Positions 1 to 64,000 of a stretch of 64,000 bases of DNA are shown here, piece after piece. Under the pieces are notes generated by a model. That model was not told the origin of the DNA, ran no database searches, and was given only the letters and a program-made list of their open reading frames with translations. The stretch lies in assembly GCF_013004645.1 (NCBI RefSeq), contig NZ_JABEME010000004.1, positions 186,001-250,000 on the forward strand. Direction: 5' to 3'. How positions within the stretch are numbered: the stretch's first letter is position 1; each line of letters starts with the position of its first letter. Source of the stretch: Stenotrophomonas africana (GTDB lineage: Bacteria > Pseudomonadota > Gammaproteobacteria > Xanthomonadales > Xanthomonadaceae). The translations under genes and the position numbers were made by a program.

Positions 1-672
1 CTGCTGCCAGGCCTGGCGGCTGCCAGCCAGCATTGCCGGCTGGAAGCGTTCCAGTTCCTGCAGGTAGCGCGATGCCTTGAACAGGAACATGCCGCTGTTC
101 CAGTAGTACTGGCCACTGCTGACGTAGCCGGTGGCCGTGTCCAGGTCGGGCTTCTCGACGAAACGCTCGACCGCGCGCAGACCCTGGCCGTCGGCGGCCT
201 TGATATAGCCGTAGCCCGTTTCCGGGCCTGTCGGCACGATGCCGAAGGTCACCAGCTTGCCGGATTCGGCGGCACTGGCTGCAGCCTGTACCGCATCGCG
301 AAAGGCAGCTTCGTTGGTGATCACATGGTCCGAAGGCAGTACCAGCAGCAATGCATCCGCACCGTCACGGGTGGCCTCCAGCGCGGCCACGGCGATGGCC
401 GGAGCGGTATTGCGACCCACCGGCTCCAGGATGATCGCGGCCGGTTCAGCCCCGACCTGCTGCAGCTGTTCGGCGGCGACGAAACGGTGCTCCTCGTTGG
501 CGATGACCAGCGGACCGTGCGCGGCGATGGGAGCGACGCGCTGCCAGGTGGCCTGCAGCATGGTCAGTTCGCCTGCCAGTGGCAGGAACTGCTTCGGATA
601 CGCCTCGCGCGAAAGCGGCCACAGGCGGGTACCGGAACCACCGGAAAGGATGACAGGCTGGATGCGGCTCAT
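1..672 (-). CDS. xanB: Mannose-1-phosphate guanylyltransferase / mannose-6-phosphate isomerase, N-terminal part (cut by window edge)
   Basis: Bifunctional enzyme that makes GDP-mannose from mannose-1-phosphate and GTP and, in the C-terminal half outside this window, interconverts mannose-6-phosphate and fructose-6-phosphate. The visible 224 codons carry the nucleotidyltransferase domain: the signature [12 protein letters not shown] followed by YPKQFL near residues 10-30, and the active-site FVEKP motif around residue 180. The start ATG (complement of 670-672) has a strong AAGGAAG ribosome binding site. It lies 12 bp downstream of xanA in the same direction, so the two are one operon that converts fructose-6-phosphate to GDP-mannose for LPS and exopolysaccharide. 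The Xanthomonas homologue is XanB; the C-terminal isomerase domain cannot be checked here. Confidence 0.93.
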
Positions 673-684
673 GATCTTCCTTGA

Positions 685-2031
685 TTACTGCTGGATGAGG
701 CGGGCGATATCATCGGTGCGCGCCTGCATCAATGCGGCGTCACCACGTGCTTCGACGTTCAAGCGCAGCAGCGGCTCGGTGTTGGAGCTGCGCAGGTTGA
801 AGCGCCAGTCGCCGAAGTCGGCGCTGATGCCATCGGTATGGTCCAGCGCGGGCGACTGCGCCGCGAAGTGCTCCATCACGCGCGCGACGGCGGCCTTGGC
901 ATCGGCAACCTTGAAGTTGATTTCGCCACTGCACGGGTAGGCCGCCATGCGGTCTTCGACCCAGTCGGCCAGCGAGCGGCCGCTCTCGGAAACCAGCTGG
1001 GCGATCAGCAGCCACGGGATCATGCCGGAGTCGGCATAGGCGAATTCGCGGAAGTAGTGATGGGCGCTCATCTCGCCGCCGTACACTGCATCTTCGGCGC
1101 GCATCTTTTCCTTGATGAAGGCATGGCCGCTCTTGCACTGCACCGGCACGCCGCCGGCCTGCTCGACCATGTCCACGGTGTTCCAGACCAGGCGCGGGTC
1201 ATGCACGATCTTGCCACCCGGGTTGCGCGCCAGGATCGCCTTGGCCAGCAGGCCGACCAGGTAATAGCCCTCGATGAAGCGGCCGGTGTGGTCGAAGAAG
1301 AAGCAGCGGTCGAAGTCACCGTCCCAGGCAATGCCGAAGTCGGCGCCGTGTTCGCGCACCGCGTCGGCGGTGGCAGCGCGGTTTTCCGGCAGCAGCGGGT
1401 TGGGAATGCCGTTGGGGAAGCTGCCGTCCGGTTCGTGGCAGATGCGGATGAACTCGAACGGCAGGTGCGGTGCGAGCAGGTCGACGATGGCGCCGGCGCC
1501 GCCGTTGCCGGCGTTGACCACCAGCTTCAGCGGCTTGAGCTTGCCGGCGTCGACATAGCTCAGCAGATGCTGGATGTAGGCGTGCTTGTCATGCTGGGCG
1601 GTCTGCCCGGCACGCAGCGGCCGGGCTTCGGACGTATCGGCGGCGACCGCGTCGGAAATCGCGAACAGGCCGGTATCCGAACTGATCGGCCGCGCGTTCT
1701 CCTTGACCAGCTTCATACCGTTGTAGTCCATCGGGTTGTGGCTGGCGGTCACCATCACGCCGCCGGCCGCGCCGAGGTGATCGGTCTGGAAGTAGACCTC
1801 TTCGGTGCCGCACAGGCCGATGTCGATCACTTCACGGCCGGTCCCACGCAGGCCTGCGGCCAGCGCATCCTGCAGTGCCGGACTGGTCAGGCGCACATCA
1901 TGGCCGAGGACCACCGGGCCGGGAGCGAGCTGTGCGGCCAAGGCGACGCCGATGCGGCGGGCCAGGTCCTCGTTCAGTTCTTCCGGCACACGGCCGCGGA
2001 TATCGTAGGCCTTGAAAGCGGGCAGGGGCAT
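685..2031 (-). CDS. xanA: Phosphomannomutase/phosphoglucomutase
   Basis: Converts mannose-6-P to mannose-1-P and glucose-6-P to glucose-1-P in the cytoplasm, feeding GDP-mannose and UDP-glucose/dTDP-rhamnose synthesis. The 448-residue protein has all four alpha-D-phosphohexomutase signatures: TASHNP with phospho-serine S97, metal-binding DGDFDR at 237-242, sugar-binding GEMSAHH at 319-325 and phosphate-binding RSSNTEP at 414-420. The length is usual for AlgC/XanA-type enzymes. In S. maltophilia the orthologue is called SpgM and is needed for full-length O-antigen; in Xanthomonas it is XanA. It is the first gene of the xanA-xanB pair. The 96 bp up to the helicase gene, on the same strand, probably hold its own promoter. 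Confidence 0.95.
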
Positions 2032-2127
2032 CGATCAGATCCTTTGTGAGCTCAGCCCTCAATTGTAGTCCCAGTCCCGTATGGGAATCGTTTCCATCGG
2101 GAAACGCCACCTGACTGGGTGTTCCGG

Positions 2128-4752
2128 TCAGTGCTGCGGCGGCCGTCGGCCCGGCCTGCGGGTGCGTCTGGCCGGCAGGCCCGGCAGTGGCGCCAGCAGT
2201 GCCTGCACGTCTTCTTCGCTGAAGCGCGGCCCGGCGCTGCCACCGCCTTCGAGAATCGATTCGGCCAGCAGGGCCTTGCGTTCCTGCAGCTCGGCAATCC
2301 GCTCTTCGATGCTGCCTGCGGCGATCAACCGGTAGACGAACACCGGCTGCTGCTGGCCGATCCGGTGAGCGCGGTCACTGGCCTGGTTCTCGGCGGCGGG
2401 ATTCCACCAGGGATCGAAATGGATGACGGTGTCGGCCGCGGTCAGGTTCAACCCCACGCCACCTGCCTTGAGGCTGATCAGGAACACCGGGACTTCACCC
2501 TGCATGAAACGCTGCACCGGCGTGGCCCGGTCCTGGGTATCACCGGTCAGGGTCACATAGGCCAGTCCCAGATCGTCCAGCGCCTGCGCGATCAGCGCCA
2601 GCATGCCAGTGAACTGCGAGAACAACAGGATGCGACGACCTTCCTCGATCATCGGCGGCAGCATCTCGCGCAACAGCTCCAGTTTGGCCGAGCCTGCAGC
2701 CCGTGCCGGTGTGTTGCCCGGCAGCAGGCGCGGATCGCAGCAGACCTGGCGCAGTTTCAGCAATGCATCCAGCACCACGATATGGCTGCGCGCCAGCCCG
2801 CTGCCGCTGATGGCCTCACGCACCTGCTTTTCCATCGCTGCACGCACGGTTTCATAGAGATCACGCTGGCCGCCCTCCATTTCGACCGAACGGGTAATGA
2901 GGGTCTTGGGCGGAAGCTCCGACGCGACCTGGTCCTTGCGTCGGCGCAGGATGAACGGGCGCAGCCGCTGCGCCAGCAACTGGGCACGGCGATGGTCGCT
3001 GCCGCGTTCGATGGGGTGGCGCCAATGCTGGTTGAACTGCTTCTCGGTGCCGAGCAGGCCGGGCAGCAGGAAATCGAACTGCGTCCACAGTTCGCCCAGG
3101 TGGTTTTCCAGCGGCGTACCGGTCAAACACAGGCGATGGTGGGCCTGCAACGTGCGCAGGGTGACGGCAGCGCGTGATTTCGGATTCTTCACCTGCTGGG
3201 CTTCATCCAGAATCAGCAGATGGTAGGCATGTGCCTGCAGCGCCTGCTCGTCGCGCCACAGCAGGGGGTACGTGGTCAGTACGAGATCATGCGCGGGAAT
3301 CGCGTCGAACAGCGTCTCGCGCGTCGATCCGTGCAGGGTCAGCACGCGCAGGTCCGGGGTGAAGCGTGCCGCTTCGCTTTGCCAGTTGTGCAGCAGTGAG
3401 GTCGGCACCACCAGCAGTGCCGGCCGGTCCAGGCGGCCGCTTTCCTTTTCGACCAGCAGATGGGCCAGGGTCTGCAGGGTCTTGCCCAGCCCCATGTCAT
3501 CGGCCAGTACGCCGCCCAGGCGCTGCTGCCGCAGGTACTGCAGCCACGAGAGGCCATCGCGCTGATAGCCACGCAGCGTCGCCTGCAATCCGGCAGGCGT
3601 TGCCACGTCTTCCGGGGCAGGCGCCTGCAGCAGGCGCTGCACGAGTGCCTGGGTGTCCCCGTGGCCCCGCAGCTGCAGGTGTGCGTCGTCCTTCAGGGCT
3701 TGCAGCCGACCGCGATCGTGCATCGACAGCCGCAACGGCACATCGCGCGGGGTGAACAGGTCGGCCAGCAGGGCAATGACCGGTTTCAATCGCGACGCCC
3801 GAAGCGCCAGGCGCGTATTGCCACCGGCAGTCAGCAGGATGTTCTCGTCATCGCCAATGGCGTCCAGCTGGCCGCGCGACCAGCGAGGATCGGCATTCAG
3901 TACCTGCTGCAGCAGCGGAACCATGGACACGTTGTGGCCGTCCACCTGGATCTCCAGGCCCAGATTGAACCAGCCCGCATCCTGCGGGTCCGCCTGGATG
4001 TCCAGATCGATTTCATCCACCCGGGTGATGCGATGGCGGAAATCGTCGTCTGCCTCCACTTTCCAGCCCAGGGCCTCCAGCCGCGGCACGTCATCCAGCA
4101 GGAAGCGGGTCCAGTCGAAACTGCGCAGTTCGAACAATGGTCCGCCGCCGTCCAGGACGATGCGTGGCTGCCGCTCACGGTGCAGATGCACGCTGCGCAG
4201 TTCATCTTCGCGCCGTGCCTCCTCGTGGAGGTCACGCGGCAGCAGGTAGAGCTGGCCCTGCGGGCCATGCACGAACGGCGACGGGTCGTCGAGAAAGCGT
4301 ACGTGCTCGTCGTACTCGAACGCGAGGGTGGCAACGTCCAGCCACTGCGAAGGATCGCGCTCGGTGAGCCAGTCGGGTCGGTACTCCAGGCTGTGCAGAT
4401 GGAGGATCGGTGTCATCGCCTGGATCGGCAGGGTTGGCAGCGTCGGATGCGCAGCGGGACGTAGCGGGCCCGTGTCGCCCTCCAGTGACGTGCCCAGTGC
4501 CGCCAACAGGACCGAAGCGACATGCTCGCAGGAGCCTCCCGCCGGGCAGGTGCAGCGACTCTGCAGAGGGCTGCGCGGAGCACGGGCGCTGGCGTCCAGA
4601 TCGATGGTCACCTGCCAGGTCTCCACCTGCGCGGTCAGCAGCGGCGCCCTGTAGTGCAGCGCGTGCACGGCACCTGCGCGTTGCCTGCCTCTTTCCAGTG
4701 TCCCGGCATCCAGCCAGCGGGACAGTTCCCCTCCGGTGAATACTACGGCCAT
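2128..4752 (-). CDS. SNF2-family DEAD/DEAH-box helicase with SWIM zinc finger
   Basis: ATP-dependent DNA translocase of the SWI2/SNF2 family. Near the N terminus a SWIM-type zinc finger is visible as CTC...CEH (Cys67, Cys69, Cys75, His77). The helicase core has Walker A DDMGLGKT at about 418-425, DEAQ box at 516-519, and the later motifs [24 protein letters not shown] and DRAHRIGQ. An upstream ATG at 4842 exists, but the ATG at 4752 has AGGA 5 bases further up and gives an 874-residue protein beginning [10 protein letters not shown], as usual in this family. Such proteins are widespread and their role (chromatin or RNA polymerase remodelling, repair) is mostly unknown. It separates xanA from the CoA-transferase genes and is divergent from the latter. 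Confidence 0.9.
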
Positions 4753-4888
4753 GCGTCGTCCTGTCCTCTCCATCTGCGGCGCGCGTTGCCAAGGGCACCG
4801 CAAGCGGGGAAGGGGACATTCTACGGAAAGGCGGCCGGGCATACCGGTTCATGCTGCGGCGCACCCCAGCCGGTAACGGGTGTACCGC

Positions 4889-4894
4889 TAGAAT
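4889..4894 (+). promoter_or_regulatory. Possible -10 box of the CoA-transferase operon
   Basis: TAGAAT lies 31 bases before the ATG at 4926, in the divergent gap with the helicase gene. No convincing -35 hexamer stands 16-18 bases upstream, so this is only a candidate. Confidence 0.3.
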
Positions 4895-4925
4895 GGCAAC
4901 ATTCTCACCGGGTAGGGCAGTAGAG

Positions 4926-5657
4926 ATGCAGCAATCGACTTCCACCGGCAAGCGCAGCAAGCGCTTCGCCCGTGCGGCGGAGGCCCTGCAAGGGGTGGTC
5001 GCCGATGGCCAGACGCTGGCCGTTGGCGGCTTCGGCCTGTGTGGCATCCCCGAGGCCCTGATCGCCGCGCTGCGCGACAGTGGCGCCAAGGGCCTGACCG
5101 TGATCTCCAACAATGCCGGGGTCGATGGCTTCGGTCTGGGCCAGCTGCTGGAAACCCGGCAGATCAAGAAGATGATTTCGTCCTACGTGGGCGAGAACAA
5201 GGAGTTCGAGCGCCAGTTCCTGGCCGGCGAGCTCGAGCTGGAATTCAACCCGCAGGGCACCCTGGCCGAACGCCTGCGTGCCGGCGGTGCAGGCATTCCG
5301 GCGTTCTTCACCGCCACCGGCTATGGCACGGTGGTGGCCGAAGGCAAGGAAACCCGCGAGTTCGACGGCAAGCACTACGTGATGGAAACCGCGCTGCGCG
5401 CCGATGTGGCACTGGTCAAGGCGTGGAAGGCCGACGAGGCCGGCAACCTGGTGTTCCGCAAGACCGCGCGCAACTTCAACCCCGCCTGTGCGATGGCCGG
5501 CAAGATCTGCATCGTGGAAGTGGAAGAGGTGGTGCCGGTCGGTGCCATCGACCCGGACCAGGTGCACCTGCCGGGCATCTACGTGCACCGCATCGTGCAC
5601 AACCCGCATCCTGAGAAGCGTATCGAACAGCGCACCATCCGCGCGGAGGGCAACTGA
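4926..5657 (+). CDS. scoA: 3-oxoacid CoA-transferase subunit A
   Basis: Alpha subunit of succinyl-CoA:3-ketoacid CoA-transferase, which moves CoA from succinyl-CoA to acetoacetate or another 3-oxoacid. The 243-residue protein has the family N terminus ([20 protein letters not shown], then [10 protein letters not shown]) and the [13 protein letters not shown] segment of CoA-transferase family I. The frame is open further upstream, but the ATG at 4926 puts the conserved start of the family at the N terminus. It is followed one base after its stop by subunit B. In Xanthomonas the orthologous pair is called lpsIJ because it sits next to xanAB in the LPS locus, as here. Any role in polysaccharide synthesis is inference from position. 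Confidence 0.93.
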
Positions 5658-5658
5658 C

Positions 5659-6291
<633 letters not shown>

Positions 6292-6301
6292 CGCCGGAGG
6301 T

Positions 6302-8365
6302 TCAGCTCCCGCGGGCGTATGGATAGCCCGCGGATGCTGGTGGTGGGGCGGCGGCGCCCTGCACCTGGGAAGTGTCACCCACCGAGAAGCCGGCGCACGT
6401 GACCACGGCGCCGGTCGCGCGCTCGATGGCATGGGCCAGCGTGCCATCGATCTGGCCGGCTTCGACATCGAACATGCTGGGCAGCAGATGCCCATCCAGC
6501 AGCGGGCGGAGTGCCTGCAGGCGCACCCAGAACATGCTGCCGGACGCGAACTGCCCGTCGCCGGGCGCGCCGTCCAGACCCAGCTGTGCCCACAGCCGCT
6601 CCATGCGCTGTGCATTGCCACCCATATAGTCGGCCACATCCAGCAGATGCCCGGCAGGCGCCATGAGCCCCAGGTGGGGATCGGCCTGGAGATGGGCCAG
6701 GTTGGCGGCAGCCCGTGCCGGGCCCAGCAGGGCATCGACCATCTCTCTTCGCCACTGGTCGCCGTTGTCGCGATGGGTGGAGCGCTTGGTATGCAGCTTG
6801 AGCACCAGCGACTCGTTCTGCTGCAGCAGGCGATCGGCCGCGTGCAGGAACGGCAGGATGTCGCGACCGTGGTTGTCGAAGGCCCAGATCTCGGCAGGCA
6901 TGTCCTGCGCATCGGCGATCGACTGCACCTGAGCCTGGCGGTCCGCGCTGGTGGTGATGACCAGACGCGCCTGCAGCCCGCTGTCCTTCACCGCCTGCAG
7001 CAGCTCCGGCAGCGCATCCAGGTACCAGGCATGGATGACGATGCACGGCCGCGATGGCGCGGATGGTGACGGTGCCAGCGCGCGTCGGGTGGCCTGCAGC
7101 CAGGCATGGCCGAGGCGGGCATCGGGCTCGAGCACGGCACTTTCCGCCCATTCGTTCCAGGCGTTGATGAACACCATGCGCCGGGACGGTGCTACATCGC
7201 GCAGTCGTTCGTGCACCGTGTCGTGCAGCCAGTCGCCGTAACCCCGCGGCGAGGCGTGCAGCAGGACACGGCCGCGCCCGGGGCGTCGAGCCTCGTTGTC
7301 CCAGCCCGGATTGACGCCCGGATACAGCGGATAGTCCGGTAACGGCGCTTTGCGCATCTGCGAGGCAAGTTCGCGCCAATCGCGCACGTCGCCTTCGTAG
7401 TCGGGGTTGAGCAGGAACTGGGAGGTGTTCAACTGACGTGGCGCGGCGATGTTCGGTGGGAACTCCACGGCGGCATCGAAGCCGATATCGCGTGGGTCCG
7501 GGCGCTCGAAGCTCTGGACATAGGCCAGATGGATCTCGCCGATGCCATTGTCACGGCACCACCCGCGCCAGCGTGCAGCTGTGGCCTTGGGATCGGGCAG
7601 CAACTGCGGGCGATACAGCAGCAGCACAGGACGTCCATCGACCTTCAAGGCGCGGCGGTCGCGCAGGTAGTCGGCGACGTGTGCGATGAAGGCGAGATCA
7701 TCCTGCTCGCTATGCTGCTGGCCGATCAGCACGTCCTGGTTGCGGCCGTCCCAGCGCCGGGTCCAGTTTTCGTTGGCCCAGCACAGGCAGAACGGCAGGT
7801 CGATCGTGCTGTCGGCCAACCACTGCCGCAGCGGCCGCTCCATCAGCGTATGGCCGCTGAACCAGTAGAAGTAGAAGCAGAAAGCGCCGATGCCATGGTC
7901 TGCAGCGAGTTTGGCCTGCGCCCGCAGCGTCTCGCCAACACGCAGGTCATAGAAGCCCAGGTCGCCGGGCAGGCGTGGCTGTACATGGCCCTCGAACTGG
8001 GGCAGGGCGCGGCTGACATTTCGCCATTCAGTGAAGCCCTTGCCCCACCAGGCATCGTTCTCTTCGAACGGATGGAACTGCGGCAGATAGAAGGCCACCA
8101 ACGTGGCTGGCAGCGTGGCCGGCAATGGCGCGTCTTCTGCGGCGGCGTAGCCGATCGCCCGTTCATCGGCGCGCAGCAGCGCACGTGCGCCATCGGCCGC
8201 TGCACCCACACGGCCGCGGGGCGGTGGCGGGCTCCAGCTGCCGATACGGTCCAGTCCCCGGTTGCGCAGACGATCACGTAGTGACGCAGGCATCGGCAGG
8301 GCACGGAACAGCGCGCGCAGGACCGAGAAGGTGAGCTGGCGGATGCCGGGCGCCGCGTGGCTCAT
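6302..8365 (-). CDS. WbsX-RgpF two-domain glycan biosynthesis protein
   Basis: Large (687-residue) predicted cytoplasmic protein of surface polysaccharide synthesis. Residues about 88-430 are a WbsX-type (GH99-like) domain, seen in AFYLPQFHPF, WWGKGFTEWRNV, FCFYFYWFSGH, LCWANENWTRRWDG and NAWNEWAE. Residues about 460-660 resemble the rhamnan synthesis protein RgpF family (FDNHGRDILPFL, KLHTKRS). The ATG at 8365 has an AGG core 8 bases upstream; a longer frame starts at 8428 but would add only a proline-rich stretch. Proteins of this kind occur in O-antigen clusters and are presumed glycosyltransferases or glycan-modifying enzymes. The substrate is unknown. It converges on scoB and is divergent from the AlkB gene. 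Confidence 0.8.
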   Translation of the reverse strand: MSHAAPGIRQLTFSVLRALFRALPMPASLRDRLRNRGLDRIGSWSPPPPRGRVGAAADGARALLRADERAIGYAAAEDAPLPATLPATLVAFYLPQFHPFEENDAWWGKGFTEWRNVSRALPQFEGHVQPRLPGDLGFYDLRVGETLRAQAKLAADHGIGAFCFYFYWFSGHTLMERPLRQWLADSTIDLPFCLCWANENWTRRWDGRNQDVLIGQQHSEQDDLAFIAHVADYLRDRRALKVDGRPVLLLYRPQLLPDPKATAARWRGWCRDNGIGEIHLAYVQSFERPDPRDIGFDAAVEFPPNIAAPRQLNTSQFLLNPDYEGDVRDWRELASQMRKAPLPDYPLYPGVNPGWDNEARRPGRGRVLLHASPRGYGDWLHDTVHERLRDVAPSRRMVFINAWNEWAESAVLEPDARLGHAWLQATRRALAPSPSAPSRPCIVIHAWYLDALPELLQAVKDSGLQARLVITTSADRQAQVQSIADAQDMPAEIWAFDNHGRDILPFLHAADRLLQQNESLVLKLHTKRSTHRDNGDQWRREMVDALLGPARAAANLAHLQADPHLGLMAPAGHLLDVADYMGGNAQRMERLWAQLGLDGAPGDGQFASGSMFWVRLQALRPLLDGHLLPSMFDVEAGQIDGTLAHAIERATGAVVTCAGFSVGDTSQVQGAAAPPPASAGYPYARGS

Positions 8366-8481
8366 GGATGGAACCTGGGAAACGGGGGGCGGCGCATGAT
8401 TCGGGACCAACGGCGGGACTGCAGCCATTTTCCGGCAATCGCCGCTGCAACGGCAAATCCGCCAGGTGTTACTGTGCGGCC

Positions 8482-9069
8482 ATGCTGTTTCCCCATGAGC
8501 TCCCCGATGCCGATGTCCAGCACCTGCCGGGCTGGTTGGCCGCCGCCGATGCCGACGGGCTCATGTCCGCGCTGCAGGCCGACGTGGCCTGGGAGATCCA
8601 TCGCATCCGCATGTTCGGCAGCTGGGTGGATTCGCCGCGGTTGAGCTGCTGGATCGGTGACCCGCAGGCGCGCTACCGCTATTCCGGGGCTGAATTCGTT
8701 CCGCACCCGTGGCCACCCGCGTTACAGGCCATGCGCGAGCGCCTGCAGGCGGAAGGCTTCGGCCGCTTCAACAGCGTACTGCTGAACCGCTATCGCGGTG
8801 GTGGCGATTACATGGGCTGGCACAGTGACGACGAACCCGAACTGGGCCCGATGCCGGTGATTGCTTCACTGAGCCTGGGCGCGGCACGGCGCTTCCTGCT
8901 GCGCCGGCGCGACGACCCGGCGCGGAAGGCCGAGTATCTGCTCGGCCATGGCGATCTGCTGGTGATGGCAGGGCAGACGCAGAGGTTCTACCAGCACGCG
9001 TTGCCGAAGATGGCGCGGGTGCAGGGTGAACGGATCAACCTGACGTTGCGCTGGATTACGCCGCGCTGA
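8482..9069 (+). CDS. AlkB-family 2-oxoglutarate/Fe(II)-dependent dioxygenase
   Basis: Oxidative demethylase of the AlkB family, expected to remove alkyl damage from DNA or RNA using Fe(II), oxygen and 2-oxoglutarate. The 195-residue protein keeps the iron ligands H114 and D116 (WHSDDEP) and H172 (YQHALPK), and the 2-oxoglutarate-binding RINLTLR (R184, N186, R190). The FNSVLLNRYRGGGDYMGWHS block is typical of the ALKBH2/3-like bacterial subgroup rather than of classic E. coli AlkB. It stands alone, divergent from the WbsX-RgpF gene. No ada gene or other adaptive-response gene is near. Confidence 0.9.
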   Translation: MLFPHELPDADVQHLPGWLAAADADGLMSALQADVAWEIHRIRMFGSWVDSPRLSCWIGDPQARYRYSGAEFVPHPWPPALQAMRERLQAEGFGRFNSVLLNRYRGGGDYMGWHSDDEPELGPMPVIASLSLGAARRFLLRRRDDPARKAEYLLGHGDLLVMAGQTQRFYQHALPKMARVQGERINLTLRWITPR

Positions 9070-9073
9070 TCGA

Positions 9074-9715
9074 TCAGCGCGTGACAGTCGGCTGGTCGGC
9101 CTGCCCGCTCTGCAGCGTCCAGCCCACCATGTCCTGTGCCAGCTGCTGCAGGCCACGCTCGAAGGCGGCGGTCACCGCCGGTACGTCGGTACTGCCGACC
9201 GGCTGCGCCTGGCGGAAGGTACGGTCGGCGACCACGCGCTGGTCGGCCACGTGGATCAGCTTGGCGTTGACCTCGATCACCACGGTCGGCGTCGCCTGAC
9301 CCTGGTAATCGGATTCGAAGCGGCGCACGTCGGTGGACAGCTTGTAGTCGGCGCGGATGCCGGCAGTGCTGCGGGCCACGCCGCGGATGCGGCCGGAGTC
9401 CTCGAAGCCGCGCAGCAGGGTGTCCTCGATCATGTCGGTGGCCGGCTGTGCCCAGCTGGCCCCCTTGTAGATCTCCATCTGCGACGGTGTCGGCCGCACG
9501 TTGATGCGCGGGCTGTCGACCATGCGCGCGGCGCTGGGCTTGGCCAGCACCAGCTGCCAGCTGGCCTGCGGCCACGCCGGGTCGGCCTTGACCTGCACGG
9601 CCGGCGAGTACAGCGTCACCGCGGTTTTCTCGCTGCTGCCAAGGATGGAGCAGCCGCCCAGCAGGGTGACCATCGAAGCGGCCAGCAGCCGGCGCGGAAG
9701 GGTGGTCGGGCTCAT
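9074..9715 (-). CDS. ABC-transport auxiliary lipoprotein (PqiC/ABC_trans_aux type)
   Basis: Predicted outer-membrane lipoprotein of 213 residues, last gene of a four-gene MCE/Mla-type lipid transport operon. The signal peptide ends in the lipobox LLGGC (Cys at about 22), followed by SILG, with no Asp at +2, so outer-membrane sorting is expected. The body matches the ABC-type transport auxiliary lipoprotein family: an early YxxxP segment, PRINVRPTPSQMEIY and ADRTFRQAQPV. The ATG at 9715 overlaps the stop of the MCE gene by 4 bp, so it is translationally coupled. By analogy with PqiC it probably receives phospholipid at the outer membrane from the MCE tunnel. Confidence 0.85.
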   Translation of the reverse strand: MSPTTLPRRLLAASMVTLLGGCSILGSSEKTAVTLYSPAVQVKADPAWPQASWQLVLAKPSAARMVDSPRINVRPTPSQMEIYKGASWAQPATDMIEDTLLRGFEDSGRIRGVARSTAGIRADYKLSTDVRRFESDYQGQATPTVVIEVNAKLIHVADQRVVADRTFRQAQPVGSTDVPAVTAAFERGLQQLAQDMVGWTLQSGQADQPTVTR

Positions 9716-10638
9716 TTGGGTTCGAACTCCTTCGGTGCGTCGCGGCCCAGCAGGTAGCGCGCGGGGTTGTTCTCGAGGCGGTCGCTGACCCGGCGCAGAT
9801 CGCGGATCAGGCCACGCAGTTCGGTCAGCGTCGGGCCCAGCTGGCCGAGGCCATCATTTGCGAAGCTGTTGATCGCGGCGCGATTCTCGCCAAGGATCGA
9901 ATCGGCGTTGCCGGCGGCCGAATCGAGCTTGGCCAGGGTGCCGTCGAGCTTGTCGATGATGCCCGGCAGCTGCTGCACCAGATTCCTGTCCAGGCGCTCG
10001 ATGGTGCCGTTGGTGGTCTTCAGCGTGGTGTCCAGGCTGCGGGCGGCATCGCGCGCGCTGAGCAGCAGCGCCTGCGTGCCCTGATCACGGTCGGCCAAGC
10101 CGCCGCTGATCGTTTCCAGGTTGGCCAGTGTGGCGTTGATCGAGGCCACGTTGCGGTCGCTGAGGATCTGGTCCATGCGCTCGACAATGCGGTTGGCGAC
10201 GTCGGTGATGTTCTGCAGGGCCGACGGCGTGGTCGGAATGATCGGCGCCGGATCCTTGTTGACCGTGGTCAGTGCCGGCGACTGCGGCGTGCCGCCGCTG
10301 AGCTGGATGATCGACGGGCCGGTCAGGCTGGTGATCGCCAGCTTGGCGCGGGTATCGGTCTTGACCGGCGTGTTGGAGTTCAGGCGGATGCGCGCGACGA
10401 CCTGGCGCGGGTCGTCGGGCACCAGGTTCAACTCGGTGATCGAGCCCACCGCGATGCCGTTGTACTGCACCGGGCTGCCCACCGACAGGCCGGTCACGGC
10501 TTCGCGGAACACCACGCGGTACTCCTGCCAGGTGCGGTCGGAGGAGTACTTGGCGGCCCACAGGCCGAAGGCCAGCAGGGCCAGGCCGGTGATCAGGGTG
10601 AACGCGCCGATCAGCACGTAGTTGGCTTTGGTTTCCAT
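9712..10638 (-). CDS. mlaD: MCE-family (MlaD-like) substrate-binding protein
   Basis: Inner-membrane anchored periplasmic MCE protein of a phospholipid ABC transporter. It has 308 residues: an N-terminal transmembrane anchor (about residues 8-30, YVLIGAFTLITGLALLAFGL), one MCE domain (about 38-115, with VTGLSVGSPVQYNGIAVG), then a long helical region rich in Leu/Asp/Asn that could form the hydrophobic needle seen in longer MCE proteins. At 308 residues it is much longer than E. coli MlaD (about 183) and closer to plastid or mycobacterial MCE proteins. It ends in a 4-bp overlap with the lipoprotein gene and starts 3 bp after the ATPase stop. Confidence 0.9.
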   Translation of the reverse strand: METKANYVLIGAFTLITGLALLAFGLWAAKYSSDRTWQEYRVVFREAVTGLSVGSPVQYNGIAVGSITELNLVPDDPRQVVARIRLNSNTPVKTDTRAKLAITSLTGPSIIQLSGGTPQSPALTTVNKDPAPIIPTTPSALQNITDVANRIVERMDQILSDRNVASINATLANLETISGGLADRDQGTQALLLSARDAARSLDTTLKTTNGTIERLDRNLVQQLPGIIDKLDGTLAKLDSAAGNADSILGENRAAINSFANDGLGQLGPTLTELRGLIRDLRRVSDRLENNPARYLLGRDAPKEFEPK

Positions 10639-10641
10639 GGC

Positions 10642-11469
10642 TCAGGCACTCTCGATCTGTTCGCCACGCGCGGCACGCGCGCGCGGTCCGTGGAAGTATT
10701 CCTGGATCCACGGATGATCCAGTTTCTCGATGTCCGGCAAGGGGGCGTTGGCCACCACCTTGCGGTCGGCGATCACCGCCACCCGGTCGCAGATGGCATA
10801 CAGCGTGTCCAGGTCGTGGGTGATCAGGAACACGGTCAGGCCCAGCGCTTCCTGCAGGGTCTTGATCAGGCGGTCGAACGCCGCCGCACCGATCGGGTCG
10901 AGACCGGCGGTCGGTTCGTCCAGGAACAGCAGCGGCGGATCCAGTGCCAGCGCCCGGGCCAGGCCGGCGCGCTTGCGCATGCCACCGGACAGCTGCGAGG
11001 GCAGCTTGTTGATCGCATCGGCGGGCAGGCCGGCCAGCTTCACCTTCAACAGCGCCAGCTCGTAATGCCAGCGCTCGGGCAGTTCGCGGTGGTGTTCCTT
11101 GAGCGGTACCTGCACGTTCTCGCCCACGGTCAGCGACGAAAACAGCGCGCCGTCCTGGAACAGCACGCCGGTATTGCGTTCGATGTGCAGGCGGCTCTCG
11201 GTATCATCGGCACGCGCGTCGCGGCCGAGCACTTCGATCTGCCCGGCATCGGGCACGCGCAGGCCCAGGATCGAGCGCATCAGCACCGACTTGCCGGTAC
11301 CCGAACCACCCACCACGCCCAGAATCTCGCCGCGGCGCACGTCCAGGTCCAGGTCTTCGTGCACGGTCTGGCTGCCGAAGCGGTTGACCAGCCCGCGCAC
11401 GCGGATGGCCAGGTCGTGGCCGTCGTCGTCCTGCATGGGAATTTCTTCGGGTGTCGGATGCGTGCTCAT
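10642..11469 (-). CDS. mlaF: MlaF-like ABC transporter ATP-binding protein
   Basis: ATPase subunit (275 residues) that energises the MCE transporter. Visible motifs are Walker A GGSGTGKS, the Q-loop segment FQDGALFSSLTVGENV (the FQxGALF form is typical of MlaF), the ABC signature LSGGMRKRAGLARALALDP, Walker B LLFLDEPTAGLDPIGA and the switch ITHDLDTL. The coding region ends 3 bp before mlaD and begins 1 bp after the permease stop, so the four genes form one tight operon read on the minus strand. Confidence 0.93.
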   Translation of the reverse strand: MSTHPTPEEIPMQDDDGHDLAIRVRGLVNRFGSQTVHEDLDLDVRRGEILGVVGGSGTGKSVLMRSILGLRVPDAGQIEVLGRDARADDTESRLHIERNTGVLFQDGALFSSLTVGENVQVPLKEHHRELPERWHYELALLKVKLAGLPADAINKLPSQLSGGMRKRAGLARALALDPPLLFLDEPTAGLDPIGAAAFDRLIKTLQEALGLTVFLITHDLDTLYAICDRVAVIADRKVVANAPLPDIEKLDHPWIQEYFHGPRARAARGEQIESA

Positions 11470-11470
11470 G

Positions 11471-12592
11471 TCACCAGTCCATGTGCATGAACCACAACGC
11501 CGCGAAGGCGTCGATGATGATCACCAGCGAGATCGTCTGCACTACGCTGGAGGTGGTGCGTTCGCCCACCGACTGCGCCGTGCCTTCCACCTTCAGGCCT
11601 TCCAGGCAGCCGATCAGGCCGATCACCAGCGCGAACACCGGCGCCTTCGACAGGCCGACCAGCATGTGCCGCACTTCCATCGTCTCGTGCATGCGCGCGA
11701 TGTACATCTGCGGCGGGATGTCGAGGTCGAACGCACCGACGGTGATGCCGCCGGCCAGGCCGGCGACCATTGCAATGAAGGTCAGCAGCGGCAGGGTGAC
11801 CAGCAACGCCAGCAGCCGTGGCAGCACCAGCAGGTCGATCGGATCCAGGCCCAGGGTGCGCATCGCATCGATTTCCTCGCGCGCCTTCATCGCACCGATC
11901 TGCGCGGTGAAGGCGCTGGCGGTGCGGCCGGCCAGCACGATGGCGGTCAGCAGCACGGCAAACTCGCGCAGGAAGGCGATGTTGACCAGTTCGACCACAT
12001 AGATCTCGGCACCGAAGTCACGCAGGATGGTGGAGCCGAGGAAGGCGATCACCGCGCCGACCAGGTACGACAGCAGCGCTACCAGTGGCACCGCATCCAG
12101 GCCCACCTGTTCCATCTGGTGCACGGTGGCGGTGAGCCGGAACCGGCGCGGTTCCTTCACCAGGCGTGCGGCCTTGACCAGGTTCTCGCCGAGGAAACTG
12201 CACAGCGCCTTGATGTTGTGACCGGTGGCATGGACGCTGACACCCAGCCGTTCCAGCGCCGCCAGCACGCCGAAGTCGCGCTTGGGCTTGGGCCGGTCGT
12301 CGGCGACTTCCTCGATGGTGCACACCAGCGCCTGGTGATCCGGGCGGAACTTCAGAGCGTCCTCGCCGAGGTCGGCGCGATGGGCTACGCGCAGCACCTG
12401 CAGCACGCCGGCCGAATCCATCTTTTCGATGGCGGTGGCATCGATGCCGGTCAGCGTATCGGGAACGCCGCGCAGGACTTCGGCCGCGGCCAGCGCGGTC
12501 TTCAAGGTCCAGGTGCCGGACAGGTGGATCACGCCCGGGTCATGGGCATCCTGTTCGAGCTGGGGGGCGTGGTTCGGGGTCACTTGGGCCAT
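11471..12592 (-). CDS. mlaE: MlaE-like permease with fused N-terminal STAS domain
   Basis: Membrane subunit of the phospholipid transporter. The ATG at 12592 gives 373 residues. Residues about 1-110 look like a STAS/MlaB domain (VIHLSGTWTLKTA...IDATAIEKMDSAGVLQVLR), and residues about 125-373 are the MlaE permease (LVGAVIAFLGSTILRDFGAE, FAVLLTAIVLAGRTASAF, MRTLGLDPIDLLVLPR). In E. coli the STAS partner MlaB is a separate polypeptide; here it is part of the permease. No mlaC gene is present in the operon. It is divergent from the ThrE gene across 92 bp, which must hold both promoters. Confidence 0.9.
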   Translation of the reverse strand: MAQVTPNHAPQLEQDAHDPGVIHLSGTWTLKTALAAAEVLRGVPDTLTGIDATAIEKMDSAGVLQVLRVAHRADLGEDALKFRPDHQALVCTIEEVADDRPKPKRDFGVLAALERLGVSVHATGHNIKALCSFLGENLVKAARLVKEPRRFRLTATVHQMEQVGLDAVPLVALLSYLVGAVIAFLGSTILRDFGAEIYVVELVNIAFLREFAVLLTAIVLAGRTASAFTAQIGAMKAREEIDAMRTLGLDPIDLLVLPRLLALLVTLPLLTFIAMVAGLAGGITVGAFDLDIPPQMYIARMHETMEVRHMLVGLSKAPVFALVIGLIGCLEGLKVEGTAQSVGERTTSSVVQTISLVIIIDAFAALWFMHMDW

Positions 12593-12684
12593 TCGGGTCG
12601 CAGCATAACCGTTCTGTATTGGGCATCGCGTCGAACTCGGATGAATTTCTCCGGTAAGGCCCAGCCTAGGTAATACTACGGCGC

Positions 12685-13944
12685 ATGTCCGCAGACGCTC
12701 ACACGATCCCCACGCCCCAGGCCACCTACGCGCAGCGCGTGGCCTTCGTTTCCGAGATCGCCGGACGCCTGCACAGCTATGGCACAACGGCTCAGCGCCT
12801 GGAAACGGCGGTAGTGGCACTTGCCCGCCAGCTCGATCTGGATTGTGAACCGTGGTCGAATCCCACCGGTATCATCCTCAGCTTCAGCGACCCGGCGCAG
12901 GCGATCGGCTCCAGTGACATCACCCGCGTGATCCGGCTGGCGCCCGGTGAAAACGATCTGCACAAGCTCAGCGTCGCCGACCATATCGCCGAGGAAGTGG
13001 CCAACGGGCGGATGAGCATCGCCCAGGGCCACACCGCGCTGCGCCAGCTGGACAAGGACCCGGGACGCCGCGGCAAGCTGCGCACCATCCTCTCGTTCAC
13101 CCTCGGCGCGGCCGGCGTGGCCGGCATGTGGAAGCTGCCCTGGCTGGACATCGCCACCGCCGGTGTCATCGGCCTGATGATCGGCCTGCTCGGCATGGTC
13201 ACCGACCGTCGCCCGGCGACCCGCGAAGCCGCCGAGGCACTGGCCGCGCTGCTGGCTGGCCTGGTCGCCACCCTGGTCGCGTCCTTTGTTGGTGCACTCA
13301 ACCTCAATACGGTGATCATCGCCTCGCTGGTGGTGCTGCTGCCGGGCATGTCGTTGACCAATGCGGTCAACGAGCTGGCCAGCCAGCACTGGGTGTCGGG
13401 GACCGCGCGCTTCGCCGGTGCGCTGACCACCATCATGAAACTCAGTGTCGGCGCGATGATCGCGGTGACCCTGGCCGACGTGCTCGGGCTGGATCCGGTG
13501 ATCCGCGCTACGCGGCCGCAGGGGCCCTGGGTGGAGTGGGGTTCGCTGCTGACCGCGGCATTCGCCTTCGCGATGCTGTTCAAGGCCAACCGCCGTGATT
13601 ACCCGTGGGTGATCGCCGCCTCGGTGGCCGGTTATGCGATCTCCAAGTTCGGTGGCCACGCCTGGGGCGCGCCCGCCGGTATCTTCCTGTCGGCGATGCT
13701 GCTGACCGCCGGTGGCAATCTGTTCGGCCGCCTCGTTGGCCGACCGGGTGCGATCATCCGCCTGCCAGGCATCATCATGATGGTGCCCGGCAGCACCAGC
13801 CTGCGCGGCGTGCTGACCCTGGTCCAGCAGCAGGACGTGGGCGCCGGCCAGAGCGTGTTCCTCACCGTGCTCAACGTGGTGATGGCGCTGGTGGCGGGCC
13901 TGCTGTTCGGCAACCTGCTGATGCCGGCTCGCAAAACCCTGTAA
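12685..13944 (+). CDS. ThrE-type threonine/serine exporter (DUF1212)
   Basis: Inner-membrane protein of 419 residues from the ThrE family, which exports threonine and serine. The N-terminal cytoplasmic part has the family pattern VSEIAGRLHSYGTTAQRLE and a conserved NPTGIILSFSD segment. It is followed by about ten hydrophobic helices from residue 135 on, including the PGMSLTNAVNEL motif that is conserved in ThrE. TAATAC at 12671 is only 9 bases before the ATG, so either the promoter lies further up or the transcript is almost leaderless. Downstream are two GTAG-like hairpins and a bidirectional terminator. Confidence 0.85.
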   Translation: MSADAHTIPTPQATYAQRVAFVSEIAGRLHSYGTTAQRLETAVVALARQLDLDCEPWSNPTGIILSFSDPAQAIGSSDITRVIRLAPGENDLHKLSVADHIAEEVANGRMSIAQGHTALRQLDKDPGRRGKLRTILSFTLGAAGVAGMWKLPWLDIATAGVIGLMIGLLGMVTDRRPATREAAEALAALLAGLVATLVASFVGALNLNTVIIASLVVLLPGMSLTNAVNELASQHWVSGTARFAGALTTIMKLSVGAMIAVTLADVLGLDPVIRATRPQGPWVEWGSLLTAAFAFAMLFKANRRDYPWVIAASVAGYAISKFGGHAWGAPAGIFLSAMLLTAGGNLFGRLVGRPGAIIRLPGIIMMVPGSTSLRGVLTLVQQQDVGAGQSVFLTVLNVVMALVAGLLFGNLLMPARKTL

Positions 13945-13956
13945 TGATGTCGGTGG

Positions 13957-14020
13957 GTGTGGACCGTTGGTCCACACACCGGGAGGGCTGCTTGCTGTGG
14001 GTGTGGACCTCGGTCCACAC
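13957..14020. repeat. Two tandem GTGTGGACC hairpins (GTAG-type palindromes)
   Basis: Two near-identical palindromes, arms GTGTGGACC/GGTCCACAC at 13957-13965/13969-13977 and 14001-14009/14012-14020, repeated at a 43-44 bp interval. Both end in ACC...GGT at the loop, like the other short hairpins of this window at 20137 and 57631. They lie just after the thrE stop and may slow 3-prime decay of its transcript, which is inference. Confidence 0.7.
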
Positions 14021-14030
14021 ACCGAAGAAT

Positions 14031-14060
14031 GAAAAACGCCGGCTTTCGCCGGCGTTTTTC
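14031..14060. terminator. Bidirectional intrinsic terminator between thrE and the H-NS gene
   Basis: Perfect 12-bp stem with arms GAAAAACGCCGG and CCGGCGTTTTTC around a 6-base loop. A-run and T-run flank the GC core, so it can stop both the convergent thrE transcript and the H-NS-type gene transcript. Confidence 0.9.
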
Positions 14061-14079
14061 ATTGCATCCCGATCTGGCC

Positions 14080-14463
14080 TCAGGCCTTCTTGATCAGGAA
14101 ATCTTCCGGCTTCTTGTTGCCCTTGGCGGTCAGCTCGGCCATCCAGCGCGGCTGCTTGCCACGGCCGGTCCAGGTTTCCTTCGGGTTGGCCGGGTTGCGG
14201 TACTTCGGGGCAACCTTGCCCAGCTTGCGGCCAGCGGTCTTCGACGGTGCCTTGGCGACCTTGGCTACCTTGCGGGCGCGCGGGGCCGGGGCGTCGCCGA
14301 ACAGTTCCTCGATGGTGTAACCCTCGGTCTTGGCCAGCTTGGTCAGCTGGGCGCGAACCTTGGTGATCGGCCGGCGCTTGGCGACGATGGTCTGCTGTTT
14401 CTTGGCGGTGCGGATCAGGGCGCCCAGCTCGCGTGCCGACAGGCCGGTCAGGTCAATGCTCAT
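14080..14463 (-). CDS. H-NS family histone-like nucleoid-structuring protein
   Basis: Small basic DNA-binding protein of 127 residues. The first 60 residues are helical and would carry the oligomerisation coiled coil. A Lys/Ala/Pro-rich linker (about 58-85) leads to the C-terminal H-NS DNA-binding motif YRNPANPKETWTGRGKQPRW (about residues 88-107), with the TWTGRG core loop that inserts in the AT-rich minor groove. It resembles the XrvA/BpH3-type H-NS proteins of xanthomonads. Such proteins silence horizontally acquired AT-rich DNA and affect virulence genes. The gene stands alone between two terminators. The 190 bp upstream are visibly more AT-rich than the surroundings, which would allow autoregulation (inference). 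Confidence 0.9.
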   Translation of the reverse strand: MSIDLTGLSARELGALIRTAKKQQTIVAKRRPITKVRAQLTKLAKTEGYTIEELFGDAPAPRARKVAKVAKAPSKTAGRKLGKVAPKYRNPANPKETWTGRGKQPRWMAELTAKGNKKPEDFLIKKA

Positions 14464-14652
14464 TTACGGTTACTCCGGAAACTAATGTGTGGACGGGACG
14501 AGCCAGTCCATGGCGTCGGCGGACAGAATAAAGATGAATTAATCAGAGTACAAATGCAGGCAGGACAAGGCTTGGCGACATGCCGGCCGCATTGCTTCGA
14601 TTTTGACCGGATTATGTCTGCTGCAATATTGCTCAAGGGGGCGTCAGGTAAA

Positions 14653-14680
14653 AAAAGACCGGGGCATGCCCCGGTCTTTT
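14653..14680 (-). terminator. Intrinsic terminator after proS
   Basis: Stem AAAAGACCGGGG/CCCCGGTCTTTT around CATG, 5 bp past the proS stop. On the minus strand it is followed by a run of seven T, the classical Rho-independent form. Confidence 0.93.
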
Positions 14681-14685
14681 ACTGA

Positions 14686-16389
14686 TCAACCCTGCAGGCG
14701 CTGCAGCAGGGTGGCCTTGTCCAGGCTTTCCGCTTCGCTGGCGCGGCGCGAGCGGTACTCGTAGGTACCGGCGGCCAGGCCGCGTTCGCTGACCACCACG
14801 CGGTGCGGGATGCCGATCAGTTCCATGTCGGCGAACATCGCGCCCGGGCGCAGGCCTCGGTCGTCCAGCGCCGCGTCCAGGCCTGCATCGCGCAGCTCCT
14901 GCAGCAGGTTGGCGGCTGCATCGGCCACGGCGGCGTCACCCTTCGGGTTGATCACGCACACCACCACCTGCCACGGCGCCATCGCGTCCGGCCAGATGAT
15001 GCCGGCATCGTCATGGTTCTGTTCGATCGCGGCAGCCACCACGCGCGAGATGCCGATGCCATAGCAGCCCATCGCCATCACCGCCGCCTTGCCGTTCTCG
15101 TCCAGCACGGTGGCATCCAGCGCTTCGGCGTACTTGCGACCCAGCTGGAACACATGGCCGACTTCGATGCCACGGGCGATCTTCAGTTCGCCACCGTCCA
15201 GCGCGCGGTCACCGGCACGCACGTTGCGGATGTCGGCCACTTCCGGTTCCGGCAGGTCACGGCCCCAGTTGACGCCGGCCAGGTGGAAACCGGCTTCGTT
15301 GGCGCCGACGACGAAGTCGGACATCGCCGCCACTTCGCGATCAGCCACCACGCGGATGGCCTTGGCCGGGGCGACCGGGCCGAGGAAGCCCGGCACGCTG
15401 CCCAGGTACTCGGCGATTTCCGCCTCGCTGGCAAAGCGCTGTTCTTCCAGGCCGGCCACCTTGGCCAGCTTGATCTCGTTGACCTCATGGTCGCCGCGCA
15501 CCAGCACCAGCACGAACTGCTGTGCCTTGCCTTCGCCGGCGATCAGTGCCACCGACTTCACCGTGCGCTGCAGGTCGATGCCGAGCAGCGCCGCGACATC
15601 CTCGCAGGTCTTCTGGGTAGGGGTGTCGACCTTGCGCATGGCCTCGCTGGCGGCCGCACGCGGTGCCGGATCGGCGGCGATTGCCGCTTCCATGTTGGCC
15701 GCGTAGTCCGAACCGGTGGAGAACACCAGCGCGTCTTCGCCGGAATCGGCGATCACGTGGAATTCCTGCGAGGCATCACCGCCGATCGCACCGGAGTCCG
15801 CCTGCACCATGCGGAAATCCAGGCCGAGGCGGGTGAAGATGCGGCTGTAGGCCGCCTTCATGTTCTCGTACTCGCGCACCAGGCATTCATCGTGCAGGTG
15901 GAACGAATAAGCGTCCTTCATCAGGAACTCGCGCGAGCGCATCACGCCGAAGCGCGGGCGGATCTCGTCGCGGAACTTGGTCTGCACCTGGTAGAAGTTC
16001 ACCGGCAGCTGCTTGTAGCTGGACAGCTCGCTGCGCGCGAAGTCGCAGGCGGCTTCCTCGGCGGTCGGGCTGTAGCAGAACACCTGGTCCTTGCGGTCCT
16101 TGATCTTCAGCAGCTGCGGGCCGAATTTCTGCCAGCGGCCGGTCTGCTCCCACAGTTCCTTCGGCTGGATGGTCGGGATCTGGAATTCCACGGCACCGGC
16201 GCGGTCCATTTCCTCGCGCACGATGCGTTCGACCTTGCGCAGCACGCGCAGGCCCAGCGGCGACCAGGTGTACAGGCCCGATGCCAGCTTGCGGATCATG
16301 CCCGCGCGCAGCATCAGCCGGTGGCTGGTCAGCTCGGCGTCGCTGGGGGTTTCCTTGGTGGTGTGCAGGTGGAACTGGGAGAGGCGCAT
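14686..16389 (-). CDS. proS: Prolyl-tRNA synthetase
   Basis: Class II aminoacyl-tRNA synthetase that charges tRNA-Pro. At 567 residues it is the bacterial type with an inserted cis-editing (INS/YbaK-like) domain, here about residues 225-385 and including [20 protein letters not shown] and [11 protein letters not shown]. The N-terminal catalytic block shows [20 protein letters not shown], the motif 2 region [21 protein letters not shown], and motif 3 [10 protein letters not shown]. The C-terminal anticodon-binding domain begins near residue 470. It is followed by its own terminator. Upstream lies the long composite repeat locus, so its promoter must be close to the ATG at 16389 or inside the repeats. 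Confidence 0.97.
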
Positions 16390-16429
16390 CGTCGGCTTCG
16401 GATAACGGCAGAGACCTCTATTCTGCCAG

Positions 16430-16960
16430 CCCCGCCGGGGGGAGGGGTATCGGCAGGGCTGCGCCCTGCACCCGCCTCAAGCAACGTCAACAGCAACAGC
16501 AGCAGCGGGTTTCCCGTGGTAGGGCGGGGTGGGTCCGGTTGCGGGGGACGCCGTGAACCCGTCCTTGGGGGCTTGGCAGCCGCATCCATGCGGCTGACAC
16601 CCCCGCAACCGGACCCACCCCGCCTTCGACAGATTCCCGCAATCTGTTGGACAGGCCGATGGGGTCAGATCCGCTTTCCGCAGGAAAACGGATCTGACCT
16701 CGGATTCAATTCGAGATCTGACAGATTCCATCCACGCATGGGGTGGATCTACCGGCCACCGGCCAACTGTCGAAGGCAGGGCACTGTGGGTTTGCGGGGT
16801 GTGAGCCGCATGGATGCGGCGACCAAGCCCCCATGGATGGGTTCACGGCGGCCCCGCAAACCCACAGTGCCCTGCCATCCCTCAGGAAGCCGCTTTGGCA
16901 TTTGACGTTGCCGTTGCTTCGGCAGGTGCAGGGCTGCAAGCCCTGCCGATACCCTCACTC
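16430..16960. repeat. Composite inverted-repeat locus 1 (two units head to head)
   Basis: This gene-free stretch of about 565 bp between proS and the DUF4124 gene holds two units of a composite repeat in opposite orientation. Each unit has a short GC palindrome (GCAGGGCTGCGCCCTGC at about 16446; GCAGGGCTGCAAGCCCTGC at about 16933), a 30-40 base block rich in CAA/CAG (or TTG on the other strand), and a long hairpin. Hairpin A has 24-bp arms at 16523-16546 and 16601-16624. Hairpin B has 25-bp arms at 16775-16799 and 16852-16876. Both enclose a related loop of about 52-54 bases that itself contains GCCGCATCCATGCGGC or its relative. The centre has further small hairpins, such as ATCCACGCATGGGGTGGAT near 16730. 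Similar loci lie at 32728 and 57412. No protein-coding frame is convincing. Confidence 0.85.
16663..16699. repeat. Hairpin with GGTCAGATCCG arms
   Basis: Arms GGTCAGATCCG (16663-16673) and CGGATCTGACC (16689-16699) are perfect complements around a core CTTTCCGCAGGAAAA that is itself nearly self-complementary (TTTCCGCAGGAAA). It lies between the two halves of the composite repeat. The form with conserved core and matched outer arms suggests a separate small repeat family, but only one copy is seen in this window. Confidence 0.7.
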
Positions 16961-17329
16961 CGCCGGGCAGTACGCCTTGATGGCCGCTTCAGCCAATCCC
17001 TTCTGCGCGCTGCGCTGCTCCGGGTTCAACGGGCTGTCGGGCTTGCCGTCGCCATTGGTGTCCTGCATCACCTGGCCGGCGCCTTCCAGCAGGGCCAGGT
17101 TGGCACGGGCGGTGCTGCACTGCTCCGGCACGGGTGTGGCCGGGGTTTCGGCGCTGGCCGCGGCCTGCGGGGTGCGGGCCTGCTCGCGGGTCTCGAATTT
17201 CCTGCCCGCCGGCGGGGTCTCCGAATACTGGGTCACGCCATGGGCGTCCTTCCATTTATAGACCGGGCCAGCCACGGCGTTGGCACTGGCCAACAGCAGC
17301 AGGCATCCAAGGCAGGACAGGGCACGCAT
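16955..17329 (-). CDS. DUF4124-domain periplasmic protein
   Basis: Small exported protein of 124 residues and unknown function. The signal peptide is MRALSCLGCLLLLASANAVA with likely cleavage before GPVYKW. It is followed at once by the DUF4124 pattern VYKWKDAHGVTQYSETPPAG (about residues 22-41), common in gammaproteobacteria. The C-terminal half (QCSTARANLALLEGAG...EQRSAQKGLAEAAIKAYC) is predicted helical and has the two-cysteine pattern of many such proteins. The ATG at 17329 was chosen because it has GTGGAG about 6 bases upstream and gives a proper signal peptide; the frame is open to 17371. Its 3-prime end abuts composite repeat locus 1. It is divergent from pssA. Confidence 0.8.
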   Translation of the reverse strand: MRALSCLGCLLLLASANAVAGPVYKWKDAHGVTQYSETPPAGRKFETREQARTPQAAASAETPATPVPEQCSTARANLALLEGAGQVMQDTNGDGKPDSPLNPEQRSAQKGLAEAAIKAYCPAE

Positions 17330-17409
17330 GGCAAACTCCACGGAATGGGCGTAGAACGCCGATTGCAGCATTGGCGCCGAGCACTGGCAAGTCGATTAAA
17401 CTGGATTCC

Positions 17410-18186
17410 ATGGACCCGATCACACCGCCGCCGCGTTCGCGCACGATTTACCTGCTGCCCAACCTGTTCACCACCGCGGGCCTGTTCGCCGGTTTCTACG
17501 CGATCATCGCCGCGGCCAACGGGGATTTCGTCAACGCCAGCATCGCCGTGTTCGTGGCGGCGGTGATGGATGGCCTGGACGGGCGCGTTGCGCGCCTGAC
17601 CGGTACCAGCAGCGAATTCGGCGTGCAGTACGACTCGTTGGCCGACCTGGTCAGTTTCGGCATGGCCCCGGCGCTGGTGATGTACCACTGGTCGCTGTCG
17701 TGGCTGAAGTTCGATGACCCGCTGCTCGGCCGTGTCGGCTGGGCCGTCGCTTTCCTGTATGCCGCATGTGCCGCGCTGCGCCTGGCCCGCTTCAACACCC
17801 AGGTGGCGGTGGTCGACAAGCGCTGGTTTGTCGGCCTGGCCAGCCCGGCTGCGGCTGGCTTGATGATGTCCTTCGTCTGGGCCTTTGCCGATGGCAACCT
17901 GGGCTGGGACGGCAACCAGCTGCGCTACGTGGCGCTGGCGGTGACGATCATCGCTGCGCTGCTGATGGTCAGCCGCATCCGCTTCTGGAGCTTCAAGGGC
18001 GGTGCCGCCAAGGGCACCCGTTCCGACCGCGTGCCGTTCCTGGTGCTGGCACTGGTGCCGGTGGCGATCGCCATCGCGGTCATCGATCTGCCGCGTGTGC
18101 TGTTCGCAGTCGGCATCCTGTACGCCTTGTCCGGCCCGGTGATGTGGGCCGTGCAGCGCCTGCGCAAGAAGCCCGAGGCCGCGTGA
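17410..18186 (+). CDS. pssA: CDP-diacylglycerol-serine O-phosphatidyltransferase
   Basis: Integral membrane enzyme that makes phosphatidylserine from CDP-diacylglycerol and serine, the first committed step to phosphatidylethanolamine. The 258-residue protein carries the CDP-alcohol phosphotransferase signature DGLDGRVARLTGTSSEFGVQ followed by YDSLAD, i.e. DGx2ARx8Gx3Dx3D, near residues 56-82. It has about eight hydrophobic helices. It belongs to the membrane-embedded type found in Bacillus and many proteobacteria, not the soluble E. coli type. The stop overlaps the GTG start of the next gene, so pssA, the small gene and rimI form one operon. Confidence 0.93.
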   Translation: MDPITPPPRSRTIYLLPNLFTTAGLFAGFYAIIAAANGDFVNASIAVFVAAVMDGLDGRVARLTGTSSEFGVQYDSLADLVSFGMAPALVMYHWSLSWLKFDDPLLGRVGWAVAFLYAACAALRLARFNTQVAVVDKRWFVGLASPAAAGLMMSFVWAFADGNLGWDGNQLRYVALAVTIIAALLMVSRIRFWSFKGGAAKGTRSDRVPFLVLALVPVAIAIAVIDLPRVLFAVGILYALSGPVMWAVQRLRKKPEAA

Positions 18187-18692
18187 GCCAGGACCTGCCC
18201 GTGCTGTGGTCACCGGCCCAGCAGGCCTGGCTGCAGGCCATGGGCTACACCGTCTACCACGACGGCCAGTTGGCCGCGGAACTGGATGCCGCGCTGCAGC
18301 TGAGTGTGGCTGAAGCCGAGACGGCTGCCGCGCCAGCGGCGGAGCAGGCGCGGGCACCTACCGCACCCGCGCGCGCGCCCCGGGCTGAAGCCACACCGGT
18401 TTCCCGACAGGAACGCCCGGCGCCGCCGCGTCGCGAGACTCCGGTCAGCGCACCGGATTCCGCGCCGGCTCCTAGTCGTCCACTGCCGGGCGGCAATGCG
18501 CGGCAGCCGGTGGTGCGCCTGCCGGATCGCCTGCAGATTGCCCTGCTGCGTGCGTCCGGCTGCAACCCCAACGATCCGGCCACGCAGGCGCTGATGGACA
18601 GCTGGCCGCTGGACCAGCTGCGTCAGGACCCGGCCGCCAAGCGTGCGCTGTGGCCGCAGCTGCGTGCCCTGCGCAAGCGGGGCACGCCATGA
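18183..18692 (+). CDS. Unrecognised Ala/Pro-rich protein upstream of rimI; candidate DNA polymerase III psi subunit (HolD-like)
   Basis: A 169-residue protein starting at GTG 18183, overlapping the pssA stop by 4 bp, and overlapping rimI by 4 bp at its end. Three parts are visible: an N-terminal segment LWSPAQQAWLQAMGYTVY (about 8-25), a low-complexity Ala/Pro/Arg linker (about 45-105), and a helical C-terminal domain (VRLPDRLQIALLRASGCNP to the end). The N terminus is similar in pattern to the chi-binding N terminus of E. coli psi (W-x-L-x-Q-L-G-I-T-x-W), and in E. coli holD directly precedes and overlaps rimI, as here. Psi is known to be poorly conserved in sequence. The function is inferred from position plus a weak motif; other explanations remain open. 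Confidence 0.55.
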   Translation: MSQDLPVLWSPAQQAWLQAMGYTVYHDGQLAAELDAALQLSVAEAETAAAPAAEQARAPTAPARAPRAEATPVSRQERPAPPRRETPVSAPDSAPAPSRPLPGGNARQPVVRLPDRLQIALLRASGCNPNDPATQALMDSWPLDQLRQDPAAKRALWPQLRALRKRGTP

Positions 18693-19186
18693 GTGCGGTC
18701 AGCCTGCCCGGTCCGGTCAGCCTGCGCGCGCTGCGCGAAAGCGATCTCAACGCGGTGATGGCGATCGAAGTACGTGGCTATCCGTTCCCGTGGACCCGCG
18801 GCATCTTCGTCGACTGCCTGCGTGCGGGCTACCCGGGTCTGGCCATGGAGCGCGATGGCCAGTTGATCGGCTATGGCGTACTCAGCATCGCGGCCGACGA
18901 GGCCCATGTGCTGAACATCTGCATCGACCCGCTGACCCAGTCGCGTGGACTCGGACGCCAGCTGCTGCGCGCGCTGGTGCAGCTGGCCGGTGACCGCGGC
19001 GCGCAGCGTGTGTTCCTGGAGGTGCGTCCGTCCAACACGCCGGCGCTGGCGCTGTACCACAGCGAAGGCTTCAACGAGATCGGCCGCCGCCCGCGTTACT
19101 ATCCGGCCGCACAGGGCCGCGAAGATGCGGTGGTGATGGCGATCGAACTGATCGACGGCGACCTGCAGACGATGCCGCCGTTGTAA
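18689..19186 (+). CDS. rimI: Ribosomal protein S18-alanine N-acetyltransferase
   Basis: GNAT-family acetyltransferase expected to acetylate the N-terminal alanine of ribosomal protein S18. The 165-residue protein has the GNAT core: LRALRESDLNAVMAIE at the start, PFPWTRGIFVDCLRAGYPG (RimI substrate region), acetyl-CoA loop QSRGLGRQLLRAL, and EVRPSNTPALALYHSEGFNEIGRRPRYY, which is diagnostic for RimI. Its ATG overlaps the stop of the preceding gene by 4 bp. This is the last gene of the pssA operon; a GC hairpin at 19198 follows. Confidence 0.92.
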   Translation: MSAVSLPGPVSLRALRESDLNAVMAIEVRGYPFPWTRGIFVDCLRAGYPGLAMERDGQLIGYGVLSIAADEAHVLNICIDPLTQSRGLGRQLLRALVQLAGDRGAQRVFLEVRPSNTPALALYHSEGFNEIGRRPRYYPAAQGREDAVVMAIELIDGDLQTMPPL

Positions 19187-19197
19187 AGGAGCAGGGT

Positions 19198-19216
19198 TGC
19201 CGGCCAGCGGCCGGCA
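19198..19216. repeat. TGCCGGCC-AGC-GGCCGGCA hairpin
   Basis: Perfect 8-bp palindrome with a 3-base loop, 12 bp after the rimI stop and shortly before the convergent DMT permease gene. The same 19 bases recur at 32731-32749. On the reverse strand it starts with GTAA, close to the GTAG start of the SMAG elements. Confidence 0.65.
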
Positions 19217-19222
19217 TTACCG

Positions 19223-20044
19223 CTACGCCAGCCGCAATGCCAGCATGCCACCGACGATGAGCGCCGCTGCCAGCCAGCGCGCGTGCGGAATCCGTTCGCG
19301 CAGCAGGAACACCGAGATCAGCAACGCGAACAGGATCGACGATTCGCGCAGCGCCGCGACCATCGCCACCGGTGCCTGGGTCATCGCCCACAACGCCATC
19401 GCGTAGGACGCCGTGGTGCCGACGCCACCGGCCAGGCCCAGTGGCCAATGCTGGCGTGCATAGACCAGCACCGCGCCACCGCGGGTGTACAGCGCCCACA
19501 GTGGCAGCGGAACGCCCGATAGCAGGAACAGCCACAGCGTGTAACTGAGTGCGCTGCCGGACTGGCGCGCGCCCTGCGCATCGACCAGGGTGTAGGTGGC
19601 GATCATCGCCGCGGTCAGCAGCGGCAGCCGCAGTTGGCCGCCGCGCGCACCCACTGCCATGCACAGGATGCCGGTGCTGACCAGCGCCACGCCCAGCCAC
19701 GCCGCCAGTGGCAGCTTCTCGCCCAGCAGGGTGCCCGCCAGCGCGACCAGGATCGGCGCGCTGCCACGCATCAGCGGGTAGGCCAGGCTCATGTCGACCT
19801 GCTGGTAGCAGCGGGCGACCAGGCCGTAGTACGTCACCTGCAGCAGCACTGAAGCGGCCAGCCACGGCCAGCTGTGCGGGGCGGGGAATGGCAGGAAGGG
19901 CAGGGCGGCTGCGGACAGCAGCGCGGCGCTGCCGGTGACCAGCACAGTGCCGAGGAATTTGTCCGGCCCGCGCTTGACGATCGCATTCCAGCTGGCATGC
20001 AGGGCCGCGGCCGCGAGGACCAGCAGGAAAATGGAAAGAGGCAT
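19223..20044 (-). CDS. DMT-superfamily (EamA) permease
   Basis: Inner-membrane protein of 273 residues with ten hydrophobic helices arranged as two EamA repeats of about 130 residues each. Visible segments are ALHASWNAIVKRG and YQQVDMSLAYPLMRGSAPILV in the first repeat, and ALWAMTQAPVAMVAALRESS with ISVFLLRERI in the second. Members export amino acids or other metabolites; the substrate cannot be told from sequence. The gene is single, read on the minus strand after valS but separated from it by a terminator. It converges on rimI. Confidence 0.8.
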   Translation of the reverse strand: MPLSIFLLVLAAAALHASWNAIVKRGPDKFLGTVLVTGSAALLSAAALPFLPFPAPHSWPWLAASVLLQVTYYGLVARCYQQVDMSLAYPLMRGSAPILVALAGTLLGEKLPLAAWLGVALVSTGILCMAVGARGGQLRLPLLTAAMIATYTLVDAQGARQSGSALSYTLWLFLLSGVPLPLWALYTRGGAVLVYARQHWPLGLAGGVGTTASYAMALWAMTQAPVAMVAALRESSILFALLISVFLLRERIPHARWLAAALIVGGMLALRLA

Positions 20045-20072
20045 CCAGCGATGATGCCATGCGCGGAAATGA

Positions 20073-20097
20073 AAACGCCGGGCATCGCCCGGCGTTT
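20073..20097 (-). terminator. Intrinsic terminator after valS
   Basis: Stem AAACGCCGGGC/GCCCGGCGTTT around ATC, followed on the minus strand by TTCATTT. It lies between valS and the DMT permease gene. Confidence 0.8.
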
Positions 20098-20111
20098 CCG
20101 ATTCCGCTTCG

Positions 20112-20160
20112 GTAGGTGCCAACCTCTCCCGCAGTGGTAGGTGCCAACCTTGGTTGGCAC
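20112..20160. repeat. GTAG (SMAG-type) repeat, one half and one full copy
   Basis: GTAGGTGCCAACC at 20112-20124 is repeated at 20137, where it goes on as a palindrome (GTGCCAACC TTGGTTGGCAC) ending at 20160. Short GTAG-headed palindromes are the SMAG elements known from S. maltophilia. Confidence 0.75.
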
Positions 20161-20177
20161 GCACCAGAGTGCGGCGC

Positions 20178-23006
<2,829 letters not shown>

Positions 23007-23039
23007 GCAGGGGAACCGGTAATCAAGGCGGAAGGGAGA

Positions 23040-23231
23040 TCAGCGCGACCCGAGGGCGCGCCGGATCTTCTGGTCGGTGTGGTACTGGCTGACCGCGTAG
23101 GCGGCCCAGATGGCGGCGGGCAGCCAGCCGATCAGGGTGATCTGCAGGATCAGGCAGACGATGCCGGCCAGCGGTCGGCCGATGGTGAAAAAGGACAGCC
23201 AGGGAAGAATCAGGGCGATCAACAGGCGCAT
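23040..23231 (-). CDS. Pmp3/YqaE-family small membrane protein
   Basis: Proteolipid-like peptide of 63 residues with two transmembrane helices: MRLLIALILPWLSFFTIGRP and AGIVCLILQITLIGWLPAAIWAAYAV, then a short polar tail. The PMP3 family pattern is clear in the second helix plus the WLPAAIWAAYAV stretch. Homologues in yeast, plants and bacteria are linked to membrane potential and stress, but no biochemical role is established. ATG 23231 has GAGG 8-11 bases upstream; an in-frame TTG at 23234 is less likely. It sits between holC and valS, which are adjacent in E. coli, so it is an insertion in that operon. Confidence 0.8.
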   Translation of the reverse strand: MRLLIALILPWLSFFTIGRPLAGIVCLILQITLIGWLPAAIWAAYAVSQYHTDQKIRRALGSR

Positions 23232-23250
23232 CAAGGGGGCCTCGCTGGGC

Positions 23251-23676
23251 TTACATGTCGTGCTTGTTCAGGTCGTAACCGGCGGTCTTGTACTGGCGCC
23301 AGCGTTCGCGCAGCGGTTCGCGCGCTTCCGGGTCGGCCGGCACCACTTCCAGCACACGTTCGCACTGGCCGAGCCAGGGTTCGTCGCGCAGGTTGATCAC
23401 CAGCGGTCGTACGGGCGCGTCACCGCCTGGCGGGGCGATCAGCACCAGCGCTTCTTCCTCGTCGACATCCTCACCCACGATCTGGTGCGGAATGTAGGCA
23501 TCGTTGTCGAACGCCCACAGCAGCTCGTCCAGTTCCTCGGCCTGGGCCTGGTCACGGGCCAGTACCAGGGTGAACAGCCCGGCGTCGTTGGCCTTGCGCG
23601 CCAGCTCGCAGACCAGGCGCAGCGGCTCGGTCAGGAAACGGGGCTTGGCGATCAGGTAGAAATCGGCGCGGGGCAT
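23251..23676 (-). CDS. holC: DNA polymerase III chi subunit
   Basis: The 141-residue chi subunit of the clamp loader, which together with psi links the polymerase III holoenzyme to single-stranded DNA-binding protein. The protein shows the HolC pattern: ADFYLIAKPRF at the start, VCELARKANDAGLFTLVLARDQAQAEELDELLWAFD, then FIPH-like YIPHQIVGED, and VLINL-like RPLVINLRDEP. The order pepA-holC-valS is the same as in E. coli. Its partner psi is not annotated by similarity in many xanthomonads; see the candidate gene at 18183. Confidence 0.92.
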   Translation of the reverse strand: MPRADFYLIAKPRFLTEPLRLVCELARKANDAGLFTLVLARDQAQAEELDELLWAFDNDAYIPHQIVGEDVDEEEALVLIAPPGGDAPVRPLVINLRDEPWLGQCERVLEVVPADPEAREPLRERWRQYKTAGYDLNKHDM

Positions 23677-23758
23677 GGCAGGGTCCGGGTCAGGCAGGGT
23701 TCCGGCGGTGCCGGGCGAGGCCCCGGCCGGCGTTTGCCGGCCAGGGTCGGGTAGGGCA

Positions 23759-25237
23759 TCAGGCGCGGGCGACCTGGTCCAGCAGCCACTGGCTCAGCAG
23801 GCCGACCGGGCGGCCGGTGGCCATGCCACGCTTGCCTTCATCGCTGGCCACGCCGGCGATGTCCAGATGGGCCCAGCGCTGGCCTTCGGCGAAGCGCGAC
23901 AGGAAGCAGCCCGCGGTGATCGCGCCGGCCCAGCGGCCGCCGATGTTGTAGACGTCGGCGAAGCTTGAATCCAGCATCGGCTGGTACTCGTCCCACAGCG
24001 GCAGGCGCCAGGCGCGGTCGAACACGTGCTCGCCGGCGGCCAGCAGCTCGTTGGCCAGGTCGTCGTGCTTGCTCATCAGGCCGGCGGTCTGGTGGCCGAG
24101 GGCAACCATGCAGGCACCGGTCAGGGTGGCCACGTCGACCAGCGCGGCCGGCTCGAAGCGCTGCGCGTAGGTCAGCGCGTCGCACAGGATCAGGCGGCCT
24201 TCGGCGTCGGTATTGCCCACTTCGATGGTCTTGCCCGACATCGAGGTGATCACGTCGGACGGGCGGTAGGCGTTGCCGTCGATGGCGTTTTCCACCGCCG
24301 GCACCACCACCACCAGGTTCAGCGGCAGCTTGGCCTTGACCGCAGCAACGAAGGTGCCGATGACGTTGGCGCCACCGCACATGTCGTACTTCATCTCTTC
24401 GATGCCGCCCTGGGTCTTCAGATTGACGCCACCGGTATCGAAGGTGATGCCCTTGCCGACCAGCACGTACGGCTTGGCGTCGCCGCCATTGGTCCACTTC
24501 AGCACGACCAGGCGCGGGCGGTTGGCCGAGCCGCGGGCGACGGCCAGCAGCGAGCCCATGCCCAGCGCTTCCATCTGATGCTCGTCGAGGATCTCGGCTT
24601 CGGCACCTTCATGCTCGCCGGCGAATTTCACGCCCACCTCGGCCAGGTAGGCCGGGGTGCAGTAGTTCGGCGGCAGGTTGCCCAGCTCGCGGGCGAACTC
24701 GACACCGGCGGCGATGGCCTGGCCCTGGGCCAGCGCCTGGGCGTCGTCACCGGCGATGGCCAGCTGGGCCAGGCCGGCGTCGTCGGCCTTCTTCTTGCCC
24801 AGGGTGGCGGTGTAGCGGTAGGCGGCGTGATCGGCGGCGATCACCGCCTGGCGGATCGCCCAAGCCGCATCCCGGTCTTTCACCGTCACTTCGGACAGGG
24901 TGAACAGTGCGCTGCGGGCAGCACCGGCCTTCAGCGCGCGCACGGCGTCGCCAACGGCCTTCAGGTACTGCGGCACGCCGAAACGGGCGACTTCGCCGAG
25001 GCCAACCACCAGCACGCGCGGGGCGGTCACGCCCGGCAGGTCGTGCAGCAGGGTGGTCGCGCCGGTCTTGCCGGACAGGTCGCCGCGCTGGGCGAGGGCG
25101 GCCAGGCGGCCACCACTGGCGGTGTCCAGGGCCTGTGCGGCCGCGGTCAGGGTATGGTCGGCATACGCGCCGACCACCAGGCAATCAACGGCGGCGGCGG
25201 CCGGAGCAACGTGGTTCAGGGTGAATTCGAGGGCCAT
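23759..25237 (-). CDS. pepA: Leucyl aminopeptidase (cytosol aminopeptidase M17)
   Basis: Two-metal hexameric aminopeptidase of 492 residues, which in E. coli also acts as XerCD accessory factor and DNA-binding regulator. The M17 signature [17 protein letters not shown] is present with the metal and catalytic residues. Other conserved blocks are [18 protein letters not shown] (catalytic Lys and metal-binding Asp), [15 protein letters not shown] and [13 protein letters not shown] 25237 gives the usual start ([10 protein letters not shown]); the frame is open to 25267. It is divergent from lptF across 104 bp, as in E. coli, and heads the pepA-holC-(pmp3)-valS group. Confidence 0.95.
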
Positions 25238-25341
25238 TGAGCAGATTCCATTGGCGAGTCCGTACAATCGCAGGCCGTTTACGCCCAGACAGTAGACTGG
25301 GCGGCACCGCGAACGAACCCCAGAGTTTAAACCACCGCCCC

Positions 25342-26424
25342 ATGCTGAAGCTCGACCGATACCTGCTGGGCGATTTCGTCCAGAGTTTCCTGGCTACCCT
25401 GATCGTCCTGCTGGTGGTCAGCGTGGGCGGCGTGCTGGTGGACATCCTCGGCAACATTGCCGACGGACGCCTGCCGGCCAAGCTGCTGTTCTCGCAGCTG
25501 GGCCTGCAGTTCATCGCCTACCTGCCGCTGATCCTGCCGCTGGCGCTGATGCTGGGCCTGCTGCTGGCCATCGCCCGCCTGTACCGCGACTCGGAGATGG
25601 CGGTGATCACCGCCATTGGCGTCGGGCCCAAACGCCTGCTGCGGCCACTGCTGATGCTGGTGGTGCCGGTGGTCGCCCTGGTGGGCGCCTGCTCGCTGTG
25701 GCTGGGCCCGTGGGCCGGCCGGATGGCCGAGCAGATGATCATCGAGGCCAACCGCAGCGTGCTGATGGCGGGCCTGGAGCCGGGCCGCTTCACCCCGCTG
25801 CCCAATGGCGGCGTGGTTTACCTGTCCTCGATCTCGCCCGATGGCACCCAGCTGGGCAAGGTATTCCTTCAGCGGCAGAAGGACGACCGCCTGGAAGTGG
25901 TGTCCGCCAATGGTGGCCGCATGTTCTTCGAGGGCACCCGCCAGCGCTTCCTGGAGCTGGATGATGGCCACCAGGTGGAGGGGCCGGTGGCTGGCGCGCT
26001 GGATTACCGGCTGGCGACCTTCGCCCGCAACGACGTGGCCCTGCCCGATGGCGCGCAGACCCGCACCGAAGATGACCCCGAACTGATGCCGACCCTGAAG
26101 CTGATCGGCGATGAGCGTCCGCAGGCGCAGGCGCAGCTGCACCGCCGCCTGGCGCCGCCGCTGATCGCCCTGGCGTTCGCCCTGCTGACCGTGCCGCTGG
26201 GCCGCAGCTCGCCGCGCCAGCAGCGCTACGGCCGGATGATGCTGGCGCTGATGGCCTACATGGTCGGCACCAACCTGATGTTCATCGGCAGTGGCTGGAT
26301 CGCCAACGGCAAGATTCCGCCCGCGCTCGGCCTGTGGTGGTTGACCCTGCCGCTGCTGGCGCTGGCGATCTGGATGTATGCACGTGATGGCCGTCTGGGC
26401 CGCCCCAAGGGAGCCCGCGCATGA
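25342..26424 (+). CDS. lptF: LPS export ABC transporter permease LptF
   Basis: One of the two inner-membrane permeases of the LptB2FG complex that extracts LPS from the inner membrane and pushes it along the Lpt bridge. The protein has 360 residues: an N-terminal helix group ([25 protein letters not shown]), a periplasmic beta-jellyroll domain (about 120-260), and C-terminal helices including [20 protein letters not shown] and [11 protein letters not shown]. It overlaps lptG by 4 bp (ATGA), so they are coupled. The divergent order with pepA is conserved across gammaproteobacteria. Confidence 0.95.
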
Positions 26425-27527
26425 GGCTGCGCCCGATGCGGTTCGACCTGTACCTGGGCCAGTCGGTGTTCACCACGGTGCTGCTGACCTGGGCCGTGCT
26501 GGTCGGCCTGGACGTGGTAATGGCGTTCTCCGGCGAGTTCAAGGACATCGGCAAGAACGGCTATACCCTGGGCCATGCCGCCGCGTGGGTGCTGTACACG
26601 GTGCCGCGCCGCGCCTACACGATGTTCCCCACCGCTGCGGTGATCGGCGCGCTGATGGGCCTGGGCCAGCTGGCCGCGACTTCGGAACTGACGGCGCTGC
26701 GCGCGCTGGGCCTGTCGCGCAAGCGCCTGAGCGTATCGGTGGCGATCGCGCTGTCGCTGCTGACCGCGGTGATGGTGCTCAGCGCCGAGACCCTGGGCCC
26801 CTGGGGCCAGGACCGCGCCGATGCGCTGAAGGCCAGCGCCAAGTGGGGGCGGGACATTTCCACCACCCGCTACTCGGGCCTGTGGGCACGCGAGGGCGAT
26901 ACCTTCCTCAATGCGCAGAGCGGCGAGGAGCAGCTGGTGGGTGACAAGGGCACGCGTCTGATCCTGCGTGATGTGCGCCTGTACCGTATCGCCGACGACG
27001 GCAAGATTGCCGCGTTGACCCATGCTGACACCGCCGAGCACGACAAGGACGGCTGGGTGCTGACCGGGGTCCGGCGCGACACCTTCGGCGAGCGCTCGGC
27101 GACCCGCCAGGAAATCGCGCGTGAACCGTGGAATTCGAAGCTGGATGCGGCCGCATTGGCCACCGGCATCGCCAAGCCGCGCAACCTCAGTGTGGCCGAG
27201 CTGAGCACCAGCATTGCCTACCGCCAGCGCAACGGGCTGGATGCGCGCGACTTCGAGGATGTGTACTGGAGCCGCTGGTTCTACCCGGTGAACGTGCTGG
27301 CGCTGTGCCTGGCCGCGGTGCCGTTCGCGTTCGGTTCGCTGCGCAGTGGCGGCATGGGCAAGCGCCTGTTCCTGGGCATCCTGTTTGCACTGGGCTTCTG
27401 GCTGCTGCAGCTGTTCTTCGGTCGCATGGCCGGCGCGCTGAAGTTCGATTACCGCATTGCCTATGCGCTGCCGCCGATCGTGATGCTGGCGGTGTCCGGA
27501 TTGCTGTTCCGGCGCAAGTCGGGCTGA
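26421..27527 (+). CDS. lptG: LPS export ABC transporter permease LptG
   Basis: Second permease of LptB2FG, 368 residues, with the same plan as LptF: a helix bundle (RFDLYLGQSVFTTVLLTWAV), the periplasmic domain (about 110-270), and C-terminal helices (VNVLALCLAAVPFAFGSLRS). The segment GQLAATSELTALRALGLSRKRL is the coupling helix region typical of this pair. It starts in the lptF stop codon. Two SMAG-type hairpin groups follow within 100 bp of the stop; no other terminator was seen. Confidence 0.95.
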   Translation: MRLRPMRFDLYLGQSVFTTVLLTWAVLVGLDVVMAFSGEFKDIGKNGYTLGHAAAWVLYTVPRRAYTMFPTAAVIGALMGLGQLAATSELTALRALGLSRKRLSVSVAIALSLLTAVMVLSAETLGPWGQDRADALKASAKWGRDISTTRYSGLWAREGDTFLNAQSGEEQLVGDKGTRLILRDVRLYRIADDGKIAALTHADTAEHDKDGWVLTGVRRDTFGERSATRQEIAREPWNSKLDAAALATGIAKPRNLSVAELSTSIAYRQRNGLDARDFEDVYWSRWFYPVNVLALCLAAVPFAFGSLRSGGMGKRLFLGILFALGFWLLQLFFGRMAGALKFDYRIAYALPPIVMLAVSGLLFRRKSG

Positions 27528-27530
27528 TCT

Positions 27531-27559
27531 GGTAGCGCGGGGCCATGCCCGGCGCTACC
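27531..27559. repeat. SMAG hairpin (GTAGCGCGGGGC type)
   Basis: GGTAGCGC...GGCGCTACC palindrome around CCATG just 4 bp past the lptG stop, of the GTAG-headed kind typical of S. maltophilia. Confidence 0.75.
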
Positions 27560-27625
27560 GGGACAATCCACCGCTTCGGCATCCGCGCCAGGACCACCAG
27601 CATCCCGGCCCAGCGTGCTGGATTC

Positions 27626-27696
27626 TGTAGAGCCGAGCCCATGCTCGGCTGCTTTTTGCGCACCGCCTGCCAGCCGAGCATGGGCTCGGCTCTACA
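27626..27696. repeat. Inverted pair of SMAG hairpins (GTAGAGCCGAGC type)
   Basis: Two 25-base copies, TGTAGAGCCGAGCCCATGCT and onward at 27626-27650 and its exact reverse complement at 27672-27696, separated by 21 bases. Each can fold alone (AGCCGAGC/GCTCGGCT) or the two can form one long hairpin. The same pair occurs at 30134 and, with changes, at 59674. Confidence 0.85.
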
Positions 27697-27705
27697 GGTC
27701 GTGCA

Positions 27706-28197
27706 TCACCGTTTCGGCATGCGCACCAGACGGGTGCCGCTGGCGCGGTCGTGCCAGGTCAGGCGTTCGCGGTCGACCCACACCCACCAGAATCCCAAGC
27801 CGCCCAGCAGCAGGGACAGCGTGCCCACGGCGAAACGCAGCCATAGCTGGCCGCGCCGCAATGGGGTGCCATCGCGCGATTGCAGTTTCAGCCGCCATGG
27901 CCGCATGCCCAGTGTCTGCCCGCCGCGGCGCCAGCTGGCCGTGGCGTACCACCCCGTGATCGCCCAGCACACCGCCCACAGCAGCCACTGCCAGGCACTG
28001 AACGGCGCGATGTTCTCGCGCTGCGCGTGGCCGCTGAAGGTGTAGGCGAGGGTGAACAGCGTGCCGGCCAGCATCCACAGCGCCAGCACCGGCAGCGCGT
28101 CGTAGACCATTGCCAGCACGCGCCAGGGCAGCAGCGCACGCGGGCGGGGCACTTCGGTAGCGGCCGCAGGGGCCGTGTCGGTGGCAGGGCGGGACAT
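27706..28197 (-). CDS. RDD-family membrane protein
   Basis: Small inner-membrane protein of 163 residues with the RDD domain: a first helix preceded by [19 protein letters not shown] (usual Arg-Asp-Asp replaced by a Y-D form), then two more helices, and the [21 protein letters not shown] loop that is characteristic for the family. Four hydrophobic stretches are seen. The function of most RDD proteins is unknown; some act in ion transport. ATG 28197 is the natural start, since upstream in-frame codons lie in xerD antisense sequence. It is divergent from xerD. Confidence 0.82.
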
Positions 28198-28253
28198 GCG
28201 CCGAGCATACGCAAAGCTGGCCGTGCCCGCAGTGGCCCTCGTATCCTGCACGC

Positions 28254-29231
28254 ATGGCCCTTGTTTCCACCCCCGCCGAACGCCGCCAGCTGGTCCAGCA
28301 ACTGCCCGAACTGCGCGCCGACGACAGCGTGCGCATCCAGCGCTTCCTCGATGCGATCTGGGCCGAGAACGGCCTGGCCCGCGCCACCCTCGACAGCTAC
28401 CGGCGTGACCTGGAAGGGCTGGCGCGCTGGATGGATGGGCGCGACGGTGGCTTGGCCGGCATCGAGCGCCCGGGCTTGTTCGACTATCTGGCCTGGCGCA
28501 CCCGGCATGGCTGGTCGCCGCGCAGCAATGCGCGGTTGCTGTCGGCGCTGCGGGCGTTCTTCGCCGATGGCGTGCGTCGCGGCGAACGCAGCGAGGACCC
28601 CAGCGCGCTGCTGGATCCGCCGAAGCTGCCACGGCTGCTGCCCAAGGCGCTGGCCGAAAGCCAGATCGATGCGCTGCTTGCGGCCCCGGACATCGACAGC
28701 CCGCTGGGCCTGCGCGATCGCGCCATGCTGGAACTGATGTATGCCGCCGGTCTACGCGTGAGCGAGCTGGTGCTGCTGCCGGCCACCGCGGTCAACCTGC
28801 GCCAGGGCGTGCTGCGGGTTACCGGCAAGGGCAGCAAGGAACGGCTGGTGCCGCTGGGTGAGGAATCGCAGCACTGGCTGGAGCGTTACCTGCAGCAGTC
28901 GCGCCCGCAGCTGGTCGGCAAGGGCAGAGTACAGGCCTTGGCCGATGGGCAGACCCCGTTGTTCATCGAGCCGACGCTGCATGCACTGACCCGGCAGGCG
29001 TTCTGGCACCTGGTCAAGCGCCACGCGCAGGTGGCCGGCATCGACCCGGTGCGGATCAGTCCGCATGGCCTGCGCCACAGCTTCGCCACCCACCTTCTCA
29101 ACCGCGGTGCGGATCTGCGCGCGCTGCAGATGCTGCTCGGCCACAGTTCGCTGTCGACCACCCAGATCTACACCCTGGTTGCGCGCGAACACCTGCAGAA
29201 GCTGCACGCCCGGCATCATCCACGCGGCTGA
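28254..29231 (+). CDS. xerD: Tyrosine recombinase XerD
   Basis: Site-specific recombinase that with XerC resolves chromosome dimers at dif under control of FtsK. The 325-residue protein has an N-terminal SAM-like core-binding domain (about 20-110) and the catalytic domain with the full set of residues: R168 (AAGLRVSEL), K192 (TGKGSKERL), H271 and R274 ([10 protein letters not shown]), H297 (LGHSSL) and nucleophile Y306 (TTQIYT). It is followed by dsbC, the same neighbour order as in E. coli xerD-dsbC-recJ, although recJ is not adjacent here. No dif site was recognised in the window. Confidence 0.95.
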
Positions 29232-29330
29232 GCGAGGGCCTGAACCCTGCCTTGCGCCGTGTGCGGCGTCGCGGCCCGGTCGCGGTGGCTGTGTCAGAAT
29301 CCGGGGTCTTCTTCTGCCGCGGAACGCTCC

Positions 29331-30116
29331 ATGCTCCGATTTGCCATCGCCGCCGTGTTCGGTGCGCTCAGCCTGACTGCCTGCGCCCAGCCGGCTCCGC
29401 CGGCCGCCAAGGCACCCGCCGCTGCTGCGGCCAAGGCCGGCCCGGCCGCCAACGCTTCGGCCGACCAGGCCGTGCGCGCCGCGCTGACCGCGCTCAATCC
29501 CGGCTTCCAGGTGGACTACATCGGCGCTGCACCGTTCCCCGGCTTCCGCGAGGTCGTCGTTTCCGGGCAGCTGCTGTATGTGTCCGATGATGGTCGCTAC
29601 CTGTTCCAGTCGCAGCCCTACGACACCCGCGCCAAAGGCCCGGCCAACAGCGAAGGCCTGCTGGGCTACCGCCGTGACCTGCTGGCCAAGGCCAACCACG
29701 GCGACCGCATCGTGTTTGCCGCGCCGAACGCCAAGTACACCATCAGCGTGTTCACCGACATCGAGTGCGGTTACTGCCGCAAGCTGCACCAGGACATCGC
29801 CGAGCTCAACCGCAACGGCATCAGCGTCGAGTACCTGGCATTCCCGCGCATGGGCCTGGGCAGCAAGGATTACACCGACATGATCTCGGTCTGGTGTGCG
29901 GCGGATCGTCGCCAGGCGCTGACCAATGCCAAGCGCGGTGGCAGCGTGCCGGCCAAGAACTGCACCAACCCGGTGGCGATGCAGTACGCGCTGGGCCAGC
30001 AGCTGGGCGTGAATGGCACGCCGGCGATCTTCGCGCCGGATGGCACCCAGCTGGGCGGCTACCTGCCGCCGGCGCAGCTGCGCGCGGCGCTGGAAAAGCT
30101 GTCGGCCAAGCGCTGA
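29331..30116 (+). CDS. dsbC: Thiol:disulfide interchange protein DsbC, predicted lipoprotein
   Basis: Disulfide isomerase and reductase of the cell envelope, 261 residues. It has the DsbC layout: an N-terminal dimerisation domain (about 45-115) and a thioredoxin-like domain with active site CGYC (146-149) and the cis-proline loop VNGTPAIFAPDG. A second cysteine pair (VWCAADRR and AKNCTNP) matches the structural disulfide of DsbC. Unlike E. coli DsbC, the signal peptide ends in a perfect lipobox LTAC (Cys18, then AQ), followed by an Ala/Pro linker, so membrane anchoring is predicted. It follows xerD by 99 bp and is followed by SMAG repeats and a terminator. Confidence 0.92.
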   Translation: MLRFAIAAVFGALSLTACAQPAPPAAKAPAAAAAKAGPAANASADQAVRAALTALNPGFQVDYIGAAPFPGFREVVVSGQLLYVSDDGRYLFQSQPYDTRAKGPANSEGLLGYRRDLLAKANHGDRIVFAAPNAKYTISVFTDIECGYCRKLHQDIAELNRNGISVEYLAFPRMGLGSKDYTDMISVWCAADRRQALTNAKRGGSVPAKNCTNPVAMQYALGQQLGVNGTPAIFAPDGTQLGGYLPPAQLRAALEKLSAKR

Positions 30117-30133
30117 CGCCGCCGATCTTTTCC

Positions 30134-30194
30134 TGTAGAGCCGAGCCCATGCTCGGCTGATGTTTCGGCAGCCGAGCATGGGCTCGGCTCTACA
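30134..30194. repeat. Inverted pair of SMAG hairpins
   Basis: Same GTAGAGCCGAGCCCATGCTC element as at 27626, with the reverse complement after an 11-base gap (arms 30134-30158 and 30170-30194), 17 bp after the dsbC stop. Confidence 0.85.
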
Positions 30195-30200
30195 GGTCGG

Positions 30201-30235
30201 AAGCCGGGGATGCGTGTCGCATCCCCGGCTTTTTC
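30201..30235 (+). terminator. Intrinsic terminator between dsbC and the chitinase gene
   Basis: Stem AAGCCGGGGATGCG/CGCATCCCCGGCTT around TGT with a following TTTTCTT on the plus strand. It ends dsbC transcripts and, less well, the convergent chitinase transcript. Confidence 0.85.
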
Positions 30236-32335
30236 TTACTTCAGGCCATCACTGACCGCCTTGGTCAGCGTGCCCTGTGCATCGTCACCACTGAACTCCC
30301 AGACGAACGCGCCGCCCAGGCCTTGAGTCTTCACGTAACCCATCTTGCGGGTGATGTTGGCCGGGGTATCGAAGCTCCACAGCGTGCTGCCGTTGTAGAT
30401 CCAGGTGGCACCGGCAGTGTTGTCGGTGTAGCCCGGCCACGCCAGGTTCTTCAGCACCTTCCAGTCTTCGATGCCGGCCTCGTAGGTACCCGGGGCGGCA
30501 CCCGTCGCGGTCTGGTACAGGCCGTTGTTGGCATTGGCCACACCGGTCCAGCCACGCCCGTAGTAACCGATGCCCAGGTTGAGCTTGGCGGCGGGCACGC
30601 CACGGCTGATGAAGGCCTCGATGGCGTCGTTGCTGTTGTACAGCTTCTGGTCGCCGGTGGACGGGTCATTCGGCGAATCGAACAGCGCCGACTGGTGATT
30701 GGTCTTCGCATCCCACGCGCCGTGGAAGTCGTAGGTCATCACGTTGATGTAGTCCAGGTACGGGTGGTACGCGGCCGGATCGGTGACGCGGATCTTGTCG
30801 ATGCCCGCACCCACTGCCACCGTCAGCAACAGGCCCGGACGCACCGCATCGAGCTGGCGGCGGAATTCGGCCATCAGCGCAGTGAAGTTGGCGTTGTCCT
30901 CCGGCTTGCCGCATTCGATGCCGCAGGCCACCGGGTATTCCCAGTCGATGTCGATGCCGTCGAACACGCCCAGTGCGGCACCGGCGCCACCGGCACCGTC
31001 GGTCACCGGCAGGTTGCCCTTGATGTAGGCGTCGATGCACGAGGCGACGAAGGCCTGGCGGTTTTCCGGGCGCGCCGCGCTGGAGAAGCCGCGCGACCAG
31101 GTCCAGCCACCCAGCGAGATCAACACCTTCATGCCCGGGTACTTGGCCTTGAGCTGCTTGAGCTGGTTCCAGTTGCCGCGCAGCGGCTGGTCCCAGGTAT
31201 CGGCGCTGCCGCTGACACTCTCGGCGGCACTGAAAGCCTTGGTGTAATCGGCGAAGGCGTCGCCACCGGCACCGCTGTTCGGATCCGACGGCTGGGTGAC
31301 GCCCACTTCGCAGCGATTGTTGCGCACGTTGCCGAAGGCGTAGTTGATGTGGGTCAGGCGCGCGGCCGAGCCGCTGCTGTCGATGTTCTTGACCCGGTAG
31401 TTGCGGCCGTAGATGCCCCACTGGGTGAAGTAGCCGATGACCCGCTTGCCGGTGGTGCCGCCGTCGCCGGCCAGCGTGGTGGCGCTGATCTCGGTGCCCT
31501 GTGCCGACGCATTGCCGGCGTTGTCGCGGGCACGTACGCGATAACGGTAGGTGGTCGACGCGGTCAGTCCGCCATCCACATAGCTGGCACTGGACGGTGA
31601 ACCGACCAGGCTGCCATTGCGATACACGTCGTAGCCGGCCAGGCCGCTGCCGCCGGTGTTGTCGGTGGAGGGGCTCCAGCTGAGCGCGATGCTGTTGGCG
31701 GTACGCGTGCCGACCGCCAGCCCGCCCGGCACGCTCGGTGCGGTGGTATCGCCACCGGCGGCGTTGACGGTGATGGTGATGGTCGCGGTGCTGCTGGTGG
31801 CGTTGTTGTTATCGGTCGCTACCGCGCGCAGGGTGTGGCTGCCGGCGCTGGCATTGGCCCAGCTGGCCGCATACGGCGCACTGGTGGCCACGCCCAGCGT
31901 GCTGCCATCGCGGAAGAATTCGACCTTGGCGACGCTGCCGTCCGGATCACTGGCGCTGGCGGTCACGTTGACCGTGCTGCCGGCACTGAAGGTGGCGCCA
32001 TTGGCCGGCGAGGTCAGGCTGACCACCGGCGGCTGGTTGGCGCCGCTGCCATCACAGGCGCCGAGGTTGGTGTAGTAGGGCGCACCGGCCGGATGGTCCG
32101 GCGGCGCGTTCCAGATGTCCTGGTTCGCCCGATAGAGGACGCCTCCTTTCTGCAGGGTATCGCCGGCCCGGTAGATCTTGGCCTGGTCCCACTGGGCCAC
32201 GCCGGCACAGCTGGCGGCCTGCGCCAGGCCGGGCAGGGCGGCGGTACCGGCGGCCAGGGCAAGCAGCCAGGCCAGGCGGCGGGGACGACAGCTTCGGGTC
32301 GCACGTTCGGCACTGCGCACAATCGGGTCGTACAT
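30236..32335 (-). CDS. chiA: Secreted GH18 chitinase with chitin-binding, Ig/PKD-like and FN3 domains
   Basis: Extracellular chitinase of 699 residues. Residues 1-40 are a signal peptide ending in AQA. A CBM5/12-type chitin-binding domain follows (about 43-93, with WDQAKIYRAGDTLQKGGVLYR and the ACDG end), then an Ig/PKD-like domain (about 101-191, PPVVSLTSPANGATF), a fibronectin type III domain (about 198-288), and a GH18 TIM barrel (about 297-690). The catalytic DGIDIDWEYP motif has the acid/base at E466. Further GH18 signs are the SLGGWTWS and MTYDFHG segments. Length and layout agree with the chitinase A described from S. maltophilia. It should leave the cell through a type II system such as the Xps operon in this window. 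A palindrome 141 bp upstream resembles a NagR operator. Confidence 0.94.
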   Translation of the reverse strand: MYDPIVRSAERATRSCRPRRLAWLLALAAGTAALPGLAQAASCAGVAQWDQAKIYRAGDTLQKGGVLYRANQDIWNAPPDHPAGAPYYTNLGACDGSGANQPPVVSLTSPANGATFSAGSTVNVTASASDPDGSVAKVEFFRDGSTLGVATSAPYAASWANASAGSHTLRAVATDNNNATSSTATITITVNAAGGDTTAPSVPGGLAVGTRTANSIALSWSPSTDNTGGSGLAGYDVYRNGSLVGSPSSASYVDGGLTASTTYRYRVRARDNAGNASAQGTEISATTLAGDGGTTGKRVIGYFTQWGIYGRNYRVKNIDSSGSAARLTHINYAFGNVRNNRCEVGVTQPSDPNSGAGGDAFADYTKAFSAAESVSGSADTWDQPLRGNWNQLKQLKAKYPGMKVLISLGGWTWSRGFSSAARPENRQAFVASCIDAYIKGNLPVTDGAGGAGAALGVFDGIDIDWEYPVACGIECGKPEDNANFTALMAEFRRQLDAVRPGLLLTVAVGAGIDKIRVTDPAAYHPYLDYINVMTYDFHGAWDAKTNHQSALFDSPNDPSTGDQKLYNSNDAIEAFISRGVPAAKLNLGIGYYGRGWTGVANANNGLYQTATGAAPGTYEAGIEDWKVLKNLAWPGYTDNTAGATWIYNGSTLWSFDTPANITRKMGYVKTQGLGGAFVWEFSGDDAQGTLTKAVSDGLK

Positions 32336-32472
32336 GGGTAAGTCTCCGATCAAAGGGCGCGCGGGCCCCGATGGCGCCGCGCGTGACGCAGGTCCGGGCG
32401 TCGCCCGGGAAGGCGACGGGTGGGGCCGGACGGAGGCACCTGGGGGGCCGGGGAGAGAGTCCGGCGCCAGGT

Positions 32473-32490
32473 AGGGACAACGTTGTCATC
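32473..32490 (-). promoter_or_regulatory. Palindrome GACAACGTTGTC upstream of chiA, NagR-box-like operator
   Basis: A perfect 12-bp palindrome (32476-32487) with AT next to its right side, centred 146 bp before the chitinase ATG. LacI-family operators have such a central CG. The 14-base core GACAACGTTGTCAT agrees with the NagR box as I recall it from Xanthomonas (AATGACARCGYTGTCATT). A TTGACC hexamer on the minus strand stands at 32504-32499, so the site could overlap the promoter. The rest of the stretch 32336-32727 shows only weak inverted repeats, for example CGTGGCTGG/CCAGCCACG at 32584 and 32647. Confidence 0.55.
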
Positions 32491-32727
32491 AATCGCGTGG
32501 TCAATCCGTGAGCAAGCGCATGGTTCCGGGAATCGGGCGGAGAGCGGCGCTGCGTGCGGTCGGCGGCCATCGGCGGAGCCCCTCGTGGCTGGGGCTTTCC
32601 GCGAACAGCGGATTTCTGGGGGTTGGCCGGGCGGGTTCCTGCGCGGCCAGCCACGAAAGACAGAACAAAAAATCAAAAGCAAAAGCCGGTCGCTGCGCTC
32701 TTCAATGCCTGATTTCTGACATTTCCT

Positions 32728-33005
32728 GGTTGCCGGCCAGCGGCCGGCACCACCGGGGAGCGTCCACGCATGGCGTGGATCTGCCGCAGATCGCGGAAAT
32801 CTGTCGAAGGCGGGGTGGGTCCGGTTGCGGGGGCGTGAGCCGCATGGATGCGGCGACCGAGCCTCCATGGACGGATTCACGGCGTCCCCCGCCACCGGAC
32901 CCACCCCGCCATCCCACGGAAATCCTGCTTTTGCTTTGGCAGTTGCTGTTGTTGTTGCCGTTGCCCTGGCTTCGGCGGGTGCCGGGCGCCGCCCGGCCAA
33001 AGCCC
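32728..33005. repeat. Composite inverted-repeat locus 2 (single unit)
   Basis: One unit of the family seen at 16430 and 57412. It begins with the hairpin TGCCGGCCAGCGGCCGGCA (32731-32749) and the hairpin TCCACGCATGGCGTGGA (about 32763). The long hairpin follows with 24-bp arms at 32809-32832 and 32887-32910, having one mismatch. Its loop contains GCCGCATGGATGCGGC. Then come a TTG/GCT-rich block (about 32925-32975) and the terminal palindrome CCGGGCGCCGCCCGG (about 32979). It fills the divergent gap between chiA and purL right up to the purL promoter. Confidence 0.85.
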
Positions 33006-33020
33006 TTCCCCCGCTTCCGG

Positions 33021-33026
33021 TACAAT
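33021..33026 (+). promoter_or_regulatory. Possible purL -10 box
   Basis: TACAAT, 34 bases before the purL ATG and directly after the end of composite repeat locus 2. A matching -35 hexamer is not clear. Confidence 0.4.
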
Positions 33027-33060
33027 GTCGGGCCCGTTTCCCAACTACGGTTCCCCGGAC

Positions 33061-36000
33061 ATGATGGTCCTCGAGGGCGCGCCCGCCCTGTCGCCGTTCC
33101 GCCGCGAACGTCTTGAATCCCGCCTGCAGTCCATCGCGCCCTCCCTGCGCATCAGCGGTGCCTGGCACGTCTACTTCGTGCAGCCCGAAGGCAGCGCCGC
33201 TCCCGACCTCGACACCCTGTGCCGCATCCTTGAAGCGGCGCCGCAGGCCGAAGCCGTGGCCGAAGGCGCGGTCAGCCGCATCGTGGTGCCGCGCCTGGGC
33301 ACGCTGTCGCCGTGGTCGAGCAAGGCCACCGAACTGGTCCGCGGTGCCGGGCAGCCGGTCAGCCGGGTGGAACGCGGCCTGCGCATCGACGTGCAGGGCT
33401 GGCCGGCCGATGCCGCCGCACAGCAGGCGCTGGTCAAGGCGCTGCACGACCCGATGACGCAGTCGGTGCTGGAAACCGTGGAACAGGGCCAGGCGCTGTT
33501 CTCGGCGCCGGCCCGTGGCGAACTGGAACGGGTGCCGGTGGACCAGCTGGAGGCCGCCAACCAGCGCCTCGGCCTGGCCATGGCCCAGGACGAGATCGAC
33601 TACCTGCGTGAACGCTTCACCGCGCTGGGCCGGTCGCCGTCGGACGTCGAACTGATGATGTTCGCGCAGGCCAATTCCGAGCACTGCCGCCACAAGATCT
33701 TCAACGCCAGCTGGACCATCGACGGCCAGGAACAGGACCGTTCGCTGTTCCGGATGATCAAGAACACCCACCAGCAGACCCCGCAGCACACGCTCAGCGC
33801 ATACAGCGACAATGCCGCGGTGATCGAAGGCCATCTGGCGTCCCGCTACCGCCCCGATCCGGCCAGTGGCGAGTACCGCCGCGAGCCGCAGGTGCCCAGC
33901 GCGTTCCAGATCAAGGTGGAAACGCACAACCATCCGACCGCGATCGCGCCGTTCCCGGGCGCATCCACCGGCAATGGTGGTGAGATCCGCGACGAAGGCG
34001 CGACCGGTCGTGGCGGCAAGCCGAAGGCGGGCCTGTCCGGTTTCTCGGTCTCGCACCTGCGCATTCCGGAACTGCCGCAGCCGTGGGAAGCGCCGCGCGC
34101 GCTGAACCCGCGCATGGCCCCGGCGCTGGAAATCATGACCGACGGCCCGCTGGGCGGTGCTGCGTTCAACAACGAATTCGGTCGCCCGAACCTGCTCGGC
34201 TACTTCCGCAGCTTCGAGCTGCCGGAAGGCGCCGATCTGGTGCGCGCGTACGACAAGCCGATCATGCTGGCCGGTGGCCTTGGCGCGATCGATCGCGTGC
34301 AGGTCGACAAGATCCAGCTGCAGGCCGGTGATGCGGTCATCGTGCTGGGTGGCCCGGCGATGCTGATCGGCCTGGGCGGCGGTGCCGCCAGTTCGGTGGC
34401 CTCTGGTGAAAGCGCCGAGGACCTGGACTTCGCCAGCGTGCAGCGCGACAACCCGGAAATGGAGCGTCGCTGCCAGGAGGTCATCGACCGCTGCGTGGCG
34501 ATGGGTGCCAACAACCCGATCAAGTTCTTCCATGACGTCGGCGCCGGTGGCCTGTCCAATGCCATCCCCGAGCTGCTGCACGACTCCAAGGTCGGCGGCG
34601 TCATCGACCTGGGCAAGGTGCCCACCGATGACCCGTCGCTGTCGCCGATGCAGCTGTGGTGCAACGAGTCGCAGGAACGCTACGTGCTGGGCGTGGCCCA
34701 GGAGCGCCTGGCCGAGTTCGCCGCCCTGTGCGCCCGTGAGCGCTGCCCGTTCGCCGCCGTTGGCGTGGCAACCGCCGAGGAACACCTGGTGGTGGCTTAC
34801 GGCGCCGTGCCGGGTCACACCCCGGCTGATGCCCCGATCGACCTGCCGATGGATGTGCTGTTCGGCAAGCCGCCGAAGATGCACCGCGACACCGCGCACC
34901 CGCCGGCACCGCGCTGGCCGGCGCTGAAGACCGGCGGCCTGGACCTGCAGGAAGCCGGCCTGCGCGTGCTCGCGCACCCGACGGTGGCTTCGAAGAACTT
35001 CCTGGTCACCATCGGTGACCGCAGCGTCGGTGGCCTGACCGCACGCGAACAGATGGTCGGCCCGTGGCAGCTGCCGGTGGCCGACGTGGCGATCACCCTG
35101 GCCGACTTCGACGGCGTGGCCGGCGAAGCGATGTCAATCGGCGAGCGCACCCCGCTGGCCCTGCTCGACGCGGCGGCGTCGGCACGCATGGCGGTGGGCG
35201 AAGCGCTGACCAACCTGTGCGCGGCGCCGGTTGATGCGCTGGATGAGATCAAGCTGTCGGCGAACTGGATGGCCGCGGCCGGCCACCCGGGCGAAGACGC
35301 GCTGCTGTACGACGCGGTGAAGGCGGTGGGCATGGAACTGTGCCCGCAGCTGGACATCAGCATCCCGGTCGGGAAGGACTCGCTGTCGATGCAGGCGCAG
35401 TGGCACGACCAGGGCGAAGCGCACAAGAGCGTGTCGCCGGTGTCGCTGGTGATCTCGGCGTTCGCGCCGGTGGCCGACGTGCGCCAGCAGCTGACCCCGC
35501 TGCTCGACCGCGAGGTGGACAGCGAGCTGTGGCTGATCGGCCTGGGCGCCGGCAAGCAGCGCCTGGGCGGTTCGATCCTGGCCCAGGTGCATGCCGACCA
35601 CGGCGATCTGCCGGCCTTCGCCGGTGCCGCGCCGGACCTGGATGACCCGCAGCGCCTGCGTGGCTTCTTCGAGCTGATCCGCGATGCGCGCCAGGCCGGC
35701 CTGCTGCTGGCCTACCACGACCGCAGCGACGGCGGCGCCTTCGCCGCGCTGTGCGAAATGGCGTTCACTTCGCGGCTGGGCCTGGACATCACCCTTGATG
35801 CCTGGGGCGATGATCCGTTCCGCAGCCTGTTCAATGAAGAGCTGGGCGCGGTGGTGCAGATCGCACGCGAAGACCGCGCCGCCTTTGCGGACCTGGTCGA
35901 GCGCCATGCACTGATCGAATGCGCGCAGCGCATCGCCAAGCCGACCACTGCACCGGTGGTGCGCGTGTCGCTGGGCGGCGAGAACCTGGCCGAGTGGCGC

Positions 36001-36945
36001 TGGGACGCGCTGTTCGACGCCTGGTGGTCGGTCACCCACGCGATGCAGAAGCGCCGTGACAACCCGGCCAATGCCGACGCCGAGCGCGAGATCGCCCGTG
36101 CCTTCACCGCGCCGGGCCTGAAGCCCAAGCTCAGTTTCGACCTCAATGAGGACGTGGCCGCCCCGTTCATCAGCACCGGCGCGCGTCCGCGCGTGGCGGT
36201 ACTGCGCGAGCAGGGCGTCAACGGCCAGATCGAAATGGCCAACGCCTTCGAACGTGCCGGCTTCCGCGCGTTCGACGTGCATATGAGCGACCTGATCGAA
36301 GGCCGCGTGGCATTGCAGGACTTCACCGGCCTGGTCGCCTGCGGTGGCTTCAGCTACGGCGACGTGCTGGGTGCCGGCCGTGGCTGGGCGACCTCGATCC
36401 TGGAGCGCAGCGCGCTGCGTGATGCCTTCGCCGCGTTCTTCGCGCGCGAAGACAGCTTCGCGCTGGGCGTGTGCAACGGTTGCCAGATGATGAGCCAGCT
36501 CAAGGGCATCATTCCAGGTGCCCAGCACTGGCCGCAGTTCCGCCGCAACGCAAGCGAGCAGTTCGAGGCCCGCACCGCGCTGCTGGAGGTGGTGGAATCG
36601 CCGTCGATCCTGCTGCGCGGCATGGCCGGTTCGCGCCTGCAGGTGGCGGTGGCGCATGGTGAAGGCCGGGCCGTGTTCGACAATGCCGTCGACCAGGCGG
36701 CCGCTCGCGTCTCGCTGCGCTACATCGACGGCAACGGCAACGTGGCCAGCCAGTACCCGCTGAATCCGAACGGTTCGCCGGACGGTATCACCGGCCTGAC
36801 CAGCAACGACGGCCGCGTCACCATCATGATGCCGCACCCGGAACGTACGCCGCGCGCGCTCAACCTGAGCTGGGCCCCGGCCGAATGGCAGGGTGACTCG
36901 CCGTGGATGCGCATGTTCCGCAACGCGCGGGTGTGGTGCGGTTGA
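33061..36945 (+). CDS. purL: Phosphoribosylformylglycinamidine synthase
   Basis: Fourth step of de novo purine synthesis: converts FGAR to FGAM with glutamine and ATP. This is the large single-chain type of 1294 residues, fusing the AIR-synthase-like halves to a C-terminal glutamine amidotransferase. Visible parts are the N-terminal PurS-like domain, the substrate region [12 protein letters not shown]-like [20 protein letters not shown], the second half [12 protein letters not shown], and the class I glutaminase domain from about residue 1040 with catalytic Cys in [10 protein letters not shown] and the His-Glu pair in [13 protein letters not shown] 33061 gives the start expected for the family ([14 protein letters not shown]); the longer open frame upstream runs into the repeat locus. 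An intrinsic terminator follows. Confidence 0.97.
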
Positions 36946-36985
36946 TCGCATCACATCGCGCAGGCATCAATGCCGCCGCGTATGG

Positions 36986-37014
36986 AAAAACCCGCCGTTG
37001 ATCGGCGGGTTTTT
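36986..37014 (+). terminator. Intrinsic terminator after purL
   Basis: Stem AAAAACCCGCCG/CGGCGGGTTTTT around a 5-base loop, then TCTTT; 41 bp after the purL stop. Confidence 0.92.
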
Positions 37015-37062
37015 CTTTGCGCGCGTGAAACTCCTGTCGCAACCGCTAGTTACATCGATTTT

Positions 37063-37088
37063 CATGCGACGGAACTTCGTCACGCATG
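37063..37088. promoter_or_regulatory. Imperfect palindrome in the AT-rich leader of the adhesin gene
   Basis: CATGCGACGGAAC TTCGTCACGCATG reads nearly the same on both strands (outer CATGCG/CGCATG intact). It sits at the edge of the AT-rich stretch (about 37040-37240) upstream of the adhesin gene, a place where a regulator could bind. No regulator is identified. Confidence 0.3.
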
Positions 37089-37162
37089 CCTAACAAAAAA
37101 CTCTCATAAACACGTGAAATGGTGAACTGCTTCACGGCAATAGGATTTGCCGTGTCAAAGTC

Positions 37163-37191
37163 TTGACGATTTGGAAAGTTGCCGTTAACAC
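37163..37191 (+). promoter_or_regulatory. Candidate sigma-70 promoter of the trimeric autotransporter gene
   Basis: TTGACG (37163-37168), a 17-base spacer and TAACAC (37186-37191). The -10 match is weak but the spacing is ideal, and it lies in the most AT-rich part of the gap. The leader to the ATG at 37384 would be about 185 bases. Confidence 0.45.
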
Positions 37192-37383
37192 TTGAACCCC
37201 GTTTCAGAATCATTCATTTCGCAGTAACCGGTTGGCGCACGCGCTCGGTTTTCTGTCGCTGCGCGCCGTTCGGCAATACCCCGCAGTAAATCACGCGAAT
37301 AAACGCCCCCAGGGGACGTTGGGCCGGAAAGCCCAGCGGTGGCGTTGCTTTGCCCAAAACCAGTCCAATCAGGAGCCGTACCG

Positions 37384-40300
37384 ATGAATCGGATTTATCG
37401 CAAGGTCTGGAACAAAGCATTGGGTCAGTTGGTGGTGGCCTCGGAACTGGCCTCCTCTGACAGCAGAAGTGGCGGGGTCGTCGACCGGCGCCGCGATGCG
37501 ACCCAGGCCACGCCCGCACTGCTGGCGGTGGCACTGGGCCTGGCAGTGGGGGTGGGCATGAGCGGCACTGCCGCGGCACAGTCGGTGCAGATCGGTGGCA
37601 GCGCCACCTGCGTGGCCTTCAGCGGCAAGCTGCTCGAAAAGTGCCTGATCGAAGGCTCGGCCAGCGCCAAGGGCAGCAATGCGGTGGCGATCGGCAGCAA
37701 CAGCAATGCCAGTGCCGCCAACAGCGTTGCGCTGGGCGCTGGTTCCAAGGCCACGCGGGCCAACACCGTGTCCGTGGGTGATGCCGGCAAGGAACGGCAG
37801 ATCACCAACGTTGCTGCAGGCACCCAGGCCACCGATGCGGTGAACAAGTCACAGCTGGATGCGCAGGCGCGTGCTACCCAGGCTGCGCTGGCCGACGTTG
37901 CCGCCGATGGCAACCGCTATTTCAAGGCCGACGGCGCAGGCGATGACAGCGACGCGGCGAAGATCGACGGGCAGGGCGCGGTTGCGGCCGGTGCCGGCGC
38001 GCAGTCGCTGGCCAACGCCACCACCGCCATCGGTACCCAAGCCATTGCCGCGGGCCTGGGCGCCAGCGCGTTCGGCCAGGGCGCCTTGGCGATCGGCGAT
38101 GCCAGCGTGGTGGTCGGGCAGAGCGCGGCCGCGTTCGGCCTCGGCGATACCGCCGTCGGTGCCAGTGCTTACGCCGCCAGCGAAAATGGCGCGGCCACCG
38201 CCCTCGGTGCGCTGTCCGAAGCCTCGGCCGATGGCGCCACTGCCGTGGGTGGCGGTGCGGTGGCGATGGGGCCGGGCAGCACCGCGCTCGGTCGTGGTGC
38301 TACCGCTGCCAACGAAGCATCGATTGCCGTGGGTGCCTTCAGCACCGCCGTCGGTGAATACAGCACCGCGCTGGGTTCGAATGCCGCTGCGGTCGCCACC
38401 GGCAGCGTGGCGCTGGGCGCGGGCTCGCTGGCCGACCGCGTCGATACCGTGTCCGTCGGCGCAGCCGAATACGGGCTGACCCGGCAGATCACCAGCGTGG
38501 CCGCCGGCACCGAAGACAACGATGCCGTCAATGTCGGTCAGCTGAAGGGCGTCGCCGCCGTGGCCGATGCCACCGCCAGGCGTTTCCAGGCCACCGGCAG
38601 CAGCAACAGCGATGCCGGTGCACTGGCAGAGGGCGACGAGGCGCTGGCGGCCGGTGAGGCCGCCAATGCCCTCGGCAACGGCACCACTGCAGTCGGTGCC
38701 GGCGCCACCGCCGTCGCGCAGAACGCCACTGCCGTTGGCAACAACGCACTGGCCTCGGGCCAGAACAGTGCAGCGTTCGGCAACAGCGCGCAGGCCAATG
38801 GCCCAGGCAGCGTTGCCGTGGGTGGCGCTGCGGTGGACGCCGATGGCAACCCGCTGATCACCAGTGGTGGCGTGCCGGTGGAAACCGGCGCCACCAGCGC
38901 CGGCGTCGGTGGCACCGCGGTCGGCGCCAGTGCCGAAGCCAGCGGCTTTGCGGCGTCGTCCTACGGCGTCGGCGCCTATGCCGCCGGCGCGCAGGCATCC
39001 GCATTCGGCGCGGTGGCCAATGCCATCGGTGACTACTCCACCGCGCTGGGTACGCAGAGCAATGCCACCGGCACCAGCAGCGTGGCCATCGGTGGCCCGG
39101 CCGACCTGATTCCCGGTCTGGGCTTCTTCGTGCAGACCCAGGCCAGCGGCGAAGCGGCGACCGCCGTCGGCGCCGGTGCCATCGCGAGCGGTGACCGCGC
39201 GGTGGCCAACGGCAGCCTGACCGAAGCCTCCGGTGCTGAAGCCACGGCCGTTGGCTACTTCGCTTACGCCCCGGGTGAGAATGCCAGCGCGCTCGGCGCG
39301 CAGACCTGGGCCAGCGGCGCGCAGAGCACGGCCGTGGGTTACTACGCCACCGCACGCGGCGCCAACAGCGTCGCGCTTGGCGCGAACTCCGAAGCGGTGC
39401 GTGCCAACAGCGTGGCTGTCGGCAGTGCAGGCAACGAGCGGCAGATCACCAGCGTTGCTGCGGGCAGCGAAGCCACCGATGCGGTGAACAAGGCCCAGCT
39501 CGATGCCGTGGCCAGCACCTCTGATACCACCGCGCGTTTCTTCCAGGCACAGCCGGAGGCGGGCAGTGACGCTGGCGCACTGGCCGATGGCGAGGGCTCC
39601 ATCGCTGTGGGCTCGTCGAGCAATGCGATCGGCGCAGGCGCCATCGCGCAGGGTGCAGCCGCGTCGGCCATCGGCGATGACAGCGTGGCCGTGGGCCGCA
39701 ACAGCGCAGCCACCGGCAATGGCGGTGTCGCCATCGGTGGCCTCGGCCAGGCCTACGACGAGTTCAACCAGCCGATCATCGGTGCTGACGGCACGGCGCA
39801 GCAGGTGGGTACCACCGCTGTTGCCGATGCCACGGCAGTGGGCAGTGGCGCGCAGGCCACCGGGGCTGCCAGCAGCGCCTTCGGCAACGCTGCCAAGGCC
39901 AGTGGTGACAACAGCTTCGCCGCAGGTGGCAAGTCGCGCGCCACCGGCAGCTATGCAGTCGCGATCGGCGACAGCGCATTCGCCAGCAGCGATGACAGCA
40001 CCGCAGTAGGCGGTTACAGCTGGGCGACTGCCAGTGGCGCGGCAGCATTCGGTTCGGGTGCATGGGCCACCGCCACCAATGCCGCGGCGTTCGGTAATGC
40101 GGCGTGGGCCAGTGGCAGCGGCGCCACGTCCATCGGTTACAACAGCTGGGCCAACGGCACCAGTTCCACGGCGGTCGGCCGCGGTGCCTTCGGCTATGGC
40201 GACAACAGCGTGGCACTGGGCTTCCAGGCGCTGGGCAACAGCATCAACAGCATCGCCATCGGCACCAATACGGTGGCCAGTGGTGAAAGCGCGATCGCGC

Positions 40301-43300
40301 TTGGCGCCGGCAGCAACGCCAGCGCCAGCAATGCTGTCGCGCTCGGTGCCGGCTCGGTCGCCAGCCGTGCACGCACGGTGTCGGTGGGCAGTAGCGGCAA
40401 CGAACGGCAGGTCACCAACGTCGCCGCCGGTACCCAGGCCACCGACGCGGTGAACAAGGCACAGCTGGATGCGGTTGCGTCTACCGCTGCCACCACCAGC
40501 CGCTTCTTCCAGGCCAGCGGCAGCGGCGACAACGTGGCCGGTGCACTGGTGGAGGGTGACAACGCACTGGCGGCCGGTGATGCCGCCAACGCCATCGGCA
40601 ATGGCGCCACCGCAGTGGGCAGCGGCGCCAACGCGCTGGCCAGCAACGCACAGGCGCTGGGTTTCAACGCATTGGCAACTGCGGCCAACGCCAGCGCCGT
40701 CGGTGCCAACGCACAGGCCACGGGCGAGTACGCAACCGCGCAGGGTGCGGAAAGCGAAGCCAGCGGCGAGCAGAGCGCGGCGTTCGGTGCGGCCAGCATC
40801 GCCAGCGGTGCCGGTAGCACGGCCAATGGCGTGCTGTCCGAAGCGTCCGGCGAAGAAGCCGTGGCCGTGGGCTACTTCAGCAATGCCAGCGGCGACGCGG
40901 CCACCGCTGTCGGCAGCGAGAGCGTGGCCAGTGGTACGGCGTCGGCGGCCTTCGGTATCGGTGCCGAAGCCACCGGCGGTTACAGCACCGCCATCGGTGG
41001 CTATGCACAGGCCTCGGCGTTCAATGCCACTGCGTTCGGCAACTTCGCCAATGCATCCGGTTCCAACAGTGTGGCAGTGGGCGGCGATTCGGAAGCCTCC
41101 GGCGCTTACAGCACCGCCACCGGTCAGGGCAGCCTGGCCACCGGCACCAACAGCGTCGCCGTCGGTGGTTCGTTGTTCGGCGTGCTGGCCACCGAGGCCT
41201 CGGGCAACTACTCCACCGCGGTGGGTGGTGGTGCCTGGTCGGGCGGCATCAACAGCACCGCGCTGGGCAATGCTGCCGAATCGCGCGGCGCCAACAGCGT
41301 GGCGCTGGGTGCCGATTCGATCGCCGATCGCGACAACACCGTGTCGGTAGGCGGTGGCGGCAACACCCGCCAGATCACCAACGTGGCCGATGGCACGCAG
41401 GGCAATGATGCGGTCAACAAGAACCAGCTCGACACCGTAGCCGCGGCAGCGGAAAAGACCAGCAGGCAGTTCCAGGCCAGTGGCAATGCCGACGGTGAAA
41501 CCGGCGCGCTGGTGGAGGGTGACAACGCGTTGGCGGCCGGTGACGCGGCCAACGCGATCGGCAACGGTGCCACCGCACTCGGCAGCGGTGCCAATGCGCT
41601 GGCGGCCAACGCCACCGCCGTGGGCATCGATGCGCTGGCCACTGGCAGCAACGCGGCGGCCCTGGGCAGCACGGCACAGGCCACCGGCGAGGACAGCCTG
41701 GCCCTGGGCAGCGGTGCCAGCGCCAGCGAGGTTGGTGCAAGCGCGGTGGGTGCGCGTGCTCAGGCCAGTGGCGCCTACAGCACGGCCACGGGCACAGAAG
41801 CCAATGCCAGCGGCGGGCAGGCGCTCGCCAGCGGTTTCCGCAGCGCGGCTTCGGCTGATGGCACCACCGCAGTGGGTGGCTACGCCGAAGCCAGCGGCCG
41901 CCTCGGCACCGCATTGGGCTACGGCTCTGCAGCAAGTGGTGCCAACACCACCGCAGTCGGCTTCGGTGCCGCTGCGGCCGGTACCGGCGCCGTCGCCGTG
42001 GGTCAGTCCAGCGAAGCCAGTGGCGCTGAAAGCGTGGCCATCGGCGGCAGCACCTTCTTCGGCCTGATTCCCTCGCGTGCCAGCGGAACCGGTGCGGCGG
42101 CCTTCGGTGCCGGTGCCTGGGCTACCGAAGACTACGCGACCGCGATTGGCTGGAATTCGTGGGCGGCCGGCAGCAGCGCCACCGCGCTGGGTGCCAACGC
42201 CACCGCCAATGGCAGCAACAGCGTTGCGCTCGGCGCAGGCTCCAAGGCCGACCGTGACAACACCGTCGCCGTCGGCAAGGCCGGCGGTGAGCGCCAGGTG
42301 ACGCACGTCGCGGCCGGCACCGAAGCCACCGATGCGGTGAACAAGGGCCAATTGGATGCGGTCGCCAGCGTCGCCGACAAGACCAGCCGGCAGTTCCAGG
42401 CCAGCGGCAACGCCGATGGCGAAGCCGGTGCACTGGTCGACGGCGACAATGCGCTGGCAGCTGGCAATGCGGCCAACGCCATCGGCAACGGCGCCACCGC
42501 GCTGGGCAGCGGTGCCAATGCCATGGCCGCCAACGCCACCGCGGTGGGCTTCGATGCGCTGGCTACCGGCAACAACGCGGCGGCGCTGGGCACCAGCGCA
42601 CAGGCCAGTGGTGTCGACAGTGTGGCCGTGGGCAGTGGTGCCAGCGCCAGCGAACTTGGTTCCAGCGCCACCGGTGCCGGCGCACAGGCCAAGGGCGCCT
42701 ACAGCACCGCCAGCGGTGCGCAGGCCATCGCCAGCGGCACGCAGTCGCAGGCTAGTGGTTTCCGCGCCAATGCCTCGGCCGATGGCGCGTCGGCCATCGG
42801 CAGCTATGCCGACGCCAGCGGCCGTCTGGGTACCGCCGTTGGCTACGGCAGCAAGGCCACCGGCGCCAATGCGACCGCGGTGGGCGTCAGCGCCAACGCC
42901 AGCGCGGCCGGTAGCGTAGCGCTGGGTGCAGGCTCGGTCGCCGATCGTGCCAATACCGTGTCGGTCGGTAGTGCCAGCAGCGAACGCCAGATCACGCGTG
43001 TCGCTGCCGGTACCGAGCGCTCCGATGCGGTCAACCGGGGCCAGCTCGATGCGGTCGCCGCTACCGCCGATGGCACGGCGCGCTACGTCAAGGCCACCGG
43101 CGCGGGTACCGCCAGCGCCAGCGGCAACGATGCCGCCGCGATCGGTTCGGCGGCCACTGCCAGCGGCGCACGCAGCAATGCGCTGGGTGCCAACGCGATG
43201 GCCATCGGCAACGGTGCCCTTGCACTGGGTACCAGTGCCGGTGCGTCCGGCGCGAACTCGGTGGCGCTGGGTGCTGGTTCCCGTGCGCTCGATGCCAACG

Positions 43301-44565
43301 TGGTGTCGGTGGGCGGTGGCAATGGCACCGATGGTCCGGCCACGCGCCGCATCGTCAATGTGGCCGATGGCCGCATCGCCGCCGGCAGCAGCGATGCCAT
43401 CACCGGTTCGCAGCTCAACGTCACCAACCAGCGGGTGGGTGCGGTGGAAACCCGCGTGGGCGATTTTGATTCTCGTATCGCCACCGTTGAAACCACTGCG
43501 GCCAGCGCAGTCGGCTATGACGACGCCAGCCGCGATCGCCTGACCCTGTCCGGGTTCCAGGGCACCACCATCGACAACGTCGGTGCCGGCAGCATCGCCG
43601 CGGGCAGTCGCCAGGCGATCAACGGCGGCCAGCTGTTCCAGTCGCTCAGCGATGCCGCCAGCTTCCTTGGTGGTGGCGCCAGCGTCGGCATGCAGGGCGT
43701 GTTCGTGGCGCCGAACTATGTGATCCAGGGCGCCACCTACAGCAACGTCGGCGATGCGCTGGGCGCGCTGGACCGCAAGGTCAGCGAGATCGATCGCCGC
43801 AGCGCCGGTGGCTCGCGTGCCGGGACTGCCAACCTGCGCGCGATGAGTGCCTCGCTGGATGAGAGCCCGCTGGCCAGCACCGCTGATGCACCTGCAACGG
43901 CCGACGCGGCACCGGCCAGCACCGCGCGGGTGCAGGGCACGCCGACCGCTGCCGCCGCCGGCGCCGGGATTCCGGTTGGCACTCCCGCGACGGGCTTCAA
44001 TGCCGTCGCCATGGGCGAGGGCGCCGTCGCCAGTGGCGCTTCATCCACGGCCATCGGCCAGGGGGCCAATGCCACCGCTGCGAACGCGGTGGCGCTGGGC
44101 CAGGGTTCTGTCGCCGATCGTGCCAACACGGTCTCGGTGGGCAGTGAAGGCAACGAGCGCCAGGTCACCAACGTGGCGGCCGGTACCACGGCCACCGATG
44201 CGGTGAACAAGGGCCAGCTCGACCGTGGCATGGCCACCGCCAACAGCTACACCGACAGTCGCGTCCAGGCCGTCGCCGACAGCTTCGATGTGTTCAAGGG
44301 CGAGATCGACGGACGCCTGCGCCACATGGACCGCCGCATCGACCGCCAGGGCGCGATGAGTGCCGCGATGCTCAACATGGCCACCAGTGCCGCCGGTATC
44401 CGTACCCAGAACCGGGTCGGCGTCGGCGTTGGTTTCCAGGGCGGCGAGTCGGCGTTGTCGTTGGGCTACCAGCGTGCGATCAGCGATCGCGCCACGGTCA
44501 CCCTCGGCGGTGCCTTCAGCAGCGACGACAGCTCGGTTGGCGTCGGTGCCGGCTTCGGCTGGTAA
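37384..44565 (+). CDS. YadA-type trimeric autotransporter adhesin
   Basis: Giant surface adhesin of 2393 residues (type Vc secretion). It begins with an ESPR extended signal (MNRIYRKVWNKALGQLVVAS) and a hydrophobic signal region ending near GTAAA/Q (residue 65). Most of the chain is made of 14-residue YadA-head (Hep/Hag) repeats such as AxAxGxxSxAxGxxA, broken by neck motifs of the form ERQITNVAAGTQATDAVNK at about residues 134, 365, 680, 1003, 1323, 1632, 1862 and 2253. Coiled-coil parts lie near 1985-2090 and 2280-2330. The end is a four-strand membrane anchor (VGVGVGFQGGESALSLGYQR, closing with GFGW). ATG 37384 has AGGAG upstream. Composition is extreme in Ala, Gly, Ser and Asn. The long frames on the other strand are shadows of this bias. 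Expected roles are adhesion, autoaggregation and biofilm. Confidence 0.95.
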   Translation: MNRIYRKVWNKALGQLVVASELASSDSRSGGVVDRRRDATQATPALLAVALGLAVGVGMSGTAAAQSVQIGGSATCVAFSGKLLEKCLIEGSASAKGSNAVAIGSNSNASAANSVALGAGSKATRANTVSVGDAGKERQITNVAAGTQATDAVNKSQLDAQARATQAALADVAADGNRYFKADGAGDDSDAAKIDGQGAVAAGAGAQSLANATTAIGTQAIAAGLGASAFGQGALAIGDASVVVGQSAAAFGLGDTAVGASAYAASENGAATALGALSEASADGATAVGGGAVAMGPGSTALGRGATAANEASIAVGAFSTAVGEYSTALGSNAAAVATGSVALGAGSLADRVDTVSVGAAEYGLTRQITSVAAGTEDNDAVNVGQLKGVAAVADATARRFQATGSSNSDAGALAEGDEALAAGEAANALGNGTTAVGAGATAVAQNATAVGNNALASGQNSAAFGNSAQANGPGSVAVGGAAVDADGNPLITSGGVPVETGATSAGVGGTAVGASAEASGFAASSYGVGAYAAGAQASAFGAVANAIGDYSTALGTQSNATGTSSVAIGGPADLIPGLGFFVQTQASGEAATAVGAGAIASGDRAVANGSLTEASGAEATAVGYFAYAPGENASALGAQTWASGAQSTAVGYYATARGANSVALGANSEAVRANSVAVGSAGNERQITSVAAGSEATDAVNKAQLDAVASTSDTTARFFQAQPEAGSDAGALADGEGSIAVGSSSNAIGAGAIAQGAAASAIGDDSVAVGRNSAATGNGGVAIGGLGQAYDEFNQPIIGADGTAQQVGTTAVADATAVGSGAQATGAASSAFGNAAKASGDNSFAAGGKSRATGSYAVAIGDSAFASSDDSTAVGGYSWATASGAAAFGSGAWATATNAAAFGNAAWASGSGATSIGYNSWANGTSSTAVGRGAFGYGDNSVALGFQALGNSINSIAIGTNTVASGESAIALGAGSNASASNAVALGAGSVASRARTVSVGSSGNERQVTNVAAGTQATDAVNKAQLDAVASTAATTSRFFQASGSGDNVAGALVEGDNALAAGDAANAIGNGATAVGSGANALASNAQALGFNALATAANASAVGANAQATGEYATAQGAESEASGEQSAAFGAASIASGAGSTANGVLSEASGEEAVAVGYFSNASGDAATAVGSESVASGTASAAFGIGAEATGGYSTAIGGYAQASAFNATAFGNFANASGSNSVAVGGDSEASGAYSTATGQGSLATGTNSVAVGGSLFGVLATEASGNYSTAVGGGAWSGGINSTALGNAAESRGANSVALGADSIADRDNTVSVGGGGNTRQITNVADGTQGNDAVNKNQLDTVAAAAEKTSRQFQASGNADGETGALVEGDNALAAGDAANAIGNGATALGSGANALAANATAVGIDALATGSNAAALGSTAQATGEDSLALGSGASASEVGASAVGARAQASGAYSTATGTEANASGGQALASGFRSAASADGTTAVGGYAEASGRLGTALGYGSAASGANTTAVGFGAAAAGTGAVAVGQSSEASGAESVAIGGSTFFGLIPSRASGTGAAAFGAGAWATEDYATAIGWNSWAAGSSATALGANATANGSNSVALGAGSKADRDNTVAVGKAGGERQVTHVAAGTEATDAVNKGQLDAVASVADKTSRQFQASGNADGEAGALVDGDNALAAGNAANAIGNGATALGSGANAMAANATAVGFDALATGNNAAALGTSAQASGVDSVAVGSGASASELGSSATGAGAQAKGAYSTASGAQAIASGTQSQASGFRANASADGASAIGSYADASGRLGTAVGYGSKATGANATAVGVSANASAAGSVALGAGSVADRANTVSVGSASSERQITRVAAGTERSDAVNRGQLDAVAATADGTARYVKATGAGTASASGNDAAAIGSAATASGARSNALGANAMAIGNGALALGTSAGASGANSVALGAGSRALDANVVSVGGGNGTDGPATRRIVNVADGRIAAGSSDAITGSQLNVTNQRVGAVETRVGDFDSRIATVETTAASAVGYDDASRDRLTLSGFQGTTIDNVGAGSIAAGSRQAINGGQLFQSLSDAASFLGGGASVGMQGVFVAPNYVIQGATYSNVGDALGALDRKVSEIDRRSAGGSRAGTANLRAMSASLDESPLASTADAPATADAAPASTARVQGTPTAAAAGAGIPVGTPATGFNAVAMGEGAVASGASSTAIGQGANATAANAVALGQGSVADRANTVSVGSEGNERQVTNVAAGTTATDAVNKGQLDRGMATANSYTDSRVQAVADSFDVFKGEIDGRLRHMDRRIDRQGAMSAAMLNMATSAAGIRTQNRVGVGVGFQGGESALSLGYQRAISDRATVTLGGAFSSDDSSVGVGAGFGW

Positions 44566-44576
44566 GCCACTCCATT

Positions 44577-44602
44577 GCGCCGGCGGCCACCCACGCCGGC
44601 GC
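44577..44602. repeat. GC-rich hairpin after the adhesin gene
   Basis: Perfect 9-bp arms GCGCCGGCG/CGCCGGCGC with an 8-base loop, 11 bp after the stop. There is no T-run, so intrinsic termination would be weak. Confidence 0.6.
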
Positions 44603-44722
44603 CAAACCTGCAATGAGGGCCTGGGGGGAGGTCACGGCAATCCCGGCTGGGCCGGCCGGGAGTCGTCAAGGAATGATGGCCGCAGTGTTGGTTCGATCCA
44701 TGACCCAGAAGAGGAATTCGAC

Positions 44723-46576
44723 GTGATCAAGAAGCAGAACCTTCGCATCAATGTGCTTGCCGCCGCCGTGCTGTCGATGACGGCTGTCGGTGCCGTCCAC
44801 GCCGCTGGACTGCCGACCCGTGAGCCGGTGCGCCAGGCCAGTACCGCCCAACCGGGGGCCGAGCGCATCATCGTCAAGTACCGTGCCGGCGCTGCTGCCG
44901 CCACCGACCGCTCGGCGAAGCTGTCCACCGTGCAGTCCGCACTGACCCGTGCCAGCCTCTCCGGCGGCACCTCCCGCGCCAGTACCCTCGGCCCGCAGGT
45001 GGTGCGCAAGCTGTCGACCGGTGCGGACCTCATCCGTGTGCAGGGTCGCCTGGCCCCGGCCGAGCTGCAGCGCGTACTGAAGGAGCTGAAGGCCGACCCG
45101 TCGGTGCAGTACGCCGAAGCCGACGTGAAGCTGCGCCGTACCGAGCTGCGTGCCGGTGACGTGCAGCCGGCGCTGGCGCCGAATGATCCCTACTACCAGC
45201 AGTACCAGTGGCACCTGCACAACGCCACCGGCGGCATCAACGCACCGTCGGCGTGGGATGTATCGCAGGGCGAAGGCGTGGTGGTGGCGGTGCTCGACAC
45301 CGGTATCCTGCCGCAGCACCCGGACCTGGTCGGCAACCTGCTGGAAGGCTACGACTTCATCAGCGATGCCGAGACGTCGCGTCGCGCCACCAACGACCGC
45401 GTGCCGGGCGCGCAGGACTATGGTGACTGGGTCGAGAACGACAACGAGTGCTACACCGGCTCCGTCGCCGAGGACAGCTCCTGGCACGGTACCCATGTGG
45501 CCGGTACCGTGGCCGAGCAGACCAACAACGGCGTCGGCATGGCCGGTGTCGCGCACAAGGCCAAGGTGCTGCCGGTCCGCGTGCTCGGCAAGTGCGGCGG
45601 CTACCTTTCCGATATCGCCGACGCCATCACCTGGGCGTCCGGCGGCACGGTGGCCGGCGTACCCGCCAATACCAACCCGGCCGAGGTCATCAACATGAGC
45701 CTCGGCGGCAGCGGCAGCTGCGACGGGACCTACCAGGATGCGATCAACGGCGCGATCTCGCGGGGCACCACCGTGGTCGTGGCCGCAGGCAACGAGACCG
45801 ACAACGCCTCCAAGTACCGTCCAGCCAGTTGCGACGGCGTGGTGACCGTCGGCGCCACCCGCATCACCGGCGGGATCACCTACTACTCCAACTACGGCAC
45901 CCGTGTGGACCTGTCCGGTCCGGGCGGTGGCGGCAGTGTGGACGGCAATCCGGGCGGCTACGTCTGGCAGTCCGGCTCCGATGCGGCCACCACACCGGAG
46001 TCGGGCAGCTACAGCTACATGGGCATGGGCGGCACGTCGATGGCCTCGCCGCACGTGGCTGCTGTTGCCGCACTGGTGCAGAGCGCGCTGATCGCCAAGG
46101 GCAAGGATCCGCTGGCCCCGGCCGCGATGCGTACCCTGCTGAAGGAAACCGCGCGTCCGTTCCCGGTCGCCATTCCGGCAGCCACCCCGATCGGTACCGG
46201 TATTCTCGATGCCAAGGCCGCGCTGGCCAAGGCACTGGAAGAACCGTGCACCGAGAACTGCGGGCCGGTGGCCACGCCGCTGACCAACAAGGCTGCCGTC
46301 GGTGGCCTGAATGGTGCTGCCGCCAGCAGCCGCCTGTACAGCTTCGAAGCCGTCGCCGGCAAGCAGCTCAGCGTGATCACCTACGGTGGCACCGGCAACG
46401 TGTCGGTCTACATCGCCCAGGGACGCGAGCCGAGCGCCAGCGACAACGACGGCAAGTCGACCCGTCCTGGCACGTCCGAAACGGTGCGGGTGAACAAGCC
46501 GGTGGCCGGCACCTACTACATCAAGGTGGTGGGCGAGGCGGCCTACAACGGCGTGAGCATCCTTGCCACGCAGTAA
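44723..46576 (+). CDS. Secreted subtilisin-like serine protease (S8) with PPC domain
   Basis: Extracellular alkaline protease precursor of 617 residues. The GTG start at 44723 has GAGGA 8 bases upstream and gives a signal peptide (KKQNLRINVLAAAVLSMTAV to about residue 27, ending VHA). A propeptide of I9-like type follows (about 40-145, with ERIIVKYRAG and LKADPSVQYAEADVKLR). The catalytic domain has D192 (VLDTGI), H255 (HGTHVAGT) and S439 (GTSMASPH). A C-terminal pre-peptidase domain follows (about 530-617, AVAGKQLSVITYGGTGNVS). It belongs to the extracellular protease group of S. maltophilia and Xanthomonas that is exported by Xps; the Xps operon starts 136 bp after its terminator region. 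Which named StmPr protease it corresponds to cannot be decided here. Confidence 0.93.
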   Translation: MIKKQNLRINVLAAAVLSMTAVGAVHAAGLPTREPVRQASTAQPGAERIIVKYRAGAAAATDRSAKLSTVQSALTRASLSGGTSRASTLGPQVVRKLSTGADLIRVQGRLAPAELQRVLKELKADPSVQYAEADVKLRRTELRAGDVQPALAPNDPYYQQYQWHLHNATGGINAPSAWDVSQGEGVVVAVLDTGILPQHPDLVGNLLEGYDFISDAETSRRATNDRVPGAQDYGDWVENDNECYTGSVAEDSSWHGTHVAGTVAEQTNNGVGMAGVAHKAKVLPVRVLGKCGGYLSDIADAITWASGGTVAGVPANTNPAEVINMSLGGSGSCDGTYQDAINGAISRGTTVVVAAGNETDNASKYRPASCDGVVTVGATRITGGITYYSNYGTRVDLSGPGGGGSVDGNPGGYVWQSGSDAATTPESGSYSYMGMGGTSMASPHVAAVAALVQSALIAKGKDPLAPAAMRTLLKETARPFPVAIPAATPIGTGILDAKAALAKALEEPCTENCGPVATPLTNKAAVGGLNGAAASSRLYSFEAVAGKQLSVITYGGTGNVSVYIAQGREPSASDNDGKSTRPGTSETVRVNKPVAGTYYIKVVGEAAYNGVSILATQ

Positions 46577-46602
46577 GCACGCACTGTCGTAGTTGAATGG
46601 CC

Positions 46603-46638
46603 GAAGCCCGTCACCGCATGTGACGGGCTTCGTCTTTT
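46603..46638 (+). terminator. Intrinsic terminator after the S8 protease gene
   Basis: Stem GAAGCCCGTCAC/GTGACGGGCTTC with a 5-base loop followed by GTCTTTTTA. It separates the protease gene from the xps operon. Confidence 0.92.
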
Positions 46639-46712
46639 TACGAAAGGTGGCGGAGAGGCGGCGTAAATCATGGCTTAACTGCTAAAGTCGAGCCGATTGA
46701 CAGGAGAGTCAT

Positions 46713-48437
46713 GTGAACGCGCTTGCTGCTACCGCCGCTGCCGACGACGCTGAAGGCCGCATCCTGGATGCGCTGCTGGCGCGCGGCCGGCTGAAGGAAG
46801 GCGATCTGGCACGTGCGCGTCCGCTGCACGCAGAGGCCGGCGGCAGCCTGCTGGGCCTGCTGGTGCGGCTGGGACTGGTTTCCGAACGTGACCAGGCGCA
46901 GGCCAGCGCCGAGGTGCTGGGCCTGCCGCTGCTGGAAGGCAAGCAGTTGCCCGAGGCACCACCGCAGGGCCTGGCGGAGGGAGTGCCGCTGTCGCTGCGC
47001 TTCCTCAAGCAGTTCCATGTCTGCCCGCTGGCGCTGGATGAACAGGGCGTACGGCTGTGGCTGGCCGATGCCCACGATCCTTACCCGCAACAGGCCGTGC
47101 AGCTGGCGCTGGGCGTACCGGTGACGCCGGTGCTGGGCATGCGCGCGGAGATCGACGATCTGGTCGAGCGCTGGTTCGGCCAAGGCCGCAGCGCGATGGG
47201 CGCGATCGTCGAAACCGCCGACGGCGAAGGCGGCGCGGTCGATGACATCGAACACCTGCGCGACCTGGCTTCGGAAGCGCCGGTGATCCGCCTGGTCAAC
47301 CTGGTGATCCAGCGTGCGGTGGAGCTGCGTGCCTCGGACATCCATGTCGAACCGTTCGAGAGCCGGCTGAAGGTGCGCTACCGCGTCGACGGTGTGCTGG
47401 TGGAGGGTGAAAGCCCGCCGGCCAACCTCACCGCTGCGGTGATCAGCCGCATCAAGATCATGGCCCGGCTCAACATCGCCGAGCGCCGCCTGCCGCAGGA
47501 TGGCCGCATCATGCTGCGGGTGCAGGGCAAGGAGCTGGATCTGCGCGTGAGCACGGTGCCGACCGCGCATGGCGAAAGCGTGGTGATGCGTCTGCTCGAC
47601 CGTGAAACGGTGGTGTTCGATTTCCATCGCCTCGGTTTCACCGACGCGTTCCTGCCGCAGTTCCGCAAGGTGCTGGAACAGCCGCACGGCATCCTGCTGG
47701 TGACCGGCCCGACCGGCTCGGGCAAGACCACCACGCTGTACACCGCGCTCAGCCAGCTCAACACTGCCGACGTCAAGATCATCACCGTTGAAGACCCGGT
47801 TGAATACCAGATCGAGGGCATCAACCAGATCCAGGCCAAGCCGCAGATCGGGCTGGACTTCGCCAACGCCCTGCGCAGCATCGTGCGCCAGGATCCGGAC
47901 ATCATCATGATCGGCGAAATGCGCGATCTGGAAACCGCGCGCATCGCGATCCAGTCGGCGTTGACCGGCCATCTGGTGCTGTCCACCCTGCACACCAACA
48001 ATGCGGCTGGCGGCATCACCCGCCTGCTCGACATGGGCGTGGAGGACTACCTGCTCACGTCAACCATCAACGGTATCCTGGCCCAGCGCCTGGTGCGCCG
48101 GCTGGAGCCGACCCACGCCGAGCGCTACGAAGCCTCGCCGGAAGAGATTGAACGCTTCGAGCTGCGCCGCCTGCAGCCGCAGGGGCCGATCCATCTGTTC
48201 CGCCCCAAGCCCTCGGCGCTGGCGCCGACCGGCTATCTGGGGCGTACCACCATCATGGAATTCCTGGTGATGAACGATGCGCTGCGGCGTGCGGTGATGC
48301 GCCGCGACGGCATGGGCGAGATCGAACGCATCGCCCGCGAAGCCGGCATGCGCACCATGTACGAGGATGGCCTGTCCAAAGCACTGAGCGGGCAGACCAC
48401 CATCGAGGAAGTGCTGCGCGTGACCGAGGAAAGCTGA
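46713..48437 (+). CDS. xpsE: Type II secretion ATPase XpsE (GspE)
   Basis: Cytoplasmic ATPase that powers pseudopilus assembly, 574 residues. It shows an N-terminal N1E/GspE domain (about 10-140, contacts XpsL) and the catalytic domain with Walker A GPTGSGKT at 332-339, Asp box VEDPVEYQIEGINQIQ, Walker B RQDPDIIMIGEMRDLETA and the His box TGHLVLSTLHTNN. Start is GTG 46713 with CAGGAGAG 6-8 bases before it; the ATG 2 bases upstream runs straight into a stop. Unusually, the tetracysteine zinc loop of typical GspE is not seen: the region after the His box (RRLEPTHAERYEASPEEIER) has no cysteines, as in XpsE of Xanthomonas. First gene of the xps operon. Confidence 0.95.
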   Translation: MNALAATAAADDAEGRILDALLARGRLKEGDLARARPLHAEAGGSLLGLLVRLGLVSERDQAQASAEVLGLPLLEGKQLPEAPPQGLAEGVPLSLRFLKQFHVCPLALDEQGVRLWLADAHDPYPQQAVQLALGVPVTPVLGMRAEIDDLVERWFGQGRSAMGAIVETADGEGGAVDDIEHLRDLASEAPVIRLVNLVIQRAVELRASDIHVEPFESRLKVRYRVDGVLVEGESPPANLTAAVISRIKIMARLNIAERRLPQDGRIMLRVQGKELDLRVSTVPTAHGESVVMRLLDRETVVFDFHRLGFTDAFLPQFRKVLEQPHGILLVTGPTGSGKTTTLYTALSQLNTADVKIITVEDPVEYQIEGINQIQAKPQIGLDFANALRSIVRQDPDIIMIGEMRDLETARIAIQSALTGHLVLSTLHTNNAAGGITRLLDMGVEDYLLTSTINGILAQRLVRRLEPTHAERYEASPEEIERFELRRLQPQGPIHLFRPKPSALAPTGYLGRTTIMEFLVMNDALRRAVMRRDGMGEIERIAREAGMRTMYEDGLSKALSGQTTIEEVLRVTEES

Positions 48438-48461
48438 TGCGCGCAGGATCCCGGGGCTGAT

Positions 48462-49682
48462 ATGCCGACTTACCGCTACAAGGCGCTCAATCCGCACGGC
48501 GAGATCTTCGACGGTCAGATGGAAGCGGCCAGCGAGGCCGAGCTGGTCGCGCGCCTGCAGGACCAGGGCCATCTGCCGATGGAGACGCAGTTGGCTGATG
48601 GCGGCGCGATCGGTGGCAGCAGCTGGCGCAACCTGCTGCGCCAGCGCCCGCTGCAGGGCGCCGCGCTGCTGCAGTTCACCCAGCAGCTGGCAACCCTGCT
48701 CGGGGCCGGCCAGCCACTGGATCGTGCGCTGTCGATCCTGCTCGGCCTGCCGGAAGACGAACGCTCGCGCCGCGCGATCACCGATATCCGCGATGTGGTG
48801 CGCGGTGGTGCACCGCTGTCGACCGCGCTGGAACGCCAGCACGGCCTGTTCTCGCGCCTGTACGTGAACATGGTGCGTGCCGGCGAAGCCGGCGGCAGCC
48901 TGCACGAGACCCTGCAGCGCCTGGCCGACTATCTCGAACGCAGCCGCGCGCTGCAGGGCAAGGTGATCAACGCGCTGGTCTATCCAGCCATCCTGCTGGT
49001 GGTGGTGGGCGGTGCGCTGCTGTTCCTGCTCGGCTACGTGGTGCCGCAGTTCGCGCAGATGTACGAGAGCCTGGATGTGGCGCTGCCGTGGTTCACCAAC
49101 GCGGTGCTGCAGCTGGGTCTGTTCGTGCGCGACTGGTGGGTGCTGCTGCTGGTGGTGCCGGCGGTGCTGGTGCTGTTCCTTGAACGCAAGGCGCGGCAAC
49201 CGGCCTTCCGGCTGGCGCTGGACGGCTGGTTGCTGCAGCGGCGCGGCATCGGCCGCCTGCTGGGTGAACTGGAAACCGCGCGATTGGCCCGCACGTTGGG
49301 CACCCTGCTGCGCAATGGCGTGCCGCTGCTGGGTGCCTTGGGCATCGCCCGCAACGTGCTGGGCAACCGCGCGCTGGCCGCCGATGTGGAGGCCGCCGCA
49401 GACGAAGTGAAGAACGGTGCCGGCCTGTCGCTGGCGCTGTCACGCGGCAAGCGTTTCCCCCGCCTGGCGCTGCAGATGATCCAGGTTGGTGAGGAATCCG
49501 GCGCCCTCGATACCATGCTGCTGAAGGCCGCCGACACGTTTGAACAGGACAGCGCCCGCCGCATTGATCGTCTGCTGGCGGCAATGGTGCCGGCGATCAC
49601 CCTGGTGCTGGCCTCGGTGGTGGGCGCGGTGATCGTGGCCGTGCTGGTACCGCTGTACGACCTGACCAATGCCATCGGTTGA
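48462..49682 (+). CDS. xpsF: Type II secretion inner-membrane platform protein XpsF (GspF)
   Basis: Polytopic platform protein of 406 residues which links the ATPase to the pseudopilus. It starts with the typical MPTYRYKALNPHGEIFDGQM and has two GspF/PilC repeats (about 70-195 and 275-395), each with FTQQLATLLGAGQPLDRAL-type and LARTLGTLLRNGVPL-type blocks. Three transmembrane helices are seen, about 165-190, 215-240 and 370-395. It lies 24 bp after xpsE. Confidence 0.95.
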   Translation: MPTYRYKALNPHGEIFDGQMEAASEAELVARLQDQGHLPMETQLADGGAIGGSSWRNLLRQRPLQGAALLQFTQQLATLLGAGQPLDRALSILLGLPEDERSRRAITDIRDVVRGGAPLSTALERQHGLFSRLYVNMVRAGEAGGSLHETLQRLADYLERSRALQGKVINALVYPAILLVVVGGALLFLLGYVVPQFAQMYESLDVALPWFTNAVLQLGLFVRDWWVLLLVVPAVLVLFLERKARQPAFRLALDGWLLQRRGIGRLLGELETARLARTLGTLLRNGVPLLGALGIARNVLGNRALAADVEAAADEVKNGAGLSLALSRGKRFPRLALQMIQVGEESGALDTMLLKAADTFEQDSARRIDRLLAAMVPAITLVLASVVGAVIVAVLVPLYDLTNAIG

Positions 49683-49731
49683 CGATGGATCCCTACGCAA
49701 CCCCGAAACTCCGCAACTGAAAGGACCGACC

Positions 49732-50175
49732 ATGATTGCTTCCCGTCGACCGATCCGCCTTTCCTTCACCGCCGCGCGCAACCAGTCGGGCATGAGCCTG
49801 CTGGAAATCATCATCGTCATCGTACTGATCGGCGCGGTGCTGACCCTGGTGGCCAGTCGCGTTCTGGGTGGTGCCGACCGCGGCAAGGCCAACATCGCCA
49901 AGGCGCAGGTGCAGACCGTCGCCTCCAAGATCGACAACTATCAGATCGACACTGGCAAGCTGCCGGGTTCGCTGAACGACCTGGTGACCGCACCGGCCGG
50001 TGTCGGCGGCTGGCTGGGCCCGTATGCCAAGCCGGCCGATCTGAACGACCCGTGGGGCCACCCGCTGGAATACCGTGCGCCGGGCGAGGGTCAGCCGTAC
50101 GAGCTGCTCAGCCTGGGCAAGGACGGCAAGGCCGGCGGCAGCAGCGTCGACGCCGACATCCGTTACCAGCCGTAA
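49732..50175 (+). CDS. xpsG: Major pseudopilin XpsG (GspG)
   Basis: Main subunit of the pseudopilus, 147 residues. The prepilin peptidase site is NQSG/MSLLEIIIVIVLIGAV, cleaved after the Gly at about residue 22, with Met instead of the usual Phe at +1 and Glu at +5. The C-terminal domain has the GspG pattern: KIDNYQIDTGKLPGSLNDLV, then GPYAKPADLNDPWGHPLEYR and SLGKDGKAGG with the calcium-binding loop. The prepilin peptidase gene (pilD/xpsO) is not in the window. ATG 49732 has AAAGGA upstream; a longer frame from 49669 overlaps xpsF and is not needed. Confidence 0.95.
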   Translation: MIASRRPIRLSFTAARNQSGMSLLEIIIVIVLIGAVLTLVASRVLGGADRGKANIAKAQVQTVASKIDNYQIDTGKLPGSLNDLVTAPAGVGGWLGPYAKPADLNDPWGHPLEYRAPGEGQPYELLSLGKDGKAGGSSVDADIRYQP

Positions 50176-50181
50176 ACCTGC

Positions 50182-50676
50182 ATGACCCATTTCCTGCCGC
50201 GCCGGCTGCCACGCCCGCGCCTGCACGGCAGGCGTGCGGCGGGCCTGTCGCTGCTGGAAATGCTGTTGGTGATCGCGCTGATCGCTGCGATCGGCCTGAT
50301 CACTGCTGCAGGGCTGTCGCGCGGGTTCGCCGGCATGCAGCTGCGCAGCGCCGGCAAGGACATCGCCAACCAGCTGCGCATGGTGCGCGCGCAGGCGATC
50401 GCCCGCGGCGAGCCGCAGCGTTTTGTCATCGAGCCGGCAAAGCGGCGCTGGGAAGGCGCCAACCAGCGCCACGGTGACGTGCCGGCACAGCTGCAGGTGC
50501 AGTTCGAAGGCGCCGCGCAGCTGGCCACCGCGCCGGGGCAGGGCGTGATCGAGTTTCACCCCGATGGCGGCTCCAGCGGTGGCCGCATCCGGTTGCAGCG
50601 TGACGACGCCGAATGGCGCATCGATGTTGGCTGGTTGACCGGCGAGGTCCGCTCCGGCCCCTGGCGGTCGCAATGA
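50182..50676 (+). CDS. xpsH: Minor pseudopilin XpsH (GspH)
   Basis: Pseudopilus tip-region protein of 164 residues. The type IV prepilin leader ends RRAAG/LSLLEMLLVIALIAAIGL, with Leu at +1 and Glu at +5. The rest shows the GspH-type LRMVRAQAIARGEPQRFVIE segment. It lies 6 bp after xpsG and overlaps xpsI by 4 bp. Confidence 0.9.
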   Translation: MTHFLPRRLPRPRLHGRRAAGLSLLEMLLVIALIAAIGLITAAGLSRGFAGMQLRSAGKDIANQLRMVRAQAIARGEPQRFVIEPAKRRWEGANQRHGDVPAQLQVQFEGAAQLATAPGQGVIEFHPDGGSSGGRIRLQRDDAEWRIDVGWLTGEVRSGPWRSQ

Positions 50677-51098
50677 AGCGGCGCGCCCGCGGCTTCACCC
50701 TGCTGGAAGTGATCATCGCCTTCGCCCTGCTCGGGTTGGCGCTGACCCTGCTGTTGGGAAGTCTCTCAGGTGGCGCGAAACAGGTGCGCGAGGCCGAGCT
50801 GCGCACGCGTGCGGTGCTGCATGCGCAGTCGCTGCTGGCCGAGGCCGGGGTTGCCTCGCCACTGCAGGTCGGCAGTCAGCAGGGTGACTGGGAACAAGGG
50901 CGCTACCACTGGCAGCTGCAGGTGCAGCCGTGGGTGGAGCCACGCGCCGGCAACGTGGCGCAGGCGCAATCTCAATCACCGGGTGCCCCCTGGTTGGCCG
51001 AGCTGCAGCTGCAGGTGCGGTGGGGCGACAGTGAGCGTGAGCAGCTGCGCTGGCGCAGCCTGCGCCTGTTGCCGCCGGACCTGGAGAGCGCGCGATGA
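50673..51098 (+). CDS. xpsI: Minor pseudopilin XpsI (GspI)
   Basis: Short pseudopilin of 141 residues with a classical leader MKRRARG/FTLLEVIIAFALLGLAL. GspI forms the tip complex with GspJ and GspK. The ATG overlaps the xpsH stop (ATGA), and its own stop overlaps xpsJ in the same way. The C-terminal domain ends with WRSLRLLPPDLE, a usual pattern for GspI. Confidence 0.92.
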   Translation: MKRRARGFTLLEVIIAFALLGLALTLLLGSLSGGAKQVREAELRTRAVLHAQSLLAEAGVASPLQVGSQQGDWEQGRYHWQLQVQPWVEPRAGNVAQAQSQSPGAPWLAELQLQVRWGDSEREQLRWRSLRLLPPDLESAR

Positions 51099-51727
51099 AA
51101 CGCCGCGCCGCGGGTTTCACTCTGGTTGAAGTGATGCTGGCCACGGTGCTGCTGGCCGGTGGCCTGGCGTTGGCGTTCGCCAGCGTTCGCTCGGCGATGG
51201 CGGTCAGCCAGCGCGGCGAGCAGATCGCTGCCGAGAGTGAACGCATGCGCGCAGTGGAGACGTTGCTGCGTCGGCAGTTGGCAGGCGCGCTACGTACGCC
51301 GCTCGAAGCGCCTGATCCCACCCGCGAGCCGATCTTCTTCCAGGGTGAAGAGAATCGCATGCTGTTCGCCGCGGATCTGCCGGGTTATCTCGGTCGGGGG
51401 GGATCGTACCTGCATGCACTGCAGGTTGATGGCCGCAATGGCCAGCAACGTCTGTTGCTGGATCTGGTGCTGCTGCAGGAAGGCGAGCGCATCGCGGAGA
51501 ATCCACCACGTCCGCCGGAAGTGCTGGTGGAGAACCTGAAGTCGGTGCAGCTGCGCTATCGCGGCATCGATGCCAGCACCGGCCAGGTGACCGACTGGAT
51601 GCCGCGTTGGGACGATACCCGTCGCCTGCCGATGCTGGTGGAGATCCAGATCGTGCCAGCCAAGGGCGCGCCCTGGCCCACGCTGGTGGTGGCGCCGCGC
51701 GCCGGTGGCAGCGGAGGTGCACGGTGA
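51095..51727 (+). CDS. xpsJ: Minor pseudopilin XpsJ (GspJ)
   Basis: Tip pseudopilin of 210 residues. The leader is MKRRAAG/FTLVEVMLATVLLAGGLAL. It contains RMRAVETLLRRQLAGALRTP and LLDLVLLQEGE, in keeping with GspJ. Overlaps xpsI by 4 bp and xpsK by 4 bp. Confidence 0.92.
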   Translation: MKRRAAGFTLVEVMLATVLLAGGLALAFASVRSAMAVSQRGEQIAAESERMRAVETLLRRQLAGALRTPLEAPDPTREPIFFQGEENRMLFAADLPGYLGRGGSYLHALQVDGRNGQQRLLLDLVLLQEGERIAENPPRPPEVLVENLKSVQLRYRGIDASTGQVTDWMPRWDDTRRLPMLVEIQIVPAKGAPWPTLVVAPRAGGSGGAR

Positions 51728-52587
51728 TCCGGACACGTGGCGCGGCACTGGTGCTGGTGCTGTGGCTGATCGCGTTGATGACCGCACTGGTCGGCGCCTT
51801 CGCGCTGAGTGCGCGTGTCGAGCACCTGCAGCAGCGGGTGCTGGATGACGATGCGCGTGGCCAGGAGCGTGCACGGGCGGGTCTGGAGTACGCATTGACG
51901 CGGCTGTCCGCCGATCCGCAGCGGGCGCCCTGGCGCGCCGATGGCCGTACCTATCGATGGCAGTTCGATGACGCCAGCATCGAGATCAAGGTGCTGGACG
52001 AGAACGGCAAGATCAACCTGAACCTGGCCGACGTGACCCTGTTGACCGCCTTCCTCAAGGCGCTGGGCGAAGACGAAGGGGCAGCGCGGCAGTTGGCCGG
52101 TGCCATCGTCGACTGGCGTGACGAGGACAGCCTGCTGCAGCCGGGAGGGGGCGCCGAGGCGCCTGACTACGCGGCGGCCGGGTTGCCGTACGGCCCGCGC
52201 AACAAGCGTTTCGAGACCCTTGGCGAGCTGCAGCGGGTGCTCGGCATGCGTGGGCCGCTGTATCAGAAGATGCTGCCGCACCTTACCCTGTACAGCCGCC
52301 AGGCGCGGCCGGATCCGCAGTTCGCCAGTGCCGTGGTGTTGACCGCATTGGGCCTGGACGCCGATACCGTGCTGGCCCAGCGTGCCCAGCAGGAGCGTGA
52401 TGCCGATTCCGCTGCCGGTGCGTCAACCCTTGCCAGCAGCAGTGGCACCTATAGTATCGAGTCCCGTGTCACCGACGGCAGTGGACGCCGGTCGGTGTTG
52501 CAGGCGGTGGTACGCAATGGCTCGGGCGGGGTTCCCGGGCGGTCCTACACAGTGCTTCGCTGGGAGCAGGGAATGACAGCAAGATGA
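51724..52587 (+). CDS. xpsK: Minor pseudopilin XpsK (GspK)
   Basis: Largest minor pseudopilin, cap of the tip complex, 287 residues. The start is GTG 51724, inside the xpsJ stop; the open frame reaches further back but within xpsJ. The leader is very short, VIRTRG/AALVLVLWLIALMTAL, and the +5 residue is Val rather than Glu, as is known for GspK. The GspK domain shows KVLDENGKINLNLAD and AIVDWRDEDSLLQPGGGAE. Confidence 0.93.
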   Translation: MIRTRGAALVLVLWLIALMTALVGAFALSARVEHLQQRVLDDDARGQERARAGLEYALTRLSADPQRAPWRADGRTYRWQFDDASIEIKVLDENGKINLNLADVTLLTAFLKALGEDEGAARQLAGAIVDWRDEDSLLQPGGGAEAPDYAAAGLPYGPRNKRFETLGELQRVLGMRGPLYQKMLPHLTLYSRQARPDPQFASAVVLTALGLDADTVLAQRAQQERDADSAAGASTLASSSGTYSIESRVTDGSGRRSVLQAVVRNGSGGVPGRSYTVLRWEQGMTAR

Positions 52588-53729
52588 CGGCTTGGCAGGA
52601 CAGTCTGCGGCAGGTGCAGGGCCGGATCGGCCCCGGCGTCGGCCGCTTCCTGCGCTGGTGGCGGCAATCGCTGCTGGCCTGGGTGCCGGCTCGTTGGCAA
52701 TGGGCGCTGGGCTGGGCACAGGCACGCCTGCTGCTGCAGTGCGAGGGCGAGCAGTTGCAGGTCTGGCGTGAGGCGGGCGAGCGTCGCGAGCCGGTGGCGC
52801 GCCTGCCGTGGCCGCTGTCGCTGGCTGAACTGGACCGGGTGCTGGAGGCGCGCCTGCGCAGCCTGCCGCGGGTGTGGCTGCTGCCGGCCAGCGATGTACT
52901 GCGTCGTCAGCTGCGGTTGCCTGCGGCGGCGGCCGACCGCCTGCGCGCGGTGGTCGGCTTCGAGATCGATCGGCAGACGCCGTTCGAATCCAGCCAGGTC
53001 AGTTACGACGTGCGTGAACTCGGTGTGGCCGGCGAAGGCCAGCTGCAGGTCGAACTGGTGGCCTGGCCTCTGCGCCAGCTGGAGGCCTGGCGCAACGACG
53101 TGGGCCAATGGGCCGACGCGCTGGCCGGTGTCGATGCGATTGATGCACAGGGCACCACGCTGCAGGTGAACCTGCTGCCGCCCGCACAGCGCCAGGTGCG
53201 GACCGATCCGATGCGGCGCTGGAACCTGCTGCTGGCGGTGGCCGCGGTGGTGATGCTGGTGCTGGCCGGCCTGCAGCTGCTCGACAACCGTCGCGCGGCG
53301 GCCGAAGAACTGCGCGCGCAGGTGGAGCGCAGTGCGCGCAGTGCACGCGGCGTGGCCAGCGAACGAGCGCAGCTGCAGGCGCTGATCGATGGTGCGGCGT
53401 TCCTGGAAAAGCAGCGCAGCCAGCGCGCAGGTACGGTGGAGATCTGGACCGAACTGACCCGCCGCCTGCCGGAAGGTACCTATCTGGAAAAGCTGGCCAT
53501 CGAGAGCAACAACCTGCAGTTGATCGGGCTCAGCCGCGAGGCGTCGCAGCTGGTACAGCTGCTGCAGGACGCGCCGCAGTGGCGCAAGGTCAACCTGACC
53601 GGTGTGCTGCAGGCCGATGGCGCCGCCAGTGGCCGCGACCGCTTCACCATGACCGCTGAGCTGCAGCCGTTGCCGGCAGCGGCCCCGACCCGGGAGGCGG
53701 CCGATGCCGATGCCAAGCGCACGCCGTGA
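52584..53729 (+). CDS. xpsL: Type II secretion assembly protein XpsL (GspL)
   Basis: Bitopic inner-membrane protein of 381 residues which recruits the XpsE ATPase through its cytoplasmic actin-like domain (about 1-205). One transmembrane helix follows (NLLLAVAAVVMLVLAGLQLL, about residues 212-231), then a coiled coil and a periplasmic ferredoxin-like PilN-type domain (about 285-360, TELTRRLPEGTYLEKLAIES). It overlaps xpsK by 4 bp, and its 3-prime end overlaps xpsM by 20-26 bp. Confidence 0.92.
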   Translation: MTAWQDSLRQVQGRIGPGVGRFLRWWRQSLLAWVPARWQWALGWAQARLLLQCEGEQLQVWREAGERREPVARLPWPLSLAELDRVLEARLRSLPRVWLLPASDVLRRQLRLPAAAADRLRAVVGFEIDRQTPFESSQVSYDVRELGVAGEGQLQVELVAWPLRQLEAWRNDVGQWADALAGVDAIDAQGTTLQVNLLPPAQRQVRTDPMRRWNLLLAVAAVVMLVLAGLQLLDNRRAAAEELRAQVERSARSARGVASERAQLQALIDGAAFLEKQRSQRAGTVEIWTELTRRLPEGTYLEKLAIESNNLQLIGLSREASQLVQLLQDAPQWRKVNLTGVLQADGAASGRDRFTMTAELQPLPAAAPTREAADADAKRTP

Positions 53730-54417
53730 CCGCTGGCTGGCGCTGGCGCTGCTGCTGGCAGTGCTGGGCCTGGCCTACCTGCTGCTGGTGCACCCCTGGT
53801 TCACCCAGCCGCTGCGCGAGATCGATGCCGATGTCGCGGCGCTGCGCGAGCGCGAGTCGCGCGTACAGGCGCAGCTGCAACAGCAGCCGCAGATCGAACA
53901 GCGCCTGCGAGCCACACGCGAAGCCCTGCAGCAACGGCCGGGATTCCTGCGCGAGGCCACCGCCGAAGCCGCCGCCGCCGCACTGGGCGCCAAGCTGCAG
54001 GATGCGGTGGCGATGGCCAGCCCGGGCAACCGCAGCTGCACCATCAGCAACCGCACGCCGCTCACCGACAACCGCCGCGACGCCGAGTTCGTGCGCGTTG
54101 CCATGCAGGTACGCCTGCGCTGTGGCGTGGCCGAACTGGCCACCGTGCTGCACAGCCTGGAAACCGGCAGCCCGCGTTTGTTCGTCGACAACCTCAACCT
54201 GATCGCACAGCGCTTCCAGCAGTCGCCGAATGAATCCGGGCTCGGCCTGGACGTGTCGTTCGAACTGGCCGGTTACCTGCTGCCCGGTGCCGCTGCCGAT
54301 GGCGCTGCGCCGGCACCTGCCGCCGAGCCGGGCGCGGCGGCGCCGCCGCCATCGACCGCACCAACACCCGCACCGGCTGCGCCGGAAGAAGGGCAGGAGG
54401 TGGCCGATGAAGCTTGA
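53704..54417 (+). CDS. xpsM: Type II secretion protein XpsM (GspM)
   Basis: Inner-membrane partner of XpsL, 237 residues. A short N terminus is followed by one transmembrane helix (WLALALLLAVLGLAYLLLVH), then a coiled-coil stretch (IDADVAALRERESRVQAQLQ) and a periplasmic ferredoxin-like domain (about 90-185). The tail from about 195 is Ala/Pro-rich low complexity. A second in-frame ATG at 53710 is also possible; either start overlaps xpsL. It overlaps xpsN by 11 bp. Confidence 0.9.
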   Translation: MPMPSARRDRWLALALLLAVLGLAYLLLVHPWFTQPLREIDADVAALRERESRVQAQLQQQPQIEQRLRATREALQQRPGFLREATAEAAAAALGAKLQDAVAMASPGNRSCTISNRTPLTDNRRDAEFVRVAMQVRLRCGVAELATVLHSLETGSPRLFVDNLNLIAQRFQQSPNESGLGLDVSFELAGYLLPGAAADGAAPAPAAEPGAAAPPPSTAPTPAPAAPEEGQEVADEA

Positions 54418-55198
54418 GCAGATCAGCCTGCGTACCGGCTTCCTGCTGGCTCTGGCCGGCTGGGCGGCGGCGGTCTGGCTGGCCACCGGCTTTGGTCTGG
54501 GCAGTCGGTTGCCGGGTGCCGACAGCGATGCCGATGCGGCGCCCTCGCTGCCGGTCCTGCCGCCACTGGCTGCCGAGCGCATGGCCAGCGCCGACAGTTA
54601 CAGCGCCATCGGCGAACGACCGCTGTTCGCCGAGGACCGCAGGCCGAAGCCCTACCTGCTCGGGGGCAGCGAGCCCGCCGCCAGCGCCGCGCTGCGCCTG
54701 ACCGGCGTGCTGCTGACCGGCGACTTCGGCATGGCCACCTTCACCACCGAACAGAACCGTTCGCTGCGCCTGCGCCTCAATGGCGACGCCGTGGATGGCT
54801 GGCAGCTGGTGGGGCTGGCGCCACGCCAGGCCACGGTGATCGGCCCCGGTGGCAACCAGGTGCTGGAACTGGCCGTATTCAATGGGCAGGGCGGCGAGCC
54901 GCCGACCGTGCTGCGCGGCGCCAACGGTGCGCCGCCGGCAGGTGCCATCGTTGTGCCGCCCCCGGCAGGCGCTCCGCCGGCACCGCCGGCGGCGGCTGCA
55001 ACCCCATCGCCGTCGCCTGCTGGCAGTGCGCCAGCGCCTTCGGCTGCGGCGGCCGCCACACCGCCTGCCAACAACAACGGCCCCAGCGAAGCGCAGATGC
55101 AGGCCATCCGCGAACGCATCCAGGCCCGTCGCCGCCAGCTGCAACAACAACAGCAGCAACAACCGTCGCCGCCCCCGGGCGATGGCACCAACCGATAG
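54407..55198 (+). CDS. xpsN: XpsN, GspC-like HR-domain protein without PDZ domain
   Basis: Inner-membrane protein of 263 residues that takes the place of GspC in Xps-type systems. It has one transmembrane helix (TGFLLALAGWAAAVWLATGF, about 10-29), and then a homology-region domain (about 58-145: IGERPLFAEDRRPKP, LRLTGVLLTGDFGMATF, LNGDAVDGWQLVGLAPRQATVI), which in GspC binds the secretin N0 domain. Instead of the PDZ domain of PulC/OutC it has a Pro/Ala linker (about 165-230), and a short coiled-coil-like tail ending in a run of glutamines. No other gspC gene is in the operon. It lies 9 bp before xpsD. Confidence 0.88.
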   Translation: MKLEQISLRTGFLLALAGWAAAVWLATGFGLGSRLPGADSDADAAPSLPVLPPLAAERMASADSYSAIGERPLFAEDRRPKPYLLGGSEPAASAALRLTGVLLTGDFGMATFTTEQNRSLRLRLNGDAVDGWQLVGLAPRQATVIGPGGNQVLELAVFNGQGGEPPTVLRGANGAPPAGAIVVPPPAGAPPAPPAAAATPSPSPAGSAPAPSAAAAATPPANNNGPSEAQMQAIRERIQARRRQLQQQQQQQPSPPPGDGTNR

Positions 55199-55207
55199 AG
55201 TGAATGC

Positions 55208-57409
55208 ATGAGCCTGCGTTTTCTTCCCTGGTCCTTTGCCCTCGCGCTGCTGGTCGGCTGCAGCACCGTGTCCGCGCCGCATGTGCAGCGCAAGGGCAAC
55301 CTGACATCCACCACCGATGCCGGACAGGCAGCGGAGGTGGCCGCCGATGCCGCCCGCGACGCACAAGGTGCGCCACAGGCGGTGATCCGTCGTGGCACCG
55401 GCACCATGATCAACCGCGAGGCAGCCCGCTCGCCGGCACCGGCACTGCATGGCGCCAGTACCGGTGAAGCGACCTTCAACTTCGAAGGCGAGTCGGTGCA
55501 CGCGGTGGTCAAGGCGATTCTCGGTGACATGCTGGGCCAGAACTACGTGATCGCACCGGGGGTGCAGGGTACGGTCACGCTGGCAACGCCCAAGCCGGTG
55601 TCGCCGGCGCAGGCGTTGAACCTGTTGGAAATGGTGCTGGGCTGGAACAACGCACGCATGGTCTACAGCGGTGGCCGCTACAACATCGTCGCCGCCGACC
55701 AGGCGCTGGCCGGCACGGTTGCGCCGAGCACGGCGCCGGCCGCCAGCGCGCGCGGTTTCGAAGTACGTGTGATCCCGCTGCAGTTCATCTCCGCCACCGA
55801 GATGAAGAAGGTGCTGGAGCCGTATGCGCGGCCCAACGCCATCGTCAACGTCGACAGTGGTCGCAACGTGATCACCCTGGGCGGTACCCGCGCCGAGCTG
55901 GAAAACTACATGCGCACCGTCGAGATCTTCGACGTTGACTGGCTGTCGGGCATGTCGGTGGGCGTGTTCCCGATCCAGTCCGGCAAGGCCGAGCAGGTCG
56001 CCGCCGACCTGGAGAAAGTATTCGGCGAGGAGAGCAAGACGCCAAGCGCCGGCATGTTCCGCTTCCTGCCGTTGGAAAACGCCAATGCGGTGCTGGTGAT
56101 CACCCCGCAGGTGCGCTACCTGGACCAGATCCAGCAGTGGCTGGACCGCATTGATACGGCCGGTGGTAGTGCCCGCCTGTTCTCCTACGAACTGCGCTAC
56201 ATCAAGGCGCGCGACCTGGCCGAGCGCCTCAGTGAAGCGTTCGCCAGCAGCAGCAACCGCGGTGGCTCCAGCCCTGCATCGCTGGCGCCGGGCGCGATGC
56301 CATCGCAGCTGGGCAGTGATGGCGACCGTGGCATGGACAGCAACAACAGCAGCAGCTTCGGTTCGACCCCGGGCAGCAGCGCCAGTGGTGGCGGCAATGG
56401 CAGCATGAACCTGCCGCAGCGCCAGTCCGGCAACGTCAGTGTCAGCCTGGAAGTGGAAGGCGACCGCGTGGGCGTGTCGGCGGTGGAGGAAACCAACACC
56501 CTGCTGGTGCGTTCGACCCCGCAGGCCTGGCGCTCGATCCGCGAAGTGATCGAGAAGCTGGACGTGATGCCGCTGCAGGTACATATCGAAGCGCAGGTGG
56601 CCGAAGTTTCGCTGGATGGCGACCTGAAGTACGGCGTGAACTGGTTCTTCGACAATGCCGTGGCCGGGCGTGCGCTGACGGGAGCATTGGGCGGCGTGAC
56701 CCTGCCGGCAGCAGCGGGTGGCTCCTGGAGCAGCTTCGCCGGTGCCGCGACCGGTGGCGAAGGCCTGGGCTGGGCGTTCACCGGCCACAACGGCGCAGCG
56801 GTGGTGAGCGCGCTGGACAAGGTCACCGATGTGCGCCTGCTGCAGACCCCTTCGGTGTTCGTGCGCAACAATGCCGAGGCCACGCTCAACGTGGGCGACA
56901 AGGTGCCGATCAACACGACTACGGTGAACACCGGCATCGGCACCAGCAGCTACAGCTCGGTGCAGTACATCGACACCGGCGTGATCCTGAAGGTGCGCCC
57001 ACGCGTGACGCGCGACGGCACGGTGTTCCTCGACATCGTGCAGGAAGTGAGCAGCGCCTCGAACGTGCCCGACAACTGTAATCCGACCGAGCGCAACTGC
57101 AACCCGCGGATTTCCACCAAGAAGCTGTCGACCGAAGCGGCGGTGCAGAGCGGCGACACCATCATGCTGGCCGGTCTGATCACCGATTCGGCCACCGATG
57201 GCAGCAGCGGCATTCCCGGGCTGAGCCGGATTCCGGTGGTGGGCGCGCTGTTCGGGCAGAAGAGCCGCACCAGCCGCCGTTCCGAAGTGATCGTGCTGCT
57301 GACCCCGAGCATCGTGCGCAACAGCCAGGAAGCGCGCAATCTGACTGACGAGTACAGCCAGCGCTTCCGCGCGATGGAGCCGCTGAACCAGCCGCGCGCA
57401 AAGAAGTAA
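55208..57409 (+). CDS. xpsD: Type II secretion secretin XpsD (GspD), lipoprotein
   Basis: Outer-membrane secretin of 733 residues forming the exit channel of the Xps system. The signal peptide ends in a lipobox LVGC (Cys18), so the secretin is itself lipidated, as reported for XpsD of Xanthomonas. N0 to N3 domains follow (about 90-430). The N3 domain carries a Ser/Asn/Gly-rich insertion of about 65 residues (SSSNRGGSSPASLAPGAMPS and onward). The secretin beta barrel (about 455-715) includes VEAQVAEVS-type IEAQVAEVSLDGDLKYGVNW, and the signature MLAGLITDSATDGSSGIPGL. It is the last gene of the operon; no T-rich terminator was seen, only composite repeat locus 3. Confidence 0.96.
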   Translation: MSLRFLPWSFALALLVGCSTVSAPHVQRKGNLTSTTDAGQAAEVAADAARDAQGAPQAVIRRGTGTMINREAARSPAPALHGASTGEATFNFEGESVHAVVKAILGDMLGQNYVIAPGVQGTVTLATPKPVSPAQALNLLEMVLGWNNARMVYSGGRYNIVAADQALAGTVAPSTAPAASARGFEVRVIPLQFISATEMKKVLEPYARPNAIVNVDSGRNVITLGGTRAELENYMRTVEIFDVDWLSGMSVGVFPIQSGKAEQVAADLEKVFGEESKTPSAGMFRFLPLENANAVLVITPQVRYLDQIQQWLDRIDTAGGSARLFSYELRYIKARDLAERLSEAFASSSNRGGSSPASLAPGAMPSQLGSDGDRGMDSNNSSSFGSTPGSSASGGGNGSMNLPQRQSGNVSVSLEVEGDRVGVSAVEETNTLLVRSTPQAWRSIREVIEKLDVMPLQVHIEAQVAEVSLDGDLKYGVNWFFDNAVAGRALTGALGGVTLPAAAGGSWSSFAGAATGGEGLGWAFTGHNGAAVVSALDKVTDVRLLQTPSVFVRNNAEATLNVGDKVPINTTTVNTGIGTSSYSSVQYIDTGVILKVRPRVTRDGTVFLDIVQEVSSASNVPDNCNPTERNCNPRISTKKLSTEAAVQSGDTIMLAGLITDSATDGSSGIPGLSRIPVVGALFGQKSRTSRRSEVIVLLTPSIVRNSQEARNLTDEYSQRFRAMEPLNQPRAKK

Positions 57410-57411
57410 GG

Positions 57412-57955
57412 GGTTTACGGCCGGGCTGCGCCCGGCACCCGCAGAGGCCAGAGCCGGAGCAAGAGCCAGAGCAACGGCAACAGCGGGTTTACTGAGGGGT
57501 GGCGGGGCACTGTGGGTTTGCGGGGACGCCGTAAATACGTCCATGTAGGCTTGGTCGCCGCATCCATGCGGCTCACACCCCGCAAACCCACAGTGCCCCG
57601 CCTTCGACAGTTTCCTGCTGCTGTTGGCAGGTGTCGACCTTGGTCGACACGATCCACGCCATGCGTGGATGCTTTTCGATTCAAATTCGAAATATTCGAT
57701 TCCGATGGAGATTCATCCACGCATGGCGTGGATCTACTGCAGATCGCGGAGATCTGTCGAAGGCGGGAGGGGCCCGGTTGCGGGGGTGCCCGCGGCATGG
57801 ATGCCGCGGCCAAGCCTACAGGGACGTATTTACGGCGTCCCCCGCAACCGGACCCACCCCGCCATCCCGCAGGAACCCAGCTTTTGCTTCGGCCGTTGCT
57901 GTTGCCCTGGCCTGAAGCGGGTGCCGGGTGCAACCCGGCCGATACCCTCCCAGTG
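57412..57955. repeat. Composite inverted-repeat locus 3 (two units head to head)
   Basis: About 545 bp without a gene, between xpsD and a glycosyltransferase gene. Unit D: palindrome GGCCGGGCTGCGCCCGGC (about 57420), a CAA/GAG-rich block, then a long hairpin with 25-bp arms at 57501-57525 and 57578-57602. Unit E in reverse: long hairpin with 24-bp arms at 57762-57785 and 57840-57863 (three mismatches), a TTG/GCC-rich block, and palindrome CCGGGTGCAACCCGG (about 57926). Between them are GTGTCGACCTTGGTCGACAC (57631-57650), ATCCACGCCATGCGTGGAT (57652-57670), an AT-rich stretch with ATTCGAAATATTCGAT, and ATCCACGCATGGCGTGGAT (57715-57733). The layout mirrors locus 1. Confidence 0.85.
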
Positions 57956-57989
57956 CTAGGCTGTGGCTACCGACAACCACGGAGGCGGG

Positions 57990-58841
57990 ATGGGGGCGAT
58001 CGTGTTGTTGCCGCTGTGCGTGGACGATGCCGCGCTCGACCGTTGCCTGGCTGCACTGGATGCGGGCACCGCGCCGGGCACTGCGGTCTGGCTGGCCGAC
58101 GATGCGCAGACCGGGCCGCGCGCGCAGGCGGTAGTGGAACACTGGTTGGCACAAACGCCATTGCAGGCAGAGTACACCCGGCGTGCACGGCCGCTGGGTG
58201 AAGTCGCCCACCTGGACGAGATGCTGCGGGCCTGCGATGGCATGGACGTGGCGGTGCTGGCACCGGACAGCGTGCCGGCGCCGGGCTGGCTGCATCAGCT
58301 GCAGGATGCCTTCGCCCGCGATGCCGCCATCGCGACCGCAACCCCGTGGTGCAATGCCGGCGAAACCGCTGCGTGGCCCCGGCTGGGCGAGATCAATCCG
58401 GAACCGGACGATGCCGCGCTGCTGGCGCAGACCTGTGCGGGCCTGCCAACGCTGCACCCGGAGCTGCCGTCGGCAGTCACCCACGCGGTGCTGGTGCGGG
58501 GCAACGCGCGACGACGTGCCGGGGGCCTGGACGTGGACAGCTACGGCGGTTGGAATGCGGCACTGGTGGACCTGAGCCTGCGCATGGCTGGCCTGGGATG
58601 GCGCAACGTGTTGTGCGAGACCGCCTTCGTCAGCCGGGCAGGGGAGGCGATCAGCCGTGATGGCGATCTCGAGGCCCTGGCCGCACGCTGGCCGGGCTGG
58701 GTGCCGCGGTTGGCTGACTTCCTCATGCACGATCCGCTGCATGGCCTGCGTGCCGACCTGCGGCAGCGCATGCGGCAGGCGATAATGCCGAAGGAACAGG
58801 GGGACCTGTTCGTCCCGTCTGCGCCGGAGCCTCCCGTTTGA
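57990..58841 (+). CDS. Family-2-type glycosyltransferase-like protein
   Basis: Predicted cytoplasmic protein of 283 residues with a GT-A fold: beta strand AIVLLPLCVDD, nucleotide-region substitute VWLADDAQTG, and a DxD-like position filled by LAPDSVPAPGWLHQL, where canonical GT2 enzymes have DDD or DNP. The acceptor-side residues are poorly kept, so it may be a degenerate or divergent member. ATG 57990 follows GGAGGCGGG; GTG 57963 is an alternative with no ribosome binding site. It is coupled to the next glycosyltransferase by a stop/start overlap. Role in a surface glycan is inference. Confidence 0.72.
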   Translation: MGAIVLLPLCVDDAALDRCLAALDAGTAPGTAVWLADDAQTGPRAQAVVEHWLAQTPLQAEYTRRARPLGEVAHLDEMLRACDGMDVAVLAPDSVPAPGWLHQLQDAFARDAAIATATPWCNAGETAAWPRLGEINPEPDDAALLAQTCAGLPTLHPELPSAVTHAVLVRGNARRRAGGLDVDSYGGWNAALVDLSLRMAGLGWRNVLCETAFVSRAGEAISRDGDLEALAARWPGWVPRLADFLMHDPLHGLRADLRQRMRQAIMPKEQGDLFVPSAPEPPV

Positions 58842-59677
58842 ATGCTGCCATTGCCGCCATCGTCGTCACCTACCAGAGCGGCAGCACCATTGATGCCTGT
58901 CTCTCGCGTCTGCGCCAGGCGCAGGATGTGGCCGAGATCCGGGTGATCGACAATGGCTCGATGGATGGCACGCTGGATATCGTGCAGCGCCATGCCAGCC
59001 ATGATCCGCGCGTGCGTTTCGTCGGCAATCCGGACAACCCCGGCTTCGCCGCCGCCAACAACCAGGGCGTGGCCGACTCGCACAGCCCATGGCTGGCCTT
59101 CATCAACCCGGACCTGATGGTCGATCCGGACACCCTGGCTGAACTGCGCTCCCGTGCCGAAGCGCTGGGCGACTGCCTGCTGGGCGTCGAACAGGTGGAC
59201 GAGCATGGCCATGCCGACGAGGCGGTGCGTCGCCGTGATCCGGATTTCCTGTTGATGCTGCGTTCGCCCGGCAAGGGCTCGAAGCTGGCGGTGCCGCGTG
59301 ATCCCCACCAGGCGCTGCAGCGGGTGCCGGCCCTGTCCGGTGCGCTGCTCATGATGCCGCGTGCACTGTTCGACCGCATCGGCGGCTGGGACGCGGGCTA
59401 CCGCCTGCATGCCGAGGACCTGGACCTGTGCCGCCGGGCACGCGAGGCCGGCGCGGTGGTGGCGATCGCCAACGATCTGCATGTCACCCATGTGCGGGGC
59501 GTCTCAAGCCGCTCGCGGCCGTTCTTCGTCGAATGGCACAAGCACAAGGGCCTGTGGCGCTACTTCCAGAAGTTCGAGGCCGCGCAACGTTCGCTGCCGG
59601 TGCGGGCTGCGGTGTGGGCCGCGATCTGGGCGCATGCGCTGATGCTCGTGCCGCGCCTGCTGCGCAGGTCGTTGTAG
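58838..59677 (+). CDS. Family 2 glycosyltransferase (rhamnosyltransferase-like)
   Basis: Cytoplasmic inverting glycosyltransferase of 279 residues. GT2 signs are [17 protein letters not shown] (strand 1), [14 protein letters not shown] (nucleotide binding), [26 protein letters not shown] (DxD equivalent NPD) and the catalytic loop [17 protein letters not shown]. This N-x-D subgroup includes many rhamnosyltransferases, but donor and acceptor are unknown. The start is TTG 58838, with GGAG 8-9 bases upstream and overlapping the previous stop; the ATG 4 bases later is out of frame. The stop codon TAG is part of the GTAG head of a SMAG element. Confidence 0.87.
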
Positions 59678-59734
59678 AGCCGAACCCACGCTCGGCTCAG
59701 GCAACAATCCAGCCGAGCGTGGGCTTGGCTCTAC
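59674..59734. repeat. Inverted pair of SMAG hairpins
   Basis: GTAGAGCCGAACCCACGCTC and onward (59674-59697) and its near reverse complement (59711-59734), with two changes between arms. It begins inside the glycosyltransferase stop codon and ends 50 bp before pncB. Confidence 0.82.
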
Positions 59735-59784
59735 GGAAGGCGGGCGCGCCCACGGTTCACTCCGCCGGGCGCATAATCCGCCCC

Positions 59785-60963
59785 ATGCCTATCATCCAGT
59801 CCCTGCTCGACACCGACCTGTACAAGTTCACCATGATGCAGGCGGTGCTCCACCAGCACCCCGGCGCCCAGGTGCAGTACCGGTTCAAGTGCCGCACGCC
59901 CGGCATCGACCTGGCTCATTACATCGACCAGATCGACGAAGAGATCGACCACCTGTGCAGCTTGCGTTTCAGCGACGCGGAGCTGGATTACATGCGTGGC
60001 CTGCGTTTCGTGAAGCCGGACTTCGCCGATTTCCTCGGCCTGTTCCACCTCGACCGCAAGTACATCCAGCTGCGCGCGTCGAAGACCGTGCCCGGCGAGA
60101 TCGAACTGGACATCACCGGCCCGTGGCTGCACACCATCCTGTTCGAAGTGCCGCTGCTGGCGATCATCAACGAAGTCTGGTTCCGCAACACCACCACGGC
60201 CGACTTTGCCGAGGGCGAGCGTCGCCTGCAGGCCAAGGCCGCGCTGCTGCGTGATACCCCGGGCTTCGAGCAGTGCCGCATCGCCGACTATGGCAGCCGC
60301 CGCCGGTACTCGCGCGACTGGCACGCCCGGCTGCTGCCGCTGCTGCGCGATGCGCTCGGCCCGCAGCTGGTCGGTACCAGCAACGTGCACTTCGCCCGCC
60401 TGTACGGCATGACCCCGCACGGCACCATGGCGCATGAGTATCTGCAGGCGTTCCAGGCACTGGGCCCGCGCCTGCGCGATTCGCAGGTGGCGGCACTGGA
60501 ATCGTGGGCGCGCGAGTATCGCGGGGATCTGGGCATCGCGCTGTCCGACGTGGTCGGCCTGGATGCGTTCCTGCGCGACTTCGATATGTACTTCTGCAAG
60601 CTGTTCGATGGTGTCCGCCACGACTCGGGCGATCCCTTCGACTGGGGCGACCGCATGCTGGCGCACTTCCAGCAGCGCCGGGTGGATGCACGCAGCAAGG
60701 TGCTGGTGTTCAGCGATGGGCTCGACATCGCCAAGGTGATGCGCCTGTACGACTACTTCCGGGGGCGCTGCCAGGTCGCGTTCGGCGTCGGCACCCACCT
60801 GACCAATGATCTGGGGCCAACGCCGCTCAACATCGTCATCAAGATGGTCCGCTGCAACGGCCAGCCGGTGGCCAAGCTCAGCGATTCGCCGGGCAAGAGC
60901 ATGTGCGACGACCCGGGCTACCTGGCCTACCTGCGCCAGGTCTTCGAACTGCCGCCGGCGTAA
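59785..60963 (+). CDS. pncB: Nicotinate phosphoribosyltransferase
   Basis: NAD salvage enzyme (392 residues) that joins nicotinate to PRPP with ATP hydrolysis to give nicotinate mononucleotide. Conserved blocks are [20 protein letters not shown] at the start, WFRNT, the segment [21 protein letters not shown] with the His that becomes phosphorylated, [13 protein letters not shown], and the phosphate-binding region [12 protein letters not shown] with [12 protein letters not shown]. The size matches E. coli PncB (400). It stands alone after SMAG repeats and converges on the short pilin-like gene, 26 bp apart. Confidence 0.95.
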
Positions 60964-60989
60964 AACACGTCGGCTTGCAGCGCGCCGGC

Positions 60990-61355
60990 TTACAGGTAGT
61001 CGACCACCACCAGGTAGGCGCCCTGCAGCGGCTGCTGCTTCGAGGCCTGCACGCTGTAGCGCTCGGAGAAGGCGATATCGCCGGCGCGCATCGCGCTGGC
61101 CGACACCGACAGCTTCTGGCCCTGGCGCTTGCCGTCGCGCAGCGTCGCGGCCTGGCCATCGGCCAGCGCCGTCACCGCCACCGTCGAGCCCTTGGCCGAG
61201 GGCGGGCAGGCGGCCAGGCTCAGCTCACCCTGGGACAGGTTCGTCGTGCAGCCCGGCTCGGCGATACGGCCGCTGAAACGGATGCTGCCGCTGCTGGCCT
61301 GGGCCAGCGCACTGACGGACATCAGGGCCACGCACAGCAGAATGGAGTTCCTCAT
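60990..61355 (-). CDS. Short exported pilin-domain-like protein
   Basis: Small protein of 121 residues with a clear signal peptide (MRNSILLCVALMSVSALAQA, cleaved before SSGSIRF). The mature start GSIRFSGRIAEPGC is like the first strands of type 1 fimbrial subunits, and two cysteines follow (GC and AACPP, 15 apart). It is only about 100 residues when mature, much shorter than a normal pilin (about 155), and no C-terminal donor-groove motif was seen besides the final VVVDYL. It is divergent from the smf-1 operon with 460 bp between. It may be an accessory subunit or an orphan relative; the function is not known. Confidence 0.7.
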   Translation of the reverse strand: MRNSILLCVALMSVSALAQASSGSIRFSGRIAEPGCTTNLSQGELSLAACPPSAKGSTVAVTALADGQAATLRDGKRQGQKLSVSASAMRAGDIAFSERYSVQASKQQPLQGAYLVVVDYL

Positions 61356-61468
61356 GACACGTTCTCTGGTTCGGTGTGTCCTAGTTAGCGACAGGTTCGA
61401 TCCGCCTTTAATAGGACGATTTCGAATCTGCTAGGGCCGTCACCAACAAAGAGTGATGCGCATCAAAT

Positions 61469-61485
61469 AAGGTGATTTCCACCTT
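61469..61485. repeat. AAGGTG/CACCTT hairpin in the fimbrial regulatory gap
   Basis: Six-base arms AAGGTG and CACCTT around ATTTC in the AT-rich 460-bp divergent gap 61356-61815. The gap holds no gene; it has at least two AT-rich blocks (about 61455-61490 and 61610-61680) and is where regulation of both sides must occur. Confidence 0.35.
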
Positions 61486-61673
61486 AAAAAGGCCTGTTCC
61501 GCGCATGCCGAACGCGTCACCAAGAGCGTCATGCAAGGTCGCTTGTGACCTGATCCCGGCCACCGTCAAATCCTCTGCGCGCCCCGCGATCTGATTTCGC
61601 TTACCACGTCACATTTAAGGCGTCAATGAATTGGCGTTCAGAAAAATAATGAGACTTTCATCACAGTTGTGCA

Positions 61674-61679
61674 TATACT
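61674..61679 (+). promoter_or_regulatory. Candidate -10 box of the smf-1 fimbrial operon
   Basis: TATACT within GTGCATATACTTGC, in the AT-rich block before smf-1. No strong -35 hexamer is seen at 17 bases, which would fit an activator-dependent promoter. The leader to the smf-1 ATG would be about 130 bases. Confidence 0.4.
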
Positions 61680-61815
61680 TGCGTCACGGATTCAGGGGAA
61701 GGTATGTCCGAGTCCGGCCACAGGTGAGACGCAAGGATGGGTCTTGATAGCCCCGGCAGTGCTCCTTGCTTCCTCCTCTACTTCTCATCTCTTCAGTAGG
61801 GTTAGGTAAAAGCGA

Positions 61816-62355
61816 ATGCACAAGATCAATATCATCGCCGCTCTGATGCTGGCCGCCGCTCCGCTGGCCGCCAACGCCGCCGACGGCACCATCACCTTCA
61901 ACGGCAAGGTGACCGACAAGACCTGCACCATCTCGACCCCGGGCGGCAAGGACTTCTCCGTCAACCTGCCGACCGTGTCCAAGAACACCCTGGCCACCGC
62001 AGGTTCGGTTGCCGGCCGTACCCCGTTCGCCATCAACCTGACCAAGTGCAGCGCCGGCAACGTCGCGACCTACTTCGAGCCGGGTTCGACCGTTGACTTC
62101 AACACCGGCCGCCTGCTGAACCAGGCTTCGGCCAACGCTGCCACCAACGTGCAGCTGCAGCTGCTGGGTTCGAACAACCAGGTCCTGCCGATCAAGGCTG
62201 CTGGCGCTGGCCTGGCCCAGACCAACTCGCAGTGGGTCACCGTCGGCACCGACGGCTCGGCCGACCTGAACTACTACGCTGAGTACTACGCCACTGCCGC
62301 CGCCACCCCGGGCGACGTCACCAGCAGCGTCAAGTACACGATCATCTACAACTGA
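61816..62355 (+). CDS. smf-1: SMF-1-type major fimbrial subunit
   Basis: Structural subunit of a chaperone-usher fimbria, 179 residues. Signal peptide to ANA (residue 21), mature start ADGTITFNGKVTDKTCTIST, which is like the SMF-1 fimbrin of S. maltophilia, an adhesin for epithelial cells and biofilm. Two cysteines about 38 residues apart (KTCTI and TKCSA) make the pilin disulfide, and the C terminus ends with the beta-zipper pattern VKYTIIYN, penultimate Tyr included, for chaperone binding. It is the first gene of the operon; the chaperone follows after 85 bp. Codon use is markedly more uniform than in neighbours, as expected for a highly expressed gene. Confidence 0.93.
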   Translation: MHKINIIAALMLAAAPLAANAADGTITFNGKVTDKTCTISTPGGKDFSVNLPTVSKNTLATAGSVAGRTPFAINLTKCSAGNVATYFEPGSTVDFNTGRLLNQASANAATNVQLQLLGSNNQVLPIKAAGAGLAQTNSQWVTVGTDGSADLNYYAEYYATAAATPGDVTSSVKYTIIYN

Positions 62356-62440
62356 TCGTAGCCGTACCCGCACTGGCCGGCGTACGCGCCGGCCAGTGCT
62401 CCGCGGCCTCTGGCCACACCCCTAGAGCGTAGTACTTCCG

Positions 62441-63169
62441 ATGAAAGCATTCTTTCCCCGGGCGCTGCTGCTGGCAGCGTTCACGCTGCCCTTCTGCCAG
62501 AACGCTCTGGCCGGCGTGGTGGTCAATGGCACGCGAGTGATCTATCCGGCGCAGGCGCGCGAAGTCACTGTGCAGGTCGACAACGTGGGCGATTCGCCGG
62601 CGCTGGTGCAGGCCTGGATCGACAGCGGCGACGCCAACCAGACCGCCGATACCAGCGATGCCCCGTTCGTGCTTACACCGCCGATCGCGCGTGTCGAGCC
62701 GGGCCGCAGCCAGGCGCTGCGACTGATCTTCTCCGGCGCGCAGCTGCCGACCGACCGTGAGTCGGTGTTCTGGCTCAACGTGCTGGATGTTCCGCCGTCC
62801 CCGGACAACGCCGAAAGCGGCGAACAGAATTACCTGCAGGTCGCGTTCCGTTCGCGCCTGAAGCTTTTCTACCGGCCGCAGGGCCTGAAGGGCGTCGCCA
62901 ACGACGCGCCGGCAGCGCTGCGCTGGACCCGCACGGGCGATCGCCTGCGGGTGGAAAACCCGAGCCCCTTCCACGTCACTCTGGCCGAAGTACATGCCGT
63001 GACCGGCAGCAGTGAAAAGGCCGTCGAGGACAAGGGCGCGATGGTCGCGCCGAAGCAGAGCCTGGAGTTCGCCGCACCGGCGGGCACCGACCAGGTCCGC
63101 TTCATCACCATCAACGACTACGGCGGCCGGGTGGAACACACCATCCGCCTCGGCAGCACCGGGGGCTGA
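62441..63169 (+). CDS. Periplasmic fimbrial chaperone (PapD/FimC family)
   Basis: Chaperone of 242 residues that caps pilin subunits in the periplasm. Signal peptide ends at ALA (about residue 24). The two Ig-like domains are seen: GVVVNGTRVIYPAQAREVTV with the conserved Arg (R at about residue 32) and later Lys of the subunit-anchoring cleft (RSRLKLFYRP), QAWIDSGD in strand D, FWLNVLDVPP, and the interdomain motif. The F1-G1 loop is short, so it is of the FGS type found with classical rod fimbriae. It lies between the pilin and usher genes. Confidence 0.94.
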   Translation: MKAFFPRALLLAAFTLPFCQNALAGVVVNGTRVIYPAQAREVTVQVDNVGDSPALVQAWIDSGDANQTADTSDAPFVLTPPIARVEPGRSQALRLIFSGAQLPTDRESVFWLNVLDVPPSPDNAESGEQNYLQVAFRSRLKLFYRPQGLKGVANDAPAALRWTRTGDRLRVENPSPFHVTLAEVHAVTGSSEKAVEDKGAMVAPKQSLEFAAPAGTDQVRFITINDYGGRVEHTIRLGSTGG

Positions 63170-63240
63170 ACGCGCCGCGCCGGCCCCTGGCCCGCGCATC
63201 CCGCCACCGCCGCTGTGCGGCGAATTGAAGGAATGTCAGT

Positions 63241-64000
63241 GTGATCGGAAACAGATTGACATTGTCGATCCATCAGGCGCTGTGCCTGTTGGTTGCTGGC
63301 GTGGCCTGCCCAGGATGGGCGCTGGCTGCTCCGGCCAATCTCGGCGAACAGGCGCTGATGGCGCAGAGCGGTGCGGCCAATGCGCGTGCACCGGAATCGG
63401 CCCAGTTCAATTCCAGCTTCCTGTCGGGCCAGGCCAAGCAGGTCGACCTGGCGGCCTTCAGCAACGGCAACCCGATGGTGGCCGGCAACTACCGTGTCGA
63501 CGTCTACGTCAACGGTGCCTGGCAGGGCCGTCGCGATCTGCAGTTCAAGGCCGATGCACAGGGCCGTGTCGACGCCTGCCTGCCGCTGCCGATGCTGGAA
63601 GAAATGGGCGTGGACAGCGAGGCCGTGCTGCTGCAGCAGGATCCGTCCGTGCCCACCGACAAGACCAGCTGCGTGCCGGTGCAGCAGCGCATGGCCAATG
63701 CGTATGGCGTCTATGACAGCGGCAACCTGCGCTACGACCTGAGCATCCCGCAGGTGTTCCTGCGCCGTGAGGCACGCGGTTACGTGAACCCGGCGCTGTG
63801 GGACCGCGGCATCAATGCCGGCTTCGTCGGCTACAGCTTCAATGCCATCGACAGCGACAGCCGCGTCGAAGGTGGCCAGCGCAACCGCAGCGCATACCTC
63901 GGCCTCAATGCCGGCCTGAACCTGGGTGGCTGGCAGTTCCGCCACGATTCCAACCTGACCTGGTCCGAGGGCGACGGCCGCCATTGGCAGAGCATCGCCA
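63241..64000 (+). CDS. Fimbrial usher (FimD/PapC family), N-terminal part cut by window edge
   Basis: Outer-membrane usher of which 253 codons are visible. The GTG start at 63241 has AAGGAA 7-8 bases upstream (the nearby ATG at 63234 meets a stop after three codons). A signal peptide runs to about residue 30 (ALA/APANLG). The usher N-terminal domain follows with FNSSFLSGQAKQVDLAAFS, GNPMVAGNYRVDVYVNGAWQ, LPLPMLEEMGV and a cysteine at VDACLP paired with TSCVPV. Then the barrel begins (YDLSIPQVFLRREARGYVNP, GYSFNA). The plug, the rest of the barrel and the C-terminal domains lie outside the window. Confidence 0.94.
   Translation, partial: MIGNRLTLSIHQALCLLVAGVACPGWALAAPANLGEQALMAQSGAANARAPESAQFNSSFLSGQAKQVDLAAFSNGNPMVAGNYRVDVYVNGAWQGRRDLQFKADAQGRVDACLPLPMLEEMGVDSEAVLLQQDPSVPTDKTSCVPVQQRMANAYGVYDSGNLRYDLSIPQVFLRREARGYVNPALWDRGINAGFVGYSFNAIDSDSRVEGGQRNRSAYLGLNAGLNLGGWQFRHDSNLTWSEGDGRHWQSIA

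What the first reader, a model, noticed from the sequence alone, without database searches (positions are those of the whole stretch)
16523..16876. Composite intergenic hairpin family whose long stems covary between copies
Five long hairpins occur at three loci: arms at 16523/16601, 16775/16852, 32809/32887, 57501/57578 and 57762/57840. All have 24-25 bp arms and a related loop of roughly 52-54 bases. Two stem types occur. One has the core GGGTGGGTCCGGTTGCGGGG (copies at 16523 and 32809, nearly so at 57762), the other has GGCACTGTGGGTTTGCGGGG (16775 and 57501). In both types the opposite arm is changed to match. Position and pairing are kept while sequence differs, which suggests selection for the folded form or an arm-exchange mechanism. 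It is not a plain SMAG element: it is several times longer and has a conserved loop with its own small hairpin. I know of no description of this composite unit.
Basis: seen in the sequence. Interest (0 to 1): 0.68.

Follow-up and report, generated by a model that had tools for sequence, protein, structure and literature searches.

The report
Dispersed three-way-junction hairpins with RsmA-like loops
The five hairpins belong to a large, apparently undescribed family of scattered DNA repeats found across an order of bacteria; each folds into the same T-shape although its sequence differs, and one strand shows two loops that match the binding site of the RNA-binding regulator RsmA/CsrA, so a scattered repeat may be a regulator-binding RNA.

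Summary
The five hairpins belong to a family with 121 detected sites in this 4.57 Mb genome, found in 30 of 41 genomes of the genus, own included, and in two other families of the order. Each copy has long arms (P1, dozens of sequences, not two), a 52-nt loop and two side hairpins: a three-way junction. Over 40 pairs in 110 copies 92.8% of cells are Watson-Crick, 31-38% when slid. Stems differ between genera; the two hexaloops do not. In other families CNTCCNTG held in 47 (P2) and 46 (P3) of 49 copies, varying mainly at N (copies found with our model). Its reverse complement, CANGGANG, is the RsmA/CsrA hexaloop site. P1 mismatches lean to G.U on that strand (74:13, 66:10, 34:6) and flip with the loops in an inverted partner (1:15); REP/TIR hairpins show 14:14. 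I think an RNA fold is selected, probably RsmA-binding. Transcription and binding are untested; gene orientation and predicted P2 folding favour the other strand. It is not a REP or known TIR, and occurs without RAYT.

The parts
16523..16624 (+). Copy 1: P1 arms 16523-16547/16600-16624; 52-nt junction loop 16548-16599; P2 16550-16572 with hexaloop 16561-16566 (GTCCTT); P3 16574-16599 with hexaloop 16584-16589 (ATCCAT)
16775..16876 (-). Copy 2, inverted partner of copy 1: arms 16775-16799/16852-16876; read on the + strand its two hexaloops are ATGGAT (16810-16815) and ATGGAT (16833-16838)
32809..32910 (-). Copy 3, single: arms 32809-32833/32886-32910, one mismatch
57501..57602 (+). Copy 4: arms 57501-57525/57578-57602
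57762..57863 (-). Copy 5, inverted partner of copy 4: arms 57762-57786/57839-57863, several mismatches
16445..16460 (.). Outer short palindrome on the gene side of copy 1 (GGGTATCGGCAGGGCT, inverted at 16939-16954); many copies in the genome carry such a hairpin followed by ACCYGC on the gene side
16663..16699 (.). GGGGTCAGATCC-type palindrome between copies 1 and 2; of the kind that flanks one RAYT clade in related genomes; not part of the element described
57651..57734 (.). SMAG/REP pair (GATCCACGCCATGCGTGGATG ... CATCCACGCATGGCGTGGATC) between copies 4 and 5

Best explanation
A dispersed intergenic repeat of an order of bacteria (Xanthomonadales; order name recalled) whose folded single strand is what selection keeps: long stem P1, then a three-way junction with two side hairpins P2 and P3, each capped by a hexaloop closed by C-G. 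The constrained strand is the one on which both hexaloops read C-ANGGAN-G. Shown: the fold, its covariation, loop constancy across genera and families, the strand bias of wobble pairs. Inferred: that the strand acts as RNA in read-through transcripts, and that the ligand is RsmA/CsrA, whose dimer could bridge the two GGA loops (20 nt between the GGAs, counted from positions). About half of the own copies (58 of 121) lie in inverted pairs; a transcript crossing a pair in either direction carries one GGA-form hairpin. Likely effects, not shown: titration of RsmA by many loci, or RsmA-dependent stability or translation of neighbouring mRNAs. How the copies spread is unknown.
For: Structure: 92.8% Watson-Crick over 40 pairs in 110 copies, 31-38% slid, 58% shuffled; covariation score 0.477 against 0.165 shuffled and at most 0.092 slid for the 19 junction pairs; 25 of the 27 best-scoring column pairs by corrected mutual information are predicted pairs. 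Loops: scans that used pairing only gave CNTCCNTG in both loops in 85 of 86 own and 65 of 68 other-genus copies. In other families 47 of 49 P2 loops and 46 of 49 P3 loops fit (41 of 41 where P3 pairs in register), and positions 14, 18, 37, 41, the N of ANGGAN, vary. 0 of 50 other hexaloop hairpins of the window (stem 6 or more) have ANGGAN on either strand. PMC7652899 (passages): RsmE binds an ANGGAN hexaloop with N variable; SELEX consensus RUACARGGAUGU with AC pairing GU; bridging optimal above 18 nt. Strand: P1 mismatches A.C:G.T read in UCC orientation are 74:13 own (pairs 1-24), 66:10 other genera (pairs 1-20), 34:6 other families (pairs 1-22); distinct events 56:13, 51:13, 25:5. In Luteimonas weifangensis units the inverted partner hairpin has ANGGAN (ATGGAG, ATGGAT, AGGGAG) and shows 1:15, against 22:3 for the T-hairpin of those units, Fisher p 2e-7, distinct events 1:8 against 9:3, p 0.008. 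REP/TIR control 14:14. Flanks do not show the P1 direction. RNAfold gives the GGA strand the lower energy in 83 of 110 copies, the higher in 25. csrA is present in 9 of 9 genomes looked at.
Against: No transcript or binding data. In the own genome the outer neighbour gene is transcribed toward the copy in 79 cases and away in 34 (heuristic gene calls), so the nearest mRNA more often carries the UCC form; singles between tandem genes give 12 UCC to 6 GGA. RNAfold gives the tip of P2 a mean probability of 0.27 on the GGA strand and 0.63 on the UCC strand, and the covariation fold lies about 15 (GGA) and 14 (UCC) kcal/mol above the MFE as I encoded it; both hexaloops are fully open in the MFE of 1 of 110 copies on either strand. 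Unpaired loop columns show G>A 46 of 330 and C>T 0 of 550, the same direction as P1, though all 46 come from two columns (14 and 29), so a mutational share is not excluded. Other near-invariant bases (2C, 26T, 50A, the GYRAR bulge) are not needed for RsmA binding and suggest further constraints. 11 of 41 genomes of the genus lack the element at the threshold, and csrA is also in three genomes without it, so it is not an essential RsmA regulator. In the own genome the N positions of P3 hardly vary.
Confidence: 0.45

Rival explanations
1. A non-autonomous mobile DNA element (MITE/REP-like) with inverted T-shaped hairpin ends. The folded strand is the single-stranded DNA substrate of a transposase or HUH enzyme that reads the loops at the 3' end of either strand.
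For: Copies are dispersed, from none to 121 detected per genome; 2 of 92 own clusters overlap a called gene. Neighbouring copies are inverted in 29 of 29 cases in the own genome and 37 of 39 in G011. In Luteimonas weifangensis a unit of about 450 bp recurs: 57 of the 80 listed loci are from that genome, and 32 distinct copies share it nearly throughout. Active copies would be picked for their fold at each round. T-shaped hairpins with loop contacts are known for parvovirus Rep (recalled).
Against: In the eight G011 regions and one own region with wider spacing that I looked at, judged by ORF lists only, I saw no transposase between copies. None of the 3 own and 5 G011 Y1/RAYT genes has a detected copy within 5 kb. 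G099 (the Luteimonas genome), G070 and G090 have the element and no Y1 match at 0.001. REP hairpins, single-strand substrates with a fixed strand (recalled), show no wobble bias. No target duplication could be shown; the one empty slot can also be a deletion. No plasmid or phage match for one 102-nt query.
Confidence: 0.3
2. No function of its own: long palindromes are kept perfect by template switching at hairpins and by recombination among copies, and old subtypes are shuffled.
For: Orthologous slots carry different subtypes between close species; arms and loop modules reassort; one deletion derivative and insertions at hairpin tips exist.
Against: Does not explain loop and junction bases kept across families while stems change, nor a wobble bias that follows the ANGGAN strand in oppositely placed hairpins of one unit and is absent in REPs.
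Confidence: 0.15
3. A generic 3'-UTR hairpin, as proposed for REPs: a block to 3' exonucleases or an aid to termination, in the orientation of the upstream gene, independent of loop sequence.
For: 79 of 113 outer neighbour genes end toward the copy, often within about 100 nt; very stable stems.
Against: Loop bases should be free to change; A.C mismatches should be avoided on the mRNA strand, yet they predominate there.
Confidence: 0.1

Closest known systems
REP/SMAG, REPIN and BIME elements with RAYT transposases (PMC2817692 passages, PMC3733652 abstract, two sections and passages, PMC3686654 passages)
   Same: Dispersed intergenic palindromes, often as inverted pairs, many copies, species-specific stems; preserved palindromes suggesting complementary mutations are noted for REPs in PMC2817692
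   Different: About 102 nt against 20-40; three-way junction; no constant GTAG head; no detected RAYT beside it in two genomes and present in genomes without RAYT; wobble strand bias
TIR repeats of TIRYT genes in S. maltophilia (PMC3733652 section 16)
   Same: Self-complementary repeats, mostly close pairs, S. maltophilia the richest host
   Different: The self-complementary repeats flanking the matching transposase clade in related genomes are GGGGTCAGATCC...GGATCTGACCCC, unrelated to this hairpin. That this clade is ORF 1152 is inferred; figure 9 was not seen
CsrB/RsmZ-type RsmA/CsrA-sequestering RNAs (PMC7652899 passages) and RsmU of Xanthomonas (PMC7694677 passages and first part of section 10)
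   Same: GGA hairpin loops at bridging distance; RsmU comes from an mRNA 3' UTR
   Different: Those are single genes with detected transcripts; this is a scattered repeat with two GGA loops per copy, transcription unknown; no Rfam match
Parvovirus T-shaped terminal hairpins (recalled, no call)
   Same: Long stem with two small arms
   Different: Resemblance of shape only

Membership tests
REP (GTAG superfamily) | 20-40 nt palindrome with GT(A/G)G head directly before the stem | tested here: not met
   102-nt core; upstream flanks vary and differ between genera
REP (GTAG superfamily) | Flanks a RAYT gene / a RAYT is in the genome | tested here: not met
   0 of 3 Y1 genes in G000 and 0 of 5 in G011 have a detected copy within 5 kb; no Y1 match in G099, G070, G090. 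Within the genus all 30 element-bearing genomes do have a Y1 match
TIR of TIRYT 1152 | Sequence equals the repeats flanking that transposase | tested here: not met
   Flanking repeats of that clade are GGGGTCAG palindromes; identity of the clade inferred
MITE | Terminal inverted repeats | tested here: inconclusive
   Close neighbours are inverted in 29 of 29, but 63 of 92 own clusters are single copies, some at contig ends
MITE | Target-site duplication and a related transposase | tested here: inconclusive
   Empty slot in G026 ambiguous; no transposase seen
RsmA/CsrA-binding RNA | Two or more ANGGAN hexaloops, C-G closed, more than 18 nt apart | tested here: met
   20 nt between GGAs by position. 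Met by sequence and covariation; RNAfold often does not form P2 on this strand
RsmA/CsrA-binding RNA | GGA strand transcribed | not testable with these tools
   No RNA data; gene orientation leans to the other strand
RsmA/CsrA-binding RNA | Protein binds and depends on GGA | not testable with these tools
   csrA gene present in 9 of 9 genomes, three of them without the element
Any Rfam family | Score above gathering cut-off | tested here: not met
   0 hits in the window; the permissive search of 16440-16960 gave 28 matches, all below gathering, 21 of them microRNA precursors

The most novel reading that the evidence does not exclude
An order-wide dispersed repeat is an RNA module for the global regulator RsmA/CsrA: up to more than a hundred scattered, independently diverging three-way-junction hairpins per genome, each with two RsmA sites, often placed as inverted pairs so that read-through in either direction shows one GGA-form, together acting as a distributed sponge or as local RsmA handles on neighbouring mRNAs.
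Probability: 0.35. Interest if true: 0.88.

Novelty: new variant of a known kind. Interest (0 to 1): 0.72.

Why it matters
Dispersed palindromes are usually explained by transposition, DNA supercoiling or mRNA ends, without sequence-specific readout. Here the stems are free and the loops fixed, in many genera, with a strand signature of RNA pairing. If the loops are RsmA sites, a scattered repeat would feed a global regulator, relevant to how RsmA is titrated in Xanthomonas and Stenotrophomonas (one sequestering RNA, RsmU, is reported in PMC7694677). The wobble-bias test (A.C against G.T in the stem, with REPs as control) is a cheap way to ask whether a bacterial palindrome is constrained as RNA on one strand.

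Tried and rejected
Hairpin as the TIR of a RAYT/TIRYT element: suggested by PMC3733652, rejected by the flanks of the transposase genes. Autonomous element between wide pairs: the wide pairs in G011 hold mostly tandem SMAG/TIR repeats, and one (L117) an ordinary ORF that I take for an aldolase (recalled, not searched); C24 368500/372120 spans several ORFs, not identified. RAYT dependence looked suggestive within the genus (30 of 30 element-bearing genomes have a Y1 match, 8 of the 11 others) but fails in other genera. Target-site duplication at the outer palindrome: the empty slot of G026 is equally a deletion between short direct repeats. General mutation bias as cause of the wobble asymmetry: G>A against C>T is 62 of 735 against 21 of 210 in the upstream flank and 9 of 290 against 58 of 290 in the downstream flank, not the P1 direction (loose alignment), and REPs show 14:14; the unpaired loop columns do show G>A (46 of 330, from two columns). 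Sequence words from the element in papers: 4 papers with one short word each, not opened, judged chance. My first reading that P3 loops never vary at N held only near home; other families vary.

Counts and drops: the 110-copy own set left out 12 of 122 hits (tip insertions, truncations, contig ends, indels, one double-strand duplicate) and its regular expression required TCC in both loops; repeat the loop test without that, but their loci were found with R1, which carries loop information, or with a pattern that fixes part of the loops (80 of 89 stretches were listed). One search aligned 84 of 85 distinct own and 26 of 28 chosen other-genus copies (left out by me: one own copy at a contig end and two other-genus copies, one with N); the other-genus list was thinned at 88% identity. 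The other-genus set (80 distinct) contains at least one false hit inside a gene (L254:6742), left in. In one search eight of 49 copies have P3 outside the fixed pairing register; three copies (L298, L302, L305) lack the P3 motif and two (L322, L327) the P2 motif. Of the 40 lines (some copies listed twice) 33 have two full motifs and 7 one; six of the 7 keep TCC in a shorter loop, one (L302) does not. The wobble counts include inherited mismatches, hence the distinct-event counts; polarisation left 19 of 87 ambiguous. Searches over 40 genomes use stricter filters and cap scored candidates, so copy numbers are lower bounds.

Full report
Observation. The five hairpins are in the sequence as described, with exactly 52-nt loops. 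A covariance model from the five (A1, R1) finds 122 matches in the 4.57 Mb own genome, one of them the same site on both strands. Neighbouring copies within 700 bp are inverted toward each other in 29 of 29 cases, 71-291 nt apart; in the single-chromosome relative G011 neighbours within 1.3 kb are inverted in 37 of 39. The other 63 of the 121 own sites are single, some at contig ends.

Anatomy. Put in register by the loop, 110 of the 122 hits show P1 (about 24 pairs and more), then a 52-nt loop with P2 (pairs 3-5/23-25 and 11-13/20-22 around a 5-nt bulge) and P3 (pairs 27-36/43-52 with some internal mismatch). P1 has 81 distinct 24-nt left arms. P2 and P3 covary too: for example CCC/GGG, TAC/GTA, TCC/GGA in P2; GC and CG swaps in P3; T-A and C-G at 27/52. 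With mutual information and average-product correction 25 of the 27 best-scoring column pairs are predicted pairs. Over 40 pairs in 110 copies (84 own, 26 from other genera) 92.8% of cells are Watson-Crick against 31-38% when slid and 58% when shuffled. The counting tool gives 96.3% standard pairs for 19 junction pairs against 77.8% shuffled, and covariation 0.477 against 0.165. Copies are related, so these are not probabilities.

Spread. 30 of 41 genomes of the genus, own included, have it at 1e-10, 11 do not; 11 of 60 genomes of the family; 18 of 81 of the order, ten of them in two other families. Named records: Luteimonas weifangensis and L. terricola, Xanthomonas arboricola and X. euroxanthea, Thermomonas, Vulcaniibacterium, Arenimonas, Lysobacter and unnamed bins. 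No match in plasmid or phage collections for one 102-nt query. No Rfam family.

What is constant. Between genera and families the stems change altogether but the two hexaloops hardly do. Scans that used pairing only gave the loop CNTCCNTG in both hairpins in 85 of 86 own and 65 of 68 other-genus copies. As an out-of-sample test, in two other families 47 of 49 P2 loops and 46 of 49 P3 loops fit (41 of 41 where P3 pairs in register), and the positions that vary are 14, 18, 37 and 41, the two N of each loop (the copies were found with R1, which carries loop information, so the set may lean to it). Read on the other strand the motif is C-ANGGAN-G. A review (PMC7652899, passages) gives ANGGAN as the RsmE hexaloop with variable N, RUACARGGAUGU as SELEX consensus with AC pairing GU, and bridging best above 18 nt; here 20 nt lie between the GGAs. 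Among 50 other hexaloop hairpins of the window none has ANGGAN on either strand.

Which strand. If a stem is held as RNA, G.U is tolerated on the RNA strand and shows as A.C on the other. Read in UCC orientation, P1 mismatches are A.C:G.T = 74:13 in the own genome (pairs 1-24), 66:10 in other genera (pairs 1-20) and 34:6 in other families (pairs 1-22); counting distinct events 56:13, 51:13, 25:5. Own copies in pairs give 32:7, singles 42:6; other genera without Luteimonas weifangensis give 62:11. In Luteimonas weifangensis units a second long hairpin lies downstream with its ANGGAN loop on the same strand as the first hairpin's UCC loops (26 distinct copies: ATGGAG 13, ATGGAT 11, AGGGAG 2). 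Its stem gives 1:15, against 22:3 for the first hairpin of those units (Fisher 2e-7; distinct events 1:8 against 9:3, 0.008). So the bias follows the ANGGAN strand and not the orientation of the locus. REP and TIR hairpins give 14:14, and the flanks do not show the P1 direction. Polarised against nearest copies, G>A outnumbers C>T 41:6 and T>C outnumbers A>G 15:6 on the UCC strand, 19 ambiguous.

Against the RNA reading. In the own genome copies lean toward lying after a gene in the orientation that gives the UCC form in its mRNA (79 toward, 34 away, heuristic gene calls), RNAfold forms P2 better on the UCC strand although the whole GGA strand is the more stable in 83 of 110 copies, unpaired loop columns also lean to G>A (two columns), and nothing shows transcription. 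A DNA reading (single-strand substrate with the GGA form at the 3' end of each strand) has the same symmetry; I rate it lower because REPs lack the bias and because no enzyme could be found.

Turnover. At the slot upstream of a prolyl-tRNA synthetase gene, species whose neighbouring gene is 91-95% identical carry different stem or loop types in the same place; the more distant ones examined show no copy there; G026 has only an outer palindrome and G017 a deletion derivative. Six own copies carry an insertion at the tip of P2 or P3, each just before CCAT; similar P2-tip insertions are in other species.

Relation to known systems. Not a REP and not the 1152-type TIR. No paper found describes it (of the papers named I read search listings, abstracts, passages or single sections, not whole texts). 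I file it as a new variant: a dispersed palindromic repeat, with RsmA-type loops as the proposed readout.

Noticed in passing
L034, L045, L047, L085 (own genome C1:233, C4:90029, C5:42854, C25:310648): Insertions of about 80 nt with three small hairpins at the tip of P3, at the same base (before CCAT) in four copies; a different insert sits at the same point of P2 in L095 and L077.
   Followed up: partly
L180-L259 (Luteimonas weifangensis): Upstream of the full hairpin many copies carry tandem half-copies that end near the P2 loop, joined by a short linker; the unit is about 450 bp with a second hairpin that has further CAGGAGG motifs.
   Followed up: partly
window 16445-16460 and 16939-16954; many own copies: A short G+C-rich palindrome followed by ACCYGC and a CAAC-rich tract lies on the gene side of many copies; it may be a terminator or part of the mobile unit.
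   Followed up: partly
G017 locus L157: Deletion derivative joining the P2 loop of one copy to the arm of its inverted partner at a short shared word.
   Followed up: no
contig ends of the own genome (C8, C14, C20, C21, C27, C29 and others): Several contigs of the draft end inside a copy, so the true copy number is uncertain.
   Followed up: no
loop positions 6-10: The P2 bulge is mostly GTGAA, GTAAA or GCAAG, with 7 and 10 changing together (T-A or C-G); reason unknown.
   Followed up: no
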